From Zychaea mexicana (Eukaryota > Mucoromycota > Mucoromycetes > Mucorales > Lichtheimiaceae): a stretch of 64,000 bases of DNA. A program made the translations under genes and the position numbers. The notes below the pieces were generated by a model. It did not search any database. It saw only the letters and a program-made list of their open reading frames with translations, and had not been told where the DNA came from. Of this stretch, positions 1-64,000 are shown piece after piece. The number at the start of each line of letters is the position of its first letter. The stretch's first letter is position 1. The stretch covers positions 1-64,000 of the forward strand of contig NW_026516837.1 of NCBI RefSeq assembly GCF_025766255.1. The letters are read 5' to 3'.

Positions 1-1313
1 GTCATGCCAGGGTGGATTTTGAGCGACAAATCTTCGAGAACAACCAGGTCAGGACGGGTTGGGTACTTGAACTTGATATGACGGAATTCGATATCACCAT
101 GGAGCGTTTCAGGAGCCAACCCTTCGTCAGCATCAGGATCAATATCTGGCACTCGGTCAATTGTCGAATAAATTTTGTACGCAGCGCCACATGCACTCGA
201 AACGGCCGACAAGTTTGGAGGCACTTGAAGCAGCGCTATAGAACCCATCATCATACCCATCAACACAACCATAACGTTAGGGCCATCGAATTCGCCCGTC
301 TTGACCAGATGAGAGCCGAACCAGAAAGCGAGACCGTATGTCATGAACAGTATACTCATGAATAAACCAAAGCCAACACCCAGCACACAACCACGCTTGA
401 TGCCCATCTTGCGTGCCTTGACCAACTCCTTGTCGAATCGTTCGGCAAAACGCTCCTGCAATGAGAAACTGTAGACTGTGCGTAAACCGGCGAACACTTG
501 CTCGGCGACAGAACCGGCGTCGGCATATGCGTTTTGCACCTTGAGCGTGTATTTCTTAATCATAATACCCATGGTTACACCAGTGCCAAGCAACAGTGGC
601 ATCGTTGCAAGCAAGACAAGCGACATCTTCCAGCCCTTGACGAACGCCACAACATAACCGCAAATGAATTGTGAGAGACACAGAACCAACATGCCAAACT
701 TTTCAGAGATGCCGTCCTGTATCGTCTGCGTGTCAGAAGCCAAACGTGTTGTCAATGAGCCTTCTTCTGCTTTGTCGAACCAGCTCATGTCTTGTCGTAG
801 GATAGCATGGAGATACAACATTCGAATACGTCGAGTTTGGTTTTCGCCAGTCATGATCCAGAAACTGTTTGCCATATATGCTGCTACGAGCACTGCTGAT
901 CCGAGGTACACCAGCGTCAGGATCAATGGACGTGTTTGGTCGAGCAAAATCGCGGTGTTGCTCAGTGCTGCAGACAGGCTACGCAAGAAGTCGCCGAAAA
1001 TGACAATAGATACTGGTAGGATGGCGCCAGAGAATGCAGATCCAATCAGTGCAAAGGCGATCATGAACCGATCACGCTTAGTGCTGAACCTGAAGAGACC
1101 CAGCAGGGACACCGAGGGATTCTTTACCTTCTTCTTTCTCTTTTTTCCGTCGCTGTCATCGCTATTTACTTTGGTTGCTGTTGTTGCTTTGCTAATTTTT
1201 TGCTGTGATTTGAGGACTTTCAGTTGTTGTGGTTCTTTGTCTGTTGTTGTGTCGACCTTTTTGGTCAAGCTGCTCAAGGAAGCGAGCTCGGATTTGGATT
1301 CGTCGCTTTCCAT
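1..1313 (-). CDS. MDR-type (ABCB/P-glycoprotein-like) ABC exporter, N-terminal part, cut by window edge
   Basis: The minus-strand frame is open from the ATG at 1313 to the window edge (about 437 codons, no intron seen). A Lys/Ser-rich cytosolic N-terminus of about 65 residues precedes an ABC transmembrane domain type 1 with several hydrophobic segments. Landmarks include the QDMSWFD and TRLASDTQTIQDG stretches typical of ABCB exporters. The first nucleotide-binding domain then starts with IEFRHIKFKYPTRPDLVVL, and the frame leaves the window just before Walker A. In this family the full protein is TMD-NBD-TMD-NBD (about 1,300 residues), sits in a membrane and exports hydrophobic drugs, lipids or pheromone-like peptides using ATP. 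The substrate cannot be told from this part. The N-terminal half is certain at family level; a full-size (not half) transporter is inferred from the closest family style, since the second half is outside the window. Confidence 0.9.
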   Translation of the reverse strand, partial: MESDESKSELASLSSLTKKVDTTTDKEPQQLKVLKSQQKISKATTATKVNSDDSDGKKRKKKVKNPSVSLLGLFRFSTKRDRFMIAFALIGSAFSGAILPVSIVIFGDFLRSLSAALSNTAILLDQTRPLILTLVYLGSAVLVAAYMANSFWIMTGENQTRRIRMLYLHAILRQDMSWFDKAEEGSLTTRLASDTQTIQDGISEKFGMLVLCLSQFICGYVVAFVKGWKMSLVLLATMPLLLGTGVTMGIMIKKYTLKVQNAYADAGSVAEQVFAGLRTVYSFSLQERFAERFDKELVKARKMGIKRGCVLGVGFGLFMSILFMTYGLAFWFGSHLVKTGEFDGPNVMVVLMGMMMGSIALLQVPPNLSAVSSACGAAYKIYSTIDRVPDIDPDADEGLAPETLHGDIEFRHIKFKYPTRPDLVVLEDLSLKIHPGM

Positions 1314-3282
1314 CAAAAGCAATAATTATAGAAAATTGAATTGCAGTGAAAGAAGTGCAGGAGAAATATGGAGGAAGAGCGAGAAAACAAACGAAAAAAC
1401 AAAATCTATCGGATCACACACACGGCGTTTTTATTCTCTTGTCTTTAAATAGACATCTTGGGAATTCGGCGCTCATCCCGCCTTCCGCATATTTTCCTCT
1501 CATATATCACAGTGCTTCTGGGTCTTCCACTCTATATATTTGCCTATAAAGTAGGGGCTCAATGTTGCATAGTTGAGGTACATATTTTCTTATTTCTAAA
1601 CGGAACGAATGCTCGTAAAAAGTCATGATTTTGTCAAAAAATTTGAGTGGAAGACCTAAAACTGGAGACCCAGCTGCACAAGTCATGGTCATTCATACAC
1701 GCCTGTGTGTTACCCATTAAGTCATTCGAGAAAAATAACTATGCAGGCAGCAGTGATTGATATCTGTTAGCCCAAGCAGCCGTTGTACTGCAATTGCACA
1801 GAGTATCGCCTTCTCGGATAAATAGATAGCGAGCCTTCTAGCTTTCACAGCCGGATACAAGCTAATTTGAGCTGCCAAATATGGGCAAAATATCTTTTCT
1901 GGGTTTTCCTTGAATGTACCTCCGCTGGTACGGAAAATGGTCAAACATTCCCCGTAGTTCGGACCAAACAGCTTTCTCCAAAAAGCGTTTCCTTCTTCTG
2001 CAATAATGAATCACACATTTATAACAGAGACCTTTAAGCTGTCATGATGAATCGAAAGATATGCAATATATGCAACCAATGCGTTTATGCTGCATAACTC
2101 ATCGTCGCTGCGCAGTCTTGCTGCTGCTGCGGAACTATCGCATTCAGGATGATATAGTTGTTTTACACATAGCACACACAAGGCAGGGGAAATCCTGGGA
2201 AATGCAGTATCACTAAAGTACTAATCTACAAATTTTACTTTGCTTTTCGCTGATCTAGACTTATTGGCTGTATTCTCTCTACTATACGCCGCACCTCCGT
2301 GTATTTTGGCGACAAGTCCGTTCCGATACTCTGCGCGACATGAAAGGACGATTGGGCGTTGGTGAAGTCAGACAACATGTAGATACAATCGTCCCCGAAC
2401 TTTGTATATTTGTGTGCCACAAGACACACGGTGAGAGTTTACGATATAGGAAAGCACGCGTTCGTATATAGCTTGCTTTCGATCAGCTTTTCATACTATC
2501 TATTACTTGTCTAGAAACGGTGCTCTGTTTTAAACGACACTCACATATAGCAAATACTTGGAGCATGCTGCGGTTCTATAAGCTAGTCGTTATAGCGTTT
2601 TTTACCGTGATAGAAGCATATGATGAGTGCTCTACTTTCTTTAAACAGAAGCTGCATATCGACCGCATAACACTCTAAAATGTATACCATTGATTGTGGT
2701 GTGTGATTGTACTACCTTGAGTCATTCCTACGAATCAACCGAAAGAAGAGAACCGCGTGGAGTTACCCAAAAAGAACGGAATTGATCGCCGAAATCGGGG
2801 TTTTCTACCCGTCTGTCAAAGAAAGCAAATACACTGTACTAGGTAAACGCGGAAATAAACATGGCGCTTAGTTATTGATACGTACTCGGCGATAACTATT
2901 GGACATATCTGCGGGTACATAAAGAAAAGACGTTCAATAAACTTATCTATACATCATCATTACGCCGAACGAAATTCTTGCCCAGCGCAACTGAGCACAC
3001 AAATCGGCTAACTCGGATGGCGCTATTACGGAATACACATTTAGCGAGAATATCCCTGACAGCGTTGGCAGTGCATACATAGTTCTCCTGATAGTTGGCT
3101 CGGGAAGCTTGTTTTAAAAGCATTATTTAGTTCATGCACCTTGCATACTTCCACTACCTGGTATGTATTTTGTTTCCAACGGTGGTGGTGGTAAACAGTC
3201 CCAGTGTCTCCGATATATTACGTCTGTAATATCCACTACTTCCTCGTACCATGCGTTTTTGTACAGATTATATGACGCATGG

Positions 3283-3511
3283 CTTCAATTTCGAGCATGT
3301 TGTTAAAGGGTGCTAGTATATAGAGGGTTCAAGGGTAAGAAAGCACTCATCATTGCCTCTGAGAATTAAGGAGACTGGATTCGTATCTGCATGCACTTCA
3401 ATTTTCGAGCATGTTGTTGAAGGGTGCTAATATATGGAGGGTTCAAGGGTAAGAAAGCACTCATCATTGCCGCTGAGAATTAAGGAGACTGGATTCGTAT
3501 CTGCATGCACT
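3283..3511. repeat. Tandem duplication of a 114-bp unit
   Basis: Copy 1 is 3283-3397 and copy 2 is 3396-3511. Both run from CTTCAATTT(T)CGAGCATG to GTATCTGCATGCACT. They differ at only a handful of positions (one T indel near the start, A/G after TGTT, CTAGTATATAG versus CTAATATATGG, CCTCT versus CCGCT). No coding content is evident, so this is a recent local duplication of non-coding DNA. Confidence 0.9.
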
Positions 3512-4386
3512 CCGGGTCTTATATAAAGTTTCTGTACCAAAAATTATGTATAACAAGTCATTGGTTGTCTTCTATCCTACAACGAGTTGAGCAAGTTTAA
3601 ACCGGCGCCGTCGTTCATCAAATCATATGACGCAAAAAAAGAAACAACCTCTCACCGGTCAAAAACTTCTCCTACGATTTTTCTTTTACTGCTCGATGGT
3701 TTCTATGCGTGCCTGTAATTTTACGTGGTTCATGCAGCCAATTTTGCGTATGCTACTTAGACGAAAGCAGGATGTATTCACCTGTGGTATGATAGAAAAC
3801 GTTCAAGGGGACAATGACAACGAAAAAAGCGATACCACCTTCCTTGAAAACTACTTTGCTCAGCTCTCGAAAAGTTGTCTCGAGTGATATGAGCGAGTCA
3901 CTGGGTGGTACTGGCCTACCGGAATGGTATCGTTGTATTTTATTCTGCATTTACAGCATATCTCCATTTTTTGCACTGTAAGTCTCATCCGACACTTCAA
4001 AATTACATTCTATGCGCCACTTGTATGCGTTTGGTTCTTCAATGTATGTACATACATGAATTTTCCTTGACGACCTATGCCATGCACTTGAACACGTTGT
4101 GTCGCCATGAAAACTTCACATTAGTTGATTTTTTTTATCGCAACAGAAGACATAGCCAAACGACCCTTTCACCACCGGCCTTCGGCTCCAGCCCACCTGG
4201 TGTCGAACAGCCAGATGAGAAGTGTCAAAAAGATTTAATTTTATTTTGTCGCTTTGAAGTGATCTGCGAAATAAAGATTCACATGTATATGGCTTTATAT
4301 ACCCTGCATGCCACGTTTAAGAACAAGACGACTATATTTTTGTCTTGATATTGTCATACATAGGATAGAGGAAAACGTCAAAAATG

Positions 4387-4392
4387 TTTATT
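4387..4392 (-). terminator. Polyadenylation signal AATAAA for the 4406-4879 gene
   Basis: Read on the minus strand, AATAAA begins 14 nt after the stop codon of the hypothetical gene. This supports that gene being transcribed. Confidence 0.5.
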
Positions 4393-4405
4393 GTTCAAAA
4401 AGCAT

Positions 4406-4879
4406 CTACATCAATGCAAGCTCGCCCATTAATTCCATCATTTCGTCTGTATGGTCTTGATCTCTTTTCTTATCATCTACTACTTTCTGCTGATGGCTAT
4501 TATACATTCTTTTGAGATTCGCCAAAACCGAATCCGATGCAGCAGTATCATCCTTCTTGTCGCGTGGGGCTGCTGCAATACCAGGATTGTAAGAGCCTTG
4601 AGATGATGTCGATGGCTCTTGTTGTGCTGCATCCATCGTATCTTTTTTGGATGTCTGTTTGAAAATATCATGCAACCAAAATGATCCTTTGTTTGTATCG
4701 ATCAAAGATTTTTCGTTCAAGCTAGAGTAAAGCTCCAACAGGGTGGTCGGTGCTGCGAAATGTCTGGCTTTATGCTTTTGTGCCTTGTGTTTTTTTACGC
4801 TAGACCTGCGCTTCCTGCCATCAATGTTGTCCCGTCGGTTATAGTATATGTGCTGGCGTTTTGGCTTTGGCTCATCCAT
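4406..4879 (-). CDS. Small basic, low-complexity hypothetical protein
   Basis: Single exon, 157 residues from the ATG at 4879. The N-terminus is very basic with a KRR/KKHK-rich stretch at residues 20-40 that could be a nuclear localisation signal. A short helical-looking stretch (LLELYSSLNEKSLID) follows, then a Ser/Gln/Thr-rich middle and a charged C-terminus ending MMELMGELALM. No family is recognised. Support comes from the single ATG-to-stop frame, the AATAAA just after the stop, and composition like nuclear proteins elsewhere in the window. It stands alone between the ABC exporter and the Fanzor region. Confidence 0.5.
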   Translation of the reverse strand: MDEPKPKRQHIYYNRRDNIDGRKRRSSVKKHKAQKHKARHFAAPTTLLELYSSLNEKSLIDTNKGSFWLHDIFKQTSKKDTMDAAQQEPSTSSQGSYNPGIAAAPRDKKDDTAASDSVLANLKRMYNSHQQKVVDDKKRDQDHTDEMMELMGELALM

Positions 4880-5391
4880 CGGTTCAAAGATATATTATCA
4901 AGAAGAAAACATATTAACATGAATGATCATTGAAAACGAAAGTTACTGGCTCAGTTGTCTCCATCATCTGATAGCATTCCAGACCCTTGCAAAAACAAGA
5001 CTTAACACCAGCGCTCTGCCTTTTTTTTGAAGCACAAAGAATCATGATAACTACTGCAACAACGCGTCTGTCGGAAACTCCATAACTCAAGAATTAGTAT
5101 CATGCAATCATTGTTATAATCGGCGATAAAGGATAGTTAAAGCACTGCTACGCCGTGATATGGCATTTATCACGCCGCATGAGTGATGTTTGTCACGGTA
5201 TGGTCGCGAGAAGAAACGGCAAGGTGCAATATATCAAATCAATTTACATCACATGACTGATATACGAGGCACACCCACGGACTGATAAATTCTTGTCACA
5301 GCATGTATTAATAAAAGACACAAGCGTTGCATAATCTCGTTCATACTTTTACGCACAACGCTCTCATCATTTGTCATTTTCTTTTTCCTAC
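4880..5391. other. Non-coding flank; candidate original promoter of the XPG-Fanzor module
   Basis: No coding frame is supported. It ends in a pyrimidine-rich stretch (5375-5388) of the kind found just upstream of start codons here. If the 5392-9475 segment is turned back, this flank would lie directly upstream of the XPG-like start codon. It also holds a perfect inverted repeat: CGTGATA at 5154-5160 and TATCACG at 5168-5174, with a 7-nt spacer. Confidence 0.4.
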
Positions 5392-7444
5392 GCAAACAAC
5401 GTTTCACCTAGATCAAGGCCAATGGCACCGTCATATTCCCCTACTCCTCGTTCACCTTCTGGAGCTAATACGTTTAAGAATTATTTTACTGATTAACTTC
5501 ATGTCGATACGGCATTTCTCCTATGTTACGACTACCTACCATTTGCTTCAGCACGTGCAAGCATCTTCCTGATTTCTGGCAGGTAACGCAAAGTAGTAGT
5601 TCCAGAACCGCCTCTTGAGCCAGGTTTGGACCAGTCGGTCATGTTCGCAAACAGTTGCACGCCGTCTGTTCTGATCATACGCAACGTAAACCGCGGTGTA
5701 CCAGGTTCTACGGCACCCTCGAGGGTCTCATTGATAAACTTTTCGTATCCACGCTGTTTTGTCCTTAAAGCACCGTCTTGCAACTTGGTAGTACCATGCC
5801 CCAAATCAACAAGGAAAGAATATGGGTCATTGGAACGGACAGCCCGACGATTCTGCTGGCCATGGTGGTCTCTTGCATATTGGATCTTTTCTTCTTCTTG
5901 TAAATTAAAATATCTGCGATATCCCTCTTGCAATCGTACACGAGCATCATTCACACTGTCTCTCGCTACATAACATTTTGTAGAAGTCAAAATTCGTCAG
6001 TAAAAAGTTTTATAATTTTGCTCACATTTCACCGAAATCACCCCAACGTACCAGCTTGCAGTCGAGCCCTGTTGTCAATGTTTGTTTCTGCTCCCATAAG
6101 CGCATGCAGATTCATGTATATCGGCGCAGCAAAATATTCAAGGTGGTCAAATATGTTACGAATAAACGTTGATGGAAGTTGTACGGGGATTGTCTTGGTT
6201 GCAGCAGAAGGGCACGCAGCGAATGATAAAGTGTCAGGTAAACGCTCGAGCATGGCATTTTGCATCGAAAGAAGATGATGAGTTTGGCTACTTGAAGCCA
6301 CAACGGGTACTGGGTCATCGTCGGCGCCGTTGCTGTCGCCGTTGTTACCACGATTGCTACCGCCACTCGGATCTTCTTCAGCGCTGTCGTCATCAGTTTC
6401 GACTGCATTATCAAGTGCAGTATCACGCTGGATTTCTTCAATGGTACGCTTGAGACCACCAGCCTTTTTTGACGCGGATCTCGTCACTGGAGGGGCAGGG
6501 TGTGACGGTCCAGCTTGCGGTGGCGACGAAGGAGGTTGATCCTGTTGACCAGCAGCAACGACTTGAGATCGATCATCACGAGGACGCTTGATCACCAAAC
6601 AGTCAAATATGTCTAAAGGCCCTTGATCTTGATCTTGGTCAGCTAGCCGAACTCCAATTAGGCGACCTGTCACTTTTTGTAAAAACAGGCGTTCCTCAGT
6701 GATAAACGTCTCCAAAGCTTGTCGATTTTCTTCCGTGGCTTCTTGTGCGAGCGATTCAGCAACCTTTAAACATTTCGACAAATTGATTACAGACTCCATT
6801 TTTTCATTGCTTCTTAGTGGTATGTGCCAAATACGAGAGTAGATATACTCCGGGAGATCTTCACGTATGGGGAAATTAGCTGGTACTGTTGCTGCTCTCT
6901 TGAGGAGCAAGTCGATTCGCTCGTCGTTGAGCTCAACAGGATTCTTGCGAAGGTTCTTTCGCTGCTGCACTAACCAGGACCGCACTTGGTTCCGCACATC
7001 TTGGGCTAAAGCTGCGTACTGCTCTTGATGTTGGGCGTCCACCTGTTCGTTACGAAGCCAAGATAAAACATATGCTCGAAACCAGTTTTCCAAGGGCCAA
7101 CCTCTCGAGACACGGGCCAGAGAAGCCATACGTGCTTTAAGATACTTGATACTGTTGTCAGCAAAGCCTTGGACCACAGTTTGTCTGAACATCCGATCAA
7201 GTTCGTTTGAAATTGGTCTGATGAACTCAGAGCGAAACTTGGTCGAAAGTAGCAGGGGCTGCTCGACTTCTTGTTCACCATAGTACAGAAGCCACTTTTG
7301 TCTAGCGTACAGTATGATCTCGCGGAACTGTGGATTTGCAGACAGGCGACCAGTCAAAGATTCAGTTTTCAAAATATCATCTGGTGATTCGAGCAAGCGA
7401 AGCGGGCTGTTTTCGGCATTATACTCTGGAACATCTGGAATCAC
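5392..7444 (-). pseudogene. Fanzor (TnpB-like) nuclease, N-terminal half through RuvC-I
   Basis: Three exons: 7444-6052, 5965-5540 and 5464-5392, with GTACGT and GTAGGT donors and matching phases. The first has a long helical charged region (about 300 residues) with several Trp-rich spots, then an acidic Ser/Asp/Gly-rich linker. The second contains FTLRMIRTDGVQLFANMTDW, the TDG-type strand expected just before RuvC-I in TnpB/Fanzor proteins. The third carries GAIGLDLGETLF, a RuvC-I motif with the catalytic Asp. The frame then stops. RuvC-II, RuvC-III and the zinc ribbon are missing here but present on the plus strand from 9476. The four pieces together are 2,820 nt, exactly 940 codons including the stop. 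Upstream, the frame is the same as that of the XPG-like gene, separated by one TAA (7454-7456), so a fused gene is possible. As arranged now it cannot encode a complete nuclease. Confidence 0.7.
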
Positions 7445-7453
7445 CTGTAACTG

Positions 7454-9460
7454 TTAGGCTGCAGCGGTGACAGGGTCATAGTGGACTGGCGGCAGTCTTA
7501 AAAACGGAGCAAGTCCAACGATATTCACCCGTTGAGTATTATTCATCGCGCAATGCAAAAGGTTAAACCACGTTACACTTGAGTTGTCAGCGAAAAGCGG
7601 TCGGAAAGCTTGAGCTTTTGGGCCAGCTGGTAATGCATGCGCGTATCGAATAGCAAGATTGACTATTTGTAAGGTGATTTGTCGAACCAAAGATAATTCT
7701 TGCGCTTCTCTTCCCAGAATGTCCGCCATGAGCCTTGCTTCCATTTCTGCTTCACGTTGCAGCTGGACTGGTTCTCCTGGCTCTCCTTGCTTGCGACGAA
7801 CGGCAGCAGATAACAGTGATGAATACAGACCCATCGACCAAGTGGTGACTGCGCGGTTTTTCTGATATACAGTTTGCTCTTCGTGTGTTTGCAGGTTTGT
7901 CACTCTGACGCTGCTAAATTGTCCACCACCTCGAACGCCTTGCCCTTGGCCGCTGCCCGTTCTTCGCGTCTTGATTCTTCTTATTTTGGGCTTAATTTTT
8001 TTGGGGCGCTTGGGAAGGTCATCAGTTTTTTCAGGTGTGGTTTGATCCGATGTCACGCAACGCACGTTTGGAACGAAGGTGTAAAGACTGCCCAAAAATG
8101 GAGGTTGTCCCCGAGGTACATGAGGGTTACGATAAGGTGCTGCTGGCTCTGGGGGACGGAAAAGAGCAGTATATTCCGGTATACGTTCTTCAAATTCCAA
8201 CTGATTAGGTGTCGGTCCTGCATGTTGTTCTGGGAGCAGCATTGGTGACAAGCAGAATTGGTATAAGGCAAGACGCATTTCTTGTCTGACGAAGAAAGGT
8301 ACGGTAAACAGATCAAGCAGATTCTCAAACATCTCATCTGGCCTCGTTTCGAGAGAATTTGGTCCTTGGTCATCGATAATTCTGATCAAAGTAGAACGCA
8401 TAACACCAAAGCGTATGCCGCTCAGATGCATGGAGTAATCATTGCCTCCCGAGGCAGCCAACACAGCAAGACGGCGCTCCGCCATATCCATATTATCTTC
8501 ATCTTCATTACGGAGTTGTAGGTTTTGCAGTACACGCGTCTTAGTTGTCATTTCTTCTACCCTGAGTGTTCCCCAGTCAACCTTCATGATGCGCAGCGTA
8601 TCAAGGCAGCCGCCATAAGCAAAGAGATCACTGTCAGGTGAGAATATCGCCACCTGATTTGCGGGAAAGGCATTGGCAAGTGCGACAACTGCGCCGTCGG
8701 CTTCATACGTTGCTTGATGGTATGTAAACAATCGCGTGTTGTTTCGACTATACTCCTCCGCACCAGCCATCTGGAGAACCTGTTTGATAGATAAAAAAAA
8801 TACTTAAATCTATGATTTTCACTCTGGTTAATATTTGATACTTACACGTATGATTCCCTGTTTAATATCGGTGGAAAAGCGAACCCATTCTCTCGCAGCT
8901 CTCCTGTACTTGCTGCTGTGGACACCCTCAGAAGGACGGATAAATGCTTCCTTCGCTTTTCGAAAATGGCTCTTGCTATATTCATCGCGCTGGGCATGCA
9001 ATCTCGCTTTCAGTGGAAAGGCGTCGCCGTCCATGACAAATACCACTTGGTTTTGATTGTTTGCCAATTTACTCGCCTTTTCGATGATGCCAAGAGTGAT
9101 ACGAATAAACATGCCATTTGTTTCTTCTTCTGTGGGATGGTCTACAGTGATTTGAAATGGTAAGAAAACTACAACATACATTGTATAACACCCGTAAAAA
9201 CATACTTTTCAAGTGCAAAATGTGCAAAATATCGGCGCATGTTGTCGCAAGTCTTCAAAAAAGACGCATGCAAAGTCGATAAAAACTCGCGTTATCCCCT
9301 TTTCGATAAGGAGATTAAAAGCATTATCGGCTGTTTGGAAACAATCGAGCCGCTTAGCGAGCGGATGGAAGCCCTAAGTATGGTTCATATTACGATGCGT
9401 TAGATACACAAACGTTTGCCAAGAGTTGAGTTATTAACGTCACCGTACCAGAAGTCCCAT
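7454..9460 (-). CDS. XPG/FEN1-like structure-specific nuclease, adjacent to and in frame with Fanzor N-half
   Basis: Exons: 9460-9449 (MGLL), 9373-9206, 9141-8846, 8779-7454. Motifs of the XPG/FEN1 superfamily appear in order. The N-domain starts MGLLGFHPL with RVFIDFACVFF (first metal-binding Asp). VVFVMDG is the second, YEADGAVVALA the internal acidic pair, IFSPDSDLFAYG the DxD, and GGNDYSMHLSGIRFG the helix-turn-helix Asp. All catalytic acidic positions I can place are present. The C-terminal 270 residues are not recognised and include a Lys/Arg-rich stretch (PKRPKKIKPKIRRIKTRR). One oddity: exon 2 in its reading frame meets TGA just before its GTATGT donor, so a one-base frameshift or sequence error is likely there. 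The family cuts flap or bubble DNA during replication and repair. Linkage to Fanzor suggests a role in the mobile module, which is inference. Confidence 0.7.
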
Positions 9461-9475
9461 AATGATGATTGCCGC

Positions 9476-10403
9476 AGGTGCATTTTTTTTGCCCAGCGAG
9501 CACCATGTCCATGACACCGGTGTTCAGTATACTGTGAAAAAGAATGAGATATATGGTCGACAAGGATTGAATGGTAGATGGCTACACGACAGAAAGCTCG
9601 CTGCTGGCATGGATGTACTGGAAGCGCGACTTATGGCTGGTAGCAAGAAATCGAACCTTGCTAAGTTCATGCTATACGTGCGTGCATGGCAGACTGACAA
9701 TGTAGGCATCAATCTCTGGCAGTTCTATTCTCAGCGTTCGGTTCGGCGCAAAGCTTGGGACACCCGCATTTCCATGGATTCTGCAATAAACAAGGCCACG
9801 GACACAATTCTGAATATGATCAAAGGTCCACCACCACAACGATTTCCAAGCGACCATCATGCAATTACGGCCGATGACAAGAGAACCCGTCGAAAACGTA
9901 GGAGACGAAGGAGGTGTGAATGGAACAAGGAACAGTGGGAATCCGAACGGCCCGTTCTGCTCGGTTTTGGTGCAGACGCACTCACTACTGGCGATCATCG
10001 AAGAGGCTCACGGCCCGCTTTGGATGCTAAGCTAGCCACAAGGTTACTCATTCGAGCGAAAAGCAAAAAGGGACGTCGCTTTGTACCTGTCCGCATTGAC
10101 GAATACGGTACATCAAAGTTCTGCCCGCGCTGTGCCATGTTTGGACGTGTAACTGAGTTACGTTTACTCCGGCGGCCACCTCCTCTTCGCCATGCCCTCA
10201 ATATGGACCAACTCAACGATCTTGGTGAAGACGAAGTCATCCGCATCAAGGTTTGTCCACAATGCCAGCAAGAAGGCCATGGTGTGTTTCATCGAGACGG
10301 TGCCTCAGGTCATTGTCAGTCAACAATTGCGATGGCAATGCTCGAACACGGCCAACGGCCAGGTCAGTTCATTCGCCCATCACGCAAGATCCCAAACAAT
10401 TAG
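9476..10403 (+). pseudogene. Fanzor (TnpB-like) nuclease, C-terminal half: RuvC-II/III and zinc ribbon
   Basis: The frame is open from about 9462 to TAG at 10401-10403, but no plausible start belongs to it; the family homology starts mid-protein. In order: YTVKKNEIYGRQGLNGRW, a helical stretch with FYSQRSVRRKAW, a basic linker of nine Arg/Lys in a row, LLGFGADAL (RuvC-II region), VRIDEYGTSKFCPRC and KVCPQC (zinc ribbon with two Cys pairs), and FHRDGASGHCQSTIAMAM (RuvC-III, catalytic Asp, matching the RDxNAAxNI pattern). In Fanzors the RuvC glutamate is reported to be displaced towards the DEY-TSK region, which fits the E seen here. RuvC-I and the whole N-lobe are missing and lie inverted at 5392-7444. 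The stop is followed at once by two hairpins and by AATAAA. Confidence 0.8.
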
Positions 10404-10437
10404 ACCGTCTTCGTCAGGACGGTCGGGTTTACACCCG
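10403..10437 (+). other. Two adjacent hairpins at the Fanzor stop codon; candidate omega-RNA or element-end structure
   Basis: Hairpin 1: GACCGTC (10403-10409), 8-nt loop, GACGGTC (10418-10424), perfect. Hairpin 2: GGGT (10425-10428), 4-nt loop, ACCC (10433-10436), extendable by one C-G pair that competes with hairpin 1. TnpB and Fanzor guide RNAs are known to derive from the 3' end of the nuclease locus and to contain compact stems. Position and structure fit, but expression and boundaries are unknown. Confidence 0.4.
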
Positions 10438-10456
10438 TGGCTTGCTAGTGGTAAGT

Positions 10457-10462
10457 AATAAA
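10457..10462 (+). terminator. Polyadenylation signal AATAAA downstream of Fanzor C-half
   Basis: AATAAA lies 54 nt after the TAG of the Fanzor C-terminal half and after the two hairpins, as expected for the original gene's 3' end. Confidence 0.45.
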
Positions 10463-11209
10463 ATTATTGTGTGCATATTGTGGCGCGAATATTCGTTGCT
10501 AATTATGGAACCTCCAGACATAGTCACACAGCCCATCAAATAGATATGTATCTGCTGTTGATCATTGCATGTCCACTACCGCAGTGACGGTGCGGATTGG
10601 AGCTTTCTGTAGAAAAACGTAAAGTAAAGACTTATCAAGAATTTTTTTTCGCTGCTCCCTCGTTGAAGCTTGTCGTTCGCTTCTTGCAGCTTGAGACGGG
10701 ATGGTTTTTGGAGGCTTGTAGCCACAAAGGATGAGACACTGTCTTTAGTCAACCGTTACTTAAGAGAAAATTCTGTGTGCATGATTTCCATATGCTCCTT
10801 GTTGTGAATCAAGAAAATTGTACAGCTTATTAATGAGTTTTTTCCACTAATTTGTGCTGATCAAATAAGCACATCCCATCGGCAACAATGGAGGTGCAAA
10901 CGGAATTCGCCTTTAGTAAGCTTGATGACAGAGCTAAACAGCCGCTGCTGTTTGAGAAATTGAAGTCGCTGTAAGAAACATTAGAGATAAGCGTTCATGT
11001 TTCAAGGCATAGTGATATACTCAATGGAGGTGAAAGGCATGATGATAATAGACGCGAAAAAGAAACGGAAAGAAGTAAATTACAATGCAAACAACCCAGC
11101 TCCCGACAGCGGCTAATTTAGTTACCGAAGCTCGGTTCTTTTGTCAGCTACTTTTTGGCTTAACCTTCAACAACCACAACATAATCGTTCTGTTCTTGTT
11201 GCGTCGACC
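10463..11209. other. Intergenic region between Fanzor and MDL1-like gene
   Basis: No supported gene. Short frames exist (a 28-codon ATG frame at about 10888 and a 25-codon one at about 11038), but neither has family resemblance. The last 100 bp are probably the promoter and 5' leader of the ABC half-transporter. Confidence 0.45.
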
Positions 11210-13975
11210 ATGCTCCGGTGTCTGTCTTTGACCAGCTCTCGATGGGCATTAAGGAGCAGTGCTGTTTCCAGCACTACTCAACGACTATTACGACCGCGCA
11301 TCGTGCCACCAGGTCAATTGCCACCTTCGCGATCGCTGGGCGATCGCATGCCATTCTCGGTCTCCACGGCAGTACGACAACAGATCGACAAGGCATCAAA
11401 AGCAACAACTGAAGCAGCTGCCAAAGCTGAAAAGGAAGCTGCTGATAAGGCAGCCAAAAGCAAAAAAAAGGCTGCCGAAACAAAAGATATCAAGCAACTT
11501 TTCCAACTCGCTAAACCTGAGGCAAAGAGTATTTCTGGTATGTTTTATTGCTATGATGCTTTTATTTCTCGGTTATTGGGAAGGAAAACCGTCATTGTGT
11601 AAGCTGTTTTTCCACAGCAAGAACTGACAGTGATATCTTTTTTCAACAAAAAAAAAGCTGCCATTGCCTTATTAGTGATTTCGTCTTCGGTTACTATGGT
11701 AAAAGGGAAATGGAGGAATAGTTGTGCTGTTGGGTACAACAATGTATTAAAAAACGATGGTATATCTAGTCTGTTCCATTTTCAATGGGCAAAATCATCG
11801 ATATCGTTACGCATCCTGAAGTCAAGGAGTATATGGGCTTCACGATGCCTCAATTTATGGGTGCCTTGTCCGCCGTGTTTATTGTGGGTGCATTGGCCAA
11901 CAGCGGTCGTGTACTCTTATTCCGGTTAGCAGGAGAGCGGATCATTCAGCGCTTACGAAACAACCTATACCGGAATATTCTGGGTCAAGACATGGCGTTC
12001 TTTGATAAGAATCGAACGGGTGAACTTATTTCTCGCTTATCGGTCGATACTGCCATTGTTGGCAAAAGTATTACTGGCAATGTCAGTGATGGGTTAAGGT
12101 GGGATCCTTACTTTATATCATCGGTATCTCATGTGATCTAATACTGACTGAATATCTGTTGCTGCTATGTCACAGAGCGTTAGCTACTGCAATCGTAGGC
12201 AGCTCCATGATGCTGTGGGTCAGGTAACACTTAAACGAAAAAATCAAAGATACGATGTAAAGGTCCAACTAACTACTTTCCTGAATTTTGTATAGTCCAA
12301 AACTGACAGCAGTGATGATGATTGTGGTCCCTCCTGTGAGCATTTTCGGTGTTATATATGGTCGCTATGTCAAGACGCTGTCGCGAAAAACGCAAACAGC
12401 ACTGAGTGAGATTACCAAACTCGGCGAAGAGCGGATAAGCAGCATCCGTACGGTGCAAGCTTTCGCAAAGGAGAATGTAGAGGGCAAACGCTACCATCAA
12501 AAGGTATTGGGCGTTTATGATCTGGCCCGAAAGGAGGCTATTGCAAGTGCGGTATTCTTTGGTGGTGCAGGTCTTTCTGGCAACTTGGCAATTCTGGCAG
12601 TATTATGGTATGGTGGCCACATGGTGATGAATGATGCTATTACCATTGGTCAACTGGCATCTTTCATGTTATACACTGCCTACGTTGGCACTTCTTTGGG
12701 AGGTACGATGTCAATCTATTTAATTATTGATATGGGTCGAAAAGTGAAAATAAGCAAAAATTGAATGTAAACTTGTGGTGTATCATACAGGTTTAACGTC
12801 GTTTTACTCGGAAATTATGAAGGGCGCTGGTGCAGCTGAGCGCCTATTCGAATTACAGAATAAGCAGAGTGCTTTTCAGCTTGACAGTAAGTATAGTGGG
12901 CTAGCTAGTAATACCTACACCACGGGATTGAAGTTACTGATTCGGTTTTACTACATTTAGGCGGCAAGATTCTGGATACGTTACAGGGCAAGATCCGCTT
13001 TGAAAACGTGTTCTTCACATACCCCACTCGACCACACTCTCCTATCTTTAAAGATCTTTCGCTAACCATCCAACCGGGAACTGGTAAGTTTTATCAATTT
13101 AAACTATTTTTATTGATCTTACTGTTATAGAAAGAGGAGACTGACGCCTGAGGTCCGCAAAACAAACTACAGTAATTGCTATTGTTGGTTCATCTGGCTC
13201 TGGAAAATCAACTATTGGATCGTTGTTATTACGCTACTATGATGCGGACAAGGGATCTATCTACATTGACGATGAAAACCTCAAAGACATCAACTTGCAC
13301 TGGTGGCGCGAAAACGTTGGTGTGGTATCGCAAGAACCTGTCCTTTTCGCTGGCACCATCCGTGACAATATCGCTTACGCCAAAGAAAGTGCGACCATTG
13401 ACGAAATCAAAGAAGCTGCCACCAAAGCCAACTGTGCCTCGTTCATTGAATCCTTCCATGACAAATATGACACTGTTGTGGGTGAACGCGGTGTCAGCCT
13501 GAGCGGTGGTCAGAAGCAGCGTATCGCTATTGCTCGTGCATTGCTCAAGAATCCGTCAATTCTTGTTCTGGTAAAACATAAACACAACTGACATCTGCTA
13601 GATGATATAAAGAGGAGGGCTAACATAATGATATAGGATGAAGCCACAAGTGCTCTGGATAGTGAATCAGAAGTCTTAGTGCAAGATGCCTTGAACCATC
13701 TAATGCAAGGAAGAACAGTTGTTACAATCGCTCATCGTCTTTCCACGATTCGCTCGGCCGACCTTGTCATGTGTCTTGAAAACGGTGGTGTTGCAGAAAT
13801 GGGCACCTATTACGACTTGCTGAATAAGAAGGATGGTGTTTTCCGAAAGCTGGTTGAGCTTCAATCGCTTGGAGGAGACCCCTCGCAACAAAAGCGCCAT
13901 CACCGTGACGAGCAGCAGCATGACAATAATGATAACGACTATAACGCTGAACGAAACGATCACAACCGATACTGA
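11210..13975 (+). CDS. MDL1: Mitochondrial ABC half-transporter, MDL1/ABCB10 type
   Basis: Nine exons: 11210-11537, 11631-11698, 11770-12098, 12176-12223, 12296-12702, 12791-12886, 12961-13083, 13173-13570, 13637-13975. They total 2,136 nt, giving 711 residues, close to yeast Mdl1 and human ABCB10. The N-terminus is rich in Arg/Ser and free of acids ([17 protein letters not shown]), as in a mitochondrial presequence, and an Ala/Lys-rich linker follows. The membrane domain carries [20 protein letters not shown] and [20 protein letters not shown]. The ATPase domain has Walker [10 protein letters not shown] (472-480), Q-loop VVSQEP, signature LSGGQ (576-580), Walker [12 protein letters not shown] (D600/E601) and the H-loop AHR (H632). 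Known relatives sit in the inner mitochondrial membrane and export peptides or haem-related substrates. The first acceptor is the least certain junction. The C-terminal tail is rich in His/Asn/Asp. Confidence 0.93.
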
Positions 13976-14205
13976 TTGATGAAAAATAGCCTCACCACAT
14001 ACACACGCTCGTCCTAAACTTCCAGCTTCTCTCGCTTTCTCCACTCCACACATGCCTCCTACATATACATACACACTTCAACATCTATATACAGCAGACA
14101 CTTTGTTACATTACTATAAATATAATCTTTATAGAGAGTTTTCTTTCTGTTTTACCTCATCAAAGCAAGTTCCATCCCACATTTGATATGTATGCTTTTT
14201 TATTA

Positions 14206-14769
14206 TTATGCGCCTTTTAAAGATCTGAAATAAACGGATTCCAGATCATAAATGGTTGTTTGTAACTCTGCACGCATTTTAAAGACTGTATCTTTAATCT
14301 CATATCTTTGCGTTTCCAGTGCCTCTGTTCGTTGCTTTGTAAGTTGTGATAATAATGCAGTGTCGTTTAGTAGCAAGTGTTGTTTCAGTTCCGTGATCAG
14401 GCCCAATAATGATTCAGCCGAGCGTACCTTTTTTGTTGTCGTTGTTAGTTCACATTGAATACCGAATATCGCAAGGATAAACATAAAAAGATACTTACTA
14501 TTTGGGCACTTTGACTTTCTATTTGATATCCTTCCTCAGCTACGCGAAACTTGTCCTTATCTTTGTTCTATTTCATCGGAATGGCGCTTTTAGTAAATTG
14601 CTCCAGATCTATCGCAGCACACGGTCAGTCATACTTCGCCAACTCGAACAATGTCGGTAAAGCAATCCACTAATTTGGCTATATCGTCGTCAATGCGTTT
14701 ATTATATTGGTCTTCAGCGTTCACCAGTGTTTGTCGTGCACCTGTCGTTCCTTTGTTCGCGGCTGCCAT
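14206..14769 (-). CDS. MED22: Mediator complex subunit 22 (MED22/Srb6)
   Basis: Three exons: 14769-14635, 14567-14499, 14427-14206; 426 nt, 141 residues. The N-terminal half reads YNKRIDDDIAKLVDCFTDIV, then FRVAEEGYQIESQSAQIVRSAESLLGLITEL, then KQHLLLNDTALLSQLTKQR. This order and spacing match MED22 (in human: short Tyr-Asn-Lys-Arg motif, VRAGESLMKLVSDLKQ, LILND), and length agrees with the short form. The protein is helical and sits in the Mediator head module, linking activators to RNA polymerase II. It is transcribed divergently from the PP2C gene, with 196 bp between the start codons, so they probably share a promoter. AATAAA overlaps the stop region. Confidence 0.92.
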
Positions 14770-14965
14770 GGTATAGTTTATATAGAAAAAAGTAAGAGAG
14801 AAAAACGAACGTACGTGTGTGCAACACATGCCGAATGACTCCGCAACACAATATTGAAACAGGCTCCGGCTGCGCTTAACCTCTTTTTCCTGCTTGGCTT
14901 CGCTTTGCAACTGACCTACTCACACACCCTTTCCTAACCAACAGCATTGAACCCCCTAAAAAATC

Positions 14966-16759
14966 ATGGGTCAAACATTGTCTGAACCTATCACCACCAA
15001 GGAATCCACCGAAGGCGGAGATGCACGCGTCAAGTATGGTGCATCGTCTATGCAAGGATGGAGAATCAGTACGCCTTTTTTTCTAACGTGATTGACAAAA
15101 GAAAGGAAAGGGGGGGGAGTCTTAAAGGAAACAGTGTCATCTTGAACGCGCGTATAGACTTATGAACAATTGCACACTTCTTTCTATAAGATATGGAAGA
15201 TGCCCATACGACGATTCCCGAGTACAAAAACACGGGTGCTAGCTTCTTTGCAGTATTTGACGGACACGGAGGTATTATATTATTCAGTAGATACGGATTA
15301 TATCATAATAACATTGCTTTTGCTGCCACATTTACTCATTGATTCTTTGTAGGCTCTGCCGTGGCAAAATACAGTGGTGAGCATCTGCATAATTTGGTGT
15401 TTGATTCCAAGTTTTATCAGCAAGGCGACTACCGCGAGGCGTTAAGAAGTAGTTTCTTGGGGATCGATGAGGCGCTTCGTAAAGGTAAAAAGGATTGCCT
15501 CAATTGGTGTGAAGCGGGGGTAATAATGATATGCTATGATGTATTCTCTCATGATGGAGAGGATAAAGGAGTAGGAGGAATGGCGAGGATATGCTAGTAA
15601 TAACGGTGATTGCTGTTCCTCTTGTTGTTAGATCCGGTCTACGAGAACGAGACATCGGGTTGTACCGCTGTAGCCGCGCTGCTGACAAAAGATAACGTTC
15701 TTTATGTGGTATGTGTTTCATGGGTAGCCACGCGCGCGTGTGTGTGCGTGTGTGTTCGTGTGCGTGTGGCTCCGTCTCGCCTCTTTTGTGGATGTATGCG
15801 CGGGTTACTCTAGTTGACTGAAAAAGGAAATCCACGTTTCGTTGTCTTAGAGCAATGCAGGTGATTCCCGTGCCATCATCAGTACCAACGGTCGCGCTAT
15901 TGCCCTTTCTCAAGACCACAAGCCGGGCAATGAGAAGGAAATCGCTCGTATCGAAAAGGCGGGTGGGCATGTAGAATTCGGTCGTGTCAATGGTAAATAC
16001 AAATAGGATACTGCGGCCGGGGCAAAGTGGATGTAAAGAAAGGATGTTGTTGTCTCACTCTTTTTCTATTGCACGACATAGGTAATCTTGCATTATCTCG
16101 CGCGCTTGGTGATTTTGAGTTCAAGCGAAGACAGGATCTCCCTGCAGAAGAACAGGTCGTCAGCGGTAAAACAAACAGAAGATGAAAGAGTGAGGATAAA
16201 CTTTACGATAGAAAGATGCTTACTGTGCGTACGGTGTTTCTTTAAATTTAGCCGAACCCGATGTTACTGAGCATCGGTTAATACCACAAGACGAATTCGC
16301 CGTCATTGCTTGTGATGGTAACGATTAGAAAAGATTAACAATTGAAAATTATTCTGTGTATACATATTTGGATGTGGGATACTAAACGGTAATACTCTTA
16401 TCACTACAGGTATCTGGGACTGTATGACCAACCAGCAAGTAGCAGACTTCATACGTACCAAAATTAAGGAAAAGGTCGACCTGAAAACGATTTGTGAAAA
16501 CCTCATGGACAAATGTCTTGCAGAACACAGCGATTTCGGTGGTGTTGGCTGTGATAACATGACCGTTATCATCGCCGCATTCCTGCAGGGCAAAACGATC
16601 GACGATTGGTACCAGGCTGTGGGTGACAAGGTCCCTGAACCTACAGGCGTTGTGCTTAAAGAAGACGGTGAACCTGAATTGAAGAAGCCTAGACAGCAGC
16701 AACCGAACAATGAAGAAGAGAAGAATAACACGACTGCATCTAGTAACAGCAAGGCTTAA
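14966..16759 (+). CDS. PP2C-family protein phosphatase (PTC2/PTC3-like)
   Basis: Eight exons: 14966-15068, 15191-15271, 15353-15484, 15632-15708, 15851-15992, 16082-16165, 16252-16317, 16410-16759. They total 1,035 nt, giving 344 residues. It begins MGQTLSEP, with Gly2 available for N-myristoylation, then YGASSMQGWR and MEDAH. Metal-binding motifs are VFDGHGG (D58, G59), AGDSRA (D136), ACDGIWD (D228, D232) and GCDNMTV (D277, N278), so all PP2C catalytic elements are present. The tail is Gln/Asn/Glu-rich. It dephosphorylates Ser/Thr in a Mg/Mn-dependent way; yeast relatives switch off MAPK and checkpoint kinases. The exon 2 acceptor (ATAAG) is a little unusual but keeps the conserved frame. 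Confidence 0.94.
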
Positions 16760-16780
16760 TAAGTCTTTGTACGACTTATT

Positions 16781-17020
16781 CTCTCTCTCTCTCTCTGGCT
16801 CTCTCTCTCTCCTCTTTTTTCTCTTTTCAGTTTGCATAAATCAATATATATACAGGCATGCACCACAATCTCACAAAAACATATGGCTGAACAGCAACCA
16901 CGTAACACTTCGGACACAAGCACTTATATACACATAGATATTTCCATGCTGGACAATATCTTCTGCCCTTTAACACCCTCCATCGCTCTTGTTCTCTCTC
17001 TCTCTCTCTCTCTCTCTCTT
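16781..17020. repeat. CT microsatellites downstream of the PP2C gene
   Basis: Two pure CT runs, about 16781-16812 (interrupted once by GG) and 16993-17020. They lie between the convergent 3' ends of the PP2C and caleosin-fusion genes. Confidence 0.8.
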
Positions 17021-17170
17021 AACCTGTCTCCATTTACCGTTACTCGAATTGACTTGAAACAAAAAATAACAAAGAAAATGAATCGAATATGTTATGAAAT
17101 TACAGGGAATGGTATAAAAAAAACAATGTATGAAAAAACACTATACTACAACAAGCAGGGTAAATTTTGT

Positions 17171-20100
17171 TTATTCTTCCTTCTGGCTTGTAATATCAGC
17201 CATTATGCTCCAATTGGCACTGGTCATTGCAACCTTTTGTGCGGACGCGGGCTTCTTGCCCTTGTATTCCTCAGGTGATATGGGACCCGGGCTTGTGCTT
17301 TCCGTAGCGATCGAGTGTTCGTCTTCGGAATCGTGATGTGCCAACTTGCTGACTCGACTGAGCTCTGGTAAGCTAATTTCAGATACAGCGTCTGTTGAAG
17401 AAACACCAGTCAACTTGAAGTCGGCTGGCATCTCTTGATCTTCAAGGGGTGGCTGGATGTATTCTGACGGAGACAATTCCTTGGCTTCATCATAAGTGCG
17501 ATCATTTTCATCGACTTGTACGCCTGGAAGTTCGGGTGTGCTCAGCCAGTTCTTGAGACGCAAGTTGCGGGCAGTGGCGGTGCTGATGCCGTTGAGCGCC
17601 TTATCGTCAACCAGGGATGGATCACGGGGCTGAATATAGTCGGATGGGATGTCAGAAGCGGCATCTTGATATGAGGATTGCGAAGCTGCTTGAACACCAG
17701 GTAATATGCTACTGTTGAGCCAGTTCTTGTGCTTGACTTCGTCATCAGTCAATCCGTTCAATGGGAAAGGTGCACGATATTGTTCAAGGTCAATCTCCAT
17801 TTCCTTGGGCTTCGGTTCAGGCTTGGCAGACTCGTAGATCGTCTTAAATGATTCAGCATCAGCACCCGACAGAGATGCGACGTTCAACCAGTTCTTGAGC
17901 GGCTTTTTGATCTTCTTCTGCGAAATACCAGAGGCCAGCACACCCACTTTGTCGTGGTCATCCTTCGGCCGCGGCTCGATATAGTCTTTAGGCAAAGTTT
18001 CACCGGGTGCTTCATACACGTTATCGTTGGAGACGACGCCGGGGAGTGCGCCGTTGTTGAGCCAGTTCTTGATCGCACGTTCTTCCATATCCTTTGCATG
18101 AACACCCGACAGCGGGAATGCGCGACGGTACTGCTGGAGATCGACGTGTTCCTGGACCTCCTCCGGCAATTCGATTGGATCCTCGTAGAGCGATGACTCC
18201 TGTTTGAAGACGCCCTGTATACTCCCAATGTTCAAGTGGTTCTTGAGTTTAGCTGCAGGATGGTTTGAAGACAAACCGGACAAAGAGATGGCCGTTGCTT
18301 CAAATGGCCATTCGATATTATTCTTACTTGGGTATGGGTCCTTGACAATCGGTAGCTCTGCGACAAATACTTCTTGCTCGTCTGAAGATACTACGCCGCA
18401 CAACTCAACTCTCTCAACGGGCGGAATAGATCCTTCGAAGCCCATGGAGTCACGCCATTGATAGACAAACTCAACATCAAGTTTGTTCTTTTCAAAGCCA
18501 GTGTTTTGACGCCATGAGCAGAGCATATCGACTTCATCGTCAACCAAGGGCTCTTCAAAGGAAAGACGTCGCTTCCCGGTACCAGTAAGCTTCCAGCTCT
18601 GTTCCAAGTCATCTCCTCCACGGAGACCAGAGAGCGTTGCAGGCTCCAAGGGGACGGACTCTTTAGCCTTGTAGTCAGCAGGCTCTTCAACCGGGCCCCA
18701 AACAGTCTCGGCTTCTTCACGAAGACCAAAGAGTTCAGCAGGTTCGAGTTTGATGACTTCAATGGCCTTGTAGTTGACAGGTGCTTCAACATAGTCGGCA
18801 TAGCGGCTGTCATAGACAGACAAGCCAGAAAGAGGCACAGGCTTGGCGGCTTCGACCAGATCAGCAGGTGCTTTTTCGGCGAAAGCGGGCTCTTCAACAA
18901 AGCTAGCAGTGGTGGGGTCTTGCGACAGGCCGCTCAATGATACTGGCTCAGGCTCATAGGACTTTTCAAAGGCAACGTCATCAGAGAGTTCAACAAAACC
19001 AACATTGGCGATTTGGTCCTTATAGTGCAGGCCGGACAAATTGGCACGCTCGAGAGCAACAGGTTGCTTTGGCTCGTAGGATGCTGGCTCTTTAACAAAG
19101 CTGGCGGTTGTTGTGTCTTTGCTCAAGCCGGGCAAGTTGATGCGCTCGAGAGCAACAGGCTGCTTGGGCTCGTAGAATGCAGGTTCTTCAACGAAATTGG
19201 CAGTAGTAGTGTCATTGCTCAATCCAGAAAAATTGACGCGCTCGATAACAGCAGGTTGCTTGGGCATGTAAGGCTCTTCAACAAAGCTGGCGGTCGTGGT
19301 GTCATTGCTCACTCCAGACAAGGCGACAGGCTCCAAAGATGCTGGCTCTTGGTATGTATACGAAATAGGTGCTTCGACGAAACTGGCGGTCGTAGTGTCT
19401 TTGCTCAATCCAGACAAGCTGACGCGCTCGAGAGTGACGGGTTGTTTGGCTTCATACAAAGCTGGCTCTTCAACAAAGCTCGCGGTCGTGGTGTCATTAC
19501 TCAATCCAGACAATTTGACGTGCTCGAGAACAGCAGGTTTCTTGGGCCCGTGGGGTGCAGGCTCTTCAACGAAATTGACGGTCGTGGTGTCATTGCTCAA
19601 TCCAGACAAGCTGACGCGCTCGATAACAGCAGGTTGCTTGGGCATGTAAGACTCTTCAACAAATCTGGCGGTCGTGGTGTCATTGCTCACTCCAGACAAG
19701 ACGATAGGCTCCAAAGACACTGGCTCTTGGTATGCATACGAAGTAGCTGCTTCGACAAAGCCGGTTGGCTCATCAGATGACACGCGCAGGCCAGAGAGCA
19801 ACATGGGTTCTAAAGCAACTGTTCGTTTACGCTCATAGTTTGTGGGTGCTTTCACAAATGAGGCGGGTGTAGAATCTGATCGTAATCCAGACAACGGTGC
19901 AAACCCTGTTCCAGTTTTGTCAAGTAGTGATGATGAGGAGGAGGATATACCGGTCAAAGAGATGGCACTAATGGTAGACTCAAAGACATCTTCATTTGTC
20001 TCGAACGAAACAGGAGCCTTGACCATGAGAATAGCGCTGGTCATACCATTATCTTTATCAGCAGCAGTGGACATCTTGCTTACACCCGTGAGTGCAACAG

Positions 20101-22500
20101 ATTCAACATGTACGCTAGAGCTGCTTTTCTCACGCTTGTACAGCAACGAAGAAGGAGCGTCGACAATAGGCAATGGACCATGGTGATCATCAGAGATCTT
20201 GTGGGCAGAGGAAAGACCAGTCAAGAAAACAGGCTGCTTGTATGACTCAATGTCAACTTCTTGGAATTCAAAGGTCGTGGGAGCTTGCACAATGGCCAGA
20301 CCCTTATTTGTTGAGTCACTCTGTGCCACGATGTCATCTTGTGCACTTGTAGGAGTATCAGTAGCACGTAGGCCAGAAAGCGAAACAGGTTCCAGGTCAA
20401 AGTTGAGATCTTTTTCCACCGGGGATGGCGCATCAACAATGGGAACACCGCTACCGTGCATACTTGCCTTGCCAGAGGCAACAGCATCATCATGCTGGAC
20501 GCCACTCAAGGTTACAGGCTCGAGATGGAAGCGCACTTTTTTGTTGTGATCATATGATGGAGCGTCGATGATGCGATGATCAGCAGCGGGTGTTGGTGAT
20601 TGCACGACACCCCTTAATGTCACAGGTTGTAATGTATCCATGTAGGCCTTCTTTTTGTCGGTATCATTATCATAGCTTTGAACATCTTCCACAACCCAGT
20701 CGGTTAATGGGCTAGACACTGTGCCATCGTTCATGACACCCGCGAGAGGAATGCCGTACTTGCTCTTGTCATTGATATCTGCCTTAGGAATGTAATTCTG
20801 GTCATTCATTGATTTCTGAACACCAGAAAGTTGACTGCCAATCCAGTTGGTCAAAGGGGTATCGCGGTAGTAGTCGGCACCTTCAGGGCAAAGACCAGTG
20901 GTGAACACGCCAATGTTATCACCAACGGAGTCGATGGAGTCGCTTTCTTCAGAGATCAAGTCTGGCAGATCATCATCCGTCATAGAGGACGAAGAAGAGG
21001 ATGCCGCATAGCCTTGGACACCAGTCAAAGAGAATGCTTGATTGTCAAAGGAAACAGTCTTGGTACCAGAGATCCGCTCGCTTTTGGCAAAGGCTCTGCT
21101 GCGTGGTCGAACGGGTGTAGCGACGACGTTTCCGCTGAGGATGGAATCGACCGGTGGCACCCAGCTTCGGACAATAGCAACGGTGGATTGCGGCAGATGT
21201 TCAACAGCAGAGTTTAAATGACGCTCAAATGCACGCACAGCGTTATTAGGCAATAGCAGGTGACCGGTTGAAGTATCAAGTGATGCAGGACGTACATAAG
21301 CACTTCTTGCTTCACGTATCCGATAGAATAAGGTACCCTGTTATTATGATTTGATTCAAATCAGTAGATGAGTAAGTCCTTTGTTTCATTCTTCTTAATG
21401 TATTGTAGCGCGATCCGGATCACATGGGGTCGGCAACTTACATCATATACAGCTTGTATATCTGTCTTATGAAAAGAACCACTCTGGCCAATCATCATGT
21501 ACAGACCAATCCAGTTGAACATGGCCATCGTCCTATATAGCATCAGAGCAACAAGCTGCTTGAGTATTTACTAGTCTCGCTGGGTAGATAATAAAACACA
21601 TTAGATGGTAAATATTTACCATGCTGTCGGACTAGCACCATAAGAACCTTGCTCGGAAGCCAATTGCAAAAGTTCCGTCAATGTGATGGTATTCCCACTC
21701 AGGTCCGATTGCGCGTATTTGTCAAAGAGCGTTTCGAACTTGTCAGCATCAAACTGGCCATAGTCATCATATACTCTGCTCGGTGACGGGCGCTGTAGAA
21801 TGTTCCGGTATAAGTTTTTATGTGAATTGTCAGTAGCTTTGTAAAGAAAAACAAACAAATTTGGTCCAAACTACAATGATTTTGCTGCAATGCCTTTTTG
21901 TTATTCTTTTTATTACCTTGGTGGGCCGAGTCAGTTTTCGTACATTGATCCTGCATCGAGGGTCGGGTATCCAGGAGTCTTGAGTTGCATAGGCGAGAAA
22001 TACGCCCATAAAAGTTCCGATGGTCAAGCTAAAGATCACACCATAACCAAGATTCATAAGTCCTAAGTAAGTTTCGACAAAAAGATTGGTTACTTGGCTT
22101 ATTTGGTTCGGGCTTTTTTCTCTTAATGCAAACTAACCAGCAGCTGTGTCAACGGGCGTAATATATCCCTTGTTCCTTCTATCCCAGAATTTTGAGTGTT
22201 TGCGAACGGCCTATCGAGATGCAAAACAGAGTTGGGGTTATCAGTTGATATGGTCATGAATTGCGCGGGCTGTCAATGTATTAATGGCGGACAAGAAAAA
22301 TGAAAGGCTTACAGTGTTTTCTTGGCTTGTGACATTAACAATACGACGGCGCGCAACGGTGGGGCGTTGGCGGCTTCCTCCTGGATCTTAAGAAATACTA
22401 GTATGTTAGCTCTCCTCTACTATAATCTGTAAAGCTAATGATGAGGTATAGAGAAAGTGATAAGCTTCAAAGTCTCACCTGCGACACCAATGATAGCCAT
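17171..22500 (-). CDS. Caleosin domain fused to a very long LSGL/LSGV repeat tail (1,581 residues)
   Basis: Seven exons: 22500-22479, 22386-22313, 22210-22138, 22062-21917, 21792-21620, 21532-21442, 21337-17171; 4,746 nt, 1,582 codons. The first about 225 residues are caleosin-like: RKHSKFWDRRNKGYITPVD (EF-hand region), a hydrophobic hairpin-type segment (IFSLTIGTFMGVFLAYA), SWIPDP, VYDDYGQFDADKFETLFDKY, then AMFNWIGLYMMIG and VYDGTLFYRI. The EF-hand has Arg and Lys at two usual ligand positions. The first haem-linked His is present, but the second (in NIH of plant caleosins) is absent. The remaining about 1,350 residues are degenerate units centred on (V/A)xLSG(L/V), with NDTTTASFVEEP units in the middle and KNWLN-LPGV plus (S/D)DYIQP units near the C-terminus. 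Caleosins coat lipid droplets or ER. The tail may be a scaffold, which is inference. Confidence 0.85.
18895..19770 (-). repeat. Tandem ~110-120 bp coding repeats in the caleosin-fusion gene
   Basis: DNA-level repeats encode units of the form L-SGLSNDTTTASFVEEP-YEPKQPV-LERV. At least seven near-identical copies are visible (for example around 18900, 19100, 19220, 19300, 19400, 19500, 19600). They are more similar to each other than units elsewhere in the tail, so this block expanded recently and may vary in length between strains. Confidence 0.8.
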
Positions 22501-23682
22501 CTCTTGGGCGAGAGAATGTATATGTGAATGTAAGAGTGGGGAGGGTGCTGCTGTGGCTGTAAAAGAGAATGCAGTGAGGAAGAGAAGAGAAAGAAAAAGG
22601 TACTACTGGACTGCAAGAAGTCCACTGGAAGTTGATGGTTTATATATGCGTTATATTTTTACGAATGAAAAAGAAAGTTTGTGTGGGCTGCTGCATATCA
22701 CATAGTAGCATACCCACACACACACAGAGCACATTCTTTTGTTTGTTCTCTTTCCAAAGAAGACGGCTCCTTTGGGGGGACTATCCGGAAATCCACTTGC
22801 TTTGTGTTTCCCTCCACCATTTGCCCATAAAAGGTCAAGTCTCGCAAACCTTTTTTTTTGTTCTCTCTGCGACTTGCTATCGCAAAAGTTCACATGAATC
22901 ACAACAACATAAACACTCAGCGATGCACGGGTTTTAAATTAAAAAAGCACATAAAACGCTGATGTTGTTTATGCCGTCATCACCACCGTTGCGTGCGTGT
23001 GTGTATTGTTATGATGATAATGCAGCCTATATACTGATTTAGATATCAGCCTGCTGTCTGCCTACTACCTACTCAGACAAACTAAAACAAAATGTGAGGG
23101 CGCGGAGGAGGAAGAGTTCCGTCTTGATCGCTTTCTTCGCTTCTCCCACCAAGCGTTATTAAGTGCTAGTGGTAATAGGGGCGAGCACCATGCGTTGGTG
23201 TAACCATGCAACTTACTCCTTAATGCACAGTGCCACCGCACCTTTTGGCTCTTTTGGCTAATCATGAATGACAAAGGGAGGCATACATATAAGCAATGTA
23301 AAGCTTATCGAATAGAAGTCAACCGAGCTGCATTACATTTGTAAATTTAAGCAGCAGACAACAACGATATTGGCAACAACGTACAGTATGTATTTATGTT
23401 TACAGCGGATGAATGATCAAGAACGCACCACAGCTGTCTACTTTAGCAAAGTCCGGCTTTCCACTCAGGTGCACGAAGTGCGAGACTTGAGCGCAGACAT
23501 ATATGCAAGTACGTCCAAGTAAATATTCAAATATGTGTGTGTGCGTGTTGTTGTGCTGTATTTTGATATGGGCGCGCAATTACTTATATAAAAAACAAAA
23601 ATGTTACTGTAGATCGACACCCCCAACTCAACTCTTTCTTTAGTGGGCTGCTAAACATTCAAGACACTATACATCAAAGACC
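22501..23682. other. Intergenic region, promoter of the caleosin-fusion gene
   Basis: No supported gene in 1.2 kb. Frames here are short and lack family resemblance. Pyrimidine- and purine-rich stretches near 22540-22610 and TATA-like ATATATG/TATATA stretches near 22640 and 23028 are the only promoter-like signs. Confidence 0.4.
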
Positions 23683-25487
23683 TTAAAGCAGGGATAACTT
23701 GTCTGGCGCTGCCACAAGCACTGTCATCATGCCCTGCACCATGTGGCTCGTAATATGACAATGAAGAGGCCAGACACCGGGATTCGACTAGATAACGAAA
23801 TCATAAACGATAAACAACAATAAACAGCGTCAGCTCATATAAGTGCATATTATAAATAATGCCCAAACAGGAAATATAATCATCACCACCAACTTACGGT
23901 GTAGATACGGATTTTACTCCATCCACAAAGTGTATTGCCCGCGGTCCGTGGAGGTGGTCCTGGCTGAACAGGATAGACGAATGATGTGTCACGGGCTATC
24001 GCAGTTTGATAAGTGCGAAGGTCTTTATCTTGTTCGTGCACATATTCGCCTGCACCGTGTGCAAGCACATAATGGTAATGGCCATGCGTGTGCCAAGGAT
24101 GACCAATGCAAACGCCATTGGCGATGGCTGTGGTGTGAATGACAATGTCGACGGTTTCGTTGAACTGGAGCGTGTATGCACCAATGTCGGGATCGAAACT
24201 GTCCGCCTCGAGTCGCTGCTGTTGCTTGGACACGAAATCCTTGCCGTCGTTGCCTATGAACTTTGCCAGGAGCGGTGGATGGGCCTTGTTCGTCCCGTCG
24301 CTTGGATAGTACAGGCGGTCGTTCAGCAACCATGCCGTGGTGTTGTCGGCCATGACCTTTTCCATAGGTTTGATAACAATAGTGCGATCAGCTTCCTTTT
24401 CAAGGTCAATGCTCGGTGGATTGAACGGGGCAAGATCTGCAAAGTGCCACTGTGGCGTCGGCGGAGGGAATTTGGGATGCTCGTCCACACTTGCCGTGGT
24501 AGCAGGCAACTTGGTGTTGTATCGCAAGATGGCGCGTCCATTACTTTCGGTTTCGCGGATATAATACGGCTTGGTATCGATAAAGTAGCTCTGATCAGCA
24601 GCAGGCTGGTCTGTCGTCAACAGCACCGAGAAACGTTGGCCAGGAGCAACTTCGAGATACGAGACCGAATGGGGCTTCACCAGCTGGCCGTCGACTTCAA
24701 TAATAGTAAGGTTGTGGCGTGCAAAAGACACGCCGACCACAGCGAGCGTTAAACCGCCAATGACACGCACTCGGTATACTTTTTGGGGCTCTACATCGAT
24801 CGTCGGGTATTCGCAACCGCTTTCTCTGCTATAGACGGCCTTGCCATTGATCAAGTAGCTGTCGGCGCCAACCATGCCACGATAGTTTGTTCCCATAATA
24901 TAATCCATTCGCTCCTGCTCGGTCTGGTGCCACCATTCGGAAAGGAACAAGGTCCGTTCATCATCATACTCGTATGGCCCGTCCTTGAGCTTTTTCTTAT
25001 TGTCTTTGGAGGGCCAGGCATCCTCGGACTCATATACAATAAATGGGCCACTGACAGTATCATCGCTGAGGCCTAAATGAGCGTGATAATAGTATGTGCC
25101 CGTCTGATCAATGACTTGGAACCTTTGATGATACGTCTCGCCTGGCTGAATCGCAACTTGTGTCAGACCGGGCACTCCATCGGCCTCTGGTGTTCCGATT
25201 TGTAGAATGCCGTGGTAATGAATGGTCGTGGAATGGTTTGAGTCGACGTCATTATGGATGATAACATGGACATGATCGTTCTTGGTGACGCGGATGGGTG
25301 GGGCCGGAAACTGGCCATTGACCAGCAAACCAGTATAACCGCGCTCGTAACAATCGGGATTCAAGCTTCCCCTCGAGATGTTTAGCTCAAACGTGCGAAG
25401 CTCTGCATAAGCTGAGCAAACCAAAAGAAGTGCAATAATAAAGTATAGCGATAACAGCTTGCTGCTCCCGTAGAACCCTTGCATCAT
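23683..25487 (-). CDS. Secreted multicopper oxidase (laccase/ascorbate-oxidase type)
   Basis: Two exons, 25487-23898 and 23787-23683, joined by a GTAAGT...CTAG intron; 1,695 nt, 564 residues. The start at 25487 gives a signal peptide (KLLSLYFIIALLLVCSAYA, cleavage near residue 28). All four copper signatures are present: HYHG (residues 90-93), YYYHAHLG, HPWHTHGHYHY and, in the small last exon, LHCHITSHMVQGM, which supplies the type-1/type-3 ligands with Met as axial residue. Three cupredoxin domains fit the length. The enzyme oxidises phenols, ascorbate-like compounds or metals while reducing O2 to water. The GVPGLTQ...PGETY stretch resembles laccases and ascorbate oxidases more than Fet3 ferroxidases, and no C-terminal membrane anchor is seen. 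It diverges from the coiled-coil gene at 26144. Confidence 0.93.
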
Positions 25488-26143
25488 CTTTACTTTTGCC
25501 GTTGTGTCACTACTTGCACGTCGAGAGAGTGTGTGCAATTTTTTCCGGGTTCGTCGATTAAGCAGAAATAAAAGTAACAGCAGCTGGAATGATGAGGAAC
25601 GAGAATAAAGAGTAAAACAATGTTTTCTTTTATATAAATGATGATTTCGGTCCAATTTGGAAACGCATTCTTCTTATTGCTAAATAATAACAATAACAAT
25701 ATTAATAATGGTGATTGTTGGAAATCAGACCACAAAGGATCTTTTATTGAGCTTGCGCTTGATAATGATTATAAGGGGTAGCGGGTCCAGCGAGGGCGCA
25801 GTCAACGCTCTAGTGCATGCGGTATGCATCGTTAATATGACGAGATAAAGACAAAGAAGTAAATTAGGCTGATCGGGCAACCTTTCAAATCCACGCATTC
25901 TCCGGGATCAAATGTATGAAATCGGCTGTCAACCATTTTTATACGCTGCAGGCACCAACGCATCGCTGTAGCCATGTGCGACGCTTAAATAAACTCAGCA
26001 AGCCAATTCTAATTTTGGAACCATGTTTTTTTTTTGTGTATATATCATCCACCTTGGCACAAGAATTTCCTTTCTCTTTTTCCGTTTCCTTTGTTTTGCT
26101 CTATCTTCTTTCGATAAGCGCATTTTCCTTCTTCTAGGCTGTC
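25488..26143. other. Divergent promoter region between multicopper oxidase and coiled-coil gene
   Basis: 656 bp between two oppositely transcribed genes. It shows AT-rich blocks near 25680-25750 and a pyrimidine-rich stretch at 26065-26135 directly before the plus-strand ATG, typical of leaders in this window. No coding content is supported. Confidence 0.5.
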
Positions 26144-27630
26144 ATGGAGACAGTTACCACCATAAACCACAGGAAAGCAGATGAGATTCTTCATCTTTTA
26201 AATAGCAAAGAACCCACAGCAAAACGACAAGCACTTCACAGTTTACGCGATGTTCAACATACAGTCAAAAACCGACAAAAGCGCACCCGCACGTTTGCTT
26301 TGACCGTCCATGCTCTGGAGCGCCAATACGCTCAGTGGCAAAGCAGTGCTCGTCAGCAACTAACCCAACTTGACACAAACGTAGCCGACCTGAACCACCA
26401 AGTTGCTCGCTTGCGCCAACAACGCAGCGAGTCCGAACAGCGATTGGCAGGATTTGAGCGACAGCTGCAAGGTATACGGGATTACGCCCAACAGCGACGA
26501 ACGAAAAAGACGAAGCGAGAAAAGCAATACAACCATTTTTATTTCGTGCCTGTCTTATCGAACCAGTACCACAAAAAATATGTGCGAGCACATGACAAGA
26601 ATGCATTGGCCGAGGAGCAGGTTGTCCAAATCCGAGAACAGATTGAAGCCTGCCAAGAAGCTGTGCGTCAAGCAGCGCACCAGCTTGGGCGGAAGCAGCA
26701 AGAGCATGATGCGCAAATGGAGCAACGGCATGCTGTCCATGGCCAAGTGGCTGAAGCAGACCAGTGTCTAAATTATTTACATCAGGGCCAGCAATTCTGG
26801 GACCATTTCGAGCAGTATCAGGCTGCCGTTGTACTCGAGTCGTGTGATCGACTCATTGAACGTTTTCGGAGCAACAGCGGTGATCAGATTCAACAGCCTT
26901 TGTTATTTTCGCGTCGCCGGTCTTCTTCTTCTACTGCTGCATCACCACACCGAGAAGAAGAGCGTGATTGGACAGTCATTTTTAGGACGGTGTGTAAAGA
27001 ATATGGAGAACGCGAAGCGTTTGGTGCCGAGAAATGGGACCATGTCGAGGTCGATTTTGACTGTGCCCGATGCAAGCAATCCCTCGTCGGATGGCCCACA
27101 CCAGATAAAGTGCACACATCTGACCTATTGTGTGCAGTGTGCTACCAGGAAACGAGGACCAGGTATGATGAGATCATCCCCACTTTTCCCCACACGCACG
27201 CCACGCATAGGAGACCGCAAGTGAATACTCAACTGACCTTTCTATCATTAAAATGTCAACCAGCATGATTATGGAGAAGAAAATGAACGTGTGGGGTGGC
27301 AAACTAGGTATCGAGCGACCGGTTAGCATGGAGCGTCATCAATCATCTTCCAGTGCAACATCCAACAACAGCAACCGTTTGAGCACAGCTAGTACGAATA
27401 GTAAACGACCGTCACTTTCATCTTCATCATTCTTTGTGGGTGATGCTACGAAAGCTACGAAAAAAGTGTTCAAGATCTTTAAGCCGAACAACAAAAAGCA
27501 ACAACGTCGACAGTCGGCTGACGTTTCAATGATCCACCAGCCATCAGCACTGCCCCCTCCTTTACCTGCTGCTGATCGGCCACTGCCACCTCCTCCACCA
27601 ACAACGCCCTTTTATTCCACAGCAGCATAA
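26144..27630 (+). CDS. Coiled-coil protein with a CxxC-CxxC motif and proline-rich tail
   Basis: Two exons, 26144-27162 and 27264-27630; the GTATGA...CCAG intron keeps frame (AG|C), 461 residues. Residues about 1-240 are Gln/Arg/Glu-rich with heptad-like spacing, a long coiled coil. A Ser-rich linker (SRRRSSSSTAAS) follows, then a conserved-looking block DWTVIFRTVCKEYGEREAFG. DCARCKQSL...LLCAVCYQE has two Cys pairs 24 residues apart and could bind zinc. The second exon is basic and Ser-rich (KATKKVFKIFKPNNKKQQRR) and ends in PPPLPAADRPLPPPPP, an SH3/profilin-type ligand. No named family is recognised; the architecture suggests a cytoskeletal or polarity scaffold. The start is the first ATG after a pyrimidine-rich leader. 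Confidence 0.75.
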
Positions 27631-30064
27631 ATAATTCATGTAGTTAACAATGTATAGCAGCATATCTCACTTATATATAATAGCTTATACCCCACACTAG
27701 ATGTCACTCATACCTTTTCATTTTGGAATAACTCATCTCATCCGGTTTGTAATTTGGCGGATGTTTTATCAGTTGGTGACACGGATGATTTGAGTAGAAC
27801 CTTCTACCGGGATTTTTCTCTGGAGATGGCGGATGTGGGGTTTTTCTCAGGCAGGCGGATTGGGGGGATGATGTTAACAATGCGATGTTTTTTACCTGGC
27901 ACTACTTTGTTTCCTCCGACCTCGACGCACCTGGTTCAACCAAGTCAAAACCTTTAACATATACCCAACGCAGGCAAAAAGAAGTCGACAAATCCAGTGT
28001 CTATGAAAGCAAATGGAGCACGCGTGGGTGTCACAATGAAAGAATTTAACGTAAACTGCTACATAAAGTATCACCAAGAAAGCTTTTTTATAGTATCTTA
28101 TGGCATGAGATTTCTGCTAAATTACCCTCACAAACTAGCTGACAACAACCTACATGGAAACTGGTCAACGGATTGCTATTCATAGAGCTATCAGCGCCAC
28201 GCAAATCACGGAGTAGACCCCTGGATTTGGTCAGAAATTGCGCTCTAACTATGATATTGAGTGAAATATTTCACCACTTGTTCGCATCACTCTTCATAAA
28301 AAGCTGCTACTGACAGCTTCCAATGGGACGATAATTTCAGTGGCATCAATGCAATATGATGATAAAAAAAATTGGCGATAGTGATGACAACAGTTCGTTA
28401 GGCCAATCTGGAGGGAAATAGGTTGTTGGACAGCAGAGCTCATGTACAAACAAAATGCTATCTTGCAATGCCTGATTTGCTGCATCATTCAATCACCAAA
28501 CCGTCCGAAAGGTCGATGACGAAAACAAGCCCAAGTACGCAAGCCATGGCAGCACTCACGGCGACCATATTATAAAAAACATGTCTTGAGCTGATGTCGG
28601 ATAGTAGTAGGAAGAAACTATGTCCACCCATTTTCAAATAACTGCCTTAAAGCTGACAGACTTTTAGGGCAAGGCATTAAAGAAACAGTCTGACGAAGAG
28701 TGCGAGATTGTTCTGCACGAATTCATTTGTAGCAATGCTCAAGTATCTTGCCATTACGAACAATTTGATAGGGTCTTAACGTTTGGTGCCTACCTATTGA
28801 TATATTTCAGCCGATGTACTCCCACATGGTACATTGAAAGATACTGATAGATTAACACTAATGTGCGAAAATCTGTCGCTCACAGTATAGCCAAGTTGTT
28901 CCTGGTACTCGGAGCCTGAGGAGATTAGAATGCTGTGTTAACGTTACATACATGCATTAAGTGCTGAGCCATACAAAGCATTAGTGCGTGTCATATCTGT
29001 CTCTTTCACTTGCGCTTTGAGTATGAAATGCTATTCTTCATTTTTCATGCCTGCCGAACAAGAAACCACCGGCTATCTTGTGGAATTGCCTTACGAAAAG
29101 CTGCTGTAAGCACAATTCTTATTTCACTTATCAGTGAACCTGAACATGGAGACACCTGTGCTCAATAAAGGTAAAAAAGGAAAGAAAGCAAAGAGTTTGT
29201 TGATGCAGTCGTTTAATATGAACAGAGTAATCTCTGCAAAGCGTTATGCTATTATATATATCCACTCTAACTCTCTATCCATCTCCCCCTCTACTTGTTC
29301 TATATAGATTTGGTATTAAAAAAAATACACCACCGAAACATTAGAAGCCTTTAACATTTCTCATGTTCTTGGACAGTGACTTTTGCTCACTCACTGGTTG
29401 AAAAATGTATCGATGAACAAGCTACTTGAGGGTGGATATAGCCAAGATGGTGATTTTGACTTGACGATATATCATTCACAGAAAGTCTCAACGAACAGAA
29501 CGTTCAGCACACGAAAAGGCACATGGAAGCCCATAAAAATGATGACGGATTCTTTGCGGTGAGCACTTGTCAAACGTGAGTTAAACAGATAACACTTATG
29601 AATGCCACAATGTTGGATACCGCCAGATGGCAAGTGGTTGAACTTTGAGAGCAACCGAGCATCGGTAACGCCTGACTTTGAGCTACTTGCACCACTGCAT
29701 GTAACCTTATACATCATCCCTGCGTTTTTTCCCACGTTTTTGTATATGTATTTTTGCAGCAAAAAAAAATGCCATATGTGATGTCTTGCGTTAAAGTTAA
29801 TAAAATACGTGGCACCAGGTAATGAACATTGTTTCGATATTTTATAAAAAATGCACGCCCCCAGCCACTATCACCATCATTCTGGAAAAAACACCCTGTA
29901 TATGAAACACTAAATACTCACTTTTAATATGTGAAATGTGAAAGAGAGTGATGTATACATTTCAAGGTCATCGATGTATTTATTTTTTCCTCTCATTATA
30001 CTTTACTTCTTGTTCTTCTCAGGGAATGGGCGCACGTAAACCATATATGGGCACTTTTGCTTAT

Positions 30065-30112
30065 GACTCTCTGCACCATACTACAGTAGACTCTCTGCAC
30101 CATACTACAGTA
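30065..30112. repeat. Perfect 24-bp tandem pair
   Basis: The unit GACTCTCTGCACCATACTAC plus AGTA occurs twice head to tail (30065-30088, 30089-30112) with no mismatch. Confidence 0.9.
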
Positions 30113-30854
30113 CACTATTATATGTAACGAAGTATAAATGATACATGACAATTTTTTTCGTGCTGAGAAAGAAGGCGCATTAGGATTAGCACAGAGGATG
30201 AAGAAGAAAAGTGGCGGTGCAGTTTTATTATTGTGCTCTTCTTACTGTTTTTGTCATTATTCTTCCTTTTTCATTAATCGTACAAACATATCAATATTTA
30301 CATCTTTGAGTAAATAGATCTTAGAATAAAAGGGAGCTCGGTAATGTATATGGTTGCATTATAGTAACTACACAGCATCGCCCGGCAACGTTTGGGATGC
30401 TTCCTTCTTTTTTACGGCTTCGGCAAAAAACTCAAGCAAGTAATTACCCATAGTGTATATTATGCATGTGCTATAAAATGCGCTTAGCCATTACTGATGC
30501 TAACAAAATAAAGGATTGTGCAACTTGCCGATGCAAAACTACAGGCTGTCGTGTGTTCGTGGGATGATGATGATGATGATGAAGGGACCAGATAAGCTTC
30601 TTGTTTCATTTTCTGGGGCAAACTTTTTTTCAAAGGCTAGAGATGGCATCGTATGAAAGAAGCAGTCGGGCCATCAAACGATTTCTACTGATAGACTATC
30701 AACAGTCTAATCAAGGTGCAGCATTTATGCAATGCAATAAAGCCATTTGCACTAAAAATCTGTAGTGAACGAGAGTACGTGTACCATTTATTTGAACCCG
30801 AGCGTTGATCTCTTCAACTGCTTTTGCCCACTGTTCCGTGTCAACAATACCCAT

Positions 30855-30914
30855 AGCAACCATATCCCGAGCAACCGTGTCCAGAGCAATCATAACCATA
30901 GCAATCGTGCCCCT
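30855..30914. repeat. 15-bp tandem array, four imperfect units
   Basis: Units of 15 bp start AGCAAC or AGCAAT at 30855, 30870, 30885 and 30900. On the minus strand they read as a five-residue periodicity (xxIAx/xxVAx) inside a 98-codon frame, but no gene can be supported around it. Confidence 0.7.
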
Positions 30915-31216
30915 AAAAACCAGCTTATATACGAGCACGGTGAAAACATTCAAGCTCTTGAGACTCAGATAGAATTGAGTTCCTTTCCTCGCACAACGTC
31001 TTGGCAATGTTATTCGTTTCCATTACTGAGTTTCAACTGGCAGGCTATTCAAGTCTCAGGGGGGACGAGACAATTTGTGGGGGCCCTTCTTTCCAGCTCT
31101 TTTTCCATAGTCGCTTTGCAACCAATACAATAGACGGGTCGAACCAACCACCACCACCACCACAAAAAAAAAACCAACCAACTCGTTCTAGAATATTTTA
31201 ATGACCTTTAATTAAG

Positions 31217-34171
31217 ATGTCGAGTACTTCATTCTTCAAATGGATGGGCCTTGTAAGTTTCTTCACTGGGAATCTCTTTCTTCTTTGTTCCTTTATGACT
31301 TTCTTGATTCCGCTACACTTGTTCTCCTAGCTACTCTTCCCCTATTATCAATTATAATTCAAGCAGTATCGTTTGAAACGTTATTAATTGCTTGTTAGGG
31401 CCAGTCTGGCAAATCGGTTGCTGATAATGATTCCTTTGACGAAGGTGAACGGTACTTTGGACTCGAAAATGTAAGTCTTTTATAAATCACATTCCGAATA
31501 ACTGTGAAAAAGCCAATTTGCTTGGTGGTGTTCGTCTGCTATAAATACTAACAACTTATTTGCACATATAGTTTGGAAATACCTGGTAAGTTTTTTTTGC
31601 TCTTATTGCGTCTCACTTAACCCACACACACGCACATGCACCCTCCCCTTTTTTTTATGTTTTATAATTTATGCCGTTCCGAGGGGAGGTGGTGTGTGTA
31701 CATACGTACGATTTGATACAAACACATGGAAGCGAAACAATCCTTCAACTGTTCCTAACGCATCATATCATCTTTGCAACAAAACAACAACAATAGTTAT
31801 AGCAACTCGGTTATCCAAGCTTTATACTACTGCAAACCGTTTCGAGAATGCATGACGAACTATCCTTTTCCGGCCGCCCTCCCACCATCATCGTCATCAT
31901 CAATTCAATCGCCTGGCCTGACGAGTCCCAGCTCACCTATTGTCGGCACACCTCATTTCCCTTCCTCATCGACGTCTTCCTCCACCAATAACAATAATAC
32001 CGGCAGCCGTCTTGCGAACGGCGTCAATGGTTTAGCATCGGCGAGCCAACCATCCTTCCAGCAACAACCACCACGTACTTCAATATCGTCACGTGGACCT
32101 AGCACTAGCAATAATGCGTTGACCAGTGTCATCTCTTCGTCACACCACGAGCGAGATCATAACGGCGAACTTCATCTTTCTCCCGGAATGGAGGATACAC
32201 TGTTTGCTGCGTTAAAGGATCTATTTTGGAAGATTGCAACACATCGAAAAAAGACTGGTGTTGTAGCTCCTGTCAATTTTATCAACAAGGTCAAGAAGGA
32301 AAATGGTATGTGGATAAATTAGTCGATGATTAGTGCTGTATATATATATATATGTGTGTGAGAACGTGGGAGGGTTCAAATTCGGTTTGTGCTGTTAAGG
32401 GAAAAGCCAGAGATGCTTATGCTGATGATGATCAATGTGATGCCATATAGAATTGTTTAGATCTAGCATGCATCAAGATGCACACGAATTTTTAAATTAT
32501 CTACTCAACAGTATTGCCGATGACGTGCAAAAGTATCAGAAAAAGATGTCAGAAAAGGCACCGATTAATGGGTTGAATGGTATTGCTGAAAATGGTACCG
32601 ACGATGAAGCAACAGATGGAAAAAGCTCAGGTATGTACATGCCCACTTGCTTCTTGGACCTTTGCCAAATATCAACGACTAAACTCAAAAGTACCTCTCT
32701 CTCTCTTACAGATTCCGATAGTTCGACAAACAAAGCCAAATCCACATGGGTGCATCAACTGTTTGAAGGAATCTTTTCCAATGAAACCAAGTGCTTGACC
32801 TGTGAGACGGTATGCTTTCTCTATGGCTAAAAAAGATTCTGCTTTATAGTGCATATTTCTTCATGCTAAACAAACCTTAAATCTAAATTATGTAGATTAC
32901 AAGTCGAGACGAATGCTTTATGGATTTATCAATCGATGTCGAAATGAACTCATCCGTTACCTCGTGTTTAAGGCAGTTTTCGGCAAGCGAGACATTATGT
33001 CACAAGAACAAGTACTTCTGTGATGTATGTTGTGGATTACAAGAAGCAGAAAGACGGTAAGGAAGCGGATTTCTTTTTTTGTACGTTAGAAATGCGAGGT
33101 TTCAGATACTAATAGCTGATTACAATTTTCGATTATCCCTAGAATGAAAATAAAAAAGCTGCCAAATATATTGGCGCTCCACTTGAAACGCTTCAAGTAC
33201 CAGGAACAATTGCAAAAGTACATCAAGCTTACCTATCGTGTGGTTTTTCCGTTTGAACTTCGGTTATTTAATACTGTATGCTATTTTTTTTCTATTCGAA
33301 AAAAGAAAACGATCTTTAGTGTATATTCATATTAACAAACGATTCTCTTTTCTCGCCTTAGTGTGATGATACCGACGATGCAGATCGTCTTTACGAATTG
33401 TGGGCCTGTGTTATACATATTGGCAGGTACGTATTAGTAATCAACTGCTAATCAAGACAATACACAGTGTGTACTAAGAAAAATTGTGTTTTAGTGGGCC
33501 GCATCATGGACATTATGTTACCATTATCAAAAGCAATGGTCAATGGATGCTTTTTGACGATGACATAGTAACGGTAACCATGCACTATAGCTTCTTTTTT
33601 ATGGTTTTTAGGTTTAAATGATAACTAACGTACATTCTACCAGCCTATTCATGAAGATGAAATACAAAAGTACTTTGGCGATATCCCTGGTAGCGGATCA
33701 GGCTACGTCTTATTTTACCAAGCAGTTAATATCAACATGGACTCCCTTGATATATATAATGGGCTCGATGTGAAGAATCCGATCAACAACAACGGCAACA
33801 GCAACCACATCTACCACAACAATAACAACAATAACAACAGTAACAATTCACCGATTCATGCCAACGGCAGGCCGTCGGCGCCGACAGGTTTCCACCACTA
33901 TCAACAACAACAACAGCCACAAAACCACACACCACCACACCTTGCCACTCCCACCACATCCGCATCCCATCGTTTAGATCCTACATCTTTTAAACCCGAT
34001 TCAGGGAAACATCCTAATCCTCCAAATACCCCTGTGCCACCCCCTCCATCGTCATCGTCCAGTACAGCAGCTGCACCTGTTCCTACTCCGTCACTTAGTA
34101 CGACCGTGGAAGAAAGGAAAACGCGCTGGGGATTACGGAAAATCCGAGAGAAAAATTCAAATAAACGATGA
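31217..34171 (+). CDS. Ubiquitin-specific protease, USP12/46-Ubp9/13 (creB) type
   Basis: Eleven exons: 31217-31252, 31399-31470, 31572-31585, 31797-32305, 32451-32630, 32712-32809, 32896-33056, 33143-33275, 33362-33426, 33495-33573, 33644-34171; 1,875 nt, 624 residues. The Cys box is [17 protein letters not shown] with nucleophile C41. Two Cys pairs (KCLTCET and CDVCCG) form the zinc finger of the fingers subdomain. [14 protein letters not shown] is the QQD/His-linked strand, and [17 protein letters not shown] gives the catalytic His429 with the following Asp cluster (FDDD). A Ser/Pro/Asn-rich insert of about 100 residues sits after the Cys box, and a long Asn/His/Pro-rich tail follows the catalytic core. 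Relatives need WD-repeat partners for activity and, in Aspergillus (CreB), affect carbon repression. Deubiquitinase activity is certain at family level; the substrate is unknown. Confidence 0.94.
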
Positions 34172-35614
34172 TAATCTTTGCCATGGATTTTTCTTTTCAT
34201 TTTCTGTATGGGTTCTCAAACTTATTTGTTTTGTAATAATTGTCGTTGAAAAAAAGATGCGTTTCTTATACTCACTTACTACGAAAGAAAGAAAAGCATT
34301 AAACTTGGATCTATCGCATTCCCGGCTAAATTTGGCCCGCATTTTTACTTGATACTTCGTTCTAATGACATACACACGCTTTGCCAAAGCATATGGTGTC
34401 ACCATGAATTGATATTTTTAGCAGCCGAAAGAGATGGTTGAACAGAGTAACCGGAGAAGTAGTTGTTGACATGGCGTCACTATGAGGCAGAGCTGAGAGA
34501 AGAACGACCAAGTGGTAATGGTGAGCGATTGAGTTTGCTTTTCGCGGTCGTGGCACAACAGTGTATGTTTCAACCCGCTCGGTTATTATAGTACAATCAT
34601 GACACCATTAATTTTTTTGCTCCCTACTACGTGGCTGATTGAGCTTTAGTTGTGCATCTTTCGATAACAATTGTTGGGGACAGGTTTTTTCCACACAGTT
34701 CTTGCTGCGAACAGACATCATCAGCGAGCCGCGTGGTACAATTGTGCTACGATCGGATCACAGAACAATGCAGTTCAAAAAGAATAGCCGAAGCTATTCT
34801 CCTGTCTTTTGGCTTGGTTTTGTTATTTACAAGGCGACAAAAGGGTGTTGATGATGACACATCTGCTTGAGTACCCAGCAAAGGTCTTGCCAAATTTATC
34901 TCTCATACGATAGGTAGGTAGTACCAGTAGTGATAACCAGAGATATAACGAACTCTCGATTGATGGGTTCAATTGAGTGAAATCAAAAAGTTAAATAAGC
35001 ACTCTTGCGATTCAACAAGGAAGGTACCATTGCATCAGCATCAGCATCAGCATGAGGTGAGTGTTTCTGTGTTTATTGGAGCTCAAATGTAGGACACGTT
35101 AAGAGAGAGAGAGGAAGTAAAGTTTAAAACGAAACATGTGGCGTGATTACTGGATATGGAACTACTTGATACGGAACTTCAGAAAATCAAGAACAGTTGT
35201 ATTATAGAAACAGGGAAAAAAGATTAGTACATAGTAATGAAATAGCCATATTAGAAGAATGTGTAAGAATACTGGATAAGTGTATGAATAGTATATATAT
35301 GAGATGTGTGTGCGTGGGAGCATTATTAGCCTTGCAAGTAGGTACGTATAAGTGGGGTGGGGGAATATATAATTGAATAAAAGATAGTGCTTTCAATTAA
35401 TTGCACTAAAATGAAATGAAAAAATAAAATAAAAATAGGGCTGGGCCCTTTTCGCATTGAATGGAAAGAGTCAAGAAGCGGGGGGTAATGGGAGTGTCGA
35501 AGAGGGGAGCGGCCAACTTGGATCCAGCGTTTTTTTCAAACTTGCACCAAAAACTCAGCAGCAAGTTCCGATCATTAAGTGGGTTGTAACACTCACTTTG
35601 GTCACCTTTAAGTT
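34172..35614. other. Intergenic region between ubiquitin protease and 35615-36544 gene
   Basis: 1.4 kb, convergent 3' ends on both sides. No gene is supported. A short CAGCAT hexanucleotide run lies at about 35033-35053 and a purine-rich AGAGAG run at about 35102. The rest is AT-rich. Confidence 0.45.
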
Positions 35615-36544
35615 TTAAAGACCCCGAGGCGTCAAACTCAACTTGAGCGTACTTCCACGGCGTCCTCCGGCAATCAATTCTTCCAATTCTTTTTGTTTAC
35701 GCTTTCGTTCCATCTCTGACCGGTGATCATAATCCACGTTGTACGCTTTGATTCGTCTCAATGGTGTGGATCGACTCTTTTGAAGAAGCGGTTGAGGCGG
35801 TGGCATTGTAGCAGCAGCCGCAGCTCTTGATTGTCGATTTCGCTTCTTTGCTGCCAAGGTTGACGTTGCAGGAGTCAACGACGACGACGCCGATGACCAA
35901 GTTGTTGATGAGGATGAAGAGGATGATGATGACACGTTGTTTGCTAGGTTTGCTAGGCGACTGTGATGATGACTTGCTGGCGCAGCAGGTGCAGTTCGTA
36001 CTGATGCGACTGAGGCATTGATCGACGGTTGTGGCGGTATGTGAAACGAATGGCGTCGATCACCACCCCCTGACGATGTTGCTGCTGTTGACGGTGGTGC
36101 AGTAGCGCGAGGATTGTTCGTTGGACGGGGCAGCCGTGACGGTCGCGAGGATGACTTTTTGGGAGGCTCAGGGGGCTCTGTTGTTGATCTTAATGGCGCT
36201 TGATGACGGTGCTGATGCTGCTGTTCATTTCGTGGTGCGGATATTGTACTTCGCCTTGGCATCTTCTTTGGCATGCTGCTGACACGCGGTGGCACTGAAT
36301 TAAGTACAGAACATTCATTGCCACCCATGAACAGAGGTGGCTGTGTTGTCCGAGTAGGCGATACTAAGGAATAAAAGCTGTTTTTACTGCGAATAGGCTG
36401 CTGCCCAATAATCGGCGGTGATATAGCCATCTCTTGATGATCTTTACTGCTGCTGCGATGATGGATGGGCGGGCAGAATATCTTTTTTAATCGCAATGGC
36501 GGCCGTTTGCCGCTAGTCATTGTTTTGTTATTGTTGTCAAGCAT
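35615..36544 (-). CDS. Disordered basic Ser/Pro/Arg-rich protein
   Basis: Single exon of 309 residues from ATG at 36544. The protein is strongly basic and low in complexity: Ser runs (VSSSSSSSSSTTWSS), Ala runs, Pro/Thr/Arg-rich stretches (PPKKSSSRPSRLPRPTNNP) and several RRS or RSST-type kinase-like sites. The C-terminus differs: TPLRRIKAYNVDYDHRSEMERKRKQKELEELIAGGRRGST looks ordered, with a charged helix, and may be the functional part. No family recognised. Codon-scale composition and a clean start-stop frame support a real gene. The likely role is regulatory or cytoskeletal, which is speculation. Confidence 0.65.
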   Translation of the reverse strand: MLDNNNKTMTSGKRPPLRLKKIFCPPIHHRSSSKDHQEMAISPPIIGQQPIRSKNSFYSLVSPTRTTQPPLFMGGNECSVLNSVPPRVSSMPKKMPRRSTISAPRNEQQHQHRHQAPLRSTTEPPEPPKKSSSRPSRLPRPTNNPRATAPPSTAATSSGGGDRRHSFHIPPQPSINASVASVRTAPAAPASHHHSRLANLANNVSSSSSSSSSTTWSSASSSLTPATSTLAAKKRNRQSRAAAAATMPPPQPLLQKSRSTPLRRIKAYNVDYDHRSEMERKRKQKELEELIAGGRRGSTLKLSLTPRGL

Positions 36545-39500
36545 ATTATACAGAATATAGGGTACGTGGGCGTATAGGACAGTGAATTAAAGTATAAGGA
36601 GCGGAAAAGGGGTTGGAAGTTTGAAAAAGAAGAAAGAGTTGAAGAAATGCAATTTTTTTCGTCGGTCCGTTTGAATTGTTATGTACGCACACCGGAGTTC
36701 AACTCACCACGACATTAATAGCAGTGCGAGCACGCGAGCACGGTGACACAAAATGATTTTGGATCTTGCCATGGTGTTGTTGCCATGACAACCTGTGTTC
36801 TCGGCGGGTCTCCATTTTTCTTTTTTTCTCTCACAGCCTTCAGATTGGGATGACATGGCATAAGGAAGCTGCGGCCGTCTCTCGTCCATTAAAAGCTTTA
36901 TTTGTCATGCTTTTTCCATAACGTTTTTGCACAACCCATCGTCTTTTGGAAAACAATTTTGAAATAGCGTCGATCTTCGTTAGATATTTTTCTGCTGTGC
37001 TCTATGACAGATAAGGGAGGGTTAAGGAGTAATACACAAGTTTACTAAATTTCTTGAGTTTCGGACACTTTTCTATTTTGCGGTTTCTGTGATAGTAAAA
37101 AGAGCTGTGTGGGGAGGGGTGTTGTCTTGAGCACCAAAATGATCGCACACCTTTGTAACACCTGCATGTCCGTAATCGCATTTATGAATACACTGGATGG
37201 TTTGATCATATAACAAAGGCACATTCTCACAACAGCAAACAGCTCATGTACCTCTGTTGAAGATGACCGAGCTTCTACGATGCTGGAGTTTCATAAAAAG
37301 AAAACGAACGTTTCACGACGATATGCATAACACTTGAACCTTTTCTTATTTGGTACACTAAAGTAGCTATCGTCACTATCATTACACTCGAGTAGAATCG
37401 CTAAAAAGTGGGAAATGAGCTGTGTACTACGTCATTGAAAAGTTCTATAAATGAAGTGCTGATAACGCATAAGAACAAAAATATAATACCTTAATATCAG
37501 ACCACACGAGCTTTGGCACATGCAGCAATAAGCGCAATATGCTTATCTCAATAAGAAGTGATACAGAGTGGTGCATAGTAGTAATGCCTGCTCTTATTGG
37601 CATGAATACAAAAAAAAATACAAAATTACTGAATGATGGTAGCTTATCGAACGTTTCGTAGCTAATGACGCTTGTTTTAGGCTCATCACTGTCATTACAT
37701 CTTCCATTTTCACTTGGTAAAAGCACAGATTTACATGTGATATAACCTTATATACGAGTAAAAGTCCCAATCTGATAAACAATATTTGGCGCATATAAAT
37801 CTGCCAAAAATAAAATAAAGTCAAGGTCGTTAGCACGGGCCGCTTCTTTCATAATATGGACCATGTGAAAAGATTTGAAAGGAAAAGATTGAGGCTCGAC
37901 CCTCTTGTTCTTTTATTAATAATCCGGGACTTAACCAGCTCCGCCTGGATTATCCATCTGTATATCTACTAGCGTCATTAAAATAAAATCATGTGTCATA
38001 AACTGGGCCTTTTACTCTATATTAGCAGTATGTCCTTTTCCAAATATATGTATATGATTTGGTGAAAGTGAAAAGAGAATGATGGAAAAACAGTCAGCCA
38101 TAAACAAGTATCAGAATGCAGAAAATAAGTTTCTATCATAGATCACGTCGCACTCTCTCTGTTCGAACCCTCTCTTTGTGCTACACTTCTCAATGTTACC
38201 GGTCCATTCCAATGGTCAAGGCAAAAAACGATATCCCATCAAACGGCATCTTATTATTATGTAACATGTCATCATAAGTAGGAGACCTTCATACGTACTA
38301 TCAGCTGGTGATAATAAGAGAGAGAGGTACAACATGTGAAATAGAACATTCAAGTCTAGCACTAGACCTGCTATAGCCGTCTGCTTTAAAAAGATAACTA
38401 TAATTTCTGTCAGTGATAACAACAGAAAATCATATGCTTCGGCATGAACCCCCAAATAAAGGAGAAACGCTTCACTGTGTCAGTGCGCACGGCACCATTG
38501 TAGAACACAGAGACTTTTGGGTGACAAGGTCACAAATATGGTATTGCATTTCAGTACCAAGTCATTATCAGAAGAGCTGGAGAGCTAATTGACTGTTTGA
38601 ATGTAATTGAAAAAAATTAGGCGAGCTTAAAAGTATTCTGATCCATTCAGTTTATCATGTGTAGATCTGTTTCATTTGGAAAATATGGAGCTATATATAT
38701 AAACTTCCAATAGCTTACAATGCTCTTAAAGTTAACTGAGGGATAATGCTATGGAATTCCCCTAAAACGTTACAGAAAAGCTTCCAGACGTAGTTGAAGG
38801 CCAACAATGGATTTTGAAATCTTTCAAATGCTTTTGAATACTCTTATTTGCTCTTCTACACTTTTGAATGCTTCCCAGTACTTTAAAGCGACTTAAACAT
38901 ATTTGGATGCTTTCGAATGGCTTGTGGACTTTCTAATACTTCTAAACACTTTTGAATATTTTTGAATGCATTTGAGCACTCTTATAGTGCGGCTTTTCCA
39001 ACGCTTTTAGGTACTTCTCATCAGAATCAAGCATCAAGAAAGGTCATGTACTTGTTTCATTCAATGTAGTAGCTAACCGGTGACGTATCTTTTGGAGTAT
39101 TGGATTTCTATCGAATAATCGCAGCGACTCCATCATATTATTCAGCATAATTTAGGTATGCTCTTCAGCGATTATTTGCTTGGTAATAAAAAGTCGATAT
39201 AATGACGAAGTACAAGGCTGCTTGGATACTGATCTTGTCATGCGCACATGGAGTCACAATCCAAAAAAAGCTCTATTAGTTTATCATCTAGTATCTAGAC
39301 AGTTAGTAAGTAAAGGCTTATAGTTACTAACCGCCACATGGTGCTGAAGCTCTATGAGCGTGGGGTTTGTTAAAGACTTCAATACGCAGGTTTTGTTGGA
39401 AGGGTCGTATATACCGAGATTGTGGTACCATTTGTGATCTATCCAAATATTAAAAAAGCACTTAGCGATCATCGCCCTTTAATTATTCAATGCCGCATTA

Positions 39501-40312
39501 TCGCATGTACCGTTTATTGATAGATTGCAAGGCTTTGTCTCTGTCGGCTTCATATATCATGTGCTCGGTGCATGTAAGTAAACGGATGTACACGCCTCCA
39601 AGTTGATGCAGACTACTCGGAACTATGGCCTCGTAAATGTTAATTTCAACATGCATTCTAGAATATTGTACGGAACAGGCAGAGGAGCGCATATCAAGAC
39701 TTAAGCTGATATTATAAGAGCAAATAGTGGTGTACATTTGTTACCACTACTGGTTGACACGAAAAATTTTTTGTAAATGGTTCGGCACGTTTTCACCCTT
39801 AACGAGTCTCTGACTATGGAAAAACTCGTTGGGAATGAGATATCGAGTACATGATAGTCGCGCGTTTCCAACTTTCACCAAAGTCATCATATTCCTATGA
39901 TTGAAAAAACAGGGTTGAAAATACCAAAATAAGAACAAGTATACTGTGAGCACTTACTGCTCCAGGAGATACGTCATATGATATCCAACTCACTTAACCT
40001 CTAATATGTATTTGTTGCTGTGTATACTTATGTTTTACAATATTCTCAATTGCATATGACTTATTATGTTCCAGATTTCTGTCCTCTATTACCTTTTCTT
40101 CTTCGTTTTAATGAAATATCATCAGCCTCTTCTCTATTATGTATGGCCATATCTACTGGTTGATTTATGTAAATCTGTAGAAACGTCCGCTTTGTATCAA
40201 TCAGTTCCATTAAACTCAGCATTTACCTTTTGCTCATTTGAAATTACCAAGTCAAGTTTGTTTACTTACTTGGGAACCCGAAGTTTTTTCCATGCCATAA
40301 ATTATGTTGTGG
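36545..40312. other. Gene-poor AT-rich intergenic region
   Basis: 3.8 kb with no supported gene. Frames (for example 37445-37726, 38216-38455, 39284-39953, all minus) are short and resemble nothing. The stretch 38800-38990 repeats variants of ACTTTTGAATGCTT many times in degenerate form, suggesting an eroded satellite-like array. Confidence 0.45.
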
Positions 40313-40959
40313 TGTTACCGCGAGAACCACCTATAACATATAAACTAAACATACAAAAGAACCACACACCAAGCGACAATTAGAATACAATACATAACTA
40401 CCACAGCAACTGCAGCAACTCCTACAACTCTCTCGCACCCCCAAATTATTAAAGGGAACAACTATAATTAGAACGAACACTCTACCTTGTAAAGATTTGA
40501 CGAACAGTTTGTTGGATTAGAGCATTACCGCAGCATCCTGCAGCAACCGCAGCATGAATTATCTTAGACATTATTGAATAACTGAAAGATATCAATACCC
40601 CGCTATTAAAGACATTGAATTTACCTCCCACTTTTCACTTTTAAAACTTTGCGAGTGTTGTTTTTAAAGCACTCAAGACCGAGCACGGCTCGTTTTACTT
40701 CATCCCCTGTTTATTTTCTCATTATTGAAGGCTGAATAAACGTTTTTATTAAGATCAGACGTGACATTCCTGTCCTTATTTCGTTACTTACCAATGTCAG
40801 ACGTAACATTCCTGATCCTTATTATCATCCATTCAGCTTAAACAAGACAACAGCTCGTTACTATTTACAATACTAAACATCAATCACACACATTTTACCT
40901 ACATTCAAATTACTTCACATCTCGTCTGTAATAAACGATGTTACTACTGGTACTCACTA
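40313..40959 (+). repeat. 5' LTR of the 40.3-43.9 kb element
   Basis: Starts TGTTACCGCGAGAACC. It aligns to the 43355 LTR over its length except for an extra segment at about 40410-40540 missing from the other copy. Confidence 0.75.
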
Positions 40960-41080
40960 GAGGGATAACAAGCACAATACAAGACAATCACTAAGAAAAC
41001 GATCTCAAGAACATCCTACTTTAAGGCATTTCCGCAAAACAATCACAAGGACAAGAAGACAAATCAAGTTGCAAAAATAC

Positions 41081-42010
41081 ATGCCAGGAGCTTTTCAAAC
41101 GAGCAACGTGCGAGACGAAATTACTCTGTTGGATGACAGTACACGGTCTCCATGCCCCCTCATTGGCTGACCTACAGTGGATTCGATCATGAAAGTTTCC
41201 GCACATTTCGCCGTGCATTCACTTCTTACATACTCGTCACAGGCGCTCAATCGGAGACAAGGCGACTAGAAATCTTGCAAGGAGTCTTGCAAGGACCGGC
41301 CTTGACCTATTACCAAACTCAAATCTTGCCTAAATTACAGGAAGAAAGAGATGAGAACAACTCTCCCGTCACGGTTACAGCAGCATTTGTGTAACGGTGC
41401 ATACCGTTACGACGTTATCCAACCTGCATGGTTAACGATCGACAACGCATGGCTCAGACGATAGGATGACTTGCGGTAACCGCATAGTTGAATAAGGAGT
41501 AATAGGTGTGGATACTCTAAATAATAGCTCAGCGTAGATCAATACTTAGACGATAGCTAGCCCCCTATTACTCGACGTATATATAAAGCACGAGATCCTG
41601 AGTTATATGGATCCCTATCGTTTTATCCTTTGACATATTTGAGTCTCACCTTATTCTATGGATTCACACTGTCTATGCATCCATGTTCCCGATTGTAAGT
41701 ATCTGGGCCGACACTGTTACAATTAGATTTACTCGAAGACAATTACGTAACTGAATACAACATCCAACGATTCCGTGAACACTTTTACGCCATAGTGCAG
41801 AAAATCGATGAAAGCCCTAGATCTTTGCTCGGAAAATTACGTGAAGCAGCTCATGAAGCAGACATCACGGAAGTAAGCCCAGTACAATTTCGATTTAAAG
41901 CTGGATTACTACCCGAGATTAGAAAACATTACATTAGAAGCCGTGCATTATGCATGAATCGGTGCTTAATATGCTGAAGGATATTGGAATGCTGAAAGAG
42001 ACACTGGAAG
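41081..42010 (+). pseudogene. Gag-like frame of the LTR element, broken
   Basis: A frame from ATG at 41081 shifts near 41152 into PPHWLTYSGFDHESFRTFRR and LEILQGVLQGPALTYYQ, then is interrupted by the solo LTR (41390-41721). It resumes LLEDNYVTEYNIQRFREHFY and SLLGKLREAAHEADI. The Ile/Leu/Arg-rich helical pattern with ALTYYQ resembles gag capsid regions of Ty3/gypsy-type elements. The frameshift, insertion and later stops make it non-functional. No zinc knuckle was found. Confidence 0.5.
41390..41721. mobile_element. Solo LTR inserted in the gag-like frame
   Basis: 332 bp starting TGTAACGG and ending CTGTTACA (terminal TGTAAC/GTTACA inverted repeat). It interrupts a frame that continues on both sides. 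Flanks are ATTTG before and ATTAG after, a possible 5-bp target duplication with one change. Just inside the left end is a palindrome, GTAACGGT-GCAT-ACCGTTAC (41391-41410). A TATATAAA box lies near 41579. Confidence 0.6.
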
Positions 42011-43064
42011 CATTCGAAAAGTAAATCAAAGGCGAAGAGAGGGCCAGACTGTCGCCGTGATGTGTGAGCCTCACAACGAAATAGAAACAGAAGAAGACTA
42101 AATTTTGGACGAAAAGATCGTACAATAGGTTGCGGCAGGATACTATCCTGCAACAGCAGCACGAATTGCTATCAGATCCCAATAAAGAAGCAACGGGTTT
42201 CAGCAAAACAATACCAGCTACAATACACGACGACCAAGCTATCCACCTCGAGATCAAGACAGGCGATACTCTTACCACAACCTTACCGACAAACAACTCG
42301 AAGGTATTTTTGTACCGGCCTCGTGCAATACGAACGAAGGATGGGCTCCGGACCTTCGCATATTCCCACAAAACAAGAAGGCGGATGGCGCGACGACCCC
42401 ATAGACTTAGACGAAGAATTGGAAGGCAGCCAACCATCAACAACAACACCACCACCAAAGGGTGATATATAAACCGCATTTGAAAGGATATCAAGCCTTA
42501 TATATGAGGACTTGAACACACATATCAAACATAGTGGAAGCTACTACTCTCTTGACGATGAGAGAACATGTCAACGAACAGCTCTTACTATTGGCAGGTC
42601 GCACAAATAGACTTGTGGCACAATGCCGCGTCCAACCTCAGCCTTACTTCATAGAGGATCAAGTCAGATCCATCGTCCTCAACACAATCATACAAAACAC
42701 GTTCACCTGGATACCTGCCTACCAATACATGCTGCAAAGATTGTTGCCGCCTAATGTTTGGCAACCACCAAGAACGGCATGAATAGACGACTACCGAACA
42801 ATAACCTTGCTGTAACCCACAAAAATGTAGTAAAAAAGAAAAATAATCATATAACGCAAAAAACTCCCACAAAAAACATTCTTATTACATATCATATATC
42901 TATCTATCAATTGTATCACACTCATACACACATATACATCTTATACACACATAAATAAATATACAAATTGGGTACAGCATTAAAAGGAGAAACTAGTCAT
43001 ACACATATACAAACACACAACAACTACAGTATTACAATGGCACCAAGAGACAATACAAGTAAAA

Positions 43065-43318
43065 GGATGGAGCGCCGACACACACAGAGTGACTCTACGA
43101 TCCGTAACCGAATCCACAACAATACAAGGGAGCGCCAACACATACACAGAGCGCTTCTACAATCCATACACAAATTACTAATACAATCGAACGGATGGAG
43201 CACCCGAACATACACAGCGACTTTATGATCCATACATTTATCACAACAACAATCAAACGGATGGAGCGCTGACACACATACAGAGCGACTTTACGATCCA
43301 TTGTACAGCAATTTAAAC
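43065..43318. repeat. Four ~65-bp tandem repeats before the 3' LTR
   Basis: Units start GGATGGAGC(G/A)CC or similar at 43065, 43128, 43193 and 43259, each continuing (A)CACA-ACAGAGCGACT-TACGATCCAT. They lie directly upstream of the polypurine tract of the LTR element and vary by 10-20 percent. Confidence 0.8.
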
Positions 43319-43354
43319 GATGTGGGACCATCTTTTTCCAGGCCCGAGGAGATG

Positions 43355-43871
43355 TGTTACCGTGAGAACGACCTATAATAAATAAACCAAACATACCAAA
43401 AAACTACACACCAAGCGACAACTAAAATACAGTACATATCTACCGCAGCAGCCGCAGCATGAATTATCTTAAACATTATAAAAAAATAACCGAAAGATCC
43501 CCACTATTTTGAATTGAATAAAGACGTTGAATTTACCTCCCACTTTTCACTTATAACTTTGCTAGTGTTGTTTTTAAAGCACTCAAGACCGAACACGGCT
43601 CGTTTTACTTCATCCCCTGTTTATTTGCTCATTATTGAAGGCTGAATAAACCTTTTTTTTAAGATCAAACGTGACATTCCTGTCCTTATTTCGTTACTTA
43701 CCAAGGTCAGACGTAACATTCCTGACCCTTATCATCATCCATTGAGCTTGAACAAGACAACAGCTCGTTACTATTTACTACTTAAACATCAAGTGCACAC
43801 ATTTTACTTATTATACATTCAAATCACTTCACATCTCGTCTGTAATAAACGATGTTATTACTGGTGATTAC
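43355..43871 (+). repeat. 3' LTR of the 40.3-43.9 kb element
   Basis: Starts TGTTACCGTGAGAACG directly after the purine tract and ends near ATTACTA. It is shorter than the 5' LTR by one internal deletion between GCAGCA motifs. Confidence 0.75.
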
Positions 43872-44127
43872 TATAAAACACACTCAATAAACGTCACGCA
43901 ACTACCTGGCAGACCTCAAATTCAGCGTAAAAGTGGCTGTACCTCCATTTGAATTTATTAACAAACCTCCATATTATATTAGTAAGAATACACGCGATAC
44001 AAAACTGGATATATGATACTTTATGTCTGATATTCGTAATGCTGCACGATTTTATTTAAATCGCTCAAGCTTAGAGCCAAGTAGAGAAAATTGTGCTTCA
44101 ATTGCTAAACGAAACGACCCGAATTAC

Positions 44128-47100
44128 GATTGTTGGCAGTGGTCGCGTTGCTTTGCGGTTAAGCGCCATCTTGATACAGCTTTTTTGTGCTGTCTCGATT
44201 TTCTCGATTTCCGCAACGTTGACACCGGCTATGGTCAGGCCATATTCGAGCACTGGTCTTGCAAAAGTGCGGTACGAGCGTAGAGCTTCCCAGATACTAA
44301 GCGCGTATTGGTGAATACCAAGACTTTGCAGTGTTGCCATAGCACCGCTGTTGCTAGTTGCGTCCTTTGTGACACCAGTAATGTTCCATCCAGGCCCTCC
44401 TGGTTGAAAGGTACGCCAAGATACTTGAACGTGGTGACAGATGGGATTGGTGTGTTGTAAAGCTTGTATGCTAAAGGAGGTGGCTCTCGGTTTTCTAGCA
44501 CAGCAAGCTCATCGGCAAGGTCGTCATATGTTGTTCTTGGTGGAGGTGGGCCGATGACCGCGCATTTGGCAGGATGCCATCGATATCCCAAATCTCGCGA
44601 ATGTTGCTCGGCAACACCAAGGAATCGAACCATATCATCAGGAGTAGCAATTAAGGCCACATCGTCAGCATACAATAGTGGGGATACAATGATCAGCTCA
44701 CTATCCGGACGAAGTGTTTCAGAACGGCCATGATTTGGTTGTGTGTATCGTTGGCGTTGTGCAGAAGCTTCAGTCAAATTCTCCATTAGTGGTGCGCGCA
44801 ATATCAATGGACGAGTGAGTACTGGATTAGCGATGCGAAGCTGTTTCGGCAAACTATCAATGAAGACTGCATACAATATTGGGCTAAGGATAGACCCTTG
44901 TAGCACGCCACGTCGAGGATGAATGTGTCGAAACTGATGATTTTGGAGGATGACGGCCAGCCATACCTCATGATAAAAGATGTCGGACGAGATGAAACAG
45001 AGCGCTTGGCAGGTTTCCCTGCAACATTGACCATATGACGTCTCTATCGACTGAATCGTACGCGGACTTGATATCAAGAAGAGTGATAGTAGGATCTAAT
45101 TCGTAATGCTTCTTGAATTGGCGCACCATCATGTTCAATGAAAACGCCTGATCTAATGCACCACGTTCGTGACGGAAACTATCTTGTGCAATGTACAGCA
45201 TTGGCATGTGCTCGAGTAACCGCGGCAACAAATAACGTTCAAGAAGCTTACGAAACGTGCTGGTCAGGCTTATTGGACAATAATTGCCAGTGTCGGTAGG
45301 ATCACCTTTCTTGAAGATCGGGACGACTTGGGCAGTACACCATGACACATGTACCCACGACTAATGCCAATATACAGTGAAGAGCTTGGCCAGTATTATA
45401 GCCAGAGGAGCAGCAATTGGTTTCAACATTGAAGAGTAATCAATAACAATTAATTTTACTATAAACAGTAAATTAATTATGTCATTGTATTACTCTGTCA
45501 AGCGTTCAAATAAAAATCTAACTTCATTGATTTTTAAATGAACTGGGCGTCGTCGTACCTCCTAGCCTGTTTTAACTTAATTATAAAAAGATATAACACT
45601 TTTAAAGGTTTAAAAAGGTTTATGCAAAACCTAAACCTTTTAAAGAATTAAAAAAAAAGTTAAAAAAAAGCAATAAGTTTTAAAAATAAAAAAATTATAA
45701 TATAATTTTTTATTTTTTCCTATATATCTTTAAACAATGATTTATCTTTAATTAATAGAACCTTTTAAAGATTTACGGTTAAGGATTAATCCCCATTGCA
45801 CCAGTGGTATAGTCATCACCTGGTGCTTTGCGAGGAGCGAGTTTGCGGATGCCGATTTCGATATCGATAGGGTGGAACGGTTCATCAGGATCCTGCTCAC
45901 AACCAAAGCAGATCGACCAGCGAGAGGACTGTTGCCTCTCACCACCAAGCATGCCTGACAGATGCGATACTAGGACCTCAACTGCCTACTGAGGCCCAAC
46001 TGGATGCAAGAACGTGTGGCTGGTGCTGGTCTGCTGATTGCGACGCATATACTTGATAGCACTATTCATCTCGGCCACTGGTGCTTCGCCAATCTGGGTA
46101 CAGAATTGTTTCCAGTGACAGTAACGAGTGTTTTTCAACATGGAGTCGAAGGCTCTGCAAGCTGCTTGGAAATCTGACCATTATTGTGCCTTAACCACAA
46201 TATTGTCTGGAGACCGGCGCCAGCGACGGTACATATCCTCTCGATGGTCTACGCGTTCTTGTAACTCTTCGGTCCAAAACCATCACCAGTGCTTTGGCTA
46301 TATCTTGCCTCGTGTGACACTAGCATCAAGTGCTTCATATATCAACACGAGTAGATCAGTACCAGCCTGTTCTATCTCGACGACAGGGATGACGGTGTCT
46401 TCACTTATAAGTCGATTTGAGAGGCGGTCTTGTAGTGGATCGGATAACCGGCGAAATTCCTCGACATACAATCGGACAACATCCAGATCCTCAAATCGTT
46501 GGAGTTTCCAGTGTTCACATGCTGCATTAGGTTCAGGTAATCGAGGGATGGTAGTGTACAGGGCGAATCCAAACACACAAAAGTAGTGCAGTGTGTATAA
46601 TGAAACATTATCATATATCTCTATATATGGATTGTTGACAGCCTGTATGCGAGATATGAAGAGGTCGATGATGCTGGTGCTTTGGTAGTTTCGGAAAGTT
46701 GGTTGCCCATACACCAAAGACTAGTTCCACATATAGAGGCTGTTGTCTAAGAGCTAGGATGAGAAACCATTGTTGGTGCATGCATTGGTTTGAGTGTCGC
46801 CTATAGTGCTTATGCGTGCATTAAAGTCACCAACGATGATTGTGTTGTTGTTGATGCTGAGATAGTCTAGCCATTCAGTAACTGTGGTGTACAGAAGTAT
46901 TGGTGGTAAGTACAAGGCATACATGGTATACATACTAAGTCGGAGTAAGAGAGGGTTGTTGTTGTAGTGGGGGAGTTGATAGAAATGCATGTTGAGGTCC
47001 AGTCTTACTAATAGCGATACGCCACCAAATCCCTTGCTACTTCGTTCATGTGTTGTTGCATAGGTGTGGTACTAAAGCCAGTCAGTAGTGAACCACCCGC

Positions 47101-47174
47101 AGATCAAGAAAGAAAGAAAAAGTTTCAGTAAAAAAAAACTATATAACAGACTTTTTGAATGCAAAAATTAACAA
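44128..47174 (-). mobile_element. LINE retrotransposon copy A (APE-type endonuclease and reverse transcriptase), decayed
   Basis: Read on the minus strand from 47174. An APE-type endonuclease is seen in pieces: YALYLPPILLYTTV and IIVGDFNARI (46990-46754), then GQPTFRNYQSTSIIDLFISR (46717 on), the pattern at the end of LINE endonucleases. Next comes IEIGIRKLAPRKAPGDDY, then an AT-rich insertion, then reverse transcriptase: VVPIFKKGDPTDTGNYCPISL, LDIKSAYDSVDRDVIW, GVLQGSILSPILYAVFID, LLYADDVALIA and FKYLGVPFN. At least two frameshifts (near 44980 and 44345) and stop codons kill it. It is cut at its 3' side near 44128, where identity to copy C ends. Its 5' end abuts the tRNA-Tyr fragment at 47175. 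Confidence 0.85.
45433..45790. mobile_element. AT-rich insertion with palindromes inside LINE copy A
   Basis: About 355 bp of very AT-rich DNA separates two blocks of the LINE frame (KAPGDDY...GAMG and KPIAAPLAI). It starts with an imperfect inverted repeat AGAGTAAT...ATTACTCT (45433-45496). A second hairpin lies at about 45600-45646 (TTTAAAGGTTT...AAACCTTTTAAA). No coding capacity is seen. It could be a MITE-like element; exact ends are uncertain. Confidence 0.45.
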
Positions 47175-47189
47175 CTGATCTTAGCTCAG
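47175..47189 (+). repeat. tRNA-Tyr 5' fragment (nt 1-15), one mismatch
   Basis: CTGATCTTAGCTCAG equals nucleotides 1-15 of the tRNA-Tyr at 49173 with one C-to-T change. It lies between LINE copy A and LINE copy B, as a target-site duplication would. Confidence 0.8.
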
Positions 47190-47428
47190 ATGAAAAAGTA
47201 TATGTTTTATTATGTGGAAGACTAAGTGATCCTCGCCATTGGGCATTTTGATCGCTCCCTTGCGGTGCACGAATGATTTTGACAATTTAAATATAAAGAA
47301 AAATAGAGTTGGTGACACAAGCTGAAAAAAACCCAACGTAGGGAAAAAGCTTGGCCTGAATGAGAAAAAAGAGAGCGTGGAATAGGAGAGGATATACATA
47401 TAGAGTATATGGTCTATGCAGGAACGTA
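47190..47428 (-). mobile_element. LINE copy B, 3'-end fragment only
   Basis: About 240 bp nearly identical to the 3' terminus of copy C (47444-47680), both starting (A/G)TGAAAA(A)GTATATG on the plus strand. Identity stops exactly where the next tRNA fragment begins (after AGGAACGTA). This is a strongly 5'-truncated LINE insertion. Confidence 0.8.
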
Positions 47429-47443
47429 CCGATCTTAGCTCAG
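47429..47443 (+). repeat. tRNA-Tyr 5' fragment (nt 1-15), perfect
   Basis: CCGATCTTAGCTCAG is identical to the first 15 nt of the intact tRNA-Tyr at 49173-49187 and sits between LINE copies B and C. Confidence 0.85.
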
Positions 47444-49172
47444 GTGAAAAGTATATGTTTTATTATGTGGAAGACTAAGTGATCCTCGCCATTGGGCATT
47501 TTGATCGCTCCCTTGCGGTGCGTGAATGATTTTGACAAATTAAATATAAAGAAAAATAGAGTTGGTGACACAAGCTGAAAAAACCCAACGTGGGGAAAAA
47601 GCTTGGCCTGAATGAGAAAAAAGAGAGTGTGGAATAGGAGAGGATATACATATAGAGTATATGGTCTGTGCAGGAACGTAGGAGATAAGATATAAGAATA
47701 TGAGAGAGCGGTGGTGTTGAAAATACAGGAGGGGTTTCTATCTAGCTAAGGGTATTATAAGATACAATAAAGACGGGATAGAAAGAAAATAGAGGATGTG
47801 TGTGTATATCGTGGTGAAAAAAGTGTGTGGGTGAGCGGCAAGATGTGCTACGCTATTGTTGTTGTGTTGTTGTTGCTGCCTCAGGCCGTGATGGCAAGCT
47901 GATGGCTTCTTCTGGTGGCGGTTCTAATGCAAAGTCGCCATCAGGGTGACAAAGACAGTCAACTTCACGTAGAAAATAGATTAGCACGGGCCAAGCTAAT
48001 CGCCATTTGCCTATATGAAGGCTAGCTTCGGAACGTGGTAGTGAATTCATGATGTGGTCGACGATATGCTGATCCAGAGGAAGAGCAGGGATCGGACCAA
48101 AAGCATCTTTGAGCGCAGTGAGTTGCTCTTGGATAAACGGACAGGAAGCAAAATGGTCGCGCTTAACCTGTGTCTCTCCACACCTACAGGATGGCTCAGG
48201 AAAGGGAGGCAGCCAGAACATGCGCTACTTTACCAGTCGATGTCGATCTTGGCTATGTGCTGGCAAATAGAGAGTCGGATCTACCATCCGAGATGACCGG
48301 AGCACCCGGACCGTTTTCTTGGTTTCCCAGCGGACAACCAATTCCTCGTCTCTTTTTTCTCGGATTGCGCAGCCTACTGGATTTTCCTCGTTTCTTTCGT
48401 TTTTCAACCTTTTGTACAATTGGTACAGCAGGTTCCACGATGTCAGCGATAACCATTGCTTGTCAGGGTGTGTATGTCGCAAATATGTCAGCTCAACACA
48501 CCGTAACATTGTTGTGGTTGGCAGTTCTTGGAGACGGGCTGCAAACTTGAGCTGCAACATATGAATATGAATACACATCGACGGCAGGTCAGCCAACACC
48601 ATAGGCACAATTGTTGGCATTTGTCGCATTGCTTTGTGGTTAAGCGCCATCTTGATACAGCTTTTTTGTGCTGTCTCGATTTTCTCGATTTCCGCAGCGT
48701 TGACACCGGCTATGGCCAGGCCATATTCGAGCACTGGTCTTGCAAAAGTGCAGTACGAGCGTAGAGCTGCCCAGATACCAAGTGCATATTGGTGAACACC
48801 GAGACTTTGCAGGGTAGCTATAGCACCTGTGGCTAGTTGCGTCCTTTGTGACACCAGGAATGTTCTATCCAGGCCCTCCTGGTTGAAAGGTACGCCTAGA
48901 TATTTAAAGTTGGTGACAAATGGAATGGGGGTGTTGTAGAGCTTGTATGCTAGGGCTGGTAGTTCTCAGTGTTCTAGTACAGCAAGCTCGTCAGTAATGT
49001 CGTCGTATATTGTTCGTGGTGGTGGTGGGCCGATTACCGCGCATTTGGCAGGATGCCATCGATACCCCAGATCTTGTGAATGTTGCTCAGCAACTCGAAG
49101 AAAGCGAAACATATCGTCAGGTGCGGCAATAATAGCAACATAATTAGCATACAATAGCGAGGACACAACGAT
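47444..49172 (-). mobile_element. LINE copy C, 5'-truncated, next to tRNA-Tyr
   Basis: Read from 49172 on the minus strand: LLYANYVAIIA (the active-site YADD is changed to YANY), YRWHPAKCAVIGPPPPRT, one stop near 48966, then SQRTQLATGAIATLQSLGVHQYALG, PVLEYGLAIAGVNAAEIEKI and a 3' domain with CRCGETQVKRDHFASC (Cys/His motif common at LINE C-termini). A 3' untranslated region of about 400 bp ends in ACTTTTCAC without poly(A). It starts within the RT palm, so it arrived 5'-truncated. Both ends are bordered by nt 1-15 of tRNA-Tyr. It shares most of its sequence with copy A where they overlap. Confidence 0.88.
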
Positions 49173-49254
49173 CCGATCTTAGCTCAGTTGGTAGAGCGGG
49201 AGACTGTAGTGTACTGTTATCTCTAGGTCACCTGTTCGAATCAGGTAGATCGGA
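49173..49254 (+). tRNA. tRNA-Tyr (anticodon GTA) with a 9-nt intron
   Basis: Folds as a complete tRNA: acceptor CCGATCT/AGATCGG with discriminator A, T8-A9, D arm GCTC-AGTTGGTA-GAGC, anticodon stem GGAGA/TCTCT (one G-T pair), anticodon loop CTGTAG..A with GTA, variable AGGTC, T arm ACCTG-TTCGAAT-CAGGT. The intron TGTACTGTT lies one base 3' of the anticodon, the normal place. Removing it leaves 73 nt. A and B boxes are intact. It is the target of the adjoining LINE insertions, yet remains whole. Confidence 0.95.
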
Positions 49255-49319
49255 ACTACTTCAACGCAGTGTTGTAGGAATCTTTTTTTAACAATTCTTT
49301 TTTTTCTTTTTTTTTTGTC

Positions 49320-49969
49320 TGTCGAGTCCTTTTGGCGGATAAGTACCGTAGCCAATAGAAAGAGAGATCACAAAAGAGTAAAAATAGAATAAAAGATAAC
49401 TTGAAAGATGATGTTTATTGCTTGATGATATAAGGGATATTTATATGTTTTCTATTGTTACTAGATACGCTATGATGGCTATGTGTTGTGATGAGAGACC
49501 AATACGTGTTCAAGCAATGGACAACTACGTGTCTTGACAATCGTGTGTTAACGAGGAGCGACTACGTGTTAAAACGATGGACAGGTGTCACAAAAGGAAA
49601 AAGGAAAGACCGGCCAAATCTGGCTACGACATGTCGAGTCCTTTTGGCGGATAAGTACCGTAGCCAATAGAAAGAGAGATCACAAAAGAGTAAGAGTAGA
49701 ATAAAAGATAACTTGAAAGATACTGTTTATTGTATGTGATGAGAGGGGATATTTATATGTTTTGTCTAAACTACTGCAGTAATGATATGATACAAAAGTA
49801 TACAGATAACGATGACAAAGAATAACTGTGCAGCAAATAATGATGTAATAGTTGACTGCGCGACAAAAGGAATAGTAGCTGTGGACCGCAGCAAGCAAGA
49901 AGTATATCAAAGAAGGGGAATGGAATCTAAAAAAGAAGTATGTGTTACATGAAAACTATGGCTACGACA
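49320..49969. mobile_element. Two abutting LTRs (LTR-LTR dimer) downstream of tRNA-Tyr
   Basis: 49320-49631 and 49632-49969 both start TGTCGAGTCCTTTTGGCGGA and end TGGCTACGACA, with terminal TGTCG/CGACA inverted repeats. They join with no base between. Their first ~130 bp are almost identical; the middles differ. No internal retrotransposon region remains. The pair begins 65 bp after the tRNA gene, the neighbourhood favoured by Ty1/Ty3-like integrases. Confidence 0.8.
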
Positions 49970-52900
49970 TTTTTTGTCATAGTGTCGTGGTTTTTTTCTA
50001 CAAAAAATAGAAAACACAGGAGTGGAGACGACCCACAAACGAACAATCTCGCAGGTATAGACGAATAGATAGATGTTTTTTTTTCAAAGATGACTTATAT
50101 TATACGTAGTCTAAGACTAAATGCATGCAAAGTAGTGCTGCATATATGATAATGATTATCTATAATGATAAGCTGTGGATGATATTGATGATTGCTGTTG
50201 TGTAGCAAGGGAGTACAAGAGGAAGTACCTGTGCATTACGTCAGGGACAACTTAGCGACAGCAGTAAAAGATAAAGTATCTATGGCTATTAAAAAAAAAT
50301 CAGGTATTATAGTACTATGACATACTCCATTGTTGTGCAATATAGTAATCATCAACATCACCTACAGCTTATCATCATAATTGTAAGGTGCGGACAGGAA
50401 CAAGGCAAGACAAGGGCAGAGAGACTGGACAAGAATGTGTTAGGTGCTTTCAGCAAGAACAGGACAAGACAAAAAGGAAACCTACTATGTAGGAGACCAG
50501 ATGAGTGATGAGGGAAGAAACAAGGACCAAGATATAAGAACGAAACAAGATAAACAATGTATGGAAGTGTTAAAACATGAGACATCGGCGGATTATTTTG
50601 GTTACCTTGAATACTGGTTTAAGCTTCCTCCTACTTTTAGAAAAACAGGAACAACAATGACTTGGTAAAGATTGAGGAAGCAGGAAAATCTAGTACTGCT
50701 ACTACTGAACTTGTAGATCCACCCCTTACTTGAGAAAGGTGTAGGCTGAATGATTTCGAATGGGAAAGACCTTGGTGGTGTCACTGTGAGATTGTTGAAA
50801 GAAAAAAGTAAGAAAGGCATGTCAAAAGGTGAAATTGTTCGTTTAAAGCCATATAGATGCTGTCGCGTCATCTCAGCTCAGAGTGTATTAAGCTTTAATT
50901 GTCAGTTGCATAGTTCCTTTGTATTGTTACATAGTAATAAACATTGTAAAATAGATTCATGATATTCAGTTGTTTTCTGGTTTCTAAACGTATGCAACGG
51001 CTGTCGCTTCTGTCTAAAACATAGCGGTTTCTTCATTTACCGCTCTTGCTCACGCCGCCATAAAAAAAACGACTAATTAGCACAGACAATATATCGAAGC
51101 CACATACACAGATTCATACTTGTAGCAGCGCAAGTCTTCTTCAAGTTCTGAGTCATCATGAAATACTCCTTCGTCTAGCACCCTCCAGAGATCCAGAGTC
51201 TTCACACCAAAAAACGTCTTAATGGTTGTGTCGGTCCTAGATAAATGCATAAGGTATAATGTAGTATAAAAATGTGGGGCTTCATACAGACGGAGTCTAT
51301 CCCATCGTAGCGTCTCAATCGTCTCTTCAGGCATCTCTTTGTTGCCGCTTGACTCGTTAGTGTTCCTAAGTTGGAGCATTGCTTGACATTGAACAGATTT
51401 CCAGCATGATTCGTTCCTTAATGCTATGATTGTAAATGACTTAATCTGTTTGAGTCTTGGATATGATGGAAATGACACAAATAAATGTAATATCCAATAA
51501 AACCAAAAGTGACAGAATAAGTCAACGAGACCCGGAAGGAATTAAAACTTGTTTACTATGATAACAGAAGCTCTCACTAATTATAAGAATTGGGTTATCC
51601 TTGGCAACTACCACAGCGTGTGCATTGAACGGATGAATTGATATTATAAATCAACCTTAAAGGATTAAGTAATATACGATGCGTGAGTAAAAGGTACATA
51701 CTGGTAAACGCCTCAGATTGTAGCTAATGTGAACTACGTGATCCATATAATGATAACTTCTTCTAACAGCAATTGTTAATGACGGATTAAAGATAATGTG
51801 TTATTATTATTTTAGATACAACAGTAATATATTCTTCTTATGACGATGTTGCGCTGCTGCTGTTTTGTCTGTACGTTCAATGTGGGTGGCGTACTTGCTG
51901 ACACATATACTATAGCAATCACAACTTAAGTCACAAAAATAACTGCAAAACGTCACACTTACACCATGCACCAAACGGAGCAAGTGGTTTGCGCACTTGA
52001 CGCTAAGCACATTCTACACAGAGTAATTAACCTGGAAGAAAGTGGTGCGGTGAGCCACATTATTATACTACCTAAAACATCATTATAAGATATTCGGTTA
52101 AACATCAGTAGCATACGGCAACCAAGTAAGCACTATTACATAAAAAAAATCCATCTGGATAATGTAAAGCACGGAAACATTCTACAACTTAGATGATCCA
52201 GCTTATGTAAACAAGACAATGAGCTTGTCAACAGGTAGCGCGGCCACTTACCAGCTATCGCTGGTTTCAATAAATGACCCGATTAATATAGCGACTTATG
52301 CACAAGTTCTGATACGTCCTCGACCAGTCATCATAATACATGGTTTCTCCATCAGCTGGATGGTTATTCGCATGTTTGCGATTCGTTCGTCAGTTTATCC
52401 ATACTGAAGTCTAGCCAGCATGTCAAACAGTATATTAAGGGCTGTGAGCTCATTCAATAAGAATCATTTCATAAATGACTCTCACTGTATCTCATATTGT
52501 CTTTCATTTTCTATTTGATTTGATCTCTTCTCTTTTCACCTATCAATAATCCACGTTTATCACACCTATACTACTTAATCTTGTATAAGTAATTCAATAA
52601 TATTAATTCTCAATCCATATATGCTGTGGTAGTTGCCAAGGATATGTCATCTCTTTTAAATATTGAGAGCTTCTGTTATCATTATAAACCAGTTTTAGTT
52701 GTTGTAATGGTGTGTTTTATCATGGAGATAGAATTTCTCGCTTTCTTATCTCCCAGTGGCTCAACTTTTAAAATTGCAGTACGGTACAGTATATAAAAAT
52801 TACGCTACCATGTTTTAGAGAAAATGTAATGACCACAGCAAAGAAAAATAGAAAAGTATTTCAAAATAATGTAATTCAATATTAATTACAGAGCTGAACA

Positions 52901-55041
52901 GCTATTCTACATTCATATAATAAATGACTAATGGATAGAAACGTAACTGCTTCGAAAATTTTAAATGTGGGCTGCTAGGGCAAAAAGTCACACTCGTTCA
53001 CTGCTAGTAGAAAGCGTGGAAATTATGCATTGCACTGTTAATTTCAATAAAGCTTCGAACAGGCATAGCATGCTTTTACGGCAAAGTAAAAATTTTATTG
53101 GAATTGCTCGGATAAGGATATCAGGTAACCATGAACTGTTCCTATTACGTCGTCATTGCTTGCTACGGTTGTGATATTCATGCTATTCAAAAAGACCTAA
53201 AGTTTACAACGTTATTGCTGACGTGACGAACTTTGGTTAGTGCAGTATCTTTTGACTAGGCTGTGTTATAGACGAAGAGAGACGAAATAATATAGTAACG
53301 TAGCTCGAATTTTAATTTACATCGATTAAAGGAACCAAGTGGTTCGCTTATGTTCCAAAGCGTTATTCATGTACAGAAAAAGAAGTCCAAACATCCAATA
53401 TATCTGCGTTATAACACAATAACGTTTAAATGTTATAAATACACTGTGAATATGTGGTCCAACGTAATACGCTCCCCGTGCAATATCGAATGTGATAACC
53501 TCAATGGCATCATATTTGTATTAGACATCAGTAATTATTCAGGCTTCTGAAACTATGCACGTATAGAACCGTCTACACTAGCACCATTGTCTTTCAATTA
53601 ACAGCGGGCATCACCAAATTTGAGGCATATTCGTGGTGAAATAACAACGATCAGATGAATCTCATGATCAAAACATTGACTGTGCAAAATGAATCGATGG
53701 ACGATCAAAACGACTTGATCATGTTTGGGTATGCTTCTAGACAATCTTCTATCTAGAAATTAAGCGGTAAGCATCCCGTTGTGGAAGTGTATCCGAACGA
53801 CTTATTCAAGGTGGTTACCTTTTTTTGCTGTTTTCCGAAGGCTCTTGATCGCTGTCAAAATGTGATCGGGTGAGGACTGGATCATGAATTTAAATGTAGT
53901 CACGGTACTCAGGGAGTACATTACTTTCAAAAATAGGATGTACAGTTGTAGAAGCAGTAATCGTCCTCCTGCCACTGTTAGATGTTTAAAGTCCAATAGT
54001 TAGAACACTAAAAATAAAAGTCGATGAAAAAGATCAAACGCTATTTCTGTTATTGTCGTGGTTAGCTGAGAGCGATTTAACGAGAGGAAGTATTAATGAT
54101 TGTTGCTTATTTCGCAGTGGAACACCCACCATCTGCTTACCATGCCAGCCGACCCCTGGCGTTGGAACCCGGAGTAATCATCCGTAAACGACGTCTTCTT
54201 TTGGTGCATCCTATCGTTAAAGCAGCGTCTGGTTTTTGGGAAAAGGGAATTCCCTGGGGAGACTGACAAAAAGATGCAATTACGGAATGACAAGAATCTC
54301 GAGGGATTACTCAAGGCCCAGTTCTGAAGAAAGCGTTCGTTGATTGCTTGCCTTCCCACGTTAGCAATGTCTAGCTTTGTTTCAAGGCAATGTTCATCTT
54401 TTTCATAATGTTTGTAAAAATGAGTGAGTGAGAATGTTAAAAGATTCCTATGGGAACAGACCATGTACTAAGGTCGCACAAGAAAAAGTATGCATGGACG
54501 AATTGGCCAATGGGATACATCATTCTGTACTTTTGACATTGTTAAGTGCTATAACAGATGGCCCACTTGCATATTTCTAGTGCGCACACATGATGGTTCT
54601 TTTTGTCGAATCATTATTGTGGATCTCCTCACCAGCCGCTGTTGCTGTGTAACACTCACGAGATTGCGCCCAATGCGGATGATGGGGAAGTAAAAAGACA
54701 ATAAAAGTTGACCACCAATGGCATTAAGCAGAAAGGGTTTGCTGGTTAGGCAAAGCTGCTTGAATGCACGGTAGATCGCCCATTTTTAGGACACGTGATG
54801 ACACAAAGCAAATGGTATCTTGAAATAACAGGCAGCGTGAGAGGGCGTGGGCAGCATATTAAATGAGCATTGGCTGGATTAGAATAAGCATGATCTCCCT
54901 TTTCGGACCCTGTCCGATGAGGGCGAGTGGGGTCATGGGCGCATTATGATTTGCTCAAATAGGAACACAGCTTCGTAAAGATAGATTCTAGCAGTGTTAT
55001 ATGTGTGCGTATGCGCTTTGAAGAAGTGAGGGGAGCGGTGA
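49970..55041. other. Gene-poor AT-rich region
   Basis: 5 kb without a supported gene. The longest frames, 51077-51478 (minus, 133 codons) and 54093-54464 (minus, 123 codons), have ordinary composition but no recognised motif, no spliceable partner and no clear promoter. They could be fragments of decayed genes. No LTR, TIR or LINE motif was seen here. Confidence 0.45.
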
Positions 55042-55156
55042 AGAGAGAGAGAGAGAGAGAGAGAGAGTGTGTGTGTGTGTGTGTGTCTAAAATTTAGGTG
55101 CAAAGTGGGGGAGTGTTGTTTTTCTTTCGGAATGGGTCCAATCAGAGCCACACGTG
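54792..55156. promoter_or_regulatory. Two CACGTG E-boxes and a CCAAT box upstream of the bHLH gene
   Basis: CACGTG occurs at 54792-54797 and 55151-55156 (185 bp before the ATG), with CCAAT at 55138-55142 and an ATTGGT at about 55175. CACGTG is the classic palindromic site for bHLH proteins of the type encoded downstream, so self-regulation is plausible. Confidence 0.45.
55042..55087. repeat. Compound (GA)n(GT)n microsatellite
   Basis: A GA run followed directly by a GT run, in the upstream region of the bHLH gene. Likely length-variable. Confidence 0.9.
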
Positions 55157-55335
55157 TCGGACCACGCTGCTCACGATTGGTAACTTAAGCACTGACTGTT
55201 CCTGAGGCAAGCTATTTTATATTCTCACCTTCCCTTCCTCATTCTCTCTCTCTTACTCTTGCTTCCAGTCTCCCCTCGGGCCTTCTCTCTTCACTCTTTT
55301 TCTCTTTATTTTTCTCGTCTGTCCTGAAAACAGCC

Positions 55336-57169
55336 ATGTCTCCCAACAAGGCTGCCAACAGCAACCCATCCACTTCTACTGTTCCTCCAAAAAAACGACG
55401 AAATCCATCCATAGCAGAAATAGGGGATTCTCCTACTACTAGCAACACGTCATCTCCGCTGCAGCAACAACCTAACCACGATGATGATGAGCCAGCAAAC
55501 AAACGAGGGAAACGACACGACGAATCTGTCGCTCCTGCTACCCCCTCGAGTACAAACAGCAGTAGCATCGCACCGACGCCTCATCCGCCGCCAACAATGA
55601 TGGCCTTACCTCCACCATTATTGTCCTATCCTCCGCATCATCCTCATCATCTAGCGGTGGTTCAGTCACCGTACTATCATCCCTTGTATCACGCCGGTCC
55701 ATTCTATTTGCCAGTCGGCTCACCACCCCAGCCGCCGATCGCACCTCAGTCTCCGCTACCTTCTTCTGCTTCTCCGGCTTCCATAAGACCACGTAGCGGA
55801 AGTAATACAACACGTATTTTACCAAAATTGACAACAACAGCTACAGAAAGTTGTGCTTCAACATCATTGCCTTCTTCATCAGCAACAAATGAAGCAACGG
55901 CAGCGACACAGGCTTTTACTTATACATCACCGACGCTCAACCCTAACAATAATGGTGGCAGTCCAGCTGACTACCATCATCACGTTTATCACCCCTTTGC
56001 ACTCCCGATCGCCGCAGCTCCAGCCGCATCTCCGTCGTCGCCAGCTAACGTCGTTGCACGCGAAGGTGGCGGCGCTAGCACCGCCGACCAACGAGAACAA
56101 GCACGTAAACTGTCACACAGTGCAATCGAGCGTCGTCGGCGAGAACGAATTAATGATAAAATCTTACAGTTACGACAGCTTATACCGTCGTGCGCAAACC
56201 AGGACCATCTACACAAAATGACCGTCTTACAGAGCGCGATTGATTATATCACCTATCTCAAAGATGTCGTTGCACGCTTGGACGGCGAAGATCGTGTCCA
56301 TGTAGATCTAAAGATGGCCAAAGTGCCTAGATCTATGGTTCCCAAAGAAGTTGAAGCGTTCACCACGCAGTTCTCGGTCAATCATAACAACAATGGCTGC
56401 AACAGCAATAGTAGCAGCGGCAAACCACAAGACATTAGCAACAGTACTGCTGCTGATCAACGATCGAGGCGACGAAATAGTAGCGACGACGAAAGTAATG
56501 CTGGTAGCAGCGTCGGTAGTACATTATCTGAACAGCAAAAGCATAAACAGCCACAGCATCATAGTGATGGCCGAGCAAGCCCAGAAGGAGAGGGTAAGTG
56601 AGAAGAATATCAGTACCGTTCTCCCTTCATCCCACGTACGATGCAACAAGACGCTTATTATTGCTGTACGCTCTTTTACTTTCATTTTATATTCTTCTCG
56701 CTTGCTCGCCCCGCTCGGCCATCCTTTGTTAGCCTTGCAGTTGGACCAGCAACTACGCCAGCAGCATCAACAGCAAGAAGAAGAAGACTCTTCCCTATCA
56801 CAAAAAACGCATTCTGCTTTTGACGATCAAAGGGGCATCAAGCCGATCGACGTTATCAAGGCAGGCACAACGTTCACAGGCAACAATATGGTTGCTACCC
56901 CTGTACCGTCACCCTTATCAGTACAGCCTCATGAGTGGACTTCCTCGACACTTCCATCACCTATGTACCGACCTCCAGAGCGAGGTAGTAACAGCAGCAT
57001 CACCAGTAGTCCAACTACATCGCCCGTAGACTCTCCGCCACACTCTTGGAACAACGAAGATGAGCAACAGCCATCATCCTCATCATTACCGACACCTACT
57101 CTAACACCTAGGCAAACGACAGAACCACATCAAACCAAGCATATGAGCCTTAATAATATTCTTTGTTAA
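55336..57169 (+). CDS. bHLH transcription factor
   Basis: Two exons, 55336-56593 and 56733-57169 (acceptor TTAG keeps frame, giving EGEALQLDQQL); 1,695 nt, 564 residues. The N-terminus holds a basic nuclear-localisation-like PPKKRR and long Pro/His/Ser/Thr-rich, probably activating, sequence. The bHLH domain lies at about residues 257-310: basic region KLSHSAIERRRRERIND with the H-E-R pattern that reads CACGTG, helix 1 KILQLRQLIP, loop, helix 2 MTVLQSAIDYITYLKDVV. No leucine zipper or PAS follows at once. The C-terminus is Ser/Asn/Gln-rich and ends MSLNNILC. It binds E-boxes as a dimer in the nucleus; the pathway cannot be told. Its own upstream region carries two CACGTG sites. Confidence 0.92.
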
Positions 57170-59091
57170 TAATACCTCTCGTTTCTGTTCTTTGCAAGTT
57201 TCTTTTATAAGCTTCCTATTAGTACGCGTAAAAGCAGCCCTTCCCTATATATATACAGTTGAATTTTTTTTTGCTAATGCTCATATGTGTCTTTCTCTAT
57301 ACCCCCCACATTCCTATTCTACAAACAAAGTGTACATGCCCTTTCCCTTCTTCTTTAAATATGTTGTTGCCTTATATTTGATTCATATGACACGTACTAT
57401 TGCATACCTTGTCATTCGATAATATTAAACTCTCTACTCTATCTTATTCCGCGGTTAATCTATATCCTCATAGTAATTGTTAACCCGTCCACGTTTTGCA
57501 TGGACAATATCTCTAACGTTATCAATGCGCCAAACAGCTTCTTTGTGATGGTAATAAAAAGTAAACTATGATCTGGCCAATAGATTTTTAAGACATTGTC
57601 CACATGTAGCAATGTACAGGCTCAGCGTCCATTCGAAATAGAATGTTCCAGCTAAAAGATTTAGATCTAGCTGCGACGCGAAGGGTGCAAAAGGATAAAA
57701 GGCGAAAGACGATAGATAGCAAAACAGCAAATAAGATGAAGATACATCCAAGCCTACCATGCACATGCGCCTCTTTTGTTGTTGGACGGAATTACAATGC
57801 TTCAAGTAGATGTTGCAGAAAATACCTCCCGTGAGGGAGCCGCATGTAATGTTGTTACAGAATATTTCTTGATTCGGGTAGGAGAAATAGCTGTAGTTAT
57901 TTATTGCTTCTCCAAAAACAAGGCAGTTTACTAATGTATGTAGCACCACATTTTATCAGCTGTCGCTGGACATATACGTATAACAATAATTGTACTCCTT
58001 TCTTTTTTTCATACAATAAAAAGTATAAATTCATGATTATGACTGTCTAAAACCTTTATTCGCGTTCCTGATTTTTATCATCATGTCAACACATAGCTAT
58101 CCCACTTCGTATATCATCCAAACCTTTATCAATCAGCCCTCTCAATACGAAGAAGATAACGCCACTATCGATATTGGTTAAAATCCCCAGATCACTTTAT
58201 CGTTTATGGATCGCTGCACAAGAGAAATAATACAGCTGTAAATTTAACAATAGAACTTGATCAAGTGGTGATCGTGCTCGAAAGAATTTTAGAGGGAAGG
58301 AATACGGATGCGGGTTATTATATATTTAGTCTAATCCTCCCGCTGGCTCTTATCAAGTACATAAAGAAAGAATACGACTTGACAGACTATAGTTTTCTAT
58401 AGGCATACTTGATATTGATAGAGGATTAGACATACCATATAAATAGTGATTAGAAGATTTAAAAGCTATAGCGAGTAATAAACCAAACGAAGATTCACCA
58501 CGGAGCTGTGGATGGTGGTGATGCTTTCCTGCTCGTTCTGCGTCTCACGGCTACAACGGCGGTAGCTACAGTAGTAAATCATTTGTGGCTGTATGCACAG
58601 CACACAAATACACACATACACAGAGTCTCTCTCCTTTCTCCAGTTATTCAACGTACTCTCTACTCTGTTAGAAACTCAAAGATCGTCCATCTGTAGTTGT
58701 ATTTATAAATGAAAGTAGAAGGTTTCAGACAGAGGAGCGTAGCAGATAGTGCCATCGTTAAATCAAATAATCACACATGGGAATAGGTGCACCTTACCGT
58801 GGTAACATTTGTAGATCCAGTTACGTGGTGTTATTTAAGCTTTTCAATGCCATACTGAAATCCTTATGCATGGCAGTCAGCGTCGGCGCAACATTCTGCC
58901 ATAGCATTTCAGCCAATCACAGGCCTTGAAATTGTACTTTTTGGACCATTTCAGTTTTCGCGTCTCTTTCCCACCTCATCAACCAATTTCTTATTGTTGT
59001 CTCGTTCATTGGTTACTGACTGATTACTATTTTCTCTTTTTATATTTTTAGCACAACTGTAGGAATCGATCAACGACAGCACGCTATCGAT
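57170..59091. other. Intergenic region with CCAAT-rich promoter at its right end
   Basis: 1.9 kb without a supported gene. The last 200 bp (about 58900-59090) look like a plus-strand promoter: CCAAT at about 58912, CCAAT at about 58981, ATTGGT at about 59009, then a pyrimidine-rich leader. This points to a gene starting near 59090-59120. Confidence 0.4.
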
Positions 59092-59117
59092 GGCGACCTG
59101 TCGCCCATATTTTTCAA

Positions 59118-59179
59118 ATGCGTGCATTCATGAGGAGGTTGAACCTGGAATTAGCGCTGCACAGGGCCTATTCAACTAG
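59118..59179 (+). CDS. Possible first exon with a mitochondrial-type presequence
   Basis: ATG at 59118 opens MRAFMRRLNLELALHRAYSTR, an Arg-rich, acid-poor amphipathic stretch ending in the A-Y-S-T pattern common at mitochondrial cleavage sites, followed by a GTGTGT donor. It lies directly behind the CCAAT-rich promoter-like stretch. I could not assemble a convincing remainder of the gene: one continuation reads MEFSFYRHLFNLEPTRQ and then stops. The gene may be small, broken or spliced in a way I missed. Confidence 0.3.
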
Positions 59180-59358
59180 GTGTGTGCAAGAGGCTTGTGA
59201 GGTCTACCACCAACAAAAAACCGAGTGAAACCGTCCTACTTACTTGCATTAAGAATGGAGTTTAGCTTCTACCGGCACCTTTTCAACCTGGAGCCGACGC
59301 GTCAGCGAAGTTGAAGTTCTCAGTCAAGGACCTGTGAATGCACGCCCTTTGATCAACG

Positions 59359-59475
59359 ACTACGAATACAACTACGAGTACGAATACGAATACGGCTACG
59401 AATACGAATACGAGTACAACGACGACTACAACTACAGCTACGGCTACGATTACGAACGATACAACGAATACGACT
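59359..59475 (+). repeat. TACGAA-type hexanucleotide array (Tyr-x codon repeat)
   Basis: About 115 bp in which TAC alternates with GAA, GAG, AAC, GGC or GAT codons. In one plus frame it reads (Y-E/N/G)n, then YERYNEYDSNKKK and stop. That frame is open upstream to about 59250 (GPVNARPLINDYEYNYEY) but has no start codon. It could be a terminal exon of the gene above or a simple-sequence expansion. Confidence 0.6.
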
Positions 59476-59479
59476 CAAA

Positions 59480-60795
59480 CAAAAAAAAGAACAAAAATAG
59501 GAGATGAAGAGAAGCAAAACTTGCAAGTGAGGTGCAGGTTGACTGTTGGCTATGGATTTTTATAAACTCTGTATCGTTCTGCTTAAGCTCTGGCTTTGGC
59601 TTTGGATTTGGATTCATGCTTTGAATGAACAATATATTTGGAAGCTAAAGTAGTGCCACCTCCTCGTGGTAGCTTCTGGAAACATTGCTATCAAGCAGTG
59701 ACCAAGAGCACTACAAATATCATAGTAAACATAATAAATCTAATAAATGACTTTTCGTATAAAAAGCATATTATCTCTATGGTCTTGATACATCTTTTGC
59801 TTGGTTTCTTATACGTTTACTTGGCCGCATGCAATCTCGAATCATTGCTGAGCGTTATGTTGCATCCACCTGTGGATCCCGCCTGGTCTGTCAAAGGTGA
59901 TGGTATGAGAGGCATTTGTGACGAAGTGGCCCTTTCGTGTGGGGATTACCTTTGCGTCAGTTTTTGCCTGGTATATGTAAATACTATTTCCTTATAGCAC
60001 AAAAGCACTAATAGCAGACCCTTAGGCGAATGCCCATCTACAACGGCGACTGCATACATACGCAAAAATGGCATAGAATTTCGGTCACTGTTAGTAAACC
60101 TCTTCCTTTCTCTGTTTGTGTGTGTGTGGATATCCTGGCAGAGAGCGCTGTTGGTATGGAATGTTTGGGTTCACAGATCCAATTACTCGCTAAAATGGCG
60201 ACATAACACCTCAGTGACTGAATACTAGTTTCGCATCCACTTCTAGTAGGTAACGTACATGGCCACGCCAGTGTTTTCAAACTGGTTTCCTCCGTTGATT
60301 TTGTCTTTGCGCTGAGCTTCTCAGCTGCACTTCTCGAAAAAAAACTGTACGCACGTACCCAGGGATCGTAATACATATTATTAAGTAGGAGGAGTAGAAC
60401 ATATTATATTATATGTTACAATTACAGAGATAATGACTGTTTATGTGAGCAGCGTCATCATAAAAGCGGATCCACCGCAAGGATTGGGAGAGGTTTTTGT
60501 TTTCTTAAAAAGGATCCCATTTCACTGCATCGACCAAGCTCGCCAGGTTACGATCATCGTCAATCACGCTGACCACTGAGTTCGATGCGAGGCTAAAATG
60601 GACAAGTAGTCTACCTCCCAGGATGTGGAAAACTCTATCAAGCGTATTCAGCAGCGTCGTGTACCAGTGATGTCTCCAAGCTCGGGATCCCCTCCGATGT
60701 CCTCCCCCCACACACTCCCTACACCCCCAATTTTATTTTCACGGCCAGCACGAACGGTCTGTGCATATAGAGGCCGAGTATGATAGCAAAGTACA
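59480..60795. other. Intergenic region, no supported gene
   Basis: A plus frame at 59638-59997 (starting EAKVVPPPRGSFWKHCYQAV, with one hydrophobic segment) and a minus frame at 60505-60711 (ending SLVDAVKWDPF) look mildly protein-like. Neither has a start codon or partner exons I could join, so they are not called. Confidence 0.4.
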
Positions 60796-61110
60796 ATGGA
60801 GACCCTGCACGAAAAGCATCGTAACTTGGCCACAGAGCCGCAGAAAGACAAGGTCCTGGTATGTACGTGTTGCCAGGAGCCTGTACATTGTGCTGGTTGC
60901 AATTGTGTGGAAAAAGCTTTGCGAATCTCTTCGCGAGAACAGCCGCCATTCCGCTCGGAATTGGCCAAAATGCGTGACGCGACGAATACAATAAAATTAA
61001 TTTTTGACATGGTTGCCATGCTTGACATGGCAACAAGCAGCTTTCAGGAACAAGAAATGTCACAACCCCTGAATGCCATGGCAACAAAAAGGTCTTTTCC
61101 TGCAGTATAG
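60796..61110 (+). CDS. Small Cys-rich hypothetical protein
   Basis: 104 residues from ATG at 60796 to TAG at 61110. The N-terminal third holds VCTCCQEPVHCAGCNC, seven Cys/His within 16 residues, which could bind zinc. The remainder is helical with LIFDMVAMLDMATSSF. No family is recognised. Support is limited to the intact start-stop frame and the non-random Cys pattern. Confidence 0.4.
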   Translation: METLHEKHRNLATEPQKDKVLVCTCCQEPVHCAGCNCVEKALRISSREQPPFRSELAKMRDATNTIKLIFDMVAMLDMATSSFQEQEMSQPLNAMATKRSFPAV

Positions 61111-61347
61111 CTCATCGAAAACAAGCTTCCAGTTGTCTGCTTCAAAGGTCTCATAAGTCATAAAGAAGGATCTTTAATGTGAGTGGTAAGAGATCATGGG
61201 GCAAGGCAAACCAAAAAAGGAAATTCTTTGTGCATATCAAATCAAATCATATTAGAGCAAGTATAGATAAGGAAGCAGGATACAAAAAAACGCGTTTTCC
61301 TTTTTTTTTCTTCTTTACCAGTTTTTCTATTCTTCCGTACTTTTACG

Positions 61348-61977
61348 ATGAGCACTCACGCTGAAAACACCTACGACCGAGCCACAGGCTACTACAACTT
61401 CGACCACGACGATGCATCCACCATCCCCTACGACCACGACGATGCGTCCACCATCCCCTACGACCCTGACGCGGCATCACAGCTTTCATACCATTCCCGT
61501 TCCACCATCTCCTCCGCGCCACCCCAATTCTCGCCCGTCCTTACACCCACCTTCAGCTTCGACAACGCCAGCACGGCCTCACACCACTCCTTCGTCACCG
61601 TCTTCTCTTCCGACTCCTCCCTCATCATTGACCTCGGCAACAATGATGATGCGTCCAGTGCTCTGTCGCGTGCGGGTTCGTCCCCACCGCCATCACCGCA
61701 GTTCAGTCCTTTGCATTCTCCCGTCTTGCCGCCGTCCCCTCTTCCTCACCATTCTGCTCCCGCTTCCCCTGTCCTCTTCCCCGCTCTCGCTCCTCCGATG
61801 GTTGAGGTTGCCGATGACGAAGAGGCTGAAGAGGCGCCAGTGCCAGAAGAGGATGAAGAGATCCCATATGCTGGTGATATGATGGACATTGACAGCGACG
61901 ACATGGATATTGACGACGATCAGAGCAATCTGATGCACGTAGACTGGGTTCCTCCTTCGTACCCGTGGTGGTACTAA
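61348..61977 (+). CDS. Acidic Ser/Pro/Asp-rich hypothetical protein
   Basis: 209 residues, single exon, first ATG after a T-rich leader (61290-61345). It opens with two copies of a YDHDDASTIP unit (DNA repeat CGACCACGACGATGC), then Ser/Pro-rich sequence (SPPPSPQFSPLHSPVLPPSP). A strongly acidic block (VEVADDEEAEEAPVPEEDEE) and a DIDSDDMDIDDDQ stretch follow, ending in an aromatic VDWVPPSYPWWY tail. It looks intrinsically disordered. The aromatic-acidic C-terminus resembles a short binding or activation motif. No family recognised; the frame and composition support a real gene. Confidence 0.6.
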   Translation: MSTHAENTYDRATGYYNFDHDDASTIPYDHDDASTIPYDPDAASQLSYHSRSTISSAPPQFSPVLTPTFSFDNASTASHHSFVTVFSSDSSLIIDLGNNDDASSALSRAGSSPPPSPQFSPLHSPVLPPSPLPHHSAPASPVLFPALAPPMVEVADDEEAEEAPVPEEDEEIPYAGDMMDIDSDDMDIDDDQSNLMHVDWVPPSYPWWY

Positions 61978-63475
61978 AAACATCCATAAAGTAAGCTACT
62001 CTACATTGACCTTTTTATTGAGCACGTTCACTGACTTGGACACGTCTATTCTTTCTGTTATGATAGATCCCAAAAAAAAGCAAAAAACACCACAAAAGGT
62101 AAGTATAATGTTTCTGCTGTCTTGTGCTTCTGCTTCTTTCCTATAATAAACGCGCTCATTGATACCGGCTTCTTCTTTTTCGTACAAATTCTAATAGCAC
62201 CCAAAAAACAATTCAAAAGTCAAAACCCTCAAAAAACATTCAGTATTCAGTATTCAGTATTCCGTATAGCTATTGGTAACAAAGTCAACTCTCGTTTTAC
62301 TAAGCCTGCTTCAAACACATTGCTGCCTGATAAAGATGAAAACTAACATTACTGGCTGGTCGATTTAATAGGCCCTCCTTTTCTTGCTTCCGTTCTTTTT
62401 TACCGGCTCCTGCCTTATCCTCTTCTTCCCGCTTGTTGGCGCGTCGGCGTCGTGGTGATGTGTCGGTTCCTCGGTGATGCCTTCTCGGCATAGCTTCTTG
62501 GGGTGGTTCGTTTGGGCCCTCTTTGGTCGGCTTATTTACGTGGGCTGTTTTGGTATGTAGTTTAAAGAAGGCTGTCTCAAATTCAAGGAATATATTTACT
62601 GATTGGATCCATGTTCTTTAGGTCTTTGCGTGGTCGGTTCGGCTGCGATGCTTCTAGTGTTTTGTCTGGCGGCTTCCGCCTTCGTCAGGCGATGGGATGC
62701 AGTGGAGGGTACCCGGAGTAAGGTAAGGGCTGAGATGGAAGGCTGTGGCAAGGCACTGTGCTATCGCCTGTATAGGGAGATATAGGGGGCCTCTGCGCAT
62801 GTTTCACGATGACTTTGGACTAGATGGCTGTGGCACCACCGGTGTGCTGTATGGTGGTGCTAGGAACATTGCACTGTTGTTTGTCGGTTTTGGAGGACGT
62901 GGGTGACACCTTGCATAGCAGGAATGTACAATGGAGCGGCCCGGTAGACCATGGCTCTGTTTGCAGGCACGTATTAATCATCTTTACTTTCACGTAGTAA
63001 TAAAGTGAGCATGATTTACTAACTAATTTAAAGTATTTTTGCTAGTCCTCCAACCCCCTTTCTTGTAGCAGTCAATCGTTTTGACGATTGCTAATACAAG
63101 GGAGGGGAGCAGCTCTATGTAGGACCTAAAGCCGTCTTTGCATTGTGGCATTCATTTAGTCGTGGTTGCTCCATTGGTTCACACTGGCTCAAAAGACACC
63201 CCGTGGTACTCCTGCGTCGACAATACCACAGAGCATTGTTCCACAAGCATTACCACCTCACCGACCCCACAGCACGGTCCTCAGTCGTCCTCTGGAATGT
63301 GTTTACGCCTAAACCGCGTCTGATCCCTCGGGGGGCCTGGGTAGCAGTTAGCTGTCCCTCTGCTATGGAAGTGAGTATCCTTCTGTCTCATAACCCTTAC
63401 CCTCTGCTTCGGGTGCCTGAAGCTGGGGTGTCCGGGCTGGGGTAGTCCTGGCGAGAGCGGTGCGGTGGTAGTACG
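61978..63475. other. Region without a supported gene; possible coding fragments
   Basis: The minus frame about 62612-62300 (basic, QEAMPRRHHRGTDTSPRRRR then KREEEDKAGAGKKERKQ) and the plus frame 63143-63445 (SVVLWNVFTPKPRLIPRGAW) have protein-like composition but no start or full structure. The first resembles the basic nucleic-acid-binding tails of retroelement proteins. CAGTATT occurs three times in tandem at 62241-62261. Confidence 0.35.
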
Positions 63476-63706
63476 CTGCCATGTTGGGAGAGCGCCAGCT
63501 TTCCAGGCTAGCCGAGTAAAAAAAAAAAACTTGGCGCTGATCGTGGATTAGCAGAATCCCGTCTTTGGCTTGATTACGTCGTCGCTGCGTGTGGTTGTGC
63601 CTGACATGCCGTCATGGTGAGGTGGCGCCAAATTTCAGGCTAGCCGAGTACAAAAGCACCCTTGTGTCGAATCGAGGATTCGGAGAATCCCGTCTTTGGC
63701 TTGATT
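63476..63706 (+). repeat. Two diverged direct repeats with a conserved hairpin
   Basis: Copy 1 is about 63476-63575 and copy 2 about 63609-63706. Shared blocks are CAGGCTAGCCGAGTA (15 bp) and AGAATCCCGTCTTTGGCTTG plus ATT (23 bp). Between them GGATT-5nt-AATCC can pair in both copies while the loop sequence differs. No coding frame explains the conservation. Confidence 0.6.
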
Positions 63707-64000
63707 TTCTCTTGTCAAAATGCATGCCCATCACGAAAAAGCGTGCAACGGTGAATCACATGTTTCAGCGCAGCAATTTTATCATCACATCAAGAAGTAG
63801 CGCAACTCAGTGATACGGATAACAAGCAAGAAGTTGTAGCAACGAAGAGGCATCAGCATGGCTGACGGTTCAACTCGAGTATCTCAACAAGTTACGTTAA
63901 GGCGGCAAGGACATGTAAGGAGCAACACATAAAAGAGAGCGGTATCAGCACGTTGTAGACATAAAACCGAAAAGCACAAGAGCGGAAAGAATTGACAACA

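Follow-up and report, generated by a model that had tools for sequence, protein, structure and literature searches.

The window analysed here is a stretch of 64,000 nucleotides from the Mucorales fungus Zychaea mexicana (contig NW_026516837.1, positions 1 to 64,000), a species that no paper in the open-licence literature searched names. Near its left end lies a dead copy of a 6.9-kb transposon that this fungus carries in low numbers. Besides the window copy, two further long copies were found in the host genome, on contigs C101 and C5, and the element ends agreed across all three. The features of the element are as follows.

3616..3623, no strand: putative target-site duplication CATCAAAT, left
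3624..10533, plus strand: transposable element copy of 6.9 kb, with ends CATATGACGC... and ...GTCACACAGCC that are uncertain by a few bases
4406..4894, minus strand: second open reading frame (ORF) of the element, 162 amino acids from the preceding stop
5398..9469, or equally 5399..9468, minus strand: inverted segment, with one A common to each junction
10534..10541, no strand: putative target-site duplication CATCAAAT, right

The same 8 bp adjoins both ends of the window copy. A corresponding direct repeat was absent from the ends of the C101 copy, and the C5 copy has CCATCATATG at each of its boundaries, in overlap with the left end as presumed here. No terminal inverted repeats were detected within 200 bp of the element ends, the best ungapped match being 8 bp. 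The possibility that the copies are alleles and not a transposon was ruled out, since 11100-16000 gave no second long copy and elsewhere just matches of 39-125 bp. Searches for non-autonomous copies recovered just the three known copies with the right end, and just two of these three with the exact left-end pattern. In the old arrangement the second ORF and the nuclease gene point away from each other; this ORF matched no family above cut-off; its counterparts in C101 and C5 were alignable, and both are frame-broken. A Pfam scan of nine element ORFs revealed no transposase domain.

An earlier note on this DNA had offered, as one of three possibilities, that a nuclease gene of the TnpB/Fanzor kind was broken by simple inversion, and comparison of the copies by blastn (window 1-15000) bore this out. 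Against C101, window 3619-5398 and 9469-10534 aligned on the same strand with 95.1% and 96.4% identity, whereas 5398-9469 aligned on the opposite strand with 98.0%. The same inverted pattern was observed against C5, in 11 pieces of 88-98% identity, C101 and C5 being mutually collinear. The inversion itself is thus confirmed as real. Its breakpoints, placed at 5392 and 9475 in the note, were relocated to 5397-5399 and 9468-9470: either 5397|5398 with 9469|9470, or 5398|5399 with 9468|9469. The inverted piece is 4,070-4,072 bp long, and at its junctions no base was lost or gained. Collinear homologues, which the note had suggested should be sought, were found: the order of C101 and C5 is kept in the degraded relative C290 and in the relative C31, the latter with 33% identity over the C-terminal half, and the window orientation is therefore derived. 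That it might be ancestral was ruled out by this shared order and by the open frame of C101 over the join, where RuvC-I runs into the zinc-ribbon half in one 370-aa frame without a stop.

With the segment in its old orientation, the nuclease gene was modelled as six phased exons of about 1,540 codons (4,631 nt), in place of the 940 codons (2,820 nt) given before.

9449..9460, minus strand: exon 1, start codon and MGLL; its GT-AG intron and reading phase were verified in C101
9206..9373, minus strand: exon 2, XPG-like N-region with the first putative catalytic Asp (VFIDF), frameshift in the window copy
8846..9141, minus strand: exon 3, remaining XPG-like N-region (VFVMDG)
6052..8779, minus strand: exon 4, XPG-like I-region, GGNDY motif and long middle part
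5540..5965, minus strand: exon 5, with RTDGVQLF, which can be compared to the TDG motif in the WED domain of Fanzor1 (PMC10711439)
5398..5464, minus strand: exon 6, 5' part, RuvC-I (GAIGLDLGET), broken by the inversion
9470..10403, plus strand: exon 6, 3' part, remaining RuvC, C4 zinc ribbon and RuvC-III HRD, with an alternative Glu codon at 10101-10103

Exons 1-4 read in phase in the C101 copy. In the window copy, the reading from exon 4 to the 5' part of exon 6 covers 1,073 codons with one stop, located in exon 4 at 7454-7456. Additional frame-breaking lesions are present in all three long copies. Most of the gene, its N-terminal XPG/FEN1-like part included, had been overlooked in the earlier note.

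One breakpoint lies 8-9 bp upstream of the nuclease start codon, which is itself inside the inverted piece, and the other about 14 bp past the codon of the RuvC-I catalytic Asp. Two double-strand breaks at these sites, after which the piece between them was put back the other way round without loss of a base, would most simply represent a one-off end-joining inversion; we infer this repair route, and that the inversion postdates the insertion. The inversion parted the coding start from the sequence that had preceded it and cut through the RuvC domain, and the window copy can therefore yield no working nuclease. Inversion alone is an ordinary route to the death of a transposon copy.

Three other origins of the inverted order were considered. 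The element occurs in more than one copy, and repeats can lead assemblers into misjoins; these, however, usually need long shared sequence, whereas the breaks share just 1 to 6 bp. In addition, the inverted segment carries differences particular to the window copy (1.6% from C101 and 5.6% from C5), at levels that agree with those of its neighbours, and the sequence of the first junction is present once in the window. An assembly error is on these grounds quite unlikely. The earlier note also raised an invertible segment that switches the nuclease on and off, and remarked that both breakpoints carry GC. The inversion is indeed exact to the base, and the GC extends to a 6-bp inverted match, GCAAAC/GTTTGC, near both old breaks. 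This match is weak, because 114 of 5000 random 14-mer pairs from the element gave an inverted match of at least 6 bp, and it stands 3 nt off the register expected for recombination inside it. Furthermore, no recombinase domain was detected in the nine element ORFs by Pfam, C101 and C5 are both in the single old orientation, lesions occur in all three copies, and the window copy carries both a stop and a frameshift, so that neither orientation would be functional. A switch is hardly credible. Finally, the element's own nucleases, or attempted transposition, may have made both breaks, which were then joined the wrong way round. The element does encode two parts that resemble nucleases, and the inversion is internal to it, the outer ends agreeing with the other copies; by eye, however, the breakpoints do not clearly resemble the ends of the element, and nothing separates this origin from random breaks, leaving it rather improbable.

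We then compared the C-terminal part with Fanzor proteins. The Fanzor consensus is given as D-X(125,275)-[TS][TS]-XX-C4-X(5,50)-RD in PMC3627910, and in the C101 protein D and TS are separated by 218 residues, followed by C4, 9 residues and RD. According to PMC10711439, the alternative Glu of Fanzor stands six residues ahead of the zinc motif; in the element (DEYGTSKFC) six residues lie between E and C. This Glu was invariant in all five aligned rows, three of which are clearly distinct (window and C101 are 97% alike, and P0001 is the C101 copy). The same paper describes DPG in RuvC1 as near exclusive to Fanzor and a component of its fingerprint. In its place DLG was found in the window, C101 and C5 copies and in the relative C31; DPG does occur in C54, another Fanzor that this genome encodes. 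The Fanzor identity claimed in the earlier note is thus borne out in part, by the zinc ribbon, the RD of RuvC-III and the alternative glutamate but not by the DPG fingerprint, and we call the protein Fanzor-like, not a proven Fanzor.

The PF07282 zinc ribbon scored 16.8 bits in the window against a cut-off of 26.3, and 27.9 bits, above this cut-off, in the relative P0002. Against the C54 Fanzor, the C-terminal half was equalled by 72/1000 shuffles locally and 279/1000 globally, and P0002 by 4/1000 and 118/1000; the element family's own sequence is therefore without significant likeness to this DPG Fanzor. The structure model of the C-terminal half was of low confidence (pLDDT 43), and its PDB search gave no match at E <= 0.001. 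Spizellomyces and Parasitella Fanzor1 appeared in the solved-structure searches via DE(Y/F)xTSxxCPxC, each as the final entry (E 1.8 in a list of 8, E 2.2 in a list of 2), which is a likeness of motif and no significant match. No viral relatives of the C-terminal half were found among viral contigs with six peptide patterns. A search of 5.8 billion proteins scored 7,996 candidates with the whole protein as query and 7,997 with exon 4, and gave no match at E 0.001 and 0.01, respectively.

For the N-terminal part, three 5' nuclease-type Pfam families matched in the correct order. The XPG N and I regions were likewise correctly ordered but did not reach the curated Pfam scores (XPG_N E 0.14, XPG_I E 0.0029); XPG_N on the ORF holding exon 3 (E 0.023) and XPG_I (E 0.0041 and 0.0029) also stayed below the Pfam cut-offs. 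When the spliced protein was aligned with host FEN1, the seven positions that we take to be the XPG catalytic acids and the GxDY motif fell in the FEN1 columns, with Asp standing in for one Glu of the pair. The first acid was placed by the global alignment alone, and the remaining six by global and repeat alignments; the Met-Gly starts were 3 residues off register in the global alignment. The global score against FEN1 was reached by 0/1000 shuffles and the local score by 1/1000.

It may still be argued that the XPG-like exons form a separate gene, or no XPG nuclease at all, and that the RuvC part alone is Fanzor-like. The sub-threshold Pfam matches favour this, as do the weak comparisons with a RAD2 fragment (4/1000 shuffles as good locally, 33/1000 globally) and by hhalign with two host XPG proteins (probability 0.7%, P 0.081), and the low-confidence AlphaFold2 model of the exon 4 part alone (pLDDT 35.8). 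The stretches read upstream of the relatives C31, C54 and C79 gave no above-chance XPG match, the best, from a search limited to one locus, being 20 residues long at E 0.026. On the other side, the I-region and about 750 downstream residues lie together in an exon of 909 codons interrupted by just one stop, splice phases are consistent from exon 4 to RuvC-I, and the acid pattern is complete and the family order correct. A separate gene is therefore the less probable reading, though one that retains some weight. The locus is probably a dead transposon copy in which an XPG/FEN1-like part and a TnpB/Fanzor-like RuvC belong to one protein, disrupted by a one-off end-joining inversion.

The interest of the locus lies in this two-nuclease fusion more than in the inversion. 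The gene is unusual because it seems, from sequence comparisons of moderate statistical strength, to combine in one protein a Fanzor-like nuclease, of the CRISPR-Cas12 type, and a second nuclease of a flap-cutting type. If the intact protein worked as TnpB and Fanzor do, an RNA of the element's right end would guide it to cut DNA at element-free sites, and trimming of 5' flaps or branched DNA in excision or integration would fall to its XPG-like half. The right end folded at z -2.07 over 10395-10534 and at z -0.54 over the shorter 10440-10534 alone; Rfam gave no match at gathering scores in 3500-11000.

With Fanzor1 (SpuFz1, PpFz1), which occurs in fungi including Mucorales, the element shares RuvC, the alternative Glu just before the C4 zinc ribbon, the RD after it and a TDG-like motif upstream, as described in PMC10432273 and PMC11423790. 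It differs in DLG versus DPG, in its length of about 1,540 codons, in the XPG/FEN1-like front part, and in that no terminal inverted repeats were found. MCi-2 of Mucor circinelloides is likewise a long Mucorales Fanzor element with no recognisable terminal inverted repeats and no settled superfamily, according to PMC3627910. In that description the duplications of MCi-2 are 11-12 bp long and follow ATAATTNNNN(N), and one of its subfamilies contains a Crypton fragment, whereas the window copy has the 8-bp CATCAAAT and an XPG-like part. With FEN1/XPG the element protein shares the catalytic acid pattern, GxDY and a Met-Gly start; unlike them, it is sub-threshold in Pfam, fused to a RuvC nuclease and transposon-borne.

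The alternative Glu, DLG, the FEN1-like fusion and the TIR-less transposon might together mark a distinct eukaryotic TnpB-like lineage, neither Fanzor1 nor Fanzor2, with a bifunctional RNA-guided cutter and flap trimmer, a possibility that we put forward tentatively. If true, a FEN1-like part with a Cas12-type RuvC in one protein would be an architecture unreported within the open-licence literature searched, where no paper paired 'Fanzor' with 'XPG' or 'OrfB_Zn_ribbon' with 'XPG'. The fusion would also suggest how a eukaryotic TnpB relative couples cutting to end processing, and the DLG motif would call into question whether DPG serves as a fingerprint for the eukaryotic members in general. 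In the same literature, 'Fanzor' does co-occur with 'flap endonuclease' and with 'FEN1' among the matches listed.

DNA searches of the 50.3-Mb genome, in which the window lies on contig C84, detected at least three long copies of the segment (in the window and on contigs C101 and C5) and at least one further remnant on contig C290. By blastn, C101 carries window 3619-5398 and 9469-10534 on one strand and 5398-9469 on the opposite strand; the same strand pattern was observed for C5 in 11 pieces, the alignment being broken up by several kb of extra sequence. In the base-level comparison, recutting and rejoining the two old junctions reproduced both window junctions exactly; a single A is ambiguous, and no base was gained or lost. 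The earlier note claimed that a Fanzor gene was halved by a 4.1-kb inversion with breaks at 5392 and 9475; the copy comparison indicates that the inversion is real and was placed correctly to within 6 bp. The collinear homologue looked for was found in the old order of C101, C5, C290 (the exon 4 part, then the zinc-ribbon part, on a single strand) and C31 (RuvC-I, GVDLGRR, then the corresponding second half, on a single strand), the last two being more distant relatives. Because C290 and C31 keep the old order, the window orientation is the derived state. Base differences between the window and C101 were 1.4% (left), 1.6% (inverted) and 2.6% (right), and thus the inverted part does not look different in age from the rest. 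Two breaks followed by end joining would have made the inversion. By Pfam scan of nine ORFs of the element, a transposase or recombinase domain was not seen.

With the window reading frames as reference, exon 4 of C101 contains three indels that break the frame and two stops; exon 5 and the C-terminal half each have a single such indel, and a second ORF has one indel plus one stop. C5 carries more of both lesions. The window copy has one frameshift (exon 2) and one stop (exon 4) besides the inversion. As a way for a copy of a transposon to die, the flip is ordinary. The dN/dS between window and C101, 0.25 to 1.05 across five pieces with few changes, suggests weak or past constraint.

Exons 1 to 4 are in phase in C101 (GT-AG introns of 75, 64 and 67 bp), and exons 4, 5 and 6a in the window (1,073 codons with one stop; introns of 86 and 75 bp), giving a summed model of 4,631 nt or about 1,540 codons. 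The second ORF (window 4406-4894), rich in Lys/Arg at its start, gave no Pfam family above cut-off and is alignable in C101 and C5, frame-broken in each. Window 5127-5197, in the upstream region of the element, is also found on C223 and C248 at 90-91%, and C5 holds about 390 bp of extra sequence at this point.

CATCAAAT abuts the window copy at both ends, and a second long copy of the flank 11100-16000 was not found in the genome; both are expected for an element inserted as a unit. The C101 copy is without such a repeat, and C5 has CCATCATATG at each boundary, overlapping the presumed left end. Given these boundaries, the exact ends and duplication length are provisional. At 11770-12761 lie two fragments from the membrane region of an ABC transporter, the host gene adjoining the insertion; here too no second long copy was found in the genome.

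The C-terminal half agrees with the Fanzor/TnpB motif defined by Bao and Jurka (PMC3627910): D, 218 residues, TS, a C4 zinc ribbon, 9 residues and RD. The alternative Glu is present. According to PMC10711439, alternative-Glu sequences split into a DPG clade, including Fanzors, and a hydrophobic-residue clade; having DLG in place of the DPG described there, the element's family carries the motif of the latter clade, in a fungal genome. The related database protein P0002 (324 aa) shares 59-61% identity and scores above the Pfam cut-off for the zinc ribbon. It begins after RuvC-I, but its source contig is only 1,843 bases, so it says little on a separate N-terminus, the case against the halved gene. 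Zinc-ribbon matches at C57:109681 and C246:152963, equal in score (53.2 bits) and open frame (95 aa), are possibly recent Fanzor copies.

The first ~330 residues resemble XPG/FEN1 (MGLLGFHPLAK, VFIDF, VFVMDG, YEADGAV, SPDSDLFAYGG, GGNDY). Pfam matches were all under curated cut-offs (XPG_I, E 0.0029; 5_3_exonuc_N, 0.021; XPG_N, 0.14). Against host FEN1, the local score was matched by 1 of 1000 shuffles and the global score by 0 of 1000; results were weaker against a RAD2 fragment, where 4 (local) and 33 (global) of 1000 shuffles did as well, and by hhalign (P 0.081), and no PDB sequence match was found at E 10. The gene is a putative new variant, a Fanzor-like nuclease with an XPG/FEN1-like front. 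Its intact ancestor would have performed RNA-guided cutting and flap processing. The right end (10395-10534) folds moderately (z -2.07; last 95 nt alone, z -0.54), which speaks neither for nor against a guide RNA.

PF07282 matched nine loci in the genome, three of which were read several kb upstream (C31 to 19400, C54 to 66800, C79 over 331800-336600) and the other six within about 1.5 kb of flanking sequence. The three longer stretches yielded no XPG match above chance level, the best being E 0.026 over 20 residues on C54; the XPG part may thus be special to the element's family. Protein searches found no relatives of the whole protein among 7,996 scored candidates or of exon 4 among 7,997, and 2 of 2,151 candidates were related to the C-terminal half, one being the C101 copy itself. 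The library may be short of spliced fungal genes, in which case this absence means little. The Fanzor in the C54 stretch 66800-75400 is of DPG type with long ORFs upstream; one of 217 aa may resemble an OTU protease, but gave no Pfam family at E 0.5. XPG_I matches at C15:105858, C263:142500 and C305:130241, with equal 121-aa open frames (78.1, 78.1 and 72.4 bits), may belong to a repeated element with an XPG gene.
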